From assembly GCA_902564695.1 (NCBI GenBank), contig CACFCB010000007.1, positions 1 through 47,000 on the forward strand: a stretch of 47,000 nucleotides of DNA, written 5' to 3'. Of the stretch, positions 1 to 47,000 are shown piece after piece (positions within the stretch are counted from its first letter, which is position 1; each line of letters starts with the position of its first letter). The notes under the pieces are model-generated. The model had not been told where the DNA came from. It searched no databases and saw nothing but the letters and a program-made list of their open reading frames with translations. Source of the stretch: an uncultured Prochlorococcus sp. GTDB lineage: Bacteria; Cyanobacteriota; Cyanobacteriia; PCC-6307; Cyanobiaceae. The translations under genes were made by a program, and so were the position numbers.

Positions 1-822
1 AGGCTAATACTTCTCATCCCAGCCGGATGGTCTCTTTGGTTGACTCCTTCAGCACCACCGTCTCTATTTATTCTTGGAATCATCTTTTTTGGTGGGATAT
101 TTATAAGTGGTGCAGGATGTATTGCGAATGATATATGGGATCGTCGCTTTGACCAAAAAGTTTCAAGAACGAAAGGAAGGCCATTAGCCAATGGGAAAGT
201 ATCTCTTAAAACTTCATTAATACTACTATTTTCTTTATTGCTTCTTAGCCTATTTATAGTTCTCCTAATACCCACAGAGAGTCGGGACTTATGCCTAAAA
301 CTGTCTTTTTTATCATTACCTTTTATTCTTATTTATCCCTCAGCAAAAAGATGGTTTAAATATCCCCAACTTATTCTTGCTATCTGCTGGGGATTTTCAG
401 TCCTAATCCCCTGGGCAGCAAGTCAATCTTCTTTATCAGGAGGCGTCACATTGATATTTTGTTGGTTAGCAACGATATTATGGACTTTTGGTTTTGATAC
501 TGTTTATGCAATGGCGGATGAATTAGACGACAAAAAGATCGGTCTTAATAGTAGTGCTATCAGTCTCGGGGAAAACTCAATAAAAACAGTTTCATTATGC
601 TACTTTTTATGCTGTTCTTTTTTAGCTATATCTGCTTTGAAAGCAAATTTAGGAATACTGTTTTGGCCTTTTTGGTTAATATCAACTTTAGGAATGCAAC
701 GAGAGGTTTTCTTATTAAGTTCAAGATCAAAAGGGATTTCTGCATCAGGGCTACATTTCCGCAATCAAGTGCGAATTGGTAGTTTATTACTTTTTGGCAT
801 GATCTTAAGCAAAATTTTTTAA
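1..822 (+). CDS. ubiA: 4-hydroxybenzoate polyprenyltransferase, UbiA family (5' truncated by window edge)
   Basis: A UbiA-family integral membrane prenyltransferase, most likely attaching a solanesyl chain to 4-hydroxybenzoate in plastoquinone synthesis. The frame is open from base 1, so the true start lies upstream; the TTG at 40 is only the first start-like codon inside the window. Both Asp-rich prenyl-diphosphate/Mg2+ motifs are visible: NDIWDRRFD, about residue 43 of the visible part, and DELDDKKIG around residue 175. Several hydrophobic segments separate them, as in the family. It differs from ctaB and chlG elsewhere in the window. The quinone substrate is inferred from family and organism; the UbiA fold itself is clear. 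An LD-carboxypeptidase gene follows after 25 bases on the same strand. Confidence 0.87.
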   Translation, partial: RLILLIPAGWSLWLTPSAPPSLFILGIIFFGGIFISGAGCIANDIWDRRFDQKVSRTKGRPLANGKVSLKTSLILLFSLLLLSLFIVLLIPTESRDLCLKLSFLSLPFILIYPSAKRWFKYPQLILAICWGFSVLIPWAASQSSLSGGVTLIFCWLATILWTFGFDTVYAMADELDDKKIGLNSSAISLGENSIKTVSLCYFLCCSFLAISALKANLGILFWPFWLISTLGMQREVFLLSSRSKGISASGLHFRNQVRIGSLLLFGMILSKIF

Positions 823-847
823 TCAATGCCATTAGCAAGATTTGTAA

Positions 848-1720
848 ATGACTAAATCTCTAAAGAAAGGTGATTTATTTCACATAGTTGCAGCCAGTTC
901 ACCAATTAGCAATAAAAAAGACCTTGACTCAGGTATCAAAGTTCTTGAAGACTGGGGCTTGATATGTAATCACATCGACTCAATAGATAGATCATGGGGC
1001 TATTTAGCAGGCAGTGATGAACTCAGATTTAATGAACTGCACCCCAAAAACTATTTTCCTCTTATTGCTTTTGCTAGAGGTGGATACGGATCAGCAAGAT
1101 TATTAGAAAAAATACAACCATGGAAAGATGGTTGGATGGTTGGCTTCTCTGATTTAACTTCAATCCTTCTTGCACGTTTTTCAAGTGGCTTTCTTGGAGG
1201 AGTTCATGGACCACTTATTACAACGCTTGGAGCCGAGCCCGACTGGAGTAAAGACAGACTTAAATCAATTTTATTTGGTAATCCTGTGCCAGATATTTTT
1301 GGAGACCCCTGGGGAGGAGGATTCTCAAAAGGGACTTTAATAGTTGGGAACCTCACTGTTATGACTCATTTAATTGGCACAGAGCATTTACCAAACTTTA
1401 AAGAATCAATACTTATTATTGAAGATATTGGTGAAGCTCCTTATAGAATTGACAGAATGTTAACTCACTTAAGGCTAGCTGGAATCCTACAACAGTTGTC
1501 AGGCTTAGGTTTTGGCTCATTTAATTGTTGTGATCATGAAGCGGGCGTCAACAAAAGTAAGTCATTCGAGCTAAATGATATTTTAAGAGATAGGACCAAA
1601 GACCTTAAAATACCAATTATTTCAAATTTACCTATTGGTCATTGCCATGGAAATGCATCACTCCCAATAGGGAGTGATGCATTTATAAACGGCAACACCG
1701 GTCGTCTCAGTCTTTCTTAG
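848..1720 (+). CDS. LD-carboxypeptidase (peptidase S66 family)
   Basis: A murein tetrapeptide LD-carboxypeptidase-like protein of 290 aa that would trim the terminal D-Ala from cytoplasmic muropeptides during peptidoglycan recycling; MccF-type immunity proteins share the fold. S66 landmarks appear in order: the ARGGYG turn (76-81), the nucleophile Ser101 in GFSD, the acidic residue in EDIGEAPYR (about Glu196), and His265 in LPIGH. No signal peptide is seen, consistent with a cytosolic enzyme. The ATG at 848 gives the normal family length. Its last 14 bases overlap the convergent ispD gene. A perfect 15-bp hairpin lies inside the coding sequence near the 3' end. Confidence 0.88.
1651..1684. 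repeat. Perfect inverted repeat (15-bp stem, 4-nt loop) inside the LD-carboxypeptidase gene
   Basis: The arms at 1651-1665 and 1670-1684 are exact reverse complements around the loop AATA. The repeat is fully coding (about [15 protein letters not shown]) and ends 23 bases before the 3' end of ispD on the other strand. No T-tract follows in either direction, so it does not look like an ordinary intrinsic terminator. Confidence 0.8.
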
Positions 1721-2384
1721 TCGCCAATAAAGACTCTGCAACTACCAGATCAAATGGGGTTGTTACTTTAATATTAGAAGGTCCTGCATCATATATTTTA
1801 ACTGGAAAACCCAAGTGTTCAAATAAAGAAGCATCATCAGTGACATTCCATCCTCTAGAAAGTGCTTCCATGTGAGCATGTTTTAGTTTCTCCACAGGGA
1901 AACCCTGTGGAGTCTGCGCACACCATAAATCTGAACGTGGAGGGCTACCAATTATCTCTCCTTTTTTATTAACCTTTTTTATAGTATCCGTAACTTGTGT
2001 CGCTGCGATTACAGCATCTCCATTTGACACTATCTTTGCAATCTCATCAAAAACAAATGGGCTAACCAGGCATCTTGCGCCATCATGAATCAGTACATAC
2101 TTAGCATCGTAGGGAAGAGCTGATAACCCCAGTTGCACTGACTGCTGCCTAGTTGATCCACCATTGATCCATTCAATTAGTTTCACTGAGTTATCAAGGA
2201 TTGAACATATAGAGCTTTTATCTTTGGGTTGTCCAACAATTCCAATCCAATGTATTGACTTAGATGCTAAAGCTGCCTTCAAAGTCCACTCTAATACTGT
2301 TTTACCTGCAATCTTCAATAAAAGTTTATTTCTATCTGCACCCATTCGACTTCCACTACCTGCAGCCGCAATTAACAAATGCAC
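1707..2384 (-). CDS. ispD: 2-C-methyl-D-erythritol 4-phosphate cytidylyltransferase
   Basis: IspD of 225 aa, a normal family length. It transfers CMP from CTP to 2-C-methyl-D-erythritol 4-phosphate in the MEP isoprenoid pathway, which feeds carotenoid, phytol and quinone synthesis. The N-terminal nucleotide-binding loop [18 protein letters not shown] (6-23) carries the conserved Gly-rich turn and Lys. HDGARCLVS in mid-protein and [10 protein letters not shown], followed by the TPQGF segment, are family signatures. The start is a GTG at 2384, directly before HLLIAAAG; no ATG is available. The gene converges on and overlaps the LD-carboxypeptidase gene by 14 bases and is divergent from fabG. 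Confidence 0.95.
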
Positions 2385-2538
2385 AAGATTCCTCTCAATA
2401 GATTATTCAATAAATATATACAAACAGTAAAAATAACTATTTTTAGTATCTGAACTTAAACTCTTTTCAAAAATAAATGACTCAATAGTAGGTTAAACAA
2501 ATCCAGATTCGATACTAACAATTTAAAATCATAAAATC

Positions 2539-3291
2539 ATGACATTATCAAAATTACTAGAGGGTCAGACAGCACTAGTTACTGGTGCCAGCAGAGGAAT
2601 TGGTAAGGCAATAGCAAAATCCTTAGCAAAGGAAGGAGCAGAAGTAATAATCAATTATTCATCTTCTTTAGAGAATGCAAATAAAGTCGTATCAGAAATA
2701 AACTCTTTTGGCGGCAAGGCATACCCTCTACAGGCCGATATCTCCAATGAAAACTCTGTAAATGGATTAATAAAGAAAATTTTAGATAAAAGTCAAAAAA
2801 TTGACGTTTTGGTTAACAACGCAGGTATAACTAAAGATGGGCTTCTTATGAGAATGAAAACGAATGATTGGCAGGAAGTCTTAGACCTTAACTTAAGTGG
2901 TGTTTTTTATTGCACAAGGGCGATTTCAAGGCAAATGTTGAAGCAAAAAAAAGGAAGGATAATTAACATAACCTCAGTAGTTGGATTAATGGGTAACCCA
3001 GGACAAGCTAATTATTCTGCAGCCAAGGCAGGAGTAGTTGGTCTAACTAAAAGTGCAGCTAAAGAGTTTGCAAGCAGAGGGATAACTGTAAATGCTGTCG
3101 CTCCAGGTTTTATTTCTACAGATATGACAAAAGACCTAAATAGTGAGGCGATACTTTCCGCAATTCCACTGGGACGATTTGGAAATCCCGATGATGTTGC
3201 GGGAGTAGTAAAGTTTTTAGCTGCAGACCCCTCTGCTGCTTATATAACTGGTCAAACAATTCAAGTTGATGGTGGAATGGTAATGAGCTGA
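2539..3291 (+). CDS. fabG: 3-oxoacyl-[acyl-carrier-protein] reductase
   Basis: FabG, a 250-aa short-chain dehydrogenase/reductase that reduces beta-ketoacyl-ACP with NADPH in fatty-acid elongation. The NADP-binding motif TGASRGIG is at 15-22, NNAG at 93-96, and the catalytic set Asn118, Ser146, Tyr159, Lys163 is complete (YSAAKAG). The C-terminus ITGQTIQVDGGMVM is typical of true FabG rather than a generic SDR. The ATG at 2539 gives the usual length. About 155 bases separate it from the divergent ispD start, leaving room for promoters on both strands. Confidence 0.95.
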   Translation: MTLSKLLEGQTALVTGASRGIGKAIAKSLAKEGAEVIINYSSSLENANKVVSEINSFGGKAYPLQADISNENSVNGLIKKILDKSQKIDVLVNNAGITKDGLLMRMKTNDWQEVLDLNLSGVFYCTRAISRQMLKQKKGRIINITSVVGLMGNPGQANYSAAKAGVVGLTKSAAKEFASRGITVNAVAPGFISTDMTKDLNSEAILSAIPLGRFGNPDDVAGVVKFLAADPSAAYITGQTIQVDGGMVMS

Positions 3292-3298
3292 TTACGTA

Positions 3299-3475
3299 TT
3301 AATTTTGAATAGGTTGACCGAGTTCATCTCTCAATCTACGAATACGTTGAAGAAGCTTAAGTCTTCTGCTTCTTGCGGTAGCCGTAAGAAATATCCTCAA
3401 AGGAAAATAAATCAAAGTCATAGTCCCAGCTAATCCAGCCATGAGGACAAAAAATAAAGCTCCAGGATCGTTCAT
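3299..3475 (-). CDS. Small conserved-type membrane protein (58 aa), function unknown
   Basis: A 58-aa ORF (ATG at 3475, TAA at 3299) beginning MNDPGALFFVLMAGLAGTMT. One hydrophobic N-terminal segment (about residues 6-26) is followed by a strongly basic stretch with many Arg/Lys and a polar end (DELGQPIQN). The layout suggests a single-pass inner or thylakoid membrane protein with a positively charged cytoplasmic tail. It fills the fabG-groEL gap and ends 7 bases beyond the fabG stop on the opposite strand. I do not recognise a named family. The amino-acid pattern and exact fit into the gap support a real gene. Confidence 0.6.
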   Translation of the reverse strand: MNDPGALFFVLMAGLAGTMTLIYFPLRIFLTATARSRRLKLLQRIRRLRDELGQPIQN

Positions 3476-3603
3476 AAGTTGACACTAACTACCTTCTAGA
3501 AAAATTGGGAGAATTTTCTCAATTACAATTCGGCTTTCCCCACTTATTTAGCCTCCCCTAATGTGAGTCTATTGTGGGAGATTAACTTTAATCTAAATTA
3601 GAT

Positions 3604-5286
3604 ATGGCAAAACTACTAAGCTTTTCTGACGAATCTCGTGGTGCTTTAGAAAAAGGTGTGAACAACTTAGCTAACGCACTGAAAGTCACTATTGGACCAA
3701 AAGGTAGAAATGTAGTCATTGAAAAGAAATTTGGAGCTCCAGATATTGTTAATGATGGAGTAACTATTGCCAAAGAAATCGACCTAGATGATCCTTTTGA
3801 AAATATTGGAGCAAAACTAATTGAACAAGTTGCTTCCAAAACCAAAGAAAAAGCTGGAGATGGAACTACAACTGCAACAGTTCTTGCCCAATTTATGGTT
3901 CAAGAGGGGCTTAGGAATACTGCCGCAGGAGCAAGCCCTATAGAATTAAGGAGAGGGATGGAAAAGGCTGTTGCGAAAATAGTTGATGATCTAAAAACCA
4001 AAAGTCAATCAGTAAGTGGTGACGCCATTAAACAAGTAGCAACTGTCAGCGCTGGCGGCGATGAGGAAATAGGTTCAATGATTGCAGATGCTATCGACAA
4101 AGTAAGCTTTGATGGTGTAATAACAGTTGAAGAATCTAAGTCTCTAGCTACCGAATTAGATATCACAGAGGGTATGGCCTTTGACCGAGGGTATAGCTCA
4201 CCATATTTTGTTACAGATGAAGATCGATTAATTTGTGAATTTGAAAATCCTTCAATTCTGATAACCGACAAAAAAATCTCATCTATTACTGATCTGATTC
4301 CAGTCTTAGAAACAGTTCAAAAAAACGGAACACCTTTAATAATCCTTGCCGAAGAGGTTGAAGGCGAAGCCTTAGCCACTTTAGTAGTTAACAAAAATCG
4401 TGGCGTACTTCAAGTTGCCGCAGTCAGAGCTCCATCATTTGGAGAAAGACGAAAAGCAGCGTTAGGAGATATAGCTGTACTTACTGGTGGGACTTTAATT
4501 AGTGAAGACAAGGCAATGAGTCTTGAAAAAGTGCAAATAACTGATTTAGGAAAAGCAAGGAGAGTGACAATCACAAAAGACAGCACAACGATTGTTGCTA
4601 ACGAAAGTCAAAATTCTGAACTAGCTAATCGTATTGCTTCCATCAAACGAGAACTTAATGAAACTGATTCTGAATATGATCAAGAAAAATTAAATGAAAG
4701 AATCGCAAAGCTTGCTGGTGGAGTTGCTGTTATCAAAGTTGGTGCCCCTACTGAAACTGAACTTAAAAACAGAAAGTTAAGAATAGAGGATGCTCTCAAT
4801 GCTACTCGTGCAGCTATTGAAGAAGGTATTGTTGCTGGTGGTGGAACGACTCTTCTTTCATTGAGTGAAGGGCTTGAAAATTTAACGAAGAAATTAAAGG
4901 GTGACCAAAAAACAGGTGTTGAAATCATCAAAAGAGCTTTAACAGCCCCAACAAAACAAATAGCCATTAATGCTGGATTTAATGGAGATGTTGTTGTATC
5001 AGATATCAAACGTTTAGGAAAAGGCTTTAATGCACAAACAGGAGAGTACGAAGATTTACTCAAAGCAGGTATTTTAGATGCATCCAAAGTGATAAGACTT
5101 GCTCTACAAGATGCAGTTTCAATAGCTTCATTGCTTATAACAACTGAAGTAGTAATCGCTGACAAACCTGAACCAGCTTCTTCTCCTGGGGCTGATGGTG
5201 GTGACCCAATGGGTGGAATGGGTGGAATGGGTGGAATGGGTGGAATGGGTGGAATGGGTGGAATGGGTATGCCTGGAATGATGTAG
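3604..5286 (+). CDS. groL: 60-kDa chaperonin GroEL (copy without adjacent groES)
   Basis: GroEL of 560 aa, the ATP-dependent folding chaperonin that forms a 14-mer with GroES as lid. [11 protein letters not shown], the ATP-site region, lies near residues 85-95. The apical and equatorial domains are full length, and the protein ends in a Gly-Gly-Met tail. No groES lies upstream, so this is the stand-alone copy that cyanobacteria often carry beside a groESL operon. I see no CIRCE element (the HrcA operator) in the 120 bases before the ATG, so control may be HrcA-independent; other operators were not excluded. Start ATG at 3604. Confidence 0.96.
5212..5265 (+). repeat. Six exact tandem copies of a 9-bp unit encoding the GroEL Gly-Gly-Met tail
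   Basis: GGTGGAATG is repeated six times without any synonymous change (5212-5265). Identical codons across all copies indicate recent expansion or homogenisation by slippage rather than old selection on the peptide alone. Confidence 0.9.
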
Positions 5287-5350
5287 AGAAAATAGATATC
5301 TGATTTAATTAAACTTAGAAAATATACGAAAATTAAAATAAATTGGGTGT

Positions 5351-5839
5351 TTAGAACCTATTTCTAAATACCCACTTATTCAAATAACCATATTTAGGTT
5401 TTGGGGGTATTGGGATTAAGGCTTTAACTTTAGGAGGATTATTTACCTCTTTAGATGTGGAAATTACTTTTTTTTCTTTCTTTTCGTTATTAGCAATTTC
5501 ATAAGATGTGGTTTTTAATGATATTTTATCTTCAAGATTAACTGAGTTAAACTCTTCTTGGTTATTTTTTTTGAGTTGTTGTTCTTGATTATCATCTTCT
5601 TTCATAGAAATTTTTTCGTTTCTCTTAAAGAGAATATCCTCTGATTGATCACTTTTTTGATTATCTCCAAAGGGAAGATTCTGAATAACCTTGTTTAAAT
5701 CTAAGTTATTCAATTCTTCCAAACTTTCAACTCCAAAACGATGTGCCCATTGAGATTTGAGTAAGGCGTACAATTCTTGATCATCGGCCTTTAATGCCTC
5801 TAAAATTTGTTGTTGTAACTGATACTTTCTAGACTCCAA
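5351..5839 (-). CDS. Hypothetical protein with helical N-terminus and charged linker
   Basis: A 162-aa protein I do not recognise. The N-terminal ~55 residues (MESRKYQLQQQILEAL, then ALLKSQWAHRFGVESLEEL) look helical and well ordered. A long Lys/Glu/Asn/Gln-rich low-complexity region follows (about 65-130). The C-terminus carries a Pro-rich segment, PPKVKALIPIPPKPKYG, and ends with WVFRNRF. No signal peptide or membrane segment is seen. The start is a TTG at 5839. It lies 29 bases after the ABC-2 permease stop on the same strand and could be the last gene of that transcript. A cytosolic adaptor or scaffold is possible, but nothing shows it. Confidence 0.65.
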   Translation of the reverse strand: MESRKYQLQQQILEALKADDQELYALLKSQWAHRFGVESLEELNNLDLNKVIQNLPFGDNQKSDQSEDILFKRNEKISMKEDDNQEQQLKKNNQEEFNSVNLEDKISLKTTSYEIANNEKKEKKVISTSKEVNNPPKVKALIPIPPKPKYGYLNKWVFRNRF

Positions 5840-5868
5840 GGTTCTTTTAAATCACTAAATTAAGATTA

Positions 5869-6723
5869 TCAAGCAAGTTTGCGGTTTAAAAGAGGTCTGA
5901 TAAGAAAAAACAACCCAACTGTAAGAATAAACAAAATCACGAGACAAGAATATCCATTCAATTCTCCATAAGGAGCATTAATCAAAACCAATTTCATATC
6001 CACAGAATTATTGTAGGCCATTCGTATCGGTTCAATAGCAAATGTTAATGGGTTAATTGATGCTATCCATCCCAGCCATTTAGGCATAAAAGATATAGGA
6101 GCTAGTGCGGTACTTGCAAAAAGGACTGGGAGATTTGCAATAAAAATAATTGCTATAAGCTCTATATGTCCTGGCAAAATAAAAGCCAAACCAAGACTAA
6201 GACCTGTTATTGCAAAAATCAGCAACAATAGAGTTATTGCTATTAGAAGAAAACCTCCAAAACTGGGCCAACCATAACCTAAAAGAGCAGACGTTGCCAT
6301 TATGGCAAAACTCTGCATAAGACTAATAGTAGTTATGTAGATCACAGAAGAAATTACGATTGAACTTCTACTACTTAATGGAGCAACTAAAAGTCTATTA
6401 AGAAAACCAAATTCTCTATCAAACATTACAGGAAGTCCGGCATTAAGAGCCCCACTAAAAGCAGTAAATACTATCAATCCTGCTCCAAGAAATTCACCAT
6501 AGCTACTGCTCCCAGGTAAAAAATCAATTGGAGCCTTAGAAAATAGTGCTGCGAAAAGCAAAAGCCATATTAAAGGTTGAAGGATGCCAGCAAATAATGT
6601 TGAAGGTCGGCGAATTAATTGAATAAAAAGCCTCCAGGTCAGCGCCGAAGTCTCTTGAATAATTTCACCCAAATCATTTCTGAAATGTTCTTCTTGATGA
6701 AGGGATGAATTAGTAATAGTCAT
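5869..6723 (-). CDS. ABC-2 type transporter permease
   Basis: A 284-aa membrane protein of the ABC-2 (DrrB/NodJ-like) permease family. After a short polar N-terminus come about six hydrophobic segments, including LFAGILQPLIWLLLFAALF and the run ending in an FLIRPLLNRKLA tail. The segment FDREFGFLNRLLVAPLSSRSSIVISS is the characteristic ABC-2 coupling region. The ATG at 6723 lies 31 bases after the stop of the ATP-binding subunit, so the two should form one exporter (two of each subunit). The substrate cannot be told from sequence; related systems export lipids, polysaccharides or drugs. Confidence 0.88.
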   Translation of the reverse strand: MTITNSSLHQEEHFRNDLGEIIQETSALTWRLFIQLIRRPSTLFAGILQPLIWLLLFAALFSKAPIDFLPGSSSYGEFLGAGLIVFTAFSGALNAGLPVMFDREFGFLNRLLVAPLSSRSSIVISSVIYITTISLMQSFAIMATSALLGYGWPSFGGFLLIAITLLLLIFAITGLSLGLAFILPGHIELIAIIFIANLPVLFASTALAPISFMPKWLGWIASINPLTFAIEPIRMAYNNSVDMKLVLINAPYGELNGYSCLVILFILTVGLFFLIRPLLNRKLA

Positions 6724-6754
6724 TTGTTTAATGAATTGATGATTAAAGAATTAA

Positions 6755-7768
6755 TTACCGCATCGATTTCTTATTCTCAAGCTTAAAATCTCTTTTCCCA
6801 GCTAGCTCTAATTCCGCATCCATAAGTGTTTTACCAGTCGCCTGCAAATAAACATCATCTAAACTTGGACGACTATGAGAAAGTGCAAAGACTTCAAAAT
6901 TTTCTTGAGAAAGATGATCAGACAAACTTGAGATAACATCATTACTACTCACTAAGAAGTTTAAAGAATATCCTTGTTTTTTGTTTATTACTACATTAGA
7001 AACTCCATTTATATTTTTTATTAATTTCCTTACAGATTCAGCTTCTAATGAATTACTAAACTCTCTAACTCTAAGTGTAACCCTATCTCCACCCAGCTCA
7101 CTTTTTAAATCTTCGGGTTTCCCACTAGCAATCACTTTTCCCTTATCAATAATAGCCATCTCATCTGCTAATTCATCTACTTCTTCAAGATAGTGACTAC
7201 TCAAGAGAATTGTAGTTTCGTTGTTTCTTAGTTCTTTCAATAATGCCCATATTACTGAACGGCTTTCTATATCCAATCCAACAGTAGGTTCATCAAGAAT
7301 CAATAGTTCTGGTTCATGTAACAATCCTGAAGCGAGGTCAAGTCTTCTTTTCATACCTCCCGAGAAAGAACCACATCTTCTATCAATCCATTCCTTCATC
7401 TCCAGTCTCTGAATCAATTCATCAATTCTCTTTTTTTTGAAGTTTTTATTCAAATGATAAAGATCTCCTTGAAGCTGAAGTAATTCTCTACCTGTAAGTA
7501 TTTTGTCGATTGCGACATCTTGAGCAACATAGCCTAATCGACGTCTAGTTTCTTTTTCTTCAAGCAAAGCATTCTTTCCTGCGACCTGAACATCACCTGA
7601 ATCAGGCTGAAGGAGAGTACATATAATTCTCAGCGCAGTACTTTTGCCAGCCCCATTTGGCCCCAACAGACCATACAAACTACCTTTAGGAACCTTAAGG
7701 TTAAGTCCATTTAAAGCCCTGACTGAGCCATATGACTTGAATAAATCTTTAAGTTGGATGAAAAACAT
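6755..7768 (-). CDS. ABC transporter ATP-binding protein (DrrA-like)
   Basis: A 337-aa nucleotide-binding subunit paired with the ABC-2 permease downstream. Walker A GPNGAGKST is at 36-44, the signature SFSGGMKRR at 134-142, Walker B LLILDEP at 155-161, and the switch His lies in LLSSHYLEEVDE. After the ~220-aa ATPase core comes a C-terminal extension (ending near KLENKKSMR) like that of DrrA/CcmA-type exporters. The ATG at 7768 precedes the usual FIQLKDLFKSYG opening. About 110 AT-rich bases separate it from ctaB on the same strand, enough for its own promoter. Export direction follows from the ABC-2 partner; the cargo is unknown. Confidence 0.92.
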   Translation of the reverse strand: MFFIQLKDLFKSYGSVRALNGLNLKVPKGSLYGLLGPNGAGKSTALRIICTLLQPDSGDVQVAGKNALLEEKETRRRLGYVAQDVAIDKILTGRELLQLQGDLYHLNKNFKKKRIDELIQRLEMKEWIDRRCGSFSGGMKRRLDLASGLLHEPELLILDEPTVGLDIESRSVIWALLKELRNNETTILLSSHYLEEVDELADEMAIIDKGKVIASGKPEDLKSELGGDRVTLRVREFSNSLEAESVRKLIKNINGVSNVVINKKQGYSLNFLVSSNDVISSLSDHLSQENFEVFALSHSRPSLDDVYLQATGKTLMDAELELAGKRDFKLENKKSMR

Positions 7769-7878
7769 CTAGAAACAGATTGCCTAAAGAGTTAATTAAT
7801 ATCTTCTAACGAATTCTAATTAATAAAAGAGAGCAAGTTTATAAAGTTTTTATTTTTATTTTTCAGACTGAAGAAAAC

Positions 7879-8871
7879 CTAAAACCTCATAGAGAAATCA
7901 TTTAGCAAAGCTAATAACTGATCATTAAAAATAATAGATACTTCCATTCTACTAATAACAAGCAAAAAACAAACTCCAAACATATAAAGAATAGACCACC
8001 TAAACAAACCTTTCGCTCGATCTAGATCCTCTGGCTTATCTCTTAATCTTGAGACCATTTGAAGAAGTCTTGAGTTGTAAGGAAGTAATAACATTCCATA
8101 TAACAAACCCCCCTCAGGTAAAACAAAGCATCCTAAAAAACTTAAACCTACAGTTAAATAACCATAAAAAGATATTGCTTTAGCTGTAACAACAGGACCA
8201 CTTACTGTTGGGAGCATAGGAATACCTACTGATCGGTAGTCCTCTTTTAGCAAGATAGCCAGAGCCCAAAAATGTGCTGGAGTCCAAACCATAACCAAAG
8301 AAAACAACCACCACCCCCCTAATCCAATATGCCCGGCCGCGGCAGAAGCTCCAACTAAGGGAGGTATTGCTCCAGCGACTCCCCCAAAAACAATATTTTG
8401 AGATGTCCTAGGTTTTAAAAAGGCTGTATATAGAAGTACATAACTACAGAGTCCTAAAAGTGTTAATCCTGCAGCTAAACAATTAACCCCGCTTACCAAA
8501 AGTACTGAGGCAGCAAGAGTGCAAGAAATTGCTCCAATAAAAACTGATGACGAAGAAAGCCGTCCTGAAGGTAATGCTCTATTACTTGTTCGTTTCATTT
8601 GCTTGTCAAGATCTTTCTCCCACAAGCAATTCAGAGCTCCTGCTGCTGCTGCTGCAAGAGCTCCTCCACCCAATGTACATACCAATCGAGGAGAGGGTAA
8701 TGGCCATTCTTCGGAAAGAGCCATTCCACCAACAGTCGTTGCAAGTAAAAGAGGGATTAACCGTGGCTTAGCAACCTCCAACCAAGCTGGTAATTTTATT
8801 CGTTTTCGAGAGGGAACAATATCCTCACGATTAACTGGTTGTGCAATCACATCAGATGTTGAGCTAACCAT
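7879..8871 (-). CDS. ctaB: Protoheme IX farnesyltransferase (haem O synthase)
   Basis: CtaB, a UbiA-family membrane enzyme that adds farnesyl to haem B, giving haem O for the aa3 oxidase. The prenyl-diphosphate motif [15 protein letters not shown] and the basic/aromatic region [17 protein letters not shown] are diagnostic of CtaB rather than ChlG or UbiA. I chose the ATG at 8871 ([11 protein letters not shown], 330 aa), which overlaps the ctaA stop by 8 bases as in coupled genes. A start at 8925 is also open and would add 18 residues reaching back into ctaA. It is the second gene of the ctaA-ctaB unit, divergent from ctaC-D-E. Confidence 0.93.
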
Positions 8872-9790
8872 GACAAGTCTCCAAAGTTGATTCGGTTGTA
8901 AAAAATGTTTGAGAAGATCCGTCAATTACTCTGCCCTTAAAATTCAATGCTGAAAGAAAGGCCACTAACAAACAAGCAACTAATTGATGTCCAATTACAA
9001 GGCCAGGTTCACTCATACCTAGTTGAATTGAAAATACTCCTAAAAAGATTTGTAAAATAATCAAAAGAGAAATAGTCAAGAAATAAGGCCATTGATTAAT
9101 AAAAACATCTCTCTGAATAAAAGAAATAATCACAAATGAAATAACGACAAAAGTTACAGGAAAGGCACTATTTCGATGAAGTTCGATGAGATTGCAAGAA
9201 TCACCAAGATTCAAACATCTGTGAGCAGCCCATGAAGTTGCAACTCGACTACCCAGTAAAGACTGAGCAATTACAGAGAAAAGAGATAAAAAGCCAAGAA
9301 AACGAAGCCAAGGTGGGAAAATTGATTTCCCGGGATTAAGTAATTGTTGAGTTACAGCACTCATAACAGCAACAAGAGTAAATGCAACTGCTAGGTGAGC
9401 CACAACGACTAAAGATGGCAATAGTTCCATTACTGTCAAAGCTCCCAAGAAACCCTGAAAAGCAACTAATAGAGTCAAGGCGCCATAAGTCCAAGGTAGC
9501 CATTTAGGTAAAAATTTAGCCCAGCACAAAGAGAGGACAAATTGAACAATTAAAACAATTCCCACGAAAAAAGCATCTAAGCGATGAAACCATTCAAGGA
9601 AAACTTTTACATTCATTTGCCTACCAGGCAAAAAAGATCCATAACAGAGAGGCCAGTCTGGACAGGCGAGACCAGCCTCCATAACTCTAGTTGCTCCGCC
9701 AATTACAACAAGAGTGATTAGAGCAACTACTACGTGGGCAGCAAGCTGACCCAATCTAAATAGAGGCTTTGGTGGAAAAAGAACCTGCAC
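8864..9790 (-). CDS. ctaA: Haem A synthase (COX15/CtaA family)
   Basis: CtaA of 308 aa oxidises the C8 methyl of haem O to the formyl group of haem A. It is a polytopic membrane protein of about eight helices in two related halves. Family signatures include [21 protein letters not shown] near residues 31-51, carrying the paired cysteines, a haem-ligand-type His in [11 protein letters not shown], and the second-half cysteine pair CLNLGDSC with LHRNSAF. The ATG at 9790 gives normal length. It is translated just before ctaB, with an 8-base overlap, and is divergent from ctaC across a 184-base gap that must hold both promoters. Confidence 0.94.
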
Positions 9791-9962
9791 GTATGCAAAG
9801 ATCCATCAAATCATTATTAATTCAACGTAGCGATTACCTGATAGACGTCACCTGAATAAGCGGACTGCAACATAAATATTCTCTTTTTTTAAAAAATTAT
9901 TCATCTTGAATTAACAATTAGTGAATACATAAATTAATTTTCCCCATAACCTATGTATAGAT

Positions 9963-9968
9963 AAGGAG
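9963..9968 (+). promoter_or_regulatory. Ribosome binding site fixing the TTG start of ctaC
   Basis: AAGGAG lies six bases before the TTG at 9975. It is the main reason to accept a TTG start, because no in-frame ATG or GTG gives a complete first membrane segment. Confidence 0.75.
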
Positions 9969-9974
9969 ATTTTC

Positions 9975-10787
9975 TTGCCGAAACTGCCGGCCATCCTAAC
10001 TCTTATTACAAGTCTAGTTCTTGGAGTTGGAGGGGTCTGGATTGCTTACAACGTCGATATGCTGCCGGAAGGCGCGAGCTTAAATGCTCCTGTTTATGAT
10101 GAGCTTTATCGAGTTCTATTTATTATTGGCTCCATACTTTTCATAGGTATGACTGCTTTAGTAATATATAGCCTTATACAATTTAGACGAAGACCCGATG
10201 AAACTGGTGATGGAATAGATTTAGAAGGGAACATCTCTCTAGAAATTTTCTGGACAGCAGTTCCTGCAATCGTTGTTTTATTTGTAGGTTTATATAGCTA
10301 CGATATTTATGATCGAATGGGTGGAATGCAACCTTTAATGCATGATCATAACAGTCAAATGGAGAGTCAATCTGAGAGGGTCTGGGGGGGAATTGGTTCA
10401 GGACCAATTGATACTTCATCAGTAAAAAATTCATCATCCTTACCAATTGAACTAACAGCAATGCAATTTGCTTTTATCTTTCATTATCCAAAAGGAGATA
10501 TCATTTCTGGCGAACTTCATGTTCCAATTGGAAGACAAATTAGTTTAAAAATGGAATCTAAAGATGTCATACATGCTTTTTGGGTTCCTCAATTTAGACT
10601 CAAACAAGATGTCATACCAGGCCAACCAACTATCTTAAATTTCACTCCAACCAAAGCAGGAAATTTTCCAATTATTTGTGCAGAGTTATGTGGTCCATAC
10701 CATGGTGGAATGAGATCAAATGTAATTGTTGATGAGCAAGAAGACTTTGACGCTTGGCTAAGAGAAAACTCTAAGGAAACAATTTAA
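9975..10787 (+). CDS. ctaC: Cytochrome c oxidase subunit II
   Basis: Subunit II of the aa3-type terminal oxidase, 270 aa. An N-terminal hydrophobic segment and a second one around 45-70 anchor it; the C-terminal cupredoxin domain accepts electrons from cytochrome c or plastocyanin. All CuA ligands are present: His200 (VIHAFWVPQF), then Cys235, Glu237, Cys239, His243 and Met246 in CAELCGPYHGGM. The start is a TTG at 9975, supported by AAGGAG at 9963-9968 with a 6-base spacer, one of the few clear Shine-Dalgarno sites in the window; no in-frame ATG fits. First gene of ctaC-ctaD-ctaE, 4 bases before ctaD. Confidence 0.95.
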   Translation: MPKLPAILTLITSLVLGVGGVWIAYNVDMLPEGASLNAPVYDELYRVLFIIGSILFIGMTALVIYSLIQFRRRPDETGDGIDLEGNISLEIFWTAVPAIVVLFVGLYSYDIYDRMGGMQPLMHDHNSQMESQSERVWGGIGSGPIDTSSVKNSSSLPIELTAMQFAFIFHYPKGDIISGELHVPIGRQISLKMESKDVIHAFWVPQFRLKQDVIPGQPTILNFTPTKAGNFPIICAELCGPYHGGMRSNVIVDEQEDFDAWLRENSKETI

Positions 10788-10791
10788 AATT

Positions 10792-12432
10792 ATGACTCTC
10801 TCCCTTAAACCTTCTAACTCTCCTCCAGATAAGCTTCAACCAACTGGATGGCTTAAATATCTTAGTTTTAGTCTTGATCATAAAGTCATAGGTCTTCAAT
10901 ATTTAGTTTGTGGTTTCTTGTTTTATTTAATTGGAGGATCACTTGCTGGGGCAATAAGGGTAGAGCTAACTAGCCCACTCTCAGATTTCATGCCAAGAGA
11001 GGTTTATAACCAAGTTCTTACTCTCCACGGGACCATCATGATTTTCTTATGGATCGTGCCTGTAGTAAATGGTGCTTTTGGAAACTATCTAATTCCTTTT
11101 TATGTAGGAGCAAGGGATATGGCCTTCCCACGACTAAATGCAGTTGCTTTTTGGCTAATACCTCCCTCGGGTTTGATGTTAATAACCAGCTATTTCATAA
11201 ATGGTGCAGCACAATCTGGTTGGACTGCGTATCCACCTTTGAGTATTACCACTCCTGCTGCAGGTCAAATCATTTGGATTTTAAGTGTCTTACTTTTAGG
11301 TGGAAGCTCAATTTTTGGTGGAATTAATTTCATCGCAACAATACTCAAATTAAGAAGACCAGGGCTTAAATTAATGCAATTACCAATGTATTGCTGGGCA
11401 ATGCTTGGTACAAGTATTCTTGTTGTTCTTTCAACTCCTGTTCTTGCTGGCACTTTAATCCTCTTAAGCTTTGACATCGTTGCTCATACCGGTTTCTTTA
11501 ATCCAAGTATTGGAGGAAATGTAATTGTTTATCAACATCTTTTTTGGTTTTACTCTCATCCTGCTGTTTATATCATGGTTTTACCTGCCTTTGGCTTGGT
11601 AAGTGAAATACTACCAATCCATAGTAGAAAACCCCTTTTTGGATATACAACAATGGTCTTCTCAATAATGGGTATAGTTGTTTTAGGTCTAGTTGTATGG
11701 GCCCATCATATGTTTACAAGTGGTACTCCTCCGTGGATGCGCTTATTTTTTACAATAGCTACAGCATTCATAGCTGTTCCCACAGGGATTAAGTTTTTTA
11801 ATTGGGTTGCAACTTTATGGGGAGGAAAAATTTCACTTAATTCTGCCATGCTATTTTCATGCGGATTTATTATTAACTTTGTTTTAGGCGGTATAACTGG
11901 CGTTGCTCTAGCTCAAGTGCCTTTTGATGTTCATGTGCACGACACCTATTTTGTTGTTGCTCATTTTCATTACATAGTCTATGGAGGTTCTGTTTTTGTT
12001 ATCTTTTCCTCGATTTATCATTGGTTCCCAAAATTCACAGGAAAAATGCTTAACGAAAACCTTGGAAGATTCCACTTCACTCTTACCTTTATAGGCTTTA
12101 ATCTTTGTTTCGCCCCTCAACACTGGTTAGGCTTAAATGGAATGCCAAGGAGAGTTGCAGAATATGATCCACAATTTCAACTAATTAACCAAATAAGTAG
12201 CTTTGGGGCCTTATTAATGGCACTCAGTACATTACCTTTTTTATGGAACGTTATTCAAAGCATTATCAAAGGGGTAGAAGCTGGAGACAATCCATGGGAA
12301 GCTCTTACTCCTGAGTGGCTAACAACTTCACCTCCTCCTGTTGAGAATTGGGAAGGTGAAGCTCCCCTTGTACTTGAACCATATGGTTATGGGGCAAAAG
12401 ATATAAATAAAACTCCGGAGCAAAGAAAATGA
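10792..12432 (+). CDS. ctaD: Cytochrome c oxidase subunit I (A2-type haem-copper oxidase)
   Basis: The catalytic subunit of the aa3 oxidase, 546 aa with about 12 membrane helices. Low-spin haem ligands are His79 (TLHGTIM) and His393, and the high-spin haem ligand is His391 (VAHFHY). CuB ligands are His256 (in YSHPAVY, with the cross-linked Tyr260) and His305-His306 (WAHHMF). The motif YSHPAV (254-259) in place of GHPEV places it in the A2 subgroup, which lacks the D-channel glutamate. Subunit III begins in the ATGA overlap at 12429. Respiratory use in plasma or thylakoid membrane is inferred from the family. Confidence 0.96.
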   Translation: MTLSLKPSNSPPDKLQPTGWLKYLSFSLDHKVIGLQYLVCGFLFYLIGGSLAGAIRVELTSPLSDFMPREVYNQVLTLHGTIMIFLWIVPVVNGAFGNYLIPFYVGARDMAFPRLNAVAFWLIPPSGLMLITSYFINGAAQSGWTAYPPLSITTPAAGQIIWILSVLLLGGSSIFGGINFIATILKLRRPGLKLMQLPMYCWAMLGTSILVVLSTPVLAGTLILLSFDIVAHTGFFNPSIGGNVIVYQHLFWFYSHPAVYIMVLPAFGLVSEILPIHSRKPLFGYTTMVFSIMGIVVLGLVVWAHHMFTSGTPPWMRLFFTIATAFIAVPTGIKFFNWVATLWGGKISLNSAMLFSCGFIINFVLGGITGVALAQVPFDVHVHDTYFVVAHFHYIVYGGSVFVIFSSIYHWFPKFTGKMLNENLGRFHFTLTFIGFNLCFAPQHWLGLNGMPRRVAEYDPQFQLINQISSFGALLMALSTLPFLWNVIQSIIKGVEAGDNPWEALTPEWLTTSPPPVENWEGEAPLVLEPYGYGAKDINKTPEQRK

Positions 12433-13034
12433 CATCAATCGTTCCAAAAGAGCAATCTTCAGAAAACAAAAAAGATCTTTCAGCTGAAGAACATGAGGAT
12501 TTTCGTTTATTTGGATTAATAGCTTTTTTAATTGCAGATGGTATGACATTTGCAGGATTTTTTGCTGCATATCTAACTTTTAAGGCAGTCAATCCAATAG
12601 GTCCAGATGCTATTTATGAACTAGAACTTCCTTTACCTACATTAAATACCGTTTTGCTTCTAGTTAGTAGCTTTACTTTTCATCGAGCTGGAAAATTTTT
12701 AGAAGAGAGTGAAGCGAAGCAATGTCAAAAATGGTTGCTCATTACGGGTGTTTTGGGAGTCGCATTTTTAATAAGCCAAATGTTTGAGTATTTTACTCTG
12801 CCTTTTGGATTGACGGATAACCTTTTTGCTAGCACTTTTTATACATTAACTGGCTTTCATGGCCTGCATGTGACACTTGGATCAATAATGATAATGATTA
12901 TTTGGTGGCAAACACGGATCCCAAATGGTCGAGTAAATAAACATAATAAGTTTCCGTTTGAAGCAGTAGAGCTCTATTGGCACTTCGTAGACGGGATTTG
13001 GGTCGTTTTATTCATCATCCTTTATCTGCTTTAA
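12429..13034 (+). CDS. ctaE: Cytochrome c oxidase subunit III
   Basis: Subunit III of the aa3 oxidase, 201 aa, the shorter five-helix form usual in cyanobacteria. After a charged N-terminus (EEHEDFRLFG) come hydrophobic helices, with FTLTGFHGLHVTLGS-like and VELYWHFVDGIWVVLF segments typical of the family. The ATG at 12429 overlaps the ctaD stop by four bases (ATGA), so the two are translationally coupled. A short palindrome sits at the stop codon but has no T-tract. The next gene, a cyAbrB regulator, begins 95 bases downstream and may or may not share the transcript. Confidence 0.95.
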   Translation: MTSIVPKEQSSENKKDLSAEEHEDFRLFGLIAFLIADGMTFAGFFAAYLTFKAVNPIGPDAIYELELPLPTLNTVLLLVSSFTFHRAGKFLEESEAKQCQKWLLITGVLGVAFLISQMFEYFTLPFGLTDNLFASTFYTLTGFHGLHVTLGSIMIMIIWWQTRIPNGRVNKHNKFPFEAVELYWHFVDGIWVVLFIILYLL

Positions 13035-13129
13035 GCAGTAAATATTAATACTAAGAAAGAAACTTTCAATTAATTTGTTGCCACAACTCCACTTATTGGT
13101 CAGAATTCAGTTAATTAAAACAGTCTGAA

Positions 13130-13486
13130 ATGCTTGTTGGAAAAGAACTCCTAGATAAAGCTAGATCTTTGAGCAATCGTCCAGAAGACGAAATTGCCAA
13201 AGGATGTGGTTATGTGGGACCAAGTGGCAGGGTTTTACGTAAAAGTTTTTATCGTGCTCTTGTTGAAGCCAAAGGTTATAAACTTCGCTCGAATGGTCCT
13301 GGTAGAGCTGGAAATAGATCTTCAAGAGGCAGACAAGCAGAATTCCGAACCAAAGTTCATGGGAATGGAAATCTTCTTATTGGTCATGCCTATACAAAAA
13401 AACTAGGCCTTGAACCTGGTCAAGAATTTCGTATTGATGTAAGAAAAGAATCCGGTGCAATAAGTTTGTTACCACTAAAAAAATGA
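13130..13486 (+). CDS. cyAbrB family transcriptional regulator
   Basis: A 118-aa cyanobacterial AbrB-like DNA-binding protein. The N-terminal half (MLVGKELLDKARSLSN, CGYVGPSGRVLRKSFYRALVEAKG) is the cyanobacteria-specific part. The C-terminal half (VHGNGNLLIGHAYTKKLGLEPGQEF) is the swapped-hairpin AbrB fold, which in this clade sits at the C-terminus. Proteins of this family are global regulators linked to carbon/nitrogen balance and act as dimers or tetramers. A basic linker (RAGNRSSRGRQAEF) lies between the halves. The ATG at 13130 fits. It stands between the oxidase operon and ribE; control of the oxidase genes by this protein is only a guess from position. Confidence 0.9.
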   Translation: MLVGKELLDKARSLSNRPEDEIAKGCGYVGPSGRVLRKSFYRALVEAKGYKLRSNGPGRAGNRSSRGRQAEFRTKVHGNGNLLIGHAYTKKLGLEPGQEFRIDVRKESGAISLLPLKK

Positions 13487-13524
13487 TAGTTCTCTTACAA
13501 AAAATTACTAAATCATAGTTACTA

Positions 13525-14178
13525 TTACGTCCAACCTTGCTCACTAAGCCACTGGGAGCTAATAATTTGATTATGTTGACGAATAGAATCTTTATTTTTG
13601 TTCAAAAGTTTTTCAGCATATTTAGCCATCAAATCAACTTCCAAATTAACCATCTCACCAATATGTAAAAACTTCAAACATGTATTAGACCAAGTATGAG
13701 GTATAACGGCTACCGAAAACTCGCAGCCGTTATCAAATATCTCTGAAATAGTCAAACTAATTCCATTAAGGCTAATACTTGCTTTATCACACATATATCT
13801 ACAGAACTTTGAATCATTCCATGAAACTTTAAGATTCCAAGAGTTTTTTAAATTTTCAATTGAAACAACTTTACCCACCCCATCTATATGTCCACTAACG
13901 ATATGACCTCCCAAGCGGTCTGACAGACGTAAAGCTGGCTCAAGATTTACACAACCATTTTTCTGAGCTTTTTCTGCAAGATTTGTTTTTTGAAGAGTCT
14001 CCTCACTGATATTGGCCAAAAAAGAATCATTCATCAATTCTGAAACTGTTAAACAAACTCCATCAACAGAAACACTATCACCGAGTTGCAATGGAGAAAA
14101 AGGCTTACACCCATCAACAATTACCCCTAAACTATTTTTTTTTATCGTTCCAATAGACTGAATTAAGCCAGTAAACAT
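13525..14178 (-). CDS. ribE: Riboflavin synthase, alpha subunit
   Basis: Riboflavin synthase of 217 aa, which dismutates two 6,7-dimethyl-8-ribityllumazine molecules into riboflavin. It opens with the invariant MFTGLIQSIGTI. The two tandem lumazine-binding barrels each carry the family pattern: GDSVSVDGVCLTV in repeat 1 and the ASISLNGISLTI segment in repeat 2, with GGHIVSGHIDGVG at the junction. The C-terminus (LNKNKDSIRQHNQ) is the trimerising helix region. ATG at 14178. The ~124 AT-rich bases upstream show nothing further. It converges with the cyAbrB gene. Confidence 0.95.
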   Translation of the reverse strand: MFTGLIQSIGTIKKNSLGVIVDGCKPFSPLQLGDSVSVDGVCLTVSELMNDSFLANISEETLQKTNLAEKAQKNGCVNLEPALRLSDRLGGHIVSGHIDGVGKVVSIENLKNSWNLKVSWNDSKFCRYMCDKASISLNGISLTISEIFDNGCEFSVAVIPHTWSNTCLKFLHIGEMVNLEVDLMAKYAEKLLNKNKDSIRQHNQIISSQWLSEQGWT

Positions 14179-14302
14179 TATTACTCTTACAACTCTTCGA
14201 ATAATAGTTATAGTAGTAGATAATGTCTTTAAAAGTATATTTGAATTTTAAATTAAGTTCAAGAAGTATCAAAGCTCTTTAAAAATCTCTCTGACTTACT
14301 AA

Positions 14303-15304
14303 TTATGAATTATTCCAATAATAAGCTAACTTTTTTTGGTCCTCTAACTTCAATATAGGCAATGACCAACAATTTTCCCATAAACTTTCGTTTATTGAAA
14401 ACTTAGATTGATTCATTTGAGAGAGAGATATACTATTTCTACTTAAATGTGAAAAAGTCGTTGGTGGAAAAAATCCTTTTTGTAAGACACGTCTCGAATA
14501 AGGTGGCCCCCAAAGATTATCAAACCAATCCAAAGGGAAAGGTTCTGGAGATAATATTGGAGAAGCAAGAACTGTCCAATTCAATGGACTACCCTCATTA
14601 GGAAAAATAATAGACAATCGAGGGTCTCTAACAAGACTTTCAATACAATTTGATAAAGGTAAAATTGCTGCCCTAGCTCTACCTGAAACGACCCAATTCA
14701 AAGCATTACGATCATCAAATGACTTGGCTTGACGCTTTAGTTTTGAGAAGTCTTTCAAAAAGCCTAATTTTTGAGCAATTGAAATCAAAAGATATGGACT
14801 ATTGGGAAATATTATTTGATCTGTTAGAGCACTTGAGAAAATAACTTCCCAAGAATTTTTATTTTTTAATGCTAAAGAATCTTCATTTCTCAAAACCATC
14901 ACCCAAGGACTAACTGCTAAAGGGAAAATTCTATTTTTATAATCTTCACCTAATCCCTCCAAAAAAGAGCTTGCCTGCTTACTTAAATTTGGCCTGATAC
15001 TATCTGCTTTTATTTGTTTAAGAGATCTATAAGGTAAATCAGATATCCATCCATCATTTAAAACTAACAAATCACTTTTTTCCTGAAGAGTAGACTTGTA
15101 AGGGGATTTTTTTAATTCAATATTTTCTATTTCGTCAAATTTCCAAGCTGTTGATAAGCAATCTACAAATTCACTTGGGAAGGTATTAGCAACCCCTCTC
15201 AAAGCCAATCTTTTTGAAGAAATTGAGCAACCTGATAAGACAAAAAGAGAAGAGATTAACCCATACTTTATAAAGTTCCTTCTTCCAAATTTTTCAGTCT
15301 CCAT
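14303..15304 (-). CDS. Putative Tat-exported lipoprotein, periplasmic substrate-binding-like
   Basis: A 333-aa exported protein. The N-terminus has a twin-arginine motif (GRRNFIK), a hydrophobic stretch and a lipobox-like LSGC, so it is probably exported and lipid-anchored. The body resembles bacterial solute-binding proteins of the polyamine type (SDLLVLNDGWISDLPYRSLKQI, LAVSPWVMVLRNE), but the similarity is weak and no transporter partner is adjacent, so a ligand cannot be named. I chose the ATG at 15304, one base after the upstream stop; a TTG at 15313 is also open but has a worse-spaced AAGG. It is likely co-transcribed with the UPF0284 gene. Confidence 0.7.
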   Translation of the reverse strand: METEKFGRRNFIKYGLISSLFVLSGCSISSKRLALRGVANTFPSEFVDCLSTAWKFDEIENIELKKSPYKSTLQEKSDLLVLNDGWISDLPYRSLKQIKADSIRPNLSKQASSFLEGLGEDYKNRIFPLAVSPWVMVLRNEDSLALKNKNSWEVIFSSALTDQIIFPNSPYLLISIAQKLGFLKDFSKLKRQAKSFDDRNALNWVVSGRARAAILPLSNCIESLVRDPRLSIIFPNEGSPLNWTVLASPILSPEPFPLDWFDNLWGPPYSRRVLQKGFFPPTTFSHLSRNSISLSQMNQSKFSINESLWENCWSLPILKLEDQKKLAYYWNNS

Positions 15305-15305
15305 A

Positions 15306-16505
15306 TTAATCAATTACCTTAAAAGTTTCTTTATCTTTTTTCTTCAATAGATTACTTACCTCCCGATCACAATTCTTAATCATATCTTTTTTAGTCATGC
15401 CATTAATTTGTGCAAGTAAAGATAAGGCACCTGCACCCACGCCTTCTTTGATATGTCCAATTTCATAATCTCGAAGAACTTTTTGCGTACTATCATTAAA
15501 TCTAAGTCCACTAGCTAAACCAAAGATATTAACTTTAAAATGTGTAGCAACATGATTCATTAAATGAACAAAAGAATTTCTTTTTTTTGAAGTAGGAAGT
15601 GTCTCCTCCACTAACCAAGAAGTAGTCCCTATTAAAGTTTTTTCTACAAATTGAGAGCGCAATTCAGGTTGGATTTCATTTAATGCTAAAGATAATATTG
15701 CCAACATCTGACAACCTCCTCCTAGTAAAATTTCTTGCCCCGCCTCTCTTGCTCCCATCAAAAGACCAACTGCAATCGGCTGAAATGGATCACCAACTGC
15801 AGCCATAAGATCAATTGAAGAGGGATTCTTCTTTAATTTTGCTGCTTTTAATCCTTGTTTTACTAATTTTATTTTTAATTCTGATGGCGGATTTATATTG
15901 CTTCCGCTTATAAGACCATTAACATTCATTCCTAATCCAGTTAAAACAGCAAAAGCTGTAGTTGTACCACCTGGAACACATTCAGTGATCAAAAGAGGTT
16001 CTTTTAATTTTTTCCCTATCTGAAAACCACCATCAAGCAAAAGCTTGACTCTACTATCGTCCATTGCATTACCTGAACTCAAACATCTAGCAGGACCCAT
16101 ATCTGGCGATTCAAGACAAACATGTCGAAAGGGTGGTCTCTGAAGTAGTCCTGAACTAATAACGATCGGCTTGAGTTTTAAAAACCTTGAAGCAACATAA
16201 CTAATTAGAGCAGGGGAGACACCCGCTGGCAATGGGGGCAAAGGCCATCTTTTTGCCCCCATTGGGCCTCTCAATAAGAGTTCAGCATCTGCAACAGCTG
16301 TATAACGTCTAGCAATCGGAGTTAATCCAGCGGAGGATATTCCTTCAATCTCTGCGGTTTGAGATCCAGCAAGGATTAAAAAGAAAGCTACATTCATAGG
16401 ATTTTTTTGCCAACTTTTTACTCTTTTATCAATCATTATTTTCTGAATACCTTCCCCAAAAGCTAATACTCCCGAAGGCAATAAAACGTAGTGGTCTCCT
16501 AGCAT
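15306..16505 (-). CDS. UPF0284 family protein, CobT-like (nicotinate-nucleotide phosphoribosyltransferase-related)
   Basis: A 399-aa protein of the UPF0284 group, distantly related to CobT, the enzyme that activates the lower-ligand base in cobamide synthesis. Recognisable parts are AGLTPIARRYTAVADAELL, LPPLPAGVSPALIS, ESPDMGPARCLSSGNAM, TECVPGGTTTAF and the Gly-rich LGGGCQMLAIL. Cyanobacteria of this kind make pseudocobalamin, so a lower-ligand role is plausible but unproven. The ATG at 16505 is 6 bases from the upstream stop. A second ATG at 16436 (MIDKRVKSWQ) would remove 23 residues and may be the true start, because the conserved block begins after it. Confidence 0.82.
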   Translation of the reverse strand: MLGDHYVLLPSGVLAFGEGIQKIMIDKRVKSWQKNPMNVAFFLILAGSQTAEIEGISSAGLTPIARRYTAVADAELLLRGPMGAKRWPLPPLPAGVSPALISYVASRFLKLKPIVISSGLLQRPPFRHVCLESPDMGPARCLSSGNAMDDSRVKLLLDGGFQIGKKLKEPLLITECVPGGTTTAFAVLTGLGMNVNGLISGSNINPPSELKIKLVKQGLKAAKLKKNPSSIDLMAAVGDPFQPIAVGLLMGAREAGQEILLGGGCQMLAILSLALNEIQPELRSQFVEKTLIGTTSWLVEETLPTSKKRNSFVHLMNHVATHFKVNIFGLASGLRFNDSTQKVLRDYEIGHIKEGVGAGALSLLAQINGMTKKDMIKNCDREVSNLLKKKDKETFKVID

Positions 16506-16511
16506 GAATTC

Positions 16512-17198
16512 TTAATTAGATTCAAGAGAAATTAAATTATCCAATAAAGTGGGAGGGGCTGGCATAGAGGATTTAAGTCTGGGGAAAATCCAATATGCCA
16601 AAGCGTGTAAACAAAGAACGTAAACAATTTCTTGAATTATGACTAAAGCTAGTGCAACTATCTGAACTTGCGTTATGTCAGGAGTAAACGGAAAATTGAA
16701 CATATCTATTATTTTCTCGAGTAATGCTGCTCCAGCTCGAGTAATAATAACCCATAAATTCTCACCAACTAAAATAGATAAAACAAATACCCTAACTAGA
16801 AAACCCATTGTTCCAATTGAGACACCAACGCTCCAACTCAACCACCAACTCCAACCTTTTAGCCAACTATATCCCAACCACAAGGAAAGTAAGCCATAAG
16901 GAAAAAGAACCAAAGGTCCTCTCAACGGACCCATTAAAGCAGCTAACAACATCACACAAATCACTACTCCTTCAATACCTGTTTTAGTACCTCTACGAAT
17001 CTGCAGAAGAGCCAGAGGCAATGGTAAAGCAAGACGAAAAACCGCTCCACCGATAGGTAGATAATAAAGAGCTATCCAAATCAAAGAAGTTGAAGCAGCT
17101 AAATATGAAGACTCAACAATTTTCAATGCCTTCCTTTTGCTTAGAGGAACTTTATGAAACGAGCTATTTTTTGGAAGTTTTTTATTTTCTAGGTTCAA
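16512..17198 (-). CDS. Integral membrane protein, DUF2232-like
   Basis: A 228-aa polytopic membrane protein, probably of the DUF2232 group found in cyanobacteria and Gram-positives; function unknown. A basic N-terminus (KVPLSKRKALKIVESSY) precedes six or so hydrophobic segments, including WIALYYLPIGGAVFRLALP and LMGPLRGPLVLFPYGLLSLW. The start is a TTG at 17198, five bases after the upstream lipoprotein stop. The chain topA, lipoprotein, this gene, UPF0284 and Tat lipoprotein has gaps of only a few bases and looks like one operon. Related proteins have been linked to secretion or lipid steps elsewhere, which I would not transfer here. Confidence 0.75.
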   Translation of the reverse strand: MNLENKKLPKNSSFHKVPLSKRKALKIVESSYLAASTSLIWIALYYLPIGGAVFRLALPLPLALLQIRRGTKTGIEGVVICVMLLAALMGPLRGPLVLFPYGLLSLWLGYSWLKGWSWWLSWSVGVSIGTMGFLVRVFVLSILVGENLWVIITRAGAALLEKIIDMFNFPFTPDITQVQIVALALVIIQEIVYVLCLHALAYWIFPRLKSSMPAPPTLLDNLISLESN

Positions 17199-17203
17199 AG
17201 TTC

Positions 17204-17692
17204 TTATCTTTTTAAAGATGTATTTTTAAGCATACTTTTCTCATCGAAACGTTCAATCTTTTCAACCTCAAACTGAACACCTGCTTTTCTTAAAGCTTTT
17301 GTAACTGTCTCAGCCGGTGCCGAAGGATCCGCACCTGATAACCTCAAAATAATTCTATAAGGCTGTGGATTAAATATTACCTTCTTTAAGGATTTATTTG
17401 ATTTCTGAACAAGCTTATCATTTTTTAATATTGTCTGTTCTTCTACAATTTTAACTTTAACTTGATCAATTAACTTTCTCTCGCTATTCGGGCTTAATTT
17501 ATTTTTTTGTATTTCATTTAGTTTATTATCTTCTTTACTAGTATCTAAAGAGCTTGTTAAATTTTTTTTAATATCAAAGCTATTTTCTAGTTTTTCACCA
17601 ATCACAGTATTTGAACATGATTGTAAAGGTAAAAATATAAATATTAGCAAAAACTTAATGACAGTTTTATCAATTAATCTTAAAAAATTCAA
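17204..17692 (-). CDS. Hypothetical lipoprotein
   Basis: A 162-aa protein with an N-terminal hydrophobic segment ending in a lipobox (LPLQSCS), so probably lipid-anchored. A Lys/Asn/Ser-rich linker of about 75 residues follows. Then comes a compact C-terminal domain (about 108-155: YRIILRLSGADPSAPAETVTKALRKAG and FEVEKIERF) that looks like a small alpha/beta fold. I do not recognise a named family. The start is a TTG at 17692, five bases from the stop of the frame-corrected topA reading frame (17697). That tight junction suggests the extended topA frame is the natural upstream gene end. Confidence 0.68.
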   Translation of the reverse strand: MNFLRLIDKTVIKFLLIFIFLPLQSCSNTVIGEKLENSFDIKKNLTSSLDTSKEDNKLNEIQKNKLSPNSERKLIDQVKVKIVEEQTILKNDKLVQKSNKSLKKVIFNPQPYRIILRLSGADPSAPAETVTKALRKAGVQFEVEKIERFDEKSMLKNTSLKR

Positions 17693-17696
17693 AAGT

Positions 17697-17906
17697 CTAT
17701 TTGGTTTTAATAACTCTTACTTTACTAGCTCGTAGACGTCCGGTTTTAGTTGTAGATGGCTTTTTCGAAGTGCTTGTTTTTTTAGCTGAAGTTGAATCCG
17801 AAACTTTCTTGGCTGATGTAGTAGTCTTTTTCGAAGTGCTTGTTTTTTTAGCTGAAGTTGAATCCGAAACTTTCTTGGCTGATTTAGTAGTCTTTTTTGA
17901 AGTGCT
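17697..17906 (-). other. Probable out-of-frame continuation of topA: Lys/Ser/Thr-rich tail
   Basis: Read one base out of phase with topA, this stretch is open for 69 codons and encodes a basic tail built of two near-identical 22-residue units (TSAKKVSDSTSAKKTSTSKK type), then KTGRLRASKVRVIKTK and TAG. Its composition matches the Lys-rich end of TopA itself. It stops four bases before the next gene. Joining it needs minus one (or plus two) bases in the T8 run at 17906-17913 of the plus strand. Confidence 0.75.
17761..17892 (-). repeat. Tandem 66-bp repeat in the topA tail
   Basis: Two consecutive 66-bp units (17761-17826 and 17827-17892) differ at one position (17818 versus 17884). A diverged partial third unit continues to about 17917 and has one extra base in its homopolymer run relative to the other two. 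The period is a whole number of codons (22), as expected of a coding repeat. Confidence 0.9.
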
Positions 17907-20484
17907 TTTTTTTCTTAGATGTTGTCTTTTTATTTGTCTTCTTAGCTTCCAACAATTCTATAGCTTCCTCAATTGAGACATCTTCAGCACCTTTGCCTTC
18001 TGGCAAAGAGGCATTTGTCTTCCCTTGTTTTACATACATCCCATAGGGCCCATTAAAAATTTGAATATTTTCTTTTGCCCCTTTTGGTACACCCAAATCT
18101 TTCAAAGCAGTTCTTCCACCTCGCCCTCTTTTAGGCATAGCTAATAATTCCAAAGCCCTTTCTAGCTCAACCAACAAAACATCATCCTCAGCCTTTAATG
18201 ATCGATAATCTTTTTCGCCCTTGCCTTTATTCCAAACCACATAAGGCCCAAACCTACCTAAACCTGCTTGCACATTACCTGTATCTGGATGATCACCTAA
18301 AAGTCTAGGTAACTGAAGCAATCCAAGAGCATCAACCAAAGTCAACTCTTCTGGTTTTATTCCCTTCGGAAGGGATGCACGTTTGGGCTTTGATTTTTCT
18401 CCTTCAACAATCTCCCCTCTTTGAACATAAGGTCCATACTTTCCAAACAGTAAAAAGATTTTCTCCCCCGTCTCCGGATCTATGCCAATCGACTCAGGTC
18501 CCTCAGCTTTTTGCTTAAGAAGCATCTCCGCTTTATCTTCATCCAAATCTGCAGGAGTGATTTCCTGTGGGAGAGTCGCTGTTATTGGCTTACCATCTTC
18601 ACCAAGTTGTTTGGATTCCAAATACGTCCCAAATTTGCCCAACCTAACTAAAGAGGAAAGCCCCTCCAAAGATACTGCTCTAAATTGTCCTCCATCAATA
18701 TCTCCTTCTCTTTGTTGCACTTGATTCTCTAAACCAGTATCACCTTTATAAAAGCCCTTGAGATATGGTAACCAGTTCACCTTACCTGTTGAAATCTCAT
18801 CAAGTGTAGATTCCATACGAGCAGTAAAGCTTGTATCTACAAGGTCAGGGAAATGCTCTTCAAGAAGTGCCGTAACAGCAAAGGCTGTAAAGCTAGGAGT
18901 CAAAGAATTATTGTTTAAGACTGAATACCCTCGATCAACGATTGTTCCAATGATGCTTGCATATGTTGAAGGTCGACCTATACCTTCTTTCTCAAGTGTT
19001 TTAACTAACGACGCTTCACTATATCTAGCAGGAGGCTGAGTTTGATGTCCCAATGCCTCTACATTCTTAGCTATGGGAGTATCTCCTACCGCTAAATTAG
19101 GCAAAAGCACTTCTTGTCCTTCAAGTGCACTATCAGGGTCATCACTTCCTTCAACATAAGCTCTAAAAAAACCAGGGAAATCTATTCTTTTTCCACTTGC
19201 CCGAAAAGATACATCCGAGGCCTGTAATTCAACACTAAGCATTGTCAATCTTGCATCAGCCATTTGACTAGCAACAGTACGTTTCCAGATGAGCTCATAC
19301 AAAGAAAGGTCCCGTCCTTGCAAGTTTGATTCTTTTGGTGTTTTAAAACTCTCACCAGAAGGACGAATTGCTTCATGAGCTTCTTGAGCATTTCTAGTCT
19401 TATTTGAAAATTGGCGCGGCTTATTACTTAAATATTCAACCCCATATTTTGATTCAACACATTTTCGTGAGGCATTAATAGCCTGATCAGACAGGTGAAC
19501 TGAATCTGTTCTCATATATGTAATGAAACCCCTTTCATATAAACCTTGCGCACATCTCATGGTTTCTCTTGCTGATAGCCGAAGTTTTCTATTAGCTTCT
19601 TGCTGTAATGTACTTGTTGTAAAAGGAGGAACAGGTTTACGAATTGAAGGTTTTTCTTCGACATTAATAACTTTCCATGTATCAATAGTTAATTTTTGAG
19701 CAATTTTCTTGGATTCTTCTTCCTTGAGTAATTTTACATTTCGACCAGATTTCAATAATCCGGTTGACTCATCAAAGTCACTACCGCTAGCGATTCTCTG
19801 CCCACCGATAGAGGTCATTTTAACCTCAAATTCACTACCTTCTTTTTCAAGTTTTGCTTTTAAATCCCAATAACTTCCACTTTTAAAAGATCTTCTTGCT
19901 CTCTCACGCAAAACAAGCAATCTTACAGCTACTGATTGGACTCTTCCAGCAGATAAACCCCAAGAAACTTTTTTCCACAAAAGAGGAGATAAAGTATATC
20001 CAACTAATCTGTCTAAAATCCTTCTTGTTTCTTGGGCATGAACTAATTCCATATCAATTTCTCTAGTCTTAGAGAGGGCTTTAGAAATAGCTTCTTTAGT
20101 TATCTCGTGAAATACCATTCTCTTTACGGGAATCTTTGGATCAAGCACATTCATCAAATGCCAACTAATACTTTCTCCTTCTCTATCTTCATCAGTCGCA
20201 AGTAATAATTCACTAGCACCCTTCAAAGATTGTTTTAATTCCTTGACAATTTTTTTCTTGTCTTTGGGGATTACATACAAAGGATCAAAATCAGCAGCTG
20301 TATTAACACCAATTGTTGCCCACTTTTCTCCTTTGTGTTTCGCAGGGATCTCAGAGGCATTGTTGGGCAGATCTCTTATGTGCCCCATTGACGCAAGAAC
20401 TTGAAAATCCTTAGGCAAAAAACCTTTAATAGTTTTTGCCTTTGTGGGACTTTCAACAATTACCAAAGTATGGTCAGTGGGCAT
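17884..20484 (-). CDS. topA: DNA topoisomerase I (C-terminal tail apparently frameshifted)
   Basis: Type IA topoisomerase, which relaxes negative supercoils. As sequenced it is 866 aa. The Toprim domain holds Glu11 and the acidic triad DEDRE (98-102). The active-site Tyr323 lies in ITYMRTDS. The C-terminal half has repeated Gly-aromatic modules (GKFGTYLE, GKYGPYVQRG, GRFGPYVVWN, GPYGMYVKQG) that replace zinc fingers. The frame ends KKKKHFKKDY just after an A8 run. Removing one A continues the frame for 69 more residues, rich in Lys/Ser/Thr, to a stop at 17697. The core enzyme is intact either way. ATG at 20484, divergent from ndhB. Confidence 0.95.
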   Translation of the reverse strand: MPTDHTLVIVESPTKAKTIKGFLPKDFQVLASMGHIRDLPNNASEIPAKHKGEKWATIGVNTAADFDPLYVIPKDKKKIVKELKQSLKGASELLLATDEDREGESISWHLMNVLDPKIPVKRMVFHEITKEAISKALSKTREIDMELVHAQETRRILDRLVGYTLSPLLWKKVSWGLSAGRVQSVAVRLLVLRERARRSFKSGSYWDLKAKLEKEGSEFEVKMTSIGGQRIASGSDFDESTGLLKSGRNVKLLKEEESKKIAQKLTIDTWKVINVEEKPSIRKPVPPFTTSTLQQEANRKLRLSARETMRCAQGLYERGFITYMRTDSVHLSDQAINASRKCVESKYGVEYLSNKPRQFSNKTRNAQEAHEAIRPSGESFKTPKESNLQGRDLSLYELIWKRTVASQMADARLTMLSVELQASDVSFRASGKRIDFPGFFRAYVEGSDDPDSALEGQEVLLPNLAVGDTPIAKNVEALGHQTQPPARYSEASLVKTLEKEGIGRPSTYASIIGTIVDRGYSVLNNNSLTPSFTAFAVTALLEEHFPDLVDTSFTARMESTLDEISTGKVNWLPYLKGFYKGDTGLENQVQQREGDIDGGQFRAVSLEGLSSLVRLGKFGTYLESKQLGEDGKPITATLPQEITPADLDEDKAEMLLKQKAEGPESIGIDPETGEKIFLLFGKYGPYVQRGEIVEGEKSKPKRASLPKGIKPEELTLVDALGLLQLPRLLGDHPDTGNVQAGLGRFGPYVVWNKGKGEKDYRSLKAEDDVLLVELERALELLAMPKRGRGGRTALKDLGVPKGAKENIQIFNGPYGMYVKQGKTNASLPEGKGAEDVSIEEAIELLEAKKTNKKTTSKKKKHFKKDY

Positions 20485-20614
20485 CAGATCAATTTCCCTC
20501 CTTCTTATCTAACGTACTGAAAGGTAAAATGCATAGTCCAAAATAATAAAAAAGGAATATTTTATAACTTCGCTAGAGTCATAAAATCAGACATCGCTTA
20601 AAAACAATACACAA

Positions 20615-22177
20615 ATGGGAGAAATTTTTTCTTTTCAAATATTCATAAATACTCCTGTAGAGCTTTTAAATCTCTCTTTAAATGCCAAAACCGTTCTCCC
20701 AGAAGCTGCGGTCCTAATAGCAATGCTCGGCACCCTGTTAGTTGATTTAGCTGGTGAAAAGATTTCAGCCAGATGGTCTCCGCCTATCTGTTATTCAGGT
20801 CTTGGTTCTTCTTTGATTTTGCTAGCAATGCAATGGAATGGAGAAATGCAAGAATCTTTCTTAGGAGCATTTGTCGCAGACAATCTTGCTATTGCATTTA
20901 GAGGGGTTATAGTTCTTTCTACTCTTATTTCTCTACTAATTAGCTGGAGATACGCTGAGCAAAATGGGAGTCCTATTGGTGAATTTGCTGCAATATTATT
21001 AGCTGCCACACTTGGAGCAATGCTTCTATGCGGCTCAACTGATTTAGTAAGTGTTTTTGTTTCACTGGAAACACTCTCCGTTGCTAGCTACCTACTTTCT
21101 GGATACCTCAAAAGAGATTCAAGAAGCTCAGAAGCAGCTTTAAAATATTTGTTAGTTGGATCAGCTGCTGCTGCAGTATTCCTGTATGGAGCATCTCTAC
21201 TTTATGGAATTAGTGGATCTACAAACCTAAAGGAAATAGGACTAACATTAATAAGTGCACCTACTCCTTTATCTGCATTAGCGCTTGTTTTTGTCCTGTC
21301 TACAGTAGCCTTTAAAATTGCTGCTGTACCCTTCCATCAATGGACTCCTGACGTTTACGAGGGTTCTCCGACTCCGGTAGTCGCATTTTTATCAGTTGGA
21401 TCAAAAACAGCCGGTTTTGCCTTGGCAGTAAGGATTTTAGTGGGATGTTTTAGCGCTTTTGACACTCAATGGAAATTACTTTTTACTGTTTTAGCCGTTC
21501 TAAGTATGTCACTTGGAAATATTGTTGCGTTAGCTCAAAAATCAATGAAGAGAATGCTGGCTTATAGCTCAATTGGGCAAGCTGGCTTTGTAATGATTGG
21601 ATTGGTTTGCGGAACTGAAGATGGTTTTGCAGCGATGGTTCTATATATGGCAGCTTACTTATTTATGAATCTTGGTGCATTTGCATGCATAATACTTTTC
21701 TCAATCAGAACAGGAAGTGATCAAATTTCTGATTATTCAGGGCTTTATCAAAAAGATCCATTAATAACTTTAGGATTAAGTCTATGCCTTCTATCGTTAG
21801 GAGGTATACCTCCAATGCTTGGATTCTTTGGGAAGATTTATTTATTTTTTGCCGGATGGGCTGATGGCCAATATTTACTTGTAACTGTTGGCTTGATTAC
21901 TTCAGTGATTTCTATTTACTACTACATCTCAGTAATAAAAATGATGGTTGTAAAAGAACCAAAAGAGGCTTCAGATGTTGTAAAGGCCTATCCATCTATA
22001 GAATGGTCACTTTCGGGTATGTCATCTTTAAAAGTAGCTTTAATTTTCTGTGTTTTAGTTACTGCAATTGGAGGAATCATCTCAAACCCTCTCTTTAATT
22101 TTGCTGATAGTGCGGTAAGCGGCACACCATTACTTCAAGAGGCTATTACTCTTGCAAATAAAAGTTCAATTATCTAA
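20615..22177 (+). CDS. ndhB: NAD(P)H-quinone oxidoreductase subunit 2 (NDH-1 subunit B)
   Basis: NdhB of 520 aa, an antiporter-like, proton-pumping membrane subunit of the cyanobacterial NDH-1 complex in respiration and cyclic electron flow. It has about 14 hydrophobic helices. Family landmarks are [14 protein letters not shown], the key Lys in [24 protein letters not shown], and [13 protein letters not shown]. The ATG at 20615 ([20 protein letters not shown]) gives normal length. The 130-base gap to the divergent topA gene should hold both promoters. The following ABC ATPase starts within or just after its 3' end. Confidence 0.96.
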
Positions 22178-22877
22178 CCAATCAAAATCATTGAAAAAAT
22201 CTGTAGCTCGTTTGACTAATGTAAATAAATTTTATGGGGAAGGCTCAGTAAAAGTTAAAGCTCTTGACGACCTAAATCTTGAAGTTTTCCAAGGGGATTA
22301 CCTTGCAGTTATGGGAGCAAGTGGATCTGGTAAAAGCACTGCAATGAATATTCTTGGGTGCCTTGATCGTCCTACTCACGGAAAATATGAATTAAACGGA
22401 ACTTCAGTAGAAAAGCTTGATGATGATTTGCTCGCAGATATTAGAAACAAAGAACTTGGTTTTGTTTTTCAACAATTTCATCTACTCCAAGAAGCAACAG
22501 CACTCGAGAATGTAATGCTTCCAATGATTTATGCATGTGTCCCCTCATCAGAAAGGAAAAAACGTGCTATAGAGGCTCTTACTCAAGTAGGACTTGGGAA
22601 TAGGTTGGAAAATCTTCCAAATCAATTGTCGGGAGGGCAGCAACAACGTGTCGCCATAGCAAGAGCAATAATTAATAAACCATCTCTGTTATTAGCAGAT
22701 GAACCAACTGGTGCTCTTGATTCCAAAACTACAGAAGATGTTTTAAATCTTTTTGACCAACTTCATAAACAAGGAATAACAATTGTCTTAGTTACTCACG
22801 AAGACAATGTTGCTCAAAGAGCAAAAAAAATTGCAAGATTTAGAGATGGTAAGGTAATAGAAATTTCTCTAAATTAA
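22152..22877 (+). CDS. ABC transporter ATP-binding protein (LolD/MacB-like)
   Basis: A 241-aa ATPase subunit of the LolD/MacB/FtsE type. Walker [10 protein letters not shown] is at 55-63, a family-specific Q-loop in [21 protein letters not shown], the signature LSGGQQQR, Walker [16 protein letters not shown] and the switch His in VTHE. Such ATPases drive mechanotransmission permeases that act on lipoproteins, peptides or macrolides; no permease is adjacent, so the partner lies elsewhere. The start is uncertain: TTG at 22152 overlaps ndhB by 26 bases and has AAGAGG at a good distance, while TTG at 22191 gives a shorter protein beginning at KKSVARL. The stop abuts the birA stop with no gap. Confidence 0.9.
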
Positions 22878-23642
22878 TTAATTATAATTAGATAAAATTT
22901 TCTCTTGACCTTCTTTAAAAAGAATCAATCTTCCTATAGAGTCAATACCTTTTATTTCCCATTGGTAGGCAGTTTCTTTATCAATATATTTTTTTGACCA
23001 TAATCTTTTTTCAATCTCACAGCATAAAGTTTTTGGATCATCAAGTAAATCTAAAGATCTTTCTATTGAGAATAAAACTTCAGATGACCAGAAATTTATA
23101 TTCATGTTATTGGACCCCAAAAGTTGTTTTAGTGAAATTCCTTCATTAGGAACATTATTAAAAACATTCAAACCAACTCCAACTCTTAATAATCTAATTT
23201 TCCCTGCTCTTGAAAATATTCTAGGTAAAATTCCAGCTATTTTTTTTCCATTAACCAAAAGATCATTTGGCCATTTTATTTTGACATCAACACCTAAACA
23301 TTCAATCCTTTCAGTCAAAGCTAACGCTACCGCTAGGCCGAACATCGCAGAGTTTTTTAAATTAGAACCATTTTTTTGAATAGCGGCACTAACCCACACT
23401 CCTCCCTTTGGTGAATGCCAATTACGACCAAATTGTCCATAACCATATTTTTGAGAAGAAGCAAAAATTGCTTTGTAGTGATTATCTTTAACTGGACTAT
23501 CTACAATCCATTTAGATAGTTCTATTTCAGTACTTGCACAAATAGATTTCAAAATTATTTTCCAAGACCTATTAGATGGATGATTTAATTTGTGATATCG
23601 ATAAATCAGTCCCACACTTCTAAAGCGTTTTTTATTTTTCAT
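22878..23642 (-). CDS. birA: Biotin--[acetyl-CoA-carboxylase] ligase
   Basis: A 254-aa biotin protein ligase that attaches biotin through biotinyl-AMP to AccB for fatty-acid synthesis. The adenylate loop is seen as YGYGQFGRNWHSPKGG, a variant of the GRGRxGRxW motif, and the core motif KWPNDLLVNGKKIAGIL carries the catalytic Lys. There is no N-terminal helix-turn-helix domain, so it is a mono-functional ligase and not a repressor. The C-terminal domain (WEIKGIDSIGRLILFKEG) is the small SH3-like part. ATG at 23642. Convergent with, and directly abutting, the upstream ABC ATPase gene. Confidence 0.93.
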   Translation of the reverse strand: MKNKKRFRSVGLIYRYHKLNHPSNRSWKIILKSICASTEIELSKWIVDSPVKDNHYKAIFASSQKYGYGQFGRNWHSPKGGVWVSAAIQKNGSNLKNSAMFGLAVALALTERIECLGVDVKIKWPNDLLVNGKKIAGILPRIFSRAGKIRLLRVGVGLNVFNNVPNEGISLKQLLGSNNMNINFWSSEVLFSIERSLDLLDDPKTLCCEIEKRLWSKKYIDKETAYQWEIKGIDSIGRLILFKEGQEKILSNYN

Positions 23643-23672
23643 CTTTCAATGTTTTAGATACTCCTGAAATAA

Positions 23673-24449
23673 TCAAGACTTATCAATTGACTTTTTAAGT
23701 TCTTCTAATTCAACTTCAACTTCTTGGATTTTTACTGTCTTTAATTCATTCAAATTCAAATCAGACGGAGGCAAAGCTATTGACTCAACTCCAGATTTTA
23801 ATTGACTCCTTAATGTCTCTAATTCTTTTTCTATATCATCACCTCCTTCTAATTCTGAGAATTTACTTTCAAGATCTTCACCCGCCAGATCTAATGCTGC
23901 CTGACTAGAAGCTTCTAATGCCTCGACTTTGTCTTCCATTCTTTCAAAAGCAGCCATAGCAGACTTACTTCCTAAATCGCCAACCGCACTTTGAATTTGC
24001 TGCTGAGCTTTTGCTGCCTGAGCTCTCGCTTTAAGCATATCTTTTTTTGTTCGAGCTTCAGCAATCTTTCTTTCTAATAACAAAAGACTTTTTTTTAGTT
24101 TTTCAACTTGACCATTTTGTGATTCAAACTGAGACGACAAAGATTGAAAAGATTCTTGAAAAGTTTTTTTTCTACTCAATGCTTCTCTAGCCAAATCGTC
24201 CTCTCCTTTCTTCAAGGCCAATTCAGCTCTTGTAAACCAATTTTTAATTTGCTCTTTTGATTGAGCTGCCTGATTTTCTAATCTTTTTTGACTTGCAATA
24301 GCAATAGCAACAGCTTGACGAAGTTTCACCAAATCTTCTTGCATATCAATGACAGACTGATCAAGTATTTTTATTGGATCTTCTGAATCACTAACAAAAG
24401 CATTTAAATTTGCCCTTAGTAATCGACTTAATCTATCTAATAATCCCAT
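23673..24449 (-). CDS. vipp1: PspA/IM30 family protein Vipp1
   Basis: A 258-aa, almost wholly alpha-helical PspA-family (ESCRT-III-like) protein. It opens with the amphipathic helix MGLLDRLSRLLRANLNAFV and has long coiled coils with DPIKILDQSVIDMQEDLVKL, then KKDMLKARAQAAKAQQQIQ and MAAFERMEDKVEALEASSQA. The extra C-terminal segment (about 215-258, VESIALPPSDLNLNEL to the end) distinguishes Vipp1 from bacterial PspA. Vipp1 forms membrane-bound rings needed for thylakoid formation and membrane protection. Start ATG at 24449, 30 bases upstream of birA on the same strand. Divergent from the DciA-like gene. Confidence 0.94.
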   Translation of the reverse strand: MGLLDRLSRLLRANLNAFVSDSEDPIKILDQSVIDMQEDLVKLRQAVAIAIASQKRLENQAAQSKEQIKNWFTRAELALKKGEDDLAREALSRKKTFQESFQSLSSQFESQNGQVEKLKKSLLLLERKIAEARTKKDMLKARAQAAKAQQQIQSAVGDLGSKSAMAAFERMEDKVEALEASSQAALDLAGEDLESKFSELEGGDDIEKELETLRSQLKSGVESIALPPSDLNLNELKTVKIQEVEVELEELKKSIDKS

Positions 24450-24522
24450 TAGGATTTTTATGCAATCAAAAAAAATATTAGCTAGATTTAAGCAATAACC
24501 AATCTTAAGTGTCTAATTTAAA

Positions 24523-25005
24523 TTGATTTTAGAAGGCTCAAAACATAAAACAAAAGCAAAAAGAGGAACGTCAATTTATACATGCTTAGAAAAAATCAAG
24601 TCATCATGGAAAGAAAATCTAGGAGGGCTTATTCAAGATTGGTCGGCAATTGCTGGAGAGAAACTCTCAATGAATTGCACACCCCTTAATATTCAAAACA
24701 AAGTTCTGACAATTGGAGCAAGCCATCCCCAGTGGAGGCAAGCTCTCCAGTACAACCGTTTGGAGTTAATTGAATCTTTAAAATCATATGGATATCAAAT
24801 AAATGAAATACGTATTAGACAACATTATCCAATTGATTTGGTGACCAAAGAAAGTGAAGAAGAAATATGGGAAAAGCACCCAAGTAGAACTGATAAGAAT
24901 GGAATACTCAATTGTCCCCTATGCGAAGTACCTTCTCCCAAGGGAGAAATTAAATTATGGGGCAAATGCAGCTTTTGCAGAAGAAAAGAATTGAAAGTTA
25001 ATTAA
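24523..25005 (+). CDS. DUF721/DciA-like protein with C-terminal zinc-ribbon-like motif
   Basis: A 160-aa protein. The first ~100 residues match the DUF721/DciA pattern: a helical start, then LIQDWSAIAGEKLSMNCTPLNI, VLTIGASHPQWRQALQYNRLELI. DciA loads the replicative helicase DnaB in bacteria that lack DnaC, which suits cyanobacteria. The C-terminus adds a CPLC-x14-CSFC pair (about residues 130-151), a likely zinc ribbon that the basic DciA domain does not need. The start is a TTG at 24523, the first start-like codon after an in-frame stop at 24514; no Shine-Dalgarno is seen. It lies between divergent vipp1 and convergent ubiE. Confidence 0.78.
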   Translation: MILEGSKHKTKAKRGTSIYTCLEKIKSSWKENLGGLIQDWSAIAGEKLSMNCTPLNIQNKVLTIGASHPQWRQALQYNRLELIESLKSYGYQINEIRIRQHYPIDLVTKESEEEIWEKHPSRTDKNGILNCPLCEVPSPKGEIKLWGKCSFCRRKELKVN

Positions 25006-25016
25006 ACAAAAAATAC

Positions 25017-25742
25017 TTAGGATTCAAGCAATAAAATACCCATCTGTCCCATTGCTAATGTTTGATATTCAGCTTTTCTAAATCCAGCTGAAAGTGCCAT
25101 ATTAATTTGTTTAGAGCCTGAAGGGAAATTAACTAAACTTTTTTTTATGTATGAATATTCTTTCCCTAAGCCAAAAAATGATGCGATTGGGACGACATAA
25201 AAACTTAAATAGCTTTTTTGAAACAGTCCTTGCATTGAAACACCTTCAAAAGACCTAAAATCTAATATCCCAGCTCTTCCCCCTGGTTTCAATATTCTAA
25301 AAGCCTCTCTAAGGCCTTCATAAGAGCTAGAGAGATTTCTTAGTCCATAAGCCATCAAAATGCCATCAAATTGATTTGATTCAAAGTTTGTCTCCAGAAC
25401 ATCACCATTTATCCATTCAATTAAAGAGTAATCTTCTCTTGATCGTTCTCTAGCAACTACTAATGCTTGAGAAGCTGAATCTATTCCAATAATATTTGCA
25501 GAACTTTTCATATATTTAGCCAAAAGTATTGTCATATCTCCCGTTCCACAACATAGATCTATCCATTTTTCTCCTAAAGCTGGATTAAGTATATGTAGCA
25601 ATTTTCTTTTCCAAAACCTATGCAATCCAAAGCTAAAAATATCATTTAGAAAATCATATTTTGAAGAAATTGAATTAAATAATTTCTCTATCTCTCTACT
25701 ATTACCTGGTTTCATAAAATCATTGAAAATAGTTTTTCTCAC
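25017..25742 (-). CDS. menG: UbiE/MenG-type quinone methyltransferase
   Basis: A SAM-dependent methyltransferase of the UbiE/MenG family, 241 aa. In cyanobacteria the orthologue methylates the naphthoquinone ring in the last step of phylloquinone synthesis for photosystem I. The SAM-binding motif WIDLCCGTGDMTILLAK, the acidic loop end GIDSAS, and the family signatures LMAYGLRNLSS and FRILKPGGRAGILDF are present. The start may be GTG at 25742 or ATG at 25715 (MKPGNSREIEKLF), nine residues shorter; homologues tend to begin near the latter. A 16-bp palindrome covers the GTG. Benzoquinone versus naphthoquinone use is not decided by sequence here. Confidence 0.92.
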   Translation of the reverse strand: MRKTIFNDFMKPGNSREIEKLFNSISSKYDFLNDIFSFGLHRFWKRKLLHILNPALGEKWIDLCCGTGDMTILLAKYMKSSANIIGIDSASQALVVARERSREDYSLIEWINGDVLETNFESNQFDGILMAYGLRNLSSSYEGLREAFRILKPGGRAGILDFRSFEGVSMQGLFQKSYLSFYVVPIASFFGLGKEYSYIKKSLVNFPSGSKQINMALSAGFRKAEYQTLAMGQMGILLLES

Positions 25743-25795
25743 ATTAGAATTCTAATGGCTAAGTATTATTTTGCATCCTTTAATAAAAACACTTA

Positions 25796-26566
25796 TTATT
25801 CAAGTGGTCTTATACATAAATTCTCCTTAATTAAATATTCTTTTATTTCTCTTATGGTCAATTGTCCATCATGCAACAATGAAGCCAGTAATGCGGCTGA
25901 AGATTTCCCAAGTGTAAAAGCCTCTTTTATATGTCTCAAACAGCCAGCTCCTCCTGAAGCTATGACTGGTATTGGTACTTTCTCAGAAATAGATTTAGTT
26001 AGATCAATATCATAACCATTTTGCGTCCCATCACCATCCATGGAAGTTAATAGGATTTCTCCTGCTCCAAGTTCAAATACTTTTTCAGCCCACTCAATAA
26101 CATCCAAACCTGTATTTTTTCTTCCCCCACTTACATAAACTTCCCATTTGTCAGGAATATATTTGCTCTTTTTTGCATCTATTGCAACAACAATACATTG
26201 AGACCCAAAACGATTTGCTCCTTGGGAAATCAAAGAAGGGTCTTTTACCGCACTTGAATTTAAACTTACTTTGTCAGCCCCTGCTCTCAATAATTCATTA
26301 ATTCCATTCAACGAACTTATACCTCCTCCAACAGTAAAAGGAATTGTGACTGCCTCAGATGTACGTCTTACCATATCAACCAAAGTAGCTCTTTTTTCGT
26401 ATGTAGCGGTAATGTCTAGGAAGACTAATTCATCTGCTCCCGCCTGACTATATCTACATCCCAACTCAACTGGATCACCAGCATCCCGCAATCCAACGAA
26501 GTTAACTCCCTTTACTACTCGTCCATTTGAAACATCCAAACAAGGAATCAATCTTAATGCAACCAT
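25796..26566 (-). CDS. hisF: Imidazole glycerol phosphate synthase, cyclase subunit
   Basis: HisF of 256 aa, a (beta/alpha)8 barrel that uses ammonia from HisH to convert PRFAR into imidazole glycerol phosphate and AICAR. The catalytic acid/base pair Asp11 (IPCLDV) and Asp130 (VVAIDAKK) is in place. Phosphate-binding loops VGGGISS and VIASGGAGC are intact, and the half-barrel repeat is visible (DITATYEKR and [13 protein letters not shown]). ATG at 26566. It follows menG's upstream region by about 50 bases on the same strand and is divergent from the petP-like gene. hisH is not in the window. Confidence 0.96.
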
Positions 26567-26619
26567 GATTTTTAAACAGAGGAACTGTTAAGGTGCCCGA
26601 AATTAAGTATTTTAATTCC

Positions 26620-26841
26620 ATGGCTAAGCCAACCTCCCTTTCAAGGATAGGTTCAAAAATTAAGATTAATATTGAACGTGTAAGAGATCGCATACCTTCT
26701 TATTTGATTGACCAACTATCGGAGGACCCAAGAGGAACTGTAATCGATTACAAGATGACTGATGGCAGAGGTGGAATTGGTGTGGTAATAAAAATGAATG
26801 ATGGCAGCAAACATTGGTTTTTTGAAGATGAAGTTTCTTAA
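26620..26841 (+). CDS. PetP-like (DUF2862) cytochrome b6f-associated protein
   Basis: A 73-aa protein starting MAKPTSLSRIGSKIKINIER, with an SH3-like pattern: RVRDRIPSYLIDQL, GTVIDYKMTDGRGGIGVVIKM and the ending HWFFEDEVS. This matches the DUF2862 family, whose Synechocystis member (Ssr2998, PetP) binds the stromal face of cytochrome b6f and influences linear electron flow. I chose the ATG at 26620; a GTG at 26593 would add nine residues (MPEIKYFNS). It lies 15 bases before chlG and probably shares its transcript. The PetP link is from memory of the family; the DUF2862 resemblance is fairly strong. Confidence 0.78.
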   Translation: MAKPTSLSRIGSKIKINIERVRDRIPSYLIDQLSEDPRGTVIDYKMTDGRGGIGVVIKMNDGSKHWFFEDEVS

Positions 26842-26856
26842 GCCTGAGGTTCAAAA

Positions 26857-27807
26857 GTGAGTGATGCTAGGCAACTCCTTGGAATAAAAGGAGGTTCTGA
26901 AACAAAAAACATTTGGAAGCTTCGTTTACAATTAATGAAGCCCATAACTTGGATTCCATTGCTATGGGGAGTCATTTGTGGAGCAGCCGCCAGTGGCAAT
27001 TACCACTGGGAAATAAGCAATGTGCTTGCTTCTATAAGTTGCATGATTATGAGTGGTCCACTTCTTACTGGATATACCCAAACAATTAATGATTACTTTG
27101 ATAGAGAAATAGATGCAATAAATGAGCCTAATAGACCAATTCCCTCAGGAGCAATTTCCCTTTTCCAAGTAAAACTTCAAATTTGGGTTCTATTAATAGC
27201 TGGTCTTGGGGTTGCATATTTATTAGATTTATGGGCACATCACACAATCCCATCAGTACTTCTTCTTGCATTAGGCGGATCATTTGTAAGCTTTATTTAT
27301 TCAGCGCCCCCCTTAAAACTTAAGCAAAATGGATGGCTTGGTAATTATGCACTTGGTGCAAGTTACATAGCTCTTCCTTGGTGGGCTGGGCAGGCTCTTT
27401 TTGGCCATTTAACCTGGACAACTGCTTTGCTTACCCTTGCCTACAGTTTATCGGGCCTAGGCATTGCTGTAATAAACGATTTTAAAAGTGTTGAAGGGGA
27501 TAAGAGCCTTGGGCTTGATTCGCTACCTGTAGTTTTTGGCATAAAGAATGCAAGTCGTATTAGTGCAGGAATGATAGATATTTTTCAGTTAGCTATGGTA
27601 GTGGTTTTAATAGCTATAGGACAACATTTTGCATCTGTGATTCTTGTTTTACTTATAATTCCTCAAATAACCTTTCAAGATATATGGCTGCTAAGAGATC
27701 CATTAAGTTTTGATGTTAAATATCAAGCCAGTGCACAACCATTCCTAATCTTAGGAATGCTTGTAACTGCAATAGCAATAGGACATAGTTCTTTAATTAT
27801 TTTATAA
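26857..27807 (+). CDS. chlG: Chlorophyll synthase
   Basis: ChlG of 316 aa, a UbiA-superfamily membrane enzyme that esterifies (di)vinyl chlorophyllide with phytyl or geranylgeranyl diphosphate. The two Asp-rich motifs are NDYFDREIDAINEPNRPIPSG and NDFKSVEGDKSLGLDSLPVVFG, diagnostic of chlorophyll synthase rather than CtaB or UbiA. About nine hydrophobic helices lie between and after them. The start is a GTG at 26857, 15 bases beyond the petP-like stop. A class A penicillin-binding protein gene follows after 9 bases. This gene marks the organism as chlorophyll-making. Confidence 0.97.
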   Translation: MSDARQLLGIKGGSETKNIWKLRLQLMKPITWIPLLWGVICGAAASGNYHWEISNVLASISCMIMSGPLLTGYTQTINDYFDREIDAINEPNRPIPSGAISLFQVKLQIWVLLIAGLGVAYLLDLWAHHTIPSVLLLALGGSFVSFIYSAPPLKLKQNGWLGNYALGASYIALPWWAGQALFGHLTWTTALLTLAYSLSGLGIAVINDFKSVEGDKSLGLDSLPVVFGIKNASRISAGMIDIFQLAMVVVLIAIGQHFASVILVLLIIPQITFQDIWLLRDPLSFDVKYQASAQPFLILGMLVTAIAIGHSSLIIL

Positions 27808-27816
27808 GAATCAACT

Positions 27817-29616
27817 GTGAAGTCAAAATGGATAATTGCTTCCATTTCTTTTGTTTTACTGGGTAGTTCCACTGCATTAGTTGAAATATTACTAACAAGT
27901 TTCACTGATTCATTATTACCTAAAGTTAATGAAATAAAACATTTCAATCAACGTGGTTCAATAACTTTCTTATCTACTAATCAAAAAATCATACATAGGA
28001 TTGGTCCATTACCCAGAAAAAAACTAAAAAATGGACAAACACCAACAAAAGTTGAACAAGCTTTTATCTCAGCAGAAGACCGAAGATTCTTCAATCATAA
28101 AGGTATTGACTTTATTGGAATAGTTAGAGCATTAATTACAAATTCTCAAAGAGGAAGGTTTAAAGAAGGCGCCAGCACAATAACTCAACAACTAGCTCGA
28201 ATAGTTTATTTAAATCAAAATAAAACTCTCACAAGAAAGATAAAAGAAGCAGCTTTAGCTCTAAAAATAGAACGAAGTTTTTCGAAAGAAGAGATACTTA
28301 GATTTTATTTAAACAATGTTTATTTAGGCTCTAATGCATATGGTATTTCAGACGCTGCTTGGATTTATTTCTCAAAAACTCCTAATCAATTAAACCTTGA
28401 AGAAGTTTCATTAATTGCTGGATTAGCTCCTGCTCCATCTCTTTACTCTCCACTTGTTAATCCCGACTTAGCAATTAAGCGAAGGAATATTGTTTTAGAA
28501 AGAATGAAAAAAGAAAATTTTATATCTCAAATCGAATTAGAAAAAAGTAGAAAAAAACCCCTAAATCTAAAACCTGGAATTTCAAGCCCCCTCAAAAGTT
28601 CAGCTCCTTTTTTTACAAGTTGGGTATATCAAAAGCTTCCTGAAATAGTCACAAATAAGCAATTAGAAGTTGGAGGACTAAAAGTAATCACGAGTCTTAA
28701 TAGTCAATGGCAATTGGCTGCAAAACAAGTAATTACAAATTACAGCGCTAAAGATATTGAAGGCGCAATTATTTCTATCGAACCAGGCACTGGTTTAGTA
28801 AGAGCACTTGTTGGTGGTAAGGATTTTGAAAACAATCAATTTAACAGGGCTACGCAAGCCTTACGTTCCCCTGGATCTACCTTTAAACTAATCATTTACG
28901 CCTCTGCTTTAAGCAACGGTATTAAACCTAATAGTCAATTCATTGATCTGCCAAAATGCTGGAAAGATTATTGTCCCCAAAATTATAATAATCAATATTT
29001 GGGGGAAATATCGTTAACCAAAGCATTTACAACCTCATCAAATGTTATTGCCGTTGAATTATTAGATAAATTAGGTTTTGAAAATGTTATTGCTACAGCT
29101 AATTCGTTAGGGATTGGCAAGACTCAAAAATTAGAGAAGTATCTACCTCTAGCAGTAGGTGCCTATGGAGAAACATTAATGAATATGACTTCTGCTTATG
29201 CCGCAATAGCTAATAGAGGTATTTATAAAATACCAAGTCCAATAGAAAAAATAATCGGACCAAATAACAAGGTTATTTGGAATTATAACCAAGACAACAA
29301 AAAAAAGAAGCAGGTCGTATCTAAAAAAGTAGCTGATACTCTCAACTGGATGCTAGAACAAACAGTAAGTGAAGGGACTGGAAGCGCTGCCTCTTTACCC
29401 ACAAGGCCAGTAGCAGGTAAGACTGGAACTTCTGATGGCAATAGGGACTTATGGTTTATCGGCTCATTACCACAATTAACAACAGGCGTATGGTTTGGTA
29501 ATGACAACAATAATGAGACGATTATGAATAGTGGAAATGCTGCTTGGGCCTGGAAGAAATATATTCAAACAATCGAGAAAGATCTCAAAGTAATTAAATT
29601 CACAAAATCAAATTAA
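27817..29616 (+). CDS. Class A penicillin-binding protein (bifunctional transglycosylase/transpeptidase)
   Basis: A 599-aa PBP1-type peptidoglycan synthase. An N-terminal membrane anchor (5-27) precedes the GT51 domain with its catalytic Glu87 in AEDRRFF and the signature GASTITQQLAR (118-128). The transpeptidase domain has STFK with nucleophile Ser354, SSN at 407-409 and KTG at 535-537, so both activities look intact. It is short for the class and lacks a long C-terminal extension. The start is a GTG at 27817, nine bases after chlG. Running on from chlG may couple cell-wall and pigment genes only by position. Confidence 0.94.
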   Translation: MKSKWIIASISFVLLGSSTALVEILLTSFTDSLLPKVNEIKHFNQRGSITFLSTNQKIIHRIGPLPRKKLKNGQTPTKVEQAFISAEDRRFFNHKGIDFIGIVRALITNSQRGRFKEGASTITQQLARIVYLNQNKTLTRKIKEAALALKIERSFSKEEILRFYLNNVYLGSNAYGISDAAWIYFSKTPNQLNLEEVSLIAGLAPAPSLYSPLVNPDLAIKRRNIVLERMKKENFISQIELEKSRKKPLNLKPGISSPLKSSAPFFTSWVYQKLPEIVTNKQLEVGGLKVITSLNSQWQLAAKQVITNYSAKDIEGAIISIEPGTGLVRALVGGKDFENNQFNRATQALRSPGSTFKLIIYASALSNGIKPNSQFIDLPKCWKDYCPQNYNNQYLGEISLTKAFTTSSNVIAVELLDKLGFENVIATANSLGIGKTQKLEKYLPLAVGAYGETLMNMTSAYAAIANRGIYKIPSPIEKIIGPNNKVIWNYNQDNKKKKQVVSKKVADTLNWMLEQTVSEGTGSAASLPTRPVAGKTGTSDGNRDLWFIGSLPQLTTGVWFGNDNNNETIMNSGNAAWAWKKYIQTIEKDLKVIKFTKSN

Positions 29617-29663
29617 AAGTATTTATTATAAATAATCTTAAAATAAAAACCTTCTCAATTCTT

Positions 29664-30995
29664 TTATAATTTATTTAAGACTGCGATATAAAAACCATCT
29701 CCTGCTCCTCCCTTCCCAGGCCATATCTGCTTCTCATATTCCAATACAAATTCATTCTTTATTTTTAGAAAATTTTTAATTTGATTAAAATTTTCATCTG
29801 GATGAATAGTACAAGTGGAATAAACTAATTTACCTCCACTTTTCAATAAAGGTGCTAAAGAGTTGAGCAACTGACTTTGGATAAGAATAAGTTCTTGGAC
29901 ATTATCTTTGTTAATTCTCCATCTTGCATCAGGATGACGAGCAAGAGTACCCAAACCAGAGCATGGAGCATCAATTAATATACGATGAAAATAAGATTTC
30001 CATTCAGGATGCTTAGTTAATAACTCATTCGAATCAGCAACTAATAGTTGCAAACAATTAGTTCCAAGCCTCTGTGAGTTCTCTAGTATTTTTTGAGCTC
30101 TACGAGATGATCGATCAACAGACCATATTTCACCTTTGTTATAGATGATTTCAGCAATATGTGTTGACTTACCGCCTGGTGCGGCACAAGCATCAAGAAT
30201 CTTTTCTCCTGGCTTAGAGCCCAGAAATGGAGCAATTAGTTGAGAAGATCTATCTTGAATACTCCATTTCCCATCCTCATAACCGGGCCATTTCTTAGGT
30301 TCACCTACACCAGCAGGGACTTCCAAACCGTAAGGACAATTTGGAATTAATCGATTACTAATCCCGCAGGAATCAAAAATCTCTTGTACCTCTTTTAAAT
30401 CTGCGCGTAATTTATTTACCCTAATATCAATAGGACTTATGGTGTTAAATGATCTTGCAATATTATAAGCATCTTCAGTTCCTTTCCAAGAAATTAATTC
30501 GTCTGCCAACCAAATTGGTATAGACTCATTTTTTGCTAGCTCTTCACTAGGATTATTTGCATGAGGCAACAGAGAGCCTTTTTCTCTACTTCGAAGAGCA
30601 GATCGCAGGATTCCATTAACAACAGGTGCAAGCTTTGTTAGTTTACAATTTTTCGCAAGTTCAACAGTTGTGTTAATAGCAGCCGCTGGGGGTATTCGCT
30701 CCATTTTTAAAATTTGATATAGCCCAATATGTAACAACCATCTCAATTGCGGAGGCTGTTTTTTAGCCGATACTTTTCCTAAAAAATTAATCCAACAATC
30801 CAAGAAATACCTTTGACGAATCGCTCCATAAGAGAGTTCAGTAATCAAGGCTTTATCGATTGGCTCAAAAGAATAAAGATTAAAAATTCTTTCTAAAGCA
30901 ACATCTGCAAATGCACCTCTCCCTACGGCCTGGATCACTTCCCAAGCAGCTTTCCTTGCTTTCAAGCCTCGAATAGGCAACAATTTTTTATTCAA
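29664..30995 (-). CDS. rsmB: 16S rRNA m5C methyltransferase RsmB (Sun/Fmu family)
   Basis: A 443-aa RNA m5C methyltransferase that modifies C967 of 16S rRNA in E. coli. The N-terminal ~140 residues form the NusB-like RNA-binding domain (RKAAWEVIQAVGRGAFAD, ALITELSYGAIRQRYFLDCW). The C-terminal catalytic domain has the SAM motif ILDACAAPGGKSTHIAEI, and the two cysteines of the mechanism in IDAPCSGLGTLARHPD and YSTCTIHPDEN. Start is a TTG at 30995, preceded by an in-frame stop. It converges with the PBP gene across a 47-base gap and is divergent from the porin gene. Confidence 0.94.
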   Translation of the reverse strand: MNKKLLPIRGLKARKAAWEVIQAVGRGAFADVALERIFNLYSFEPIDKALITELSYGAIRQRYFLDCWINFLGKVSAKKQPPQLRWLLHIGLYQILKMERIPPAAAINTTVELAKNCKLTKLAPVVNGILRSALRSREKGSLLPHANNPSEELAKNESIPIWLADELISWKGTEDAYNIARSFNTISPIDIRVNKLRADLKEVQEIFDSCGISNRLIPNCPYGLEVPAGVGEPKKWPGYEDGKWSIQDRSSQLIAPFLGSKPGEKILDACAAPGGKSTHIAEIIYNKGEIWSVDRSSRRAQKILENSQRLGTNCLQLLVADSNELLTKHPEWKSYFHRILIDAPCSGLGTLARHPDARWRINKDNVQELILIQSQLLNSLAPLLKSGGKLVYSTCTIHPDENFNQIKNFLKIKNEFVLEYEKQIWPGKGGAGDGFYIAVLNKL

Positions 30996-31101
30996 AGCAA
31001 GACATCGTCAGGCCAGAAAACATTAAAGTTGCAAGCATTAAGATGTTAATCCACAGAGCGCAAAAGGTTTTCCCATCAAAGCGGATTCAGGCATCACGTA
31101 T

Positions 31102-31120
31102 GGAAATGATTATCATTTTA
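31102..31120. promoter_or_regulatory. Fur-box-like operator
   Basis: A 19-mer centred on ATGATTATCAT matches 15 of 19 positions of the classical Fur box (read as its reverse complement GATAATGATTATCATTATC). The inner 15 bases (AAATGATTATCATTT) are palindromic except at the centre. It lies about 93 bases before the porin ATG and 107 before the rsmB start, where an iron-repressed operator could act. No experimental support is available from sequence. Confidence 0.55.
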
Positions 31121-31138
31121 ATAGGACAGCCATGAAGG

Positions 31139-31189
31139 TGTAACAAATGGCACTTTCAGACTTTTTGCAGCAGTGTAAAATTTGTTACA
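31139..31189. repeat. 10-bp inverted repeat in the porin leader
   Basis: TGTAACAAAT (31139-31148) and its exact reverse complement ATTTGTTACA (31180-31189) flank 31 bases in the leader just before the porin start. They could form a mRNA stem or a spaced operator; chance is not excluded in AT-rich DNA. Confidence 0.45.
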
Positions 31190-31212
31190 TAAACTTTATG
31201 TGTGAGGACACA

Positions 31213-32223
31213 ATGAAGCTTTTTCAGCGTTTGCTGGTAGCTCCTGCTGCTTTGGGCCTAATGGCTCCAGTTGCAGTTAATGCAGATACTGCATTTTCAT
31301 CAACCACAACTCTATCTGGTACTGCTTTTTTCACAGTTGGTTCTGTAGCTGATGGTGGAGTAACTGATAATGAAGAAGAGCTTTATATGCAGTATGCATA
31401 TGAACTTGATGTAAATTCTAGCTTCACTGGTGAAGATCTATTCTACGCAGGTATTGAAGCTGGTAATGCTAGTGGTCCACTTGCAAGCATGGACAGTGCT
31501 GTTGAAGGCGGAGATACATTAAACGTTGCTTCTCTTTTCTATGCATTCCCAGTTGGCGATCTAGAAGTAACTGTTGGACCTTTGGTTGACCAGGATGATG
31601 TTGTTGCTGCAACAACTTCTGCTTATTCAGACGCATTCAGACTAGGCAGCATGCCTTATTCCTTAGCTGGTGACGAAACTGGTCCAGGAGTTGCTGTTGC
31701 ATATTCTAACGACAGCGGCATTGTTGCTTCTGTTAGCTTCGTTTCTGTTGGCGGTGCTGATTCTACAGTTGGAATCGGTGCAGACAATGGTGATGATGTT
31801 TCGACTTTCACTCTTGGCTATAACGGCGAAGGATTTGGTGGTGGTCTTGTAATCGCTTCCAACGATGGCGAAGGCGGAACAGATGGATACGACACATTTG
31901 GTGGTGGTATCTACTACAGCCCTGAGTCAATTGATGCAACATTCAGCGTTGCTTATGACACACAAGATCCAGAAACTGGTTCTGATGCTACTGACTTGTT
32001 CATTGGTGTTGACTATGAAGTTGGCCCTGGAACATTAAGTGCTGCATACAACTCAACTGATGTTGATGGCAGTGATGCTTTAGATTCAACAGGATTTGAA
32101 GTTTCTTACACTTATTCATTGAACGACAACGTTACAATCACTCCTGGTTTCTTCACTGTAGAGGATACAAGTACTGGTGATGATGATTCTGGTGTTGTTG
32201 TTGAAACTGCATTTAGCTTCTAA
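31213..32223 (+). CDS. Outer-membrane porin-like protein without SLH domain
   Basis: A 336-aa secreted beta-barrel-like protein. The signal peptide MKLFQRLLVAPAALGLMAP...NA (about 1-24) resembles that of marine picocyanobacterial porins, and the chain ends in Phe (ETAFSF), as outer-membrane barrels do. The body alternates polar/nonpolar strands with acidic Gly/Asp-rich turns; it is strongly acidic and nearly Cys-free. The usual N-terminal SLH (peptidoglycan-anchoring) domain of cyanobacterial porins is absent. ATG at 31213 is supported by GAGG a few bases upstream; the frame is open from 31147 but that would bury the signal peptide. A Fur-box-like site precedes it and a strong terminator follows. 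Confidence 0.8.
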   Translation: MKLFQRLLVAPAALGLMAPVAVNADTAFSSTTTLSGTAFFTVGSVADGGVTDNEEELYMQYAYELDVNSSFTGEDLFYAGIEAGNASGPLASMDSAVEGGDTLNVASLFYAFPVGDLEVTVGPLVDQDDVVAATTSAYSDAFRLGSMPYSLAGDETGPGVAVAYSNDSGIVASVSFVSVGGADSTVGIGADNGDDVSTFTLGYNGEGFGGGLVIASNDGEGGTDGYDTFGGGIYYSPESIDATFSVAYDTQDPETGSDATDLFIGVDYEVGPGTLSAAYNSTDVDGSDALDSTGFEVSYTYSLNDNVTITPGFFTVEDTSTGDDDSGVVVETAFSF

Positions 32224-32238
32224 ATAAATTAAGAACCT

Positions 32239-32305
32239 AAATTCATAAGTTAAATAAAAAGCTCCTGTCCTTTGGACAGGAGCTTTTTATTTAACTTATG
32301 AATTT
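32239..32305. terminator. Very long perfect hairpin terminator after the porin gene
   Basis: The arms 32239-32270 and 32274-32305 are perfect complements (32 bp) with a TTT loop. The core GCTCCTGTCC/GGACAGGAGC is GC-rich and followed by TTTTTA on the plus strand; the minus strand has the same property, so it can terminate both ways. The outer part is AT-rich. Confidence 0.92.
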
Positions 32306-32412
32306 TATTAACTATTTTAAAAAAACTAATAATTATTTATTTGATTTTTTCATAAGCATTAAAACCCACTATCCTCATCAAAAAGCAACAACTGTTTTAT
32401 AAATCATCAAAA

Positions 32413-33102
32413 ATGCCTTTACTACCTAAACGTTTTGAAAGACTTAAATCAGTACTAAATCGAAGAATTTCAGATCTCACGATCTTAATTGAAAATGTAG
32501 AGAAACCACATAATCTCTCAGCAATAATAAGAAGCTGTGACGCTGTTGGAGTCCTTGAAGCATATGCAATCTTCAACAAAGAAAAATTTTTAACATTTAA
32601 TAGTACTGCGCAAGGAAGCCAAAAATGGGTGCAAATAAACCAATACAAGGATACTAAAAAGGCAATAAAAACTCTAAAAGAAAAAGGATTTAAATTGTAT
32701 GGAACTAATTTGAATCCAAAATCAATTGACTACAGAAAATGCAATTTTAAGGGCCCAACAGCATTTGTACTAGGTGCCGAAAAATGGGGCATTAGTGAGG
32801 AAGCCGCGAGTCTAATGGATGAACATATTCATATTCCAATGAGAGGAATGGTGGAATCATTGAATGTATCAGTTGCAGCATCTGCATTACTATTTGAAGC
32901 AATAAGGCAACGACAAGTAGCAAATATCATTCCTGAATCAGGAGAAGGCATGAGCCAATCTATGTATAAAAAAAAGATATTTGAATGGGCTTATCCTGAG
33001 GTTGCTAATTGGTGCAAAAATGTAGGTAGAAATTATCCAGAGCTTAATGAAAAAGGTGAAATTATTGAAGAATTGCCAAGATCAGAAAAAATGAGATACT
33101 AA
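32413..33102 (+). CDS. trmH: tRNA (guanosine-2'-O-)-methyltransferase, SpoU/TrmH family
   Basis: A 229-aa SPOUT-class methyltransferase, most likely TrmH, which makes Gm18 in tRNAs. The three family motifs appear in order: NLSAIIRSCDAVGV (motif 1, with the key Arg), FVLGAEKWGIS (motif 2, the trefoil knot), and IPMRGMVESLNVSVAASALLFE (motif 3). N- and C-terminal extensions (LLPKRFERLKSVLNRR and WAYPEVANWCKNVGRNYPELN) fit TrmH rather than the rRNA enzyme RlmB. ATG at 32413. The gene stands alone between the porin terminator and the convergent permease gene. Confidence 0.92.
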   Translation: MPLLPKRFERLKSVLNRRISDLTILIENVEKPHNLSAIIRSCDAVGVLEAYAIFNKEKFLTFNSTAQGSQKWVQINQYKDTKKAIKTLKEKGFKLYGTNLNPKSIDYRKCNFKGPTAFVLGAEKWGISEEAASLMDEHIHIPMRGMVESLNVSVAASALLFEAIRQRQVANIIPESGEGMSQSMYKKKIFEWAYPEVANWCKNVGRNYPELNEKGEIIEELPRSEKMRY

Positions 33103-33140
33103 AAAGAATTTGCAAAACCTCTCTATTCGTTTTAAGTCTC

Positions 33141-33989
33141 TTAATCAGTTTCAGCTATAAAACTTTCTAGTCCTTCTCCAATAAAGGATAAACCCAAGAC
33201 AAGAACAAACATAGCCAAGCCAGGATAAATAGCTGTCCACCAAATGCCAGTCGGCAAAGCTAATAACGCCATATTTAAATCACTTCCCCACTCAGGAACA
33301 TCCTCTGGCAATCCTAATCCTAAGAAGCCTAATCCTCCAAGAACTAGTACTGCATCAGCAGCATTCATTGTTAAGACCACAGGAACTGAAGTAAGGACGT
33401 TTTTCAAAAGGTATTTTCTTATAACCCATAATGAAGATGCTCCCATTGAAATAGCTGCCTCAACATATAGCTCTGATTTAACTTGTGACGTCTGATTACG
33501 AACAAGTCGAAAATACTGAGGTATATAAACAACACATAGCGCGATTGACGCATTTAGAACTCCTCTTCCTAATAGAAATGCCATAACTACAGAAAGGAGT
33601 AGGACAGGAATGGTATACATAGTATCCATCAAAAGAACCAATACTCTATCTATCAGACCACCAATATAACCACTAAAAAGTCCGAGAGGTATTCCAATTA
33701 TTACTGCAAGAGATACAGCAACAAAAACCACTTTCAGTGCGACTCCACTTCCAACCAAAGTTCTAATACACACATCTCTTCCTAACCGATCAGTTCCACA
33801 CCAATGATCCATAGATGGAGCTGAGAAGATTGGGTTCCCTAGTCCAAATTCACCATCAGGAACAATCTTCAAAGAAATTAATATGGGAATAATAAGAGAT
33901 ATGCTTACATATACAAAAAGAATTATCAGCCCAGAGAACAATAACTGTGACGACAAATCCTTATGTCTAAAAAACCTTCTCAGTTTCAA
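33141..33989 (-). CDS. Peptide/nickel-type ABC transporter permease (DppC-like)
   Basis: A 282-aa inner-membrane permease of the DppC/OppC family. The N-terminal helix (about 13-36) is followed by the family's periplasmic segment GLGNPIFSAPSMDHWCGTDRLGRDVCIR, and the EAA loop is seen as EAAISMGASSLWVIRKYLLKN, the site that contacts the ATPase. About six membrane helices. Neither a DppB partner, ATPases nor a binding protein is adjacent, so it is an orphan here with partners presumably elsewhere. The start is a TTG at 33989; no ATG is available. Peptide, nickel or another small solute is possible. Confidence 0.88.
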   Translation of the reverse strand: MKLRRFFRHKDLSSQLLFSGLIILFVYVSISLIIPILISLKIVPDGEFGLGNPIFSAPSMDHWCGTDRLGRDVCIRTLVGSGVALKVVFVAVSLAVIIGIPLGLFSGYIGGLIDRVLVLLMDTMYTIPVLLLSVVMAFLLGRGVLNASIALCVVYIPQYFRLVRNQTSQVKSELYVEAAISMGASSLWVIRKYLLKNVLTSVPVVLTMNAADAVLVLGGLGFLGLGLPEDVPEWGSDLNMALLALPTGIWWTAIYPGLAMFVLVLGLSFIGEGLESFIAETD

Positions 33990-34079
33990 CTTAAAATAAT
34001 AAAGCCATATTGAATTTAACTATAAAAGGTAGAAATCAACAAAAAAATTGCTTAAATACATTTATAAATACAATTAAAG

Positions 34080-34244
34080 ATGAATTTAAAAAACGATGGA
34101 CTCACCGTAGGCGAGCTCTCAATAACCATTGCAGCAATACTCATTATTGGATTCATATGGAGCAACCTATCTAAAGACAAAGGGACTCAAGAGGTCTCAA
34201 TGATTATCAATAATTCAAGTGAAATAAGTTTTGCGAAAAATTGA
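34080..34244 (+). CDS. Mini prepilin-like protein (54 aa)
   Basis: A 54-aa ORF from ATG at 34080 to TGA at 34242. Its start, MNLKNDG followed by LTVGELSITIAAILIIGFIW, fits the type IV prepilin pattern exactly: a short basic leader, cleavage Gly7, a hydrophobic +1, Glu at +5 and a long hydrophobic helix. After cleavage only about 47 residues would remain, with a ~25-residue polar end and no room for a pilin beta domain. It lies between the divergent DppC-like gene and the convergent lepA, 18 bases from the lepA stop. Minor pilin, pseudopilin or a simple small membrane protein are all possible. Confidence 0.6.
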   Translation: MNLKNDGLTVGELSITIAAILIIGFIWSNLSKDKGTQEVSMIINNSSEISFAKN

Positions 34245-34262
34245 GAGACTTAGAAGTGTCCC

Positions 34263-36075
34263 TTAATCATTATTTAATTTCAAAACGGCCATAAAAGCCT
34301 CTTGGGGAACATCAACTTTGCCCATAGACTTCATTCGTTTTTTTCCTTTAGCTTGTTTTTTTAACAATTTCTTCTTTCTCGAAATGTCACCGCCATAACA
34401 CTTGGATAGAACATCTTTTCGTAAAGCACTAATACCTTCACTTGCAATGACTCTACTCCCAATTGAAGCCTGTAAAGGAATCTTAAATTGCTGTTTAGGA
34501 ATGAGTTCCTTTAATTTCCCCACAAGACCTTTTCCTACAGCATAAGCGCTATCTTTATGCACAATTGTTGTCAAAGGATCTGCTCGTTCTGAATTAATCA
34601 AGACATCTAACCTTACTAACTCATTTTTTCGATATCCAATCAAGTGATACTCCATGGAGGCGTATCCTTTGGTTCTACTTTTCATCTGATCAAAGAAGTC
34701 AGTGACAACTTCAGCAAGAGGGATTTCATATATAAGAGTTACTCGATCAGTTGTTATGTACTTCATATCAACAAAGTCTCCTCTTCTGTCCTGGCAAAGT
34801 CCCATTAAAGTGCCGTTGTAATCGTTTGGAGCATAAATTTCCATTCTTACGTAAGGTTCTTCTATTGTTTCTCGCTGTTGAGGGTCAGGAAGTGTAGCTG
34901 GATTATCAATCATCAAGACTTCACCATCGATCATTTTGACTTTATAAATAACCGATGGTGCAGTAACAATTAAGTCCAAATCGTATTCACGTTCTAAACG
35001 CTCTTGGACAATTTCCATATGTAATAAACCTAAAAAGCCACAACGAAAGCCAAAGCCCATTGCACTACTAGTTTCAGGTTCATATTTCAATGCAGCATCT
35101 GATAACTGCAATTTATCTAAAGCCTCTCTTAGATCTGGATATTGATCTGCATCTGTAGGAAATAATCCACAAAAAACCATTGGCTTTGCTTCGGTATATC
35201 CAGGTAAAGCCTCCTCAGCAGGACTGTCCTGCAAAGTAATAGTGTCGCCAACCCTCGCGTCCGCAACTGCTTTGATAGATGCAGCTAAATATCCAACTTC
35301 TCCTGCATGAAGTTCATTTACTTTGACTTGATCAGGAGCCATCACGCCTATTTCATCTAAGTCATAACTTTTCTTACTAGCCATAAGTAAAATCTTATCT
35401 TTTGTACTTATACCGCCACTCATGATTCTGAAATAGACAATTACCCCTCTATAAGGGTCGTAATACGAATCAAAAATAAGTGCTTTTGTTGCATGATCAA
35501 CATTATCTTTCGGAGAAGGGATTCTATCTACTACTGCTTGAAGTATTTCAGGAATTCCAACCCCTGTTTTGGCAGAGCATGAAATTGCTTTTGATGTATC
35601 TAAACCAATAATTGATTCAATCTCATTTTTGATTTTTTTCAGGATCAGCTCCAGGCAAATCAACTTTATTAAGAACCGGAATAATTTCTAAATCATTTTC
35701 TAATGCCAGATAAACATTGGCCAAAGTTTGAGCTTCAACTCCTTGACTAGCATCAACAACCAACAAAGCGCCTTCACAAGCTTGCAATGATCTACTTACT
35801 TCATAAGAAAAGTCAACATGACCAGGAGTATCAATCAAATTCAAAACATATTCCTTACCATCATTAGCTTTATAATTCATTCGAGCAGCCTGTAATTTTA
35901 TAGTTATTCCTCTCTCTCTCTCAAGATCCATATTGTCCAAAAATTGTTCTTGCATGTCTCTAGAAGAGACTGTGCCAGTATCCTGAAGAAGTCTGTCTGC
36001 CAAGGTTGATTTACCATGGTCAATATGAGCAATTATGCAGAAGTTTCTTAGACGTGAAATAGGCACATTAGTCAT
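34263..36075 (-). CDS. lepA: Elongation factor 4 LepA (apparent +1 frameshift in an A7 run)
   Basis: LepA/EF4, a translational GTPase of about 603 aa if the frame is restored, the normal family length. The first part (36075-35623) holds G1 [25 protein letters not shown] and G4 LNKVD. The second (from 35663 in another frame to 34263) continues with [23 protein letters not shown], the EF-like domains and the LepA-specific C-terminal domain ([16 protein letters not shown]). The break falls right after G4, at A7 (plus-strand T7 at 35633-35639); dropping one A restores PEKIKNEIE. As written the first frame ends after 150 aa. ATG at 36075. Confidence 0.93.
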
Positions 36076-36158
36076 ACGAAAATAATTAAAGGAACAAAGT
36101 CTTGACTTATCAAATCAACTTTTAATAATTATCAAATATAACTCACCAGTACTAAATT

Positions 36159-37685
36159 TTAAATTAATTTAAGTAAGAAATCGTTTCTTTTGCGAATTGC
36201 CAAAAGTGCTTCTTGATTTGAATTAATATCAGTGCCCATACTGGGAAAAAGTTCTAGCATTCTCTTTTTCCACTGACTTGATTTCATATTTTCATGCCAA
36301 CAACGATTTAAGACTTCAATCATAATTGTTACTGCTGTGCTAGCACCTGGAGAAGCACCAAGCAAAGCCGCTAAGGATCCATCAGATGAAGTTACAACTT
36401 CAGTCCCCATTTTTAAAACCCCGCCTTTAGCCGTTTGCTTTATTATTTGAACACGCTGTCCAGCCACTGAAAGTCTCCAATCTCCAGGTGAGACTCTGGG
36501 AAGAAATCCTCTTAAAGTTTCTATTCTATCTTCATTGGTTTGTATTAATTGATTAAATAAGTATATTCCCAAATCAACATTATCTAATCCTGCTTGCAGC
36601 ATAGAGAAAAAATTAGTTGGCTTTATTGATCTAAATAAATCCAATTTTGATCCATATTTTAGGAAATTTGAACTGAACCCAGCGAAAGGGCCAAATAAAA
36701 GAGATCTATTCCCATTTATCCATCTAGTATCTAAGTGAGGGACAGACATTGGTGGTGCTCCAACTGCTGCATTTCCATAAACCTTGGCATTATGAGTATT
36801 TGTGGATTTCTCTTCATCACAAATCAACCATTTTCCACTCACTGGAAAACCTGCATATAACAATCCTTCTGGAATTCCTGATTTTTGCAAAAGAGATAAA
36901 GCTCCCCCTCCTGCACCTAGAAATACAAACTTTGATCTAACAATTCTATTTTTCTGAGTACCTTTTAAAAACAAATACCAATCTCCTTCACTGTCTTTTT
37001 GAAGTCTTTCAACATTAGTTGAATAATTAATATCAATAGAATCTTGCCCTTCAATTTGATTAATATATGATCGAGTTAAGCTACCAAAATCAATATCAGT
37101 TCCTCTTTTAATTCTTGTTGCACCTATCTTTTCACTCTTTTCTCTACCATCCATAACTAATGGAATCCAATCTTTTAATTCAACATGATCCATGGTGAAT
37201 TCCATTTCTGAAAATGCGGCATGAGAACTAATTTCAAAAAACCTTTTTTTGAGAAAAGAAATATCGTTATCACCAAAAACAAGACTTATATGTGGCAATT
37301 TGTTTAAAAAAGTTTTTGGTATCAATTTTCCTTTTTCTACCAAAGAGGCCCAAAATTCTAAACTTCGCTCAAAGGATTTATTTATTTCAAACGCTTTATT
37401 AGTACTTATAACTCCATCCTCATCAATTGGAGTGTAATTCAGCTCACAGTTAGCTGCATGGCCTGTCCCAGCGTTGTTCTTGGCACTGCTGCTTTCTAAG
37501 CCAGGAGAAGAAAGTCGTTCAACAATTAGTAATCGTAACTCAGGATCAAGCTCATGCAGAAGAACTGCAAGAGTTGAGCTCATTATTCCTGCACCTACTA
37601 ATATTGCGTCATAAGTATTTTCCGAATCTGAGGAACTAGTATTAAACAAAATCTTTATCAAGATTACATATAGAATATCCTGCAA
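36159..37685 (-). CDS. mqo: Malate:quinone oxidoreductase
   Basis: Mqo, a membrane-associated FAD enzyme that oxidises malate to oxaloacetate and passes electrons to the quinone pool; it can stand in for malate dehydrogenase. The FAD-binding fold begins DAILVGAGIMSSTLAVLLHEL, followed by the family's SSAKNNAGTGHAANCELNYTP. LFGPFAGFSSNFLK and SPGDWRLSVAGQRVQIIK are also typical, and the C-terminus has GASPGASTAV. The start is unclear: TTG at 37685 gives 508 aa, and TTG codons at 37661 or 37649 would remove 8 or 12 residues of an atypical leader. It is the only dehydrogenase of this kind in the window. Confidence 0.93.
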   Translation of the reverse strand: MQDILYVILIKILFNTSSSDSENTYDAILVGAGIMSSTLAVLLHELDPELRLLIVERLSSPGLESSSAKNNAGTGHAANCELNYTPIDEDGVISTNKAFEINKSFERSLEFWASLVEKGKLIPKTFLNKLPHISLVFGDNDISFLKKRFFEISSHAAFSEMEFTMDHVELKDWIPLVMDGREKSEKIGATRIKRGTDIDFGSLTRSYINQIEGQDSIDINYSTNVERLQKDSEGDWYLFLKGTQKNRIVRSKFVFLGAGGGALSLLQKSGIPEGLLYAGFPVSGKWLICDEEKSTNTHNAKVYGNAAVGAPPMSVPHLDTRWINGNRSLLFGPFAGFSSNFLKYGSKLDLFRSIKPTNFFSMLQAGLDNVDLGIYLFNQLIQTNEDRIETLRGFLPRVSPGDWRLSVAGQRVQIIKQTAKGGVLKMGTEVVTSSDGSLAALLGASPGASTAVTIMIEVLNRCWHENMKSSQWKKRMLELFPSMGTDINSNQEALLAIRKRNDFLLKLI

Positions 37686-37722
37686 TTAACTAAGCTAAGC
37701 AAAATTATTTAAGTAAGCCGAA

Positions 37723-37968
37723 ATGAGTGACGAAACTTTAGCCCTCACAACTGAAAATGTTGAAAAGGTTCTTGATGAATTAAGACCATTTCTCATGGCT
37801 GATGGAGGAAATGTAGAAATAGCTGAGATAGATGGACCAATTGTCAAAGTAAGACTTCAAGGAGCTTGCGGAAGTTGCCCAAGCAGCACAATGACACTAA
37901 AAATGGGTATCGAAAGAAAGCTAAGGGAAATGATTCCAGAGGTTAGTGAAGTAATACAAGTTCTCTAA
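37723..37968 (+). CDS. nfu: NifU-like iron-sulfur scaffold protein (Nfu)
   Basis: An 81-aa stand-alone NifU C-terminal-type domain. It carries the CGSC cluster-binding motif (Cys49 and Cys52 in [12 protein letters not shown]), with [16 protein letters not shown] before it and [14 protein letters not shown] after. In cyanobacteria such NfuA-type scaffolds pass [4Fe-4S] clusters to photosystem I and other proteins. ATG at 37723, divergent from mqo across a 37-base gap. The SUF genes are not nearby. A cystine-lyase-like gene at 40430 could supply sulfur, but is 2.5 kb away and unlinked. Confidence 0.95.
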
Positions 37969-37994
37969 ATTAATACCTTTCAATTCGTTATTAT

Positions 37995-38255
37995 TTAACT
38001 TTGAGAATTCAATTCCCTTTTAATTGCAGATTTATAATTAAGGCAATCCAAAGGCAAACCTTGATAAATAAGATATCCGATTGGAGCTACTAACCCAACT
38101 GTAAAAATTAGATTAGAGAAGCCCAAACCAATGTTATTTAATAAAAAAGTTATTGCATATATTCCTAAAAGATAAATATGCAAGTTCAGGAATTCTTTAG
38201 TTTTTTGAACAGGCCATCTAAAAATAGAACCCAAGAAAAACAAAAAACCTTTCAT
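37995..38255 (-). CDS. Small membrane protein, function unknown (86 aa)
   Basis: An 86-aa protein with a basic, partly hydrophobic start (MKGFLFFLGSIFRWPVQKTK) followed by two hydrophobic segments (about 27-41 and 47-66) and a polar C-terminus (DCLNYKSAIKRELNSQS). I recognise no family. The ATG at 38255 is preferred over the TTG at 38258, which only adds one residue. It ends 27 bases from nfu on the opposite strand and lies in a stretch of short membrane-protein genes. Codon composition resembles its neighbours. Confidence 0.55.
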   Translation of the reverse strand: MKGFLFFLGSIFRWPVQKTKEFLNLHIYLLGIYAITFLLNNIGLGFSNLIFTVGLVAPIGYLIYQGLPLDCLNYKSAIKRELNSQS

Positions 38256-38345
38256 CAATTTTATTTATAAAAAAAATAATCATACATAAACTTTAATCAT
38301 TTCTACCAAGAAAAATGTATCTAAAGATGATTAGTAACGTATCAA

Positions 38346-38480
38346 TTATCTTTGAGGTTTGGATTTATTTTGAAAATATTCATATTTAAGCTTCCTCATC
38401 CTTCTAGCCCAAATGAATGTAGCAACAACAACCCATAAAAAAAATGCTCCTAATGCAATAATACTAGCTGTATAATTCAT
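38346..38480 (-). CDS. Short single-pass membrane protein (44 aa), unknown
   Basis: A 44-aa ORF beginning MNYTASIIALGAFFLWVVVA, with one membrane helix followed by a basic tail (WARRMRKLKYEYFQNKSKPQR). The frame is open back to 38534, but that would overlap the NicO-like gene, so the ATG at 38480, 14 bases after the NicO-like stop, is preferred. It might be co-transcribed with that transporter. The shape resembles the many tiny membrane subunits of photosynthetic complexes, but no match is recognised. Confidence 0.5.
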   Translation of the reverse strand: MNYTASIIALGAFFLWVVVATFIWARRMRKLKYEYFQNKSKPQR

Positions 38481-38493
38481 TAAAAAAAGACTT

Positions 38494-39162
38494 TTAAAAC
38501 GTAATAATAGAAGTTTTTTGAAGCCAGAATACACCTGTGACTATTGATAGACCTCCTATTGATCGCATTAAAAAAGGGTAAAACATTTTATTAGCTTTAT
38601 TCGTTGCAAAAGATATGCCTAAAACTACGCATCCCATTGCAAAAACTGACCCAAGTAAATATGCAATCAAATAAGCAAATGCTCCAACTACTGGCAATGC
38701 CAATGCAGGAATAATTGCAACCAAATGACTTGCTCCTGCGAACCCATGCAAAACCCCTAATCCCGTTGCAGCATGTGTATGACTTTTATGAAATTTATTT
38801 CCAAGTGAATGAAAATGAAAATGTTTATGAGGCATTTCTTCTCCATGGTTGTGCTGATGCATATGAATGTTTACTCTTAAAGATGTTCTGATAGCTAACA
38901 TTCCCACAATCAAAAGGCTTATGCCTACAAGAAACTCTGCATAAGAAGACATTAAGTCAATATTTATTAAATCCTTAGCCAAAATCCCTAATATTGAAAG
39001 TATTAGAACACCCGCTGAATGTCCAACACCCCATGCTAAACCATCCATTAAAGCTATTCGAGGTTTTTTAATAGCGGAAGGCGCCATTGCAACCATGTGA
39101 TCAGCACCACTAACTACATGTACTGCTCCAGCCGCAAAACCAGTCAATATACTAATCACCAT
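38494..39162 (-). CDS. Nickel transporter of the NicO/UreH type
   Basis: A 222-aa membrane protein related to NiCoT/UreH/RcnA nickel-cobalt carriers. The signature helix is HVVSGADHMVAMAP (His15, Asp21, His22), echoed by GVGHSAGVLIL and by LHGFAGASHLVAIIPALA in the second half. A cytosolic His-rich loop (about residues 100-130) has 11 histidines. About six hydrophobic helices. Marine picocyanobacteria need Ni for Ni-superoxide dismutase and, in many strains, urease, so uptake is the likely role, but export cannot be excluded. ATG at 39162. A PsbN-like protein with its own His-rich tail is the next gene upstream. Confidence 0.8.
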   Translation of the reverse strand: MVISILTGFAAGAVHVVSGADHMVAMAPSAIKKPRIALMDGLAWGVGHSAGVLILSILGILAKDLINIDLMSSYAEFLVGISLLIVGMLAIRTSLRVNIHMHQHNHGEEMPHKHFHFHSLGNKFHKSHTHAATGLGVLHGFAGASHLVAIIPALALPVVGAFAYLIAYLLGSVFAMGCVVLGISFATNKANKMFYPFLMRSIGGLSIVTGVFWLQKTSIITF

Positions 39163-39329
39163 GACAAGAGATTTAATAAAATGATTTTCTTTAAATACGT
39201 ATTGTTCTTATAAAGAAGAGTAATTTTTTTTTTCATAACCAAGTAATATTACATCTCAGAAGTTCATTTATAGAAAAAATATACTTACAGAAATTCTAAA
39301 AATTTATATTAAAAAACAATAAACTGTTT

Positions 39330-39566
39330 TTATGAGATTTGATCTTTTTGAAGTTTTCCAGACATCTCATAAGCATCTGAATTTCCACCATGTCCATGCG
39401 CAATACCTAACTCATGCATTTTGGCATGTTCGTCGATTGTATCTCTAAGCTCTTTTGAACCAGAGCCAAATGTTGAATAGACTCCATATGCAACGGATCC
39501 AGCAAGTAAAACTACTATTCCTCCAATTAAAATCAATAAAGTTGGGTCAGTAGTTGAGGTTTCCAT
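39330..39566 (-). CDS. PsbN-like small membrane protein with His-rich C-terminal extension
   Basis: A 78-aa protein starting METSTTDPTLLILIGG. One hydrophobic helix (about 9-27) is followed by YSTFGSGSKELRDTIDEH, closely resembling the PsbN pattern (YxxFGPPSKxLxDPFExH). True PsbN is about 45 aa and ends there. This protein continues with AKMHELGIAHGHGGNSDAYEM, adding several histidines. ATG at 39566. It stands 167 bases upstream of the nickel transporter on the same strand, and psbH, the usual neighbour of psbN, is absent. It may be a paralogue with a metal-linked task; this is inference from motif and position. Confidence 0.65.
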   Translation of the reverse strand: METSTTDPTLLILIGGIVVLLAGSVAYGVYSTFGSGSKELRDTIDEHAKMHELGIAHGHGGNSDAYEMSGKLQKDQIS

Positions 39567-39804
39567 TTGTTTCTAAAATTTAAATGATTCTACTGCATGG
39601 ATAAAGACAACGAGAGTATTCAACAGTAACTATCTAGATTGGCCTATAACTATGTTCCATCTCATATTCCAGAAACCATAGATAGTTGTGTTTACAAAAA
39701 ACTACTATTATTTTTTAAATAGAAATACTTTTCATGGTTTAAAAGAAAATCTACAATACTTTTTTATTTTTATCATCTAAATTTGTTTATATTTAAATCT
39801 ATTT

Positions 39805-39903
39805 TTAGAGAGTTGAATTATAAGCTAAAAGTCCAAAAAAACCTAGTATTAAAAGGATACTTGCAATCCTACTAAAAGTAATAGGCCCAAAATCAATTTT
39901 CAT
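39805..39903 (-). CDS. Possible 32-aa membrane micro-protein
   Basis: A 32-residue ORF (ATG at 39903, TAA at 39805) reading MKIDFGPITFSRIASILLIL, then GFFGLLAYNSTL. Nearly all of it could be a single membrane helix, as in tiny photosystem or cytochrome subunits. No Shine-Dalgarno is seen and no family is recognised. Length alone makes chance likely enough that conservation is needed to decide. Confidence 0.35.
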   Translation of the reverse strand: MKIDFGPITFSRIASILLILGFFGLLAYNSTL

Positions 39904-40100
39904 TAGGGTAAGAGTATTGATTCATTACCTTAATACAAAAACTGACAGAAAGCGAAATAATTCCATAAAAAATTCCTTCTAAAGGCCATTTTATATGAAT
40001 TAATACTCAATCTATCTACAAATCCACTAATTACAAACAAGTTACCCAAATTTTTACATTAACAATCTCAATAGAATAATATTTCCACCAAATTAACTAG

Positions 40101-40253
40101 TCATAGTAGATTTTCGGGTCTATTCATTTTTTGATTATTAATTTTCAAATGATGCTCATTAGCATCAATTTCTTTCTCGCTTCTTTTTATTTGACCATCA
40201 AACATAACAATCCATTCTTGAGCTTTGATTTTTTGTTCTTTGTTGACGTCCAT
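40101..40253 (-). CDS. Possible 50-aa soluble hypothetical protein
   Basis: A 50-aa ORF (ATG at 40253, TGA at 40101) starting MDVNKEQKIKAQEWIVMFDG. It is charged, helix-favouring, and has an even amino-acid mix unlike random AT-rich translation (QIKRSEKEIDANEHHLKI in the middle). The opposite strand is also open but gives a Phe/Ile-rich, implausible product. No family is recognised. It is divergent from the cystine-lyase-like gene at 40430. Confidence 0.4.
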   Translation of the reverse strand: MDVNKEQKIKAQEWIVMFDGQIKRSEKEIDANEHHLKINNQKMNRPENLL

Positions 40254-40429
40254 AGAGAAATCAATATTAAAAACTATATTACTTTAATACATTTTATTGA
40301 AAATCAAAGATGCTCGTAGTCAATTCATCAATCATAGGCGTTTTAGATCACATGACTAGAAGAATTCTTTAAAATTGGTAAATTGACTAAAAAAAGATAT
40401 TCTTAATTATCACGACTAAGCGTTTAAAG

Positions 40430-41641
40430 ATGTTATCAATATCTCTCAAAGACAATATGCCTGCCTTGCAAAATAAAAACTACTTTAATTATGGAGGTCA
40501 AGGGCCACTTCCAACTGAATCATTAAATGCAATAATTGCAAGTTGGAGAGAAATCCAACACTTAGGTCCATTCACAAATAATGTTTGGCCATACATCACT
40601 AAAGAAATAATAAGCACCAAAAATCTTCTCTCAGAATTTTGCGGTGTTCATCCTAATAGAATTGCTTTGACTGAGAATGTCACGTCCGGCTGTGTCTTAC
40701 CATTGCTAGGGCTACCATTCTCCGAAAGCGATCATTTGTTAATAAGTGATTGCGAGCATCCAGGCATAGTCGCAGCATGCAAAGAATTAGCTCGAAAAAA
40801 GAAGCTAAACATAGGGATCCTACCTGTATCGCAGTTATCTGAAGGCAATGACAATAAAAACAAGACGTATAAAATAATTATTAAATTAATAGAAGAAAAT
40901 CTAAAAAACAATACTAAGCTTGTTGTTCTATCACATCTACTTTGGAATACAGGGCAAATCATGCCAATTGAACTTATTTCTAAACAACTTAAAGAGCATC
41001 CAAACAAACCTTATTTATTAGTTGATGCTGCTCAAAGTTTTTGTCATATTCCAATAAAAGGTGCTTGTGACAAAGCAGACATCTATGCATTTACAGGACA
41101 TAAATGGGCTTATGGCCCTGAAGGACTTGGAGCTGTTGCTCTTTCAACAAGAGTTTTAGAAGACTCAAGCCCAACATTAGTTGGTTGGAAAAGCTTAAAA
41201 GCTGAAGAAGGAATTTATATCAATAATAAAACTCCTTTTCATTCAGATGGCAGACGTTTTGAGATAGCTACTTCTTGTGTACCTCTTCTAGCTGGTCTCA
41301 AGAGCTCTCTAAAAATGTTAAAAAATGAAGGTTCTGAAACCGAACGTTTTTCCAAGATTAAGAACCTCAGTTCAATCCTTTGGGAGAAATTAAACTTAAT
41401 TAAAAATATTGAACTTGTTTTAAAAAGTTCTCCCCCTTCAGGAATTGTTAGTTTTGCAATTAATGGAATCAATTCTCCTGAAAATGTGGTCAACTATCTT
41501 GGTCAAAAAAATTTGTGGATAAGAGTTCTCGAAGATCCAAAATGGCTTCGTGCCTGCGTTCACATCACCACAGATTTAACCGAAATAGATAATCTTGTTA
41601 TTGGATTAAACAATTTTATCGCAACTGAAAAATTTATCTAG
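40430..41641 (+). CDS. Class V aminotransferase-fold PLP enzyme, L-cysteine/cystine lyase (C-DES)-like
   Basis: A 403-aa PLP enzyme of the NifS/CsdB fold. The cofactor Lys225 sits in FTGHKWAYGPEG and the ring-binding VDAAQS at 198-203. Other markers are YFNYGGQGPLP near the start and GRRFEIATSC near 270. The pattern fits Synechocystis C-DES, a cystine C-S lyase, better than an IscS/SufS desulfurase, because no clear catalytic-Cys loop is visible. It could release sulfide or persulfide for Fe-S assembly. The ATG at 40430 gives full length; an ATG nine residues later (MPALQNKNYF) is an alternative. Convergent with murE, 4 bases apart. Confidence 0.83.
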   Translation: MLSISLKDNMPALQNKNYFNYGGQGPLPTESLNAIIASWREIQHLGPFTNNVWPYITKEIISTKNLLSEFCGVHPNRIALTENVTSGCVLPLLGLPFSESDHLLISDCEHPGIVAACKELARKKKLNIGILPVSQLSEGNDNKNKTYKIIIKLIEENLKNNTKLVVLSHLLWNTGQIMPIELISKQLKEHPNKPYLLVDAAQSFCHIPIKGACDKADIYAFTGHKWAYGPEGLGAVALSTRVLEDSSPTLVGWKSLKAEEGIYINNKTPFHSDGRRFEIATSCVPLLAGLKSSLKMLKNEGSETERFSKIKNLSSILWEKLNLIKNIELVLKSSPPSGIVSFAINGINSPENVVNYLGQKNLWIRVLEDPKWLRACVHITTDLTEIDNLVIGLNNFIATEKFI

Positions 41642-41645
41642 AATA

Positions 41646-43163
41646 CTATTTTAAAGATAGTGCTTTTCTAGCTTGCTCACGATCATCAAAATAAATTGTC
41701 TGATGTTTTAAAATTTGATAATCCTCATGACCTTTACCTGCTATTAAAACAACATCGTTTTTATTGGCTTTTGTAATGGCTAGTTGAATTGCTACTGATC
41801 TCTCTGGTTCAACAAAGAACTCAGAATCTAAAGTTATACCTGTTTGAATATCTTTAATGATTTGCGTAGGGTTCTCTTGCCTAGGATTGTCAGATGTTAC
41901 GACTACATAATCTGCAAACTTAGAAGCAATTTCTCCCATCTTAGATCTTTTACCTTTATCTCTATTCCCACCACAACCAAACACACATATTAATTTGTTT
42001 TTCGTCAATGATCTTGACGCGACTAAAGCATTTTGCAAGCCATCAGGTGTATGAGCATAATCTACTATCACCAGTGGATAACCATCTTTAACTTTAAAAC
42101 CATCCATATTTATTAATTGCATTCTTCCAGGGACTCCAGGGAAATTATTTAAAGCGACCAGAAGATCGTTCAATGGCAACCCTCGCTGAACAAGAATACC
42201 TACTGCTTGCAAAATATTCATTAAATTAAAATCTCCTATTAGTGGTGAAAAAAAGTTTCCTGATCCAAGTGGCGTATGTAATTTTCCCTTATACCCATCT
42301 TGAGTAATTCGAAGATCACTTATAAAGATATCTGGTTTCTCTCTGCTCTTAGACTGCTCATTTAACGAACACGTCCAACATTTTTGTTTTAGCTCTTTTG
42401 CCAATAAGGCTCCCCATTCATCATCTATATTCACTATTGATCTAGGCTTACCATCTTCAATTAAATGTGATCTGAACAAGCTAGCTTTAGCCTCAAAATA
42501 AGATTCCATAGATTCATGATAATCCAAGTGATCTCTCGAAAGATTTGTAAAAATAGCTCCACTAAAATGACAACCTGCGACTCTATTTTGAGACAAAGCA
42601 TGTGAACTTACTTCCATTGCTACGTATTTAGAGCCTGCCTTAACAGCTTGATAAAGTTTTGCCTGCAAAGGTATAGCGAAAGTAGTTGTATAGGTTGAAG
42701 TTTCTTCATGATTAGGCCATCGATTAATTAACGTTCCAAACAAAGCAGATGAATTCCCAAGAGAAGAAATTAAAAACTCAATTAGAAATGAGGTAGTCGT
42801 TTTACCATTTGTGCCAGTGACACCTATTAAACAAATTTGATTAGATGGTTTACCCCAAAAATTTGCCGCCAACTCACCCATGAATACCGAAACAGGATCA
42901 GGGAAAATGACTACTGGATCTTCCTTCCTTGGTGGATTTAAAAGAGATGCATTTTTACTAATAATAGCCGCGCAAGCACCTCTCTCAATGGCTTTTGCCC
43001 AATAGGTGCCTCCATCAACTTTTTCACCTTCTAAACCTAAGAATAAATCACCTTTTTTAATTGCTCTTGAATCACATACAAGATTGTTTATTTCAGGATT
43101 TACTAATCCTGAAGGGACTTCTAGATCAATTCCTCTCAATAAAGAGTGAAGAAAACGAGACAA
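41646..43163 (-). CDS. murE: UDP-N-acetylmuramoyl-tripeptide synthetase (MurE)
   Basis: MurE of 505 aa, which adds meso-diaminopimelate to UDP-MurNAc-L-Ala-D-Glu with ATP in the cytosolic part of peptidoglycan synthesis. The ATP loop GVTGTNGKTTTSF is intact. The selectivity motif DNPRQENP is that of DAP-adding enzymes (Lys-adding ones differ), and EVSSHALSQNRV and the GKGHEDYQ ending are also typical. The start is a TTG at 43163, with AGAGG six bases upstream, just before SRFLHSLLRGID. About 215 AT-rich bases separate it from the glutaredoxin-like gene on the same strand. Confidence 0.96.
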   Translation of the reverse strand: MSRFLHSLLRGIDLEVPSGLVNPEINNLVCDSRAIKKGDLFLGLEGEKVDGGTYWAKAIERGACAAIISKNASLLNPPRKEDPVVIFPDPVSVFMGELAANFWGKPSNQICLIGVTGTNGKTTTSFLIEFLISSLGNSSALFGTLINRWPNHEETSTYTTTFAIPLQAKLYQAVKAGSKYVAMEVSSHALSQNRVAGCHFSGAIFTNLSRDHLDYHESMESYFEAKASLFRSHLIEDGKPRSIVNIDDEWGALLAKELKQKCWTCSLNEQSKSREKPDIFISDLRITQDGYKGKLHTPLGSGNFFSPLIGDFNLMNILQAVGILVQRGLPLNDLLVALNNFPGVPGRMQLINMDGFKVKDGYPLVIVDYAHTPDGLQNALVASRSLTKNKLICVFGCGGNRDKGKRSKMGEIASKFADYVVVTSDNPRQENPTQIIKDIQTGITLDSEFFVEPERSVAIQLAITKANKNDVVLIAGKGHEDYQILKHQTIYFDDREQARKALSLK

Positions 43164-43378
43164 AACAAACCTCTTTCAGAAAAAAAACGATGAAGGATCA
43201 TTAAAAGTATAAAAGAAATACATAATTTTCACTACAAGTCTGATCCGCTTATTATTAATTTATTAAAAAGAGATATAAAATTCTCTATAAAAGACATAGC
43301 TTTAAGTTATTAAAGAAAATCATACTTAATTTAATTAAAATAATTAAATCAATTACTGAAACAGTATTGAATTTCTTC

Positions 43379-43690
43379 TTAGTCTAATTGATAAAAAGTA
43401 TTCAGATTTTTCTGAATCCAAGATGAAAGCATATCTTCTTTTAAACGTGGGGAAACTCGAGGTAATTCAATTTCTTTGAGTAGTTTTCTTGAATTAAGAA
43501 GTAATACTGGAACTTCATTCGTATATTTTCTATATGTATGTGCAGGGACTATTTCACTATCTATGTCAATAATAGAAAGTACTATTTCAGGATTTAAGTT
43601 TTTTAGACAAATATTTGACAATCTTTTTTCTAGAGTTTCGCATAGGCAGCAGCCTTTTCGTGTATATAAAATCAATACCTCTGAATTCAT
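43379..43690 (-). CDS. Glutaredoxin-like protein (DUF836 type)
   Basis: A 103-aa thioredoxin-fold protein of the glutaredoxin-like DUF836 group. [16 protein letters not shown] holds the CxxC (Cys14, Cys17) with an extra Cys15, and the fold's cis-Pro is in NEVPVLLLN. It is short, without N- or C-terminal extensions, and probably cytosolic. Its ATG overlaps the stop of yidD by four bases (ATGA at 43687-43690), so the two are translationally coupled. The substrate of such small redoxins is not known. Confidence 0.82.
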
Positions 43691-43926
43691 TTTTCAGGAA
43701 CAGGGTCGCACCCGCAGGGAGTCAAAGGATGACATTTGCTTAATCTTTTTAAAGTTAACCACCCCCCCCTCCAAGGACCATGTTTAGTCACAGCTTCTAT
43801 TCCATATTCACTGCAACTAGGAATAAATCTACAACTAGGTCCAAGCAAAGGGGAAATCCACTGTTGATAAAATCTTATTAAACCAAGCAAAACAAATGCC
43901 ATAGCTTTATTGATCTTTGAGAGCAT
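43687..43926 (-). CDS. yidD: Membrane protein insertion efficiency factor YidD
   Basis: YidD of 79 aa. It opens with an amphipathic membrane segment, then has the invariant [51 protein letters not shown] and a C-terminal CDPVP. In E. coli YidD assists YidC-dependent membrane-protein insertion from the ribosome side. A run of eight G on its coding strand (in RGGW) keeps the frame. Start ATG at 43926. The 92-base gap to the divergent rpsD should hold both promoters. It is translationally coupled to the downstream glutaredoxin-like gene. Confidence 0.95.
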
Positions 43927-44018
43927 CTTTAGATAGAATAATGAACTGGTAAATATCAGGGTTAATGGATTCCATCCAGATTACTCTGTCCAGCAAACCT
44001 TCTCTAAATTAAACCCCT

Positions 44019-44627
44019 ATGTCTAGATACCGCGGACCTCGTCTGAGGATCACGCGACGCTTGGGAGACCTCCCTGGTCTCACCCGGAAGGCCGCAAAAA
44101 GGTCTCATCCACCAGGTCAGCACGGCCAAGCCCGTCGCAAGCGCTCTGAATATGCGATCCGACTCGAAGAAAAACAAAAACTTCGTTTCAATTATGGAAT
44201 TTCTGAGCGTCAGCTTGTTCGTTACGTAAAGAAAGCTCGTGCTCAAGATGGCTCCACAGGAACAAATCTTCTAAAGCTTCTAGAAAATCGGCTTGATAAT
44301 GTTTGTTTTAGACTTGGATTCGGCCCAACAATCCCAGGTGCAAGACAACTAGTAAATCACGGACATGTGACTGTAAATGGCAAAATCACAGATATAGCAA
44401 GCTATCAGTGCAAGGCTGGGGATGTTATTGCTATCAGAGATAGTAAAGCCAGTCAAAAATTGGCTCAAGCCAACTTGGAATTTCCAGGTCTTGCAAATGT
44501 TCCCCCTCATCTTGAACTTGATAAAGCTAAGCTTTCTGCGAAGATTTCTGCGAAGACAGATAGGGAATGGGTTGCTATAGAAATTAATGAATTGTTAGTG
44601 GTTGAGTACTACTCAAGAAAGGTATAA
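44019..44627 (+). CDS. rpsD: 30S ribosomal protein S4
   Basis: Ribosomal protein S4, 202 aa, a primary 16S rRNA-binding protein that nucleates 30S assembly. The N-terminal [20 protein letters not shown] is the zinc-free cyanobacterial/chloroplast form. The S4 RNA-binding domain [11 protein letters not shown]...[14 protein letters not shown] is complete. The first ~130 coding bases (44031-44160) are about 63% GC by my count, while the rest falls to the AT-rich level of the region. A terminator hairpin follows at 44667. The gene is stand-alone and may be autoregulated, as in other bacteria; no leader structure was identified. Confidence 0.97.
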
Positions 44628-44666
44628 AGCTTTACTTAACCTTTTGCATATTAAATTTAGTTATTC

Positions 44667-44690
44667 AGCCCCTTTTTTTAGGGGCTTTTT
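44667..44690 (+). terminator. Rho-independent terminator of rpsD
   Basis: AGCCCC and GGGGCT (44667-44672 and 44681-44686) form a 6-bp GC-rich stem with an 8-nt T-rich loop, followed by TTTT. It lies 40 bases after the rpsD stop and before metB, so metB should have its own promoter. Confidence 0.85.
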
Positions 44691-44730
44691 AATATTTTTC
44701 TATAGCCTAGAGAAAATTAACTAAATAAAT

Positions 44731-45900
44731 ATGGGCTCAAATAAAAGAAAGGACGAACTCAGAAAAGGAGTCAACACAAGAGTCATTCATCACAAAGACA
44801 ATTTTTCTGAAGAGACAGGCTCAATAATGCCTCCTATTTTTCCAACCTCAACTTTCGTTCATGGCAATGAATGTGGCTTTGACTATACACGTTCAGGAAA
44901 TCCAAATTTTCGAATTCTTGAATCAGTACTATCTGAACTTGAAGAATGTCAGTTTGCATGTGTATTTAGTTCTGGAGTAGCTGCAATTACTGCAATAGTC
45001 TCCTCTCTCAAAGCAGGCGACTTAATACTTTGCGAGGAAAACCTTTATGGTTGTACGGTTAGATTATTTGAACAAGTTTTTCATCGTTTCGGATTAAAAA
45101 GTATTTGGATAGACTTTACTGATTCTAATGTCCAAGAAGTCATTTCGAATCACAATCCGGCAATGATATGGATTGAAAGTCCAACTAATCCACTACTAAA
45201 AATTATTGATATTGAAAAAATTTGCGATCTCGCTAATAAGATGAAAATCCCTGTTGTTGTAGATAACACTTTTGCAACGCCGATACTACAAAGGCCACTT
45301 AAACTTGGAGCGACCCTCTCTCTAACAAGCACAACTAAATATATTAATGGTCACTCAGATGCACTGGGGGGGGCTGTTTGCACCGAAAGTCTTGAATGGC
45401 GCGACAAACTAAATTTTTCCCAAAAAGCTCTTGGTCTAAACCCTTCTCCTTTTGATTGCTGGCTTATTACAAGAGGAATAAAAACTCTTCCACTTCGCTT
45501 GGAGAGACAAATCAACAATGCTTCTAAAATTGCTAATCAACTTGCCGATAATCCACTAATAAAATCAGTTATCTATCCATTCAGAAATGATCATCCACAA
45601 TGTAAATTAGCAAAAAGGCAAATGACTTTGGGAGGTGCAATTATTACAGCCACTCTTGACGCAAATCAAACCCAAACTTACTCATTTTGTAAAAGTCTTC
45701 GGTTCTTCAAAATGGCAGAAAGTCTTGGAGGAATCGAAAGCCTTGTTTGCCATCCAGCGACAATGACACACGCCTCAGTTTCCAAAGAAACCAAAGAAAA
45801 GATTGGAATTACTGATTCACTTCTTCGCTTTTCGGTTGGATGTGAAGATTTTGAGGACTTAATTAGTGACTTATATCAAGCTTTGGAAATCCTATCTTGA
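44731..45900 (+). CDS. metB: Cystathionine gamma-synthase
   Basis: A 389-aa PLP enzyme of the Cys/Met metabolism family, joining an O-acylated homoserine with cysteine to give cystathionine in methionine synthesis. The Schiff-base Lys203 lies in TSTTKYINGHSDALGG, the cofactor Asp178 in VVVDNTFATP, and the family's DYTRSGNPNFRILESVL region near the start is present. A run of eight G in ALGGAV keeps the frame. ATG at 44731. The stop overlaps the TTG start of a second, related gene, so the two are probably translationally coupled. Separation from gamma-lyase or beta-lyase activity is not certain from sequence. Confidence 0.9.
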   Translation: MGSNKRKDELRKGVNTRVIHHKDNFSEETGSIMPPIFPTSTFVHGNECGFDYTRSGNPNFRILESVLSELEECQFACVFSSGVAAITAIVSSLKAGDLILCEENLYGCTVRLFEQVFHRFGLKSIWIDFTDSNVQEVISNHNPAMIWIESPTNPLLKIIDIEKICDLANKMKIPVVVDNTFATPILQRPLKLGATLSLTSTTKYINGHSDALGGAVCTESLEWRDKLNFSQKALGLNPSPFDCWLITRGIKTLPLRLERQINNASKIANQLADNPLIKSVIYPFRNDHPQCKLAKRQMTLGGAIITATLDANQTQTYSFCKSLRFFKMAESLGGIESLVCHPATMTHASVSKETKEKIGITDSLLRFSVGCEDFEDLISDLYQALEILS

Positions 45901-47000
45901 CTGAACGAAATTTACTTACTGATCCTTGTTGGAGTGCAAAAGATTTAGGTGAGCCTATTCCAAGCCGCACACATGCCGTATCCGTTGCATTACCTACATG
46001 GAAAGATGTAGTTGCATACGAAGAGAAGGATCCTGCCTGTATAAATTCATTAAAGGCCATTTACCCAAGATTCGGATTTCACCCTTTAATTGCAGAGGTG
46101 GTTCGCAAATGTCTTGCATTTTATGGAGAATCACAAAAAAGTTGTTGGCCTTATCCCAACATCGCTTCTGCATTGAGTGCACAACAACATTGTAATAGAA
46201 ATCATTCCGAACATTACTCAAGCATAAAGGAGTTTCTTGGAGTTTATTGTTTAATCATTGATAAAAAGAATACTCCTACAGCTAAAGCTTTTTGGCAACA
46301 TACTGGTCTTGGGTTGTCCTCACGTGAAGCCGCAATAGCCCTTGGGAAAGAGAAAAAACCATCTACTTCAGATGGTCATCTTGCAAGAAATAAAGTTCTT
46401 AACCGTTTAGCAAATATATATGAATGTGATTTTGATTTAATTCAACTACACCGTTCAGGCATGGCTGCCCTAACGGCTACATTATCTGCTATCAAATTTA
46501 TTAAAGGTAATAATCAAGTTCTTCAGATAGGCTTTCCATATGTGGACGTACTTAAGCTCCCACAGATTGTTTTTAAGGGAAGTGATTTAATAGTAAAAAC
46601 AAAGTTAAGTCATGTAAAAGAAGAGATCGAGAAAAGAAATCCAGATATCCTCATCATAGAAATACCAAGCAACCCCTTATTACAATGTGTTGACCTTGTA
46701 TCCATATCGAAGTTAGCCCGGGATAAAAATATCCTTGTAATAGTTGATGACACTATTGGTTCACCTCTAAACGTTCATTTGACTCCTTATGCAGATGTGA
46801 TTTTCAGCTCACTTACAAAAAGTTTTGCAGGTAGAGGAGATATTCTTGCTGGTAGTACAGTCATTAGTCCTTATTCCAAATGGAAAAAAGAGTTAACTGA
46901 AATACTTCCCAAAGTTGCATTATCTACTTTATCTGATTCGGATTCTATTGAATTAGAACTAACTAGCAGAGATATAAAGGAACGATTGAAAAAATTAAAT
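45897..47000 (+). CDS. Second cystathionine gamma-synthase-like PLP enzyme, N-terminally extended (3' truncated by window edge)
   Basis: An open frame of 368 codons from TTG at 45897 to the window end, so its C-terminus is missing. It belongs to the Cys/Met PLP family: IPSNPLL at 257-262, cofactor Asp284/285 in VIVDDTIGSP and Lys308 in SSLTKSFAG. Unlike the upstream metB, it has a ~160-residue N-terminal region (HAVSVALPTWKDVVAYEE, YPRFGFHP, then AFWQHTGLGLSSREAAIAL). I recall that pattern from fungal cystathionine gamma-synthases (STR2/Met-7 type). Start and metB stop overlap as TTGA. Which reaction it performs beside metB is unknown. Confidence 0.82.
   Translation, partial: MTERNLLTDPCWSAKDLGEPIPSRTHAVSVALPTWKDVVAYEEKDPACINSLKAIYPRFGFHPLIAEVVRKCLAFYGESQKSCWPYPNIASALSAQQHCNRNHSEHYSSIKEFLGVYCLIIDKKNTPTAKAFWQHTGLGLSSREAAIALGKEKKPSTSDGHLARNKVLNRLANIYECDFDLIQLHRSGMAALTATLSAIKFIKGNNQVLQIGFPYVDVLKLPQIVFKGSDLIVKTKLSHVKEEIEKRNPDILIIEIPSNPLLQCVDLVSISKLARDKNILVIVDDTIGSPLNVHLTPYADVIFSSLTKSFAGRGDILAGSTVISPYSKWKKELTEILPKVALSTLSDSDSIELELTSRDIKERLKKLN

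Follow-up and report, generated by a model that had tools for sequence, protein, structure and literature searches.

The PsbN-H gene and its protein

This locus raises the question of what a small PsbN-like protein does when its gene lies away from psbH and beside a histidine-rich carrier. The initial annotation proposed that the two proteins may handle nickel together; a PsbN-type role would instead lie at photosystem II. In reviews, PsbN is placed at photosystem II reaction-centre formation, being present in the RCII complexes of Synechocystis and required for reaction-centre assembly in tobacco.

The gene occupies 39330..39566 on the minus strand of the window, i.e. the whole stretch of 47,000 nucleotides of Prochlorococcus DNA that was analysed. 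The open reading frame list, Pfam, NCBIfam and dN/dS identify its product as a 78-aa PsbN paralogue with a four-histidine tail, here called PsbN-H. The PsbN-type helix and turn and the histidine-containing extension described by the initial annotation were thus confirmed: an N-terminal membrane helix is followed by the PsbN turn FGxGSKxLRD and then by a short tail. Residues 8 to 47 match the Pfam PsbN family (PF02468) with 28.3 bits, above the gathering cut-off of 25, but the score with the NCBIfam PsbN equivalog model is 30.8 bits, below its cut-off of 70. The predicted transmembrane helix covers residues 8-33 (39468..39545, minus strand) and was modelled by AlphaFold2 with a pLDDT of 92-95 for residues 11-30. 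The tail was modelled as a helix (residues 36-58) with low confidence, so a metal site there is only putative, and a structure search found no solved structure matching PsbN-H.

The end of canonical PsbN, DPWDEHDD, is replaced in PsbN-H by IDEHAKMHELGIAHGH. The tail motif HAKMHELGIAHGH, at residues 47-59 (39390..39428, minus strand), was defined from a 14-row alignment and codon counts, and holds all four histidines (positions 47, 51, 57 and 59). Note that "His-rich" suits the loop of the neighbouring carrier, SodT, better than this tail, whose histidines follow the fixed pattern H-x3-H-x5-H-x-H. Further along, residues 65-71 (39354..39374, minus strand) form an AYEMSGK extension, common to the genus of the window genome (hereafter g1) and the long-type phage proteins. 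Other genera named below are g27, which is the sister genus, g51, g76 and g25.

The gene is strongly conserved. The mean dN/dS was 0.03 over 22 genus relatives (one of 23 was left out), and codons 42-61 showed 176 synonymous differences versus 1 non-synonymous difference in 23 comparisons. These values, together with the retention of the motif in other genera and in phages, place the 78-aa protein beyond chance. The hallmark of the family is the tail IDEHAxMHELGIAHxH; in the 14-row alignment, made of hosts and contigs, D42, I44, E46, H47, A48, H51, G54, I55, A56, H57 and H59 were invariant. In a tree of 92 rows and 48 columns, from which the tail had been removed, the long family lay outside the canonical PsbN clade and was split from canonical PsbN and the short phage forms with a branch support of 100/94. 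On sequence grounds, PsbN-H is a PsbN paralogue family in its own right, shared by marine picocyanobacteria and their phages.

Using the whole protein as the query, PsbN-H was found in 49 of the 300 genomes of the family: 21 from g1, two from g27, one from g51 and 25 from other genera. Within the class, 12 of 388 sampled genomes matched the tail profile, and all 12 belong to the window's own family, Cyanobiaceae; the plasmid search gave no match to PsbN-H. Some variants were seen. One genus locus (L055) reads HELGVAH in the tail; the usual N-terminal start is out of frame in two of the 21 g1 genomes (G032/L127 and G201/L128), with the helix and the tail intact; and copies at four loci (L154, L160, L166 and L167) have lost the motif, some of them with in-frame stops. 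The out-of-frame starts, and the loss of histidines in some extra copies, count against a PsbN-type role that depends on the tail and leader region being fixed. Five MAG contigs filed under Euryarchaeota or Gammaproteobacteria (L057, L058, L060, L061 and L062) also encode long PsbN-type proteins, two of them with the phage leader described below, and they look like misbinned phage DNA.

In the window, the neighbours of the gene are murE, an aminotransferase, SodT, NifU and mqo. As the initial annotation had noted, psbH is not adjacent; indeed, the window genome, which is 72% complete and whose closest named relatives are Prochlorococcus single cells, has no psbH match anywhere, and in g1 genomes psbH is located elsewhere, away from PsbN-H. 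Rfam at gathering scores, with psbNH included, found nothing at the PsbN-H and SodT genes.

Canonical psbN in host genomes and in phages

The initial annotation called for a genome-wide check for a second, canonical psbN, and named its absence as evidence against the nickel reading. No such gene was found: apart from PsbN-H, nothing passes the PsbN cut-off in the window genome or in the complete g1 genomes, and this suggests a stand-in for PsbN. In support of this, the gap between psbH and psbI held no canonical psbN in seven of seven complete g1 genomes and in the one g27 genome, while the same test was positive in all three controls. No psbN remnant above chance was present in the gap of those g1 genomes. 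With psbN absent from this place, the searches leave PsbN-H as the sole PsbN-type protein of the two genera.

Of 37 g1 genomes, 28 have a single PF02468 match each, with a top score of 35.2 bits, and nine have none; of the matched loci, the six that were read (L027-L032) all encode the long protein. A hidden second psbN in g1 was rejected, since PF02468 at E values up to 1 in complete genomes returned just the long gene and chance-level matches. A real loss of PsbN-H in some g1 genomes was also rejected: in the seven of the nine negative genomes that were tested, an assembly gap is the likely cause, six of them being also without the flanking aminotransferase and the contig of the seventh ending 7 nt after it.

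In other genera the PsbN match usually reaches E 1e-12 or better, incomplete genomes excepted. Outside g1, g27 and g51, canonical psbN accompanies PsbN-H in 23 of the 25 PsbN-H genomes, the other two having a completeness of 65% and 79%. In g25 and g76, too, the gap is empty, and a canonical-type psbN ending in DPWEADDD sits elsewhere. In the g76-type genera, which keep psbN elsewhere, the genomes listed had no PsbN-H match. The ending DPWEADDD or a similar one, with the canonical EH lost, was read at L313, L314 and L315 (G111, G185 and G060) and at L281-L293, the departure from the gap being checked in two genera. The history of these rearrangements is drawn from a few genera, without a species tree.

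The long protein is also a phage protein. With the long form as the tblastn query 17 phage records were found, and with a phage query 39 records at 39 places; by our own count these 39 come down to 25 different phages. Each of the 25 has a single PsbN, which is long in 13 and short, i.e. of the canonical type, in 12. Full sequences were inspected for all 12 short proteins and for six of the long ones, and every short one ends like canonical PsbN. Both forms were never seen in one phage among the 25, and none of the 25 carries sodT. The recorded hosts are NATL1A, NATL2A and MIT9515 for the long-form phages, and NATL2A, MED4, MIT9303 and Synechococcus for the short-form ones.

PsbN-H itself has both features of the long-type phage family, the HELGIAH tail and the PsbN helix. 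Long and canonical-type phage proteins have an LPGTW leader at the N-terminus (L190-L193, L274-L280 and L341-L347). In the best 80 viral loci, whose tails are conserved in part because the tail motif was used to pick them, the leader was present in 62 and missing in 18 long ones. AYEMSGK was found in 70 of these 80 loci and in all 27 of the g1 loci listed; the 35 other loci, one of which (L059/G018) is a g1 member, lack it. Its presence in g1 and in most of the long viral loci suggests gene exchange between the genus and its phages. In IMG/VR, at least 586 stretches encode a relative, among 600 matches listed.

The loss of psbN with PsbN-H retained, and the either-or seen in phages, have as their simplest reading that PsbN-H can do a PsbN-type job. 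We judge the chances to be about even that PsbN-H helps to assemble or repair photosystem II as a PsbN-type factor, that its tail probably binds a metal, and that it takes the place of psbN in g1 and g27. PsbN-H would act like PsbN, with which it might be interchangeable, early in the assembly or repair of the photosystem II reaction centre; canonical psbN has left its place between psbH and psbI in both genera, leaving PsbN-H as the only PsbN-type protein. Phages would then carry canonical or His-tailed PsbN behind a similar leader, presumably to keep photosystem II going during infection.

The coexistence with canonical psbN in most other carriers indicates that the two are not plainly equivalent, and that PsbN-H also does, or once did, something of its own. 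Thus, another possibility, which we rate as tentative and on the unlikely side, is that PsbN-H is a retained paralogue with a different membrane job, dealing with a metal, heme, a pigment intermediate or an adjacent one-helix protein, and that a dispensable psbN was lost independently in g1 and g27. According to reviews, cyanobacterial psbN mutants have a mild or absent phenotype and the Synechocystis psbH psbN double mutant is no worse than the psbH mutant, so psbN may go without replacement.

The genes next to PsbN-H in other genera also favour a separate job. Among the 29 loci fetched from these genera, 25 bore the motif and were read, and in 13 of the 25 a one-helix protein of 57-64 or 45 aa lies next to PsbN-H with a gap of -4 to 14 nt (L141, L146, L148, L151, L153, L155, L156 and L158; L142, L144, L147, L149 and L150). 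Of 24 genomes, six had a full match to the profile of the longer partner, in each case next to PsbN-H; g1 had no strong match. The Pfam scan, which covered the proteins of 57-64 aa, found no family over the cut-off, and comparison of the 57-64 aa and 45-aa partners failed to establish one family. This tight pairing with other small proteins could mean a different function. Against it, PsbN-H retains the PsbN helix and turn, and the phages hold the long and canonical forms as alternatives. We propose PsbN-H as a testable stand-in for PsbN. The homology to PsbN, the separate family, the fixed motif, the loss of psbN and the carriage by phages are established; where and when the protein acts, its topology, metal binding and exchangeability with PsbN are inferred.

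SodT and the nickel reading

The second question was whether the neighbour of PsbN-H says anything about its function. The carrier downstream of the 78-aa gene was confirmed as annotated: it is a 222-aa UreH/NicO-like protein (38494..39162, minus strand) with 16 histidines, of which 11 lie in a loop at residues 96-133 (38764..38877, minus strand, by residue count). The family models gave low scores. Pfam found just DsbD_2, with 14.9 bits and a cut-off of 24.9, and no NicO family match, and the NCBIfam Ni/Co efflux model gave 18 of 195 bits. The structure model has seven helices (mean pLDDT 59), to be set against the six-helix pattern with a His loop III-IV.

The carrier has matches in 136 of the 300 genomes of the family, one ortholog each. 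Seven of the unlinked loci, in other genera, were fetched, and in all five with genes listed the carrier lies beside a Ni-SOD protein and a small peptidase-like protein, i.e. sodN-sodX. The adjacent protein with the start HCDGPCGVYDPA is one that we take to be Ni-SOD; in G069 and G098 this gene is also the one picked out by the Sod_Ni model. Ni-SOD is core in Prochlorococcus. In g27, the order is PsbN-H, SodT, sodX, sodN (L139 and L140), whereas in g1 sodN-sodX adjoin trpC at a separate place, on another contig or about 0.9 Mb off (L320 and L324). In g51 (L138; genome 64% complete), SodT has a g1-like setting and no sodN was found. Two small membrane proteins are encoded downstream of SodT in the window, of 87 aa (37995-38258, minus strand) and of 44 aa from the likely start (38346-38534, minus strand), in an order kept in g1 and g51. 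In a review, SodT is described as a UreH-type protein proposed to bring nickel to Ni-SOD, found with sodN and sodX wherever present. From its orthologs and gene context, the carrier of the window is very probably this nickel carrier.

One half of the nickel-handling pair envisaged by the initial annotation holds well, since the orthologs of the carrier lie beside sodN and sodX; the partnership with PsbN-H is not supported, in view of the distribution of PsbN-H and its carriage by phages. Under the nickel reading, PsbN-H would bind metal and serve SodT as a small subunit or chaperone, feeding Ni2+ to Ni-SOD like the one-helix subunits of Co/Ni importers. It is a weak reading and we consider it quite unlikely. 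It draws on adjacency, which was found in all 21 g1 genomes with both genes found and in 24 of 24 when g27 and g51 are included. In g27 the pair lies inside the Ni-SOD cluster, and in g1 SodT stayed by PsbN-H while sodN-sodX lie elsewhere. In addition, 44 of the 49 PsbN-H genomes have SodT (Fisher p 2e-12, uncorrected for relatedness), and a weak match to CbtA, a cobalt transporter subunit, was obtained with E 0.12, below the cut-off.

The survey of co-occurrence bore out the neighbourhood in g1 but confined it to three genera. Of the 49 PsbN-H genomes, 24 have the gene adjoining SodT, 20 have the two far apart, all of these outside g1, g27 and g51, and five have no SodT, four of the five being 98-99% complete; PsbN-H is therefore not always found with the carrier. 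Conversely, 92 of the 136 SodT genomes have no PsbN-H. No SodT match was found in 50,697 phage records, though phages carry PsbN-H. An obligate partnership was rejected by this distribution and by phage carriage without SodT, and the suggestion that a PsbN-type scaffold serves as an accessory subunit of the carrier finds no support in the genomes without SodT and in the 20 of 44 where the two genes are unlinked.

The intergenic region also argues against joint action. The spacing between PsbN-H and sodT is 117-204 nt at 20 genus loci, and alignment of 20 of the 24 stretches revealed a conserved TGTAATATT element upstream of sodT (39245..39253, minus strand), possibly the -10 of a promoter of its own; spacing and element together make a shared transcript doubtful. 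Nickel is one candidate metal because SodT adjoins PsbN-H, but distribution and phage carriage make it unlikely as the main function, and the neighbourhood may well be a lineage-specific arrangement. If the nickel link were true, PsbN-H would be an extra subunit in the metal supply of Ni-SOD.

The tail and comparison with known systems

In the preferred reading, that of a PsbN-type factor of photosystem II, the four fixed histidines would face the cytoplasm and hold a metal ion or a cofactor there. Paired histidines at i and i+4 plus H-x-H, as in the PsbN-H tail, are a common metal-site pattern, and this makes it improbable that the tail is for protein-protein contact alone, with structural histidines and no metal bound, as could be suggested by the conservation of all 16 residues of the tail rather than the histidines alone and by the lack of a match in the structure search.

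A fuller version, which we regard as unlikely, is that PsbN-H needs a metal to help to assemble photosystem II and that its tail holds or passes an ion (e.g. the D1-D2 iron, on the same side), that it replaced psbN in g1 and g27, that phages carry either protein as alternative repair tools, and that part of the phage "psbN" in surveys is PsbN-H. In one viral survey, psbN with psbA/D are the most abundant virus photosynthesis genes in its samples; Pfam-based counts of phage "psbN" may merge two different proteins. A psbN-less branch of Prochlorococcus, a dominant phototroph, with phages that carry either form, offers a comparison for PsbN function and the involvement of metal. A possible phage PsbN has been known since 2010; in the literature searched, mostly outside subscription papers and partly seen in excerpt, we found no report of two kinds of PsbN, of the long/canonical split or of psbN loss in this branch.

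Compared with known systems, PsbN-H shares with PsbN (PF02468; PRK13183) the N-terminal membrane helix, an FGxxSKxL turn, [DE]H near the end and a Pfam score over the cut-off, but differs in its equivalog score, its position away from psbH, its HELGIAH-type tail and its separate clade. CbtB/CbiN-like proteins are small subunits of cobalt/nickel importers; PsbN-H resembles them in having one helix and a His tail by a carrier, but gave no match over any cut-off. The neighbouring carrier resembles SodT, with one ortholog per genome and a His-rich loop, but in g1 it is not next to sodN-sodX, unlike the universal placement stated in the review. Finally, the phage counterpart is cyanophage T4-GC163 (phrog_8051), described by Sullivan et al. 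2010 as a possible PsbN, universal and exclusive to T4-like phages isolated on Prochlorococcus. In contrast to this exclusiveness, PsbN of this type also occurs, in its canonical-type form, in three Synechococcus phages. The phage protein occupies the same slot as PsbN-H and its long-type members share the HELGIAHGH tail and, mostly, AYEMSGK; it differs in the LPGTW leader and in that part of the cluster is of the canonical type.
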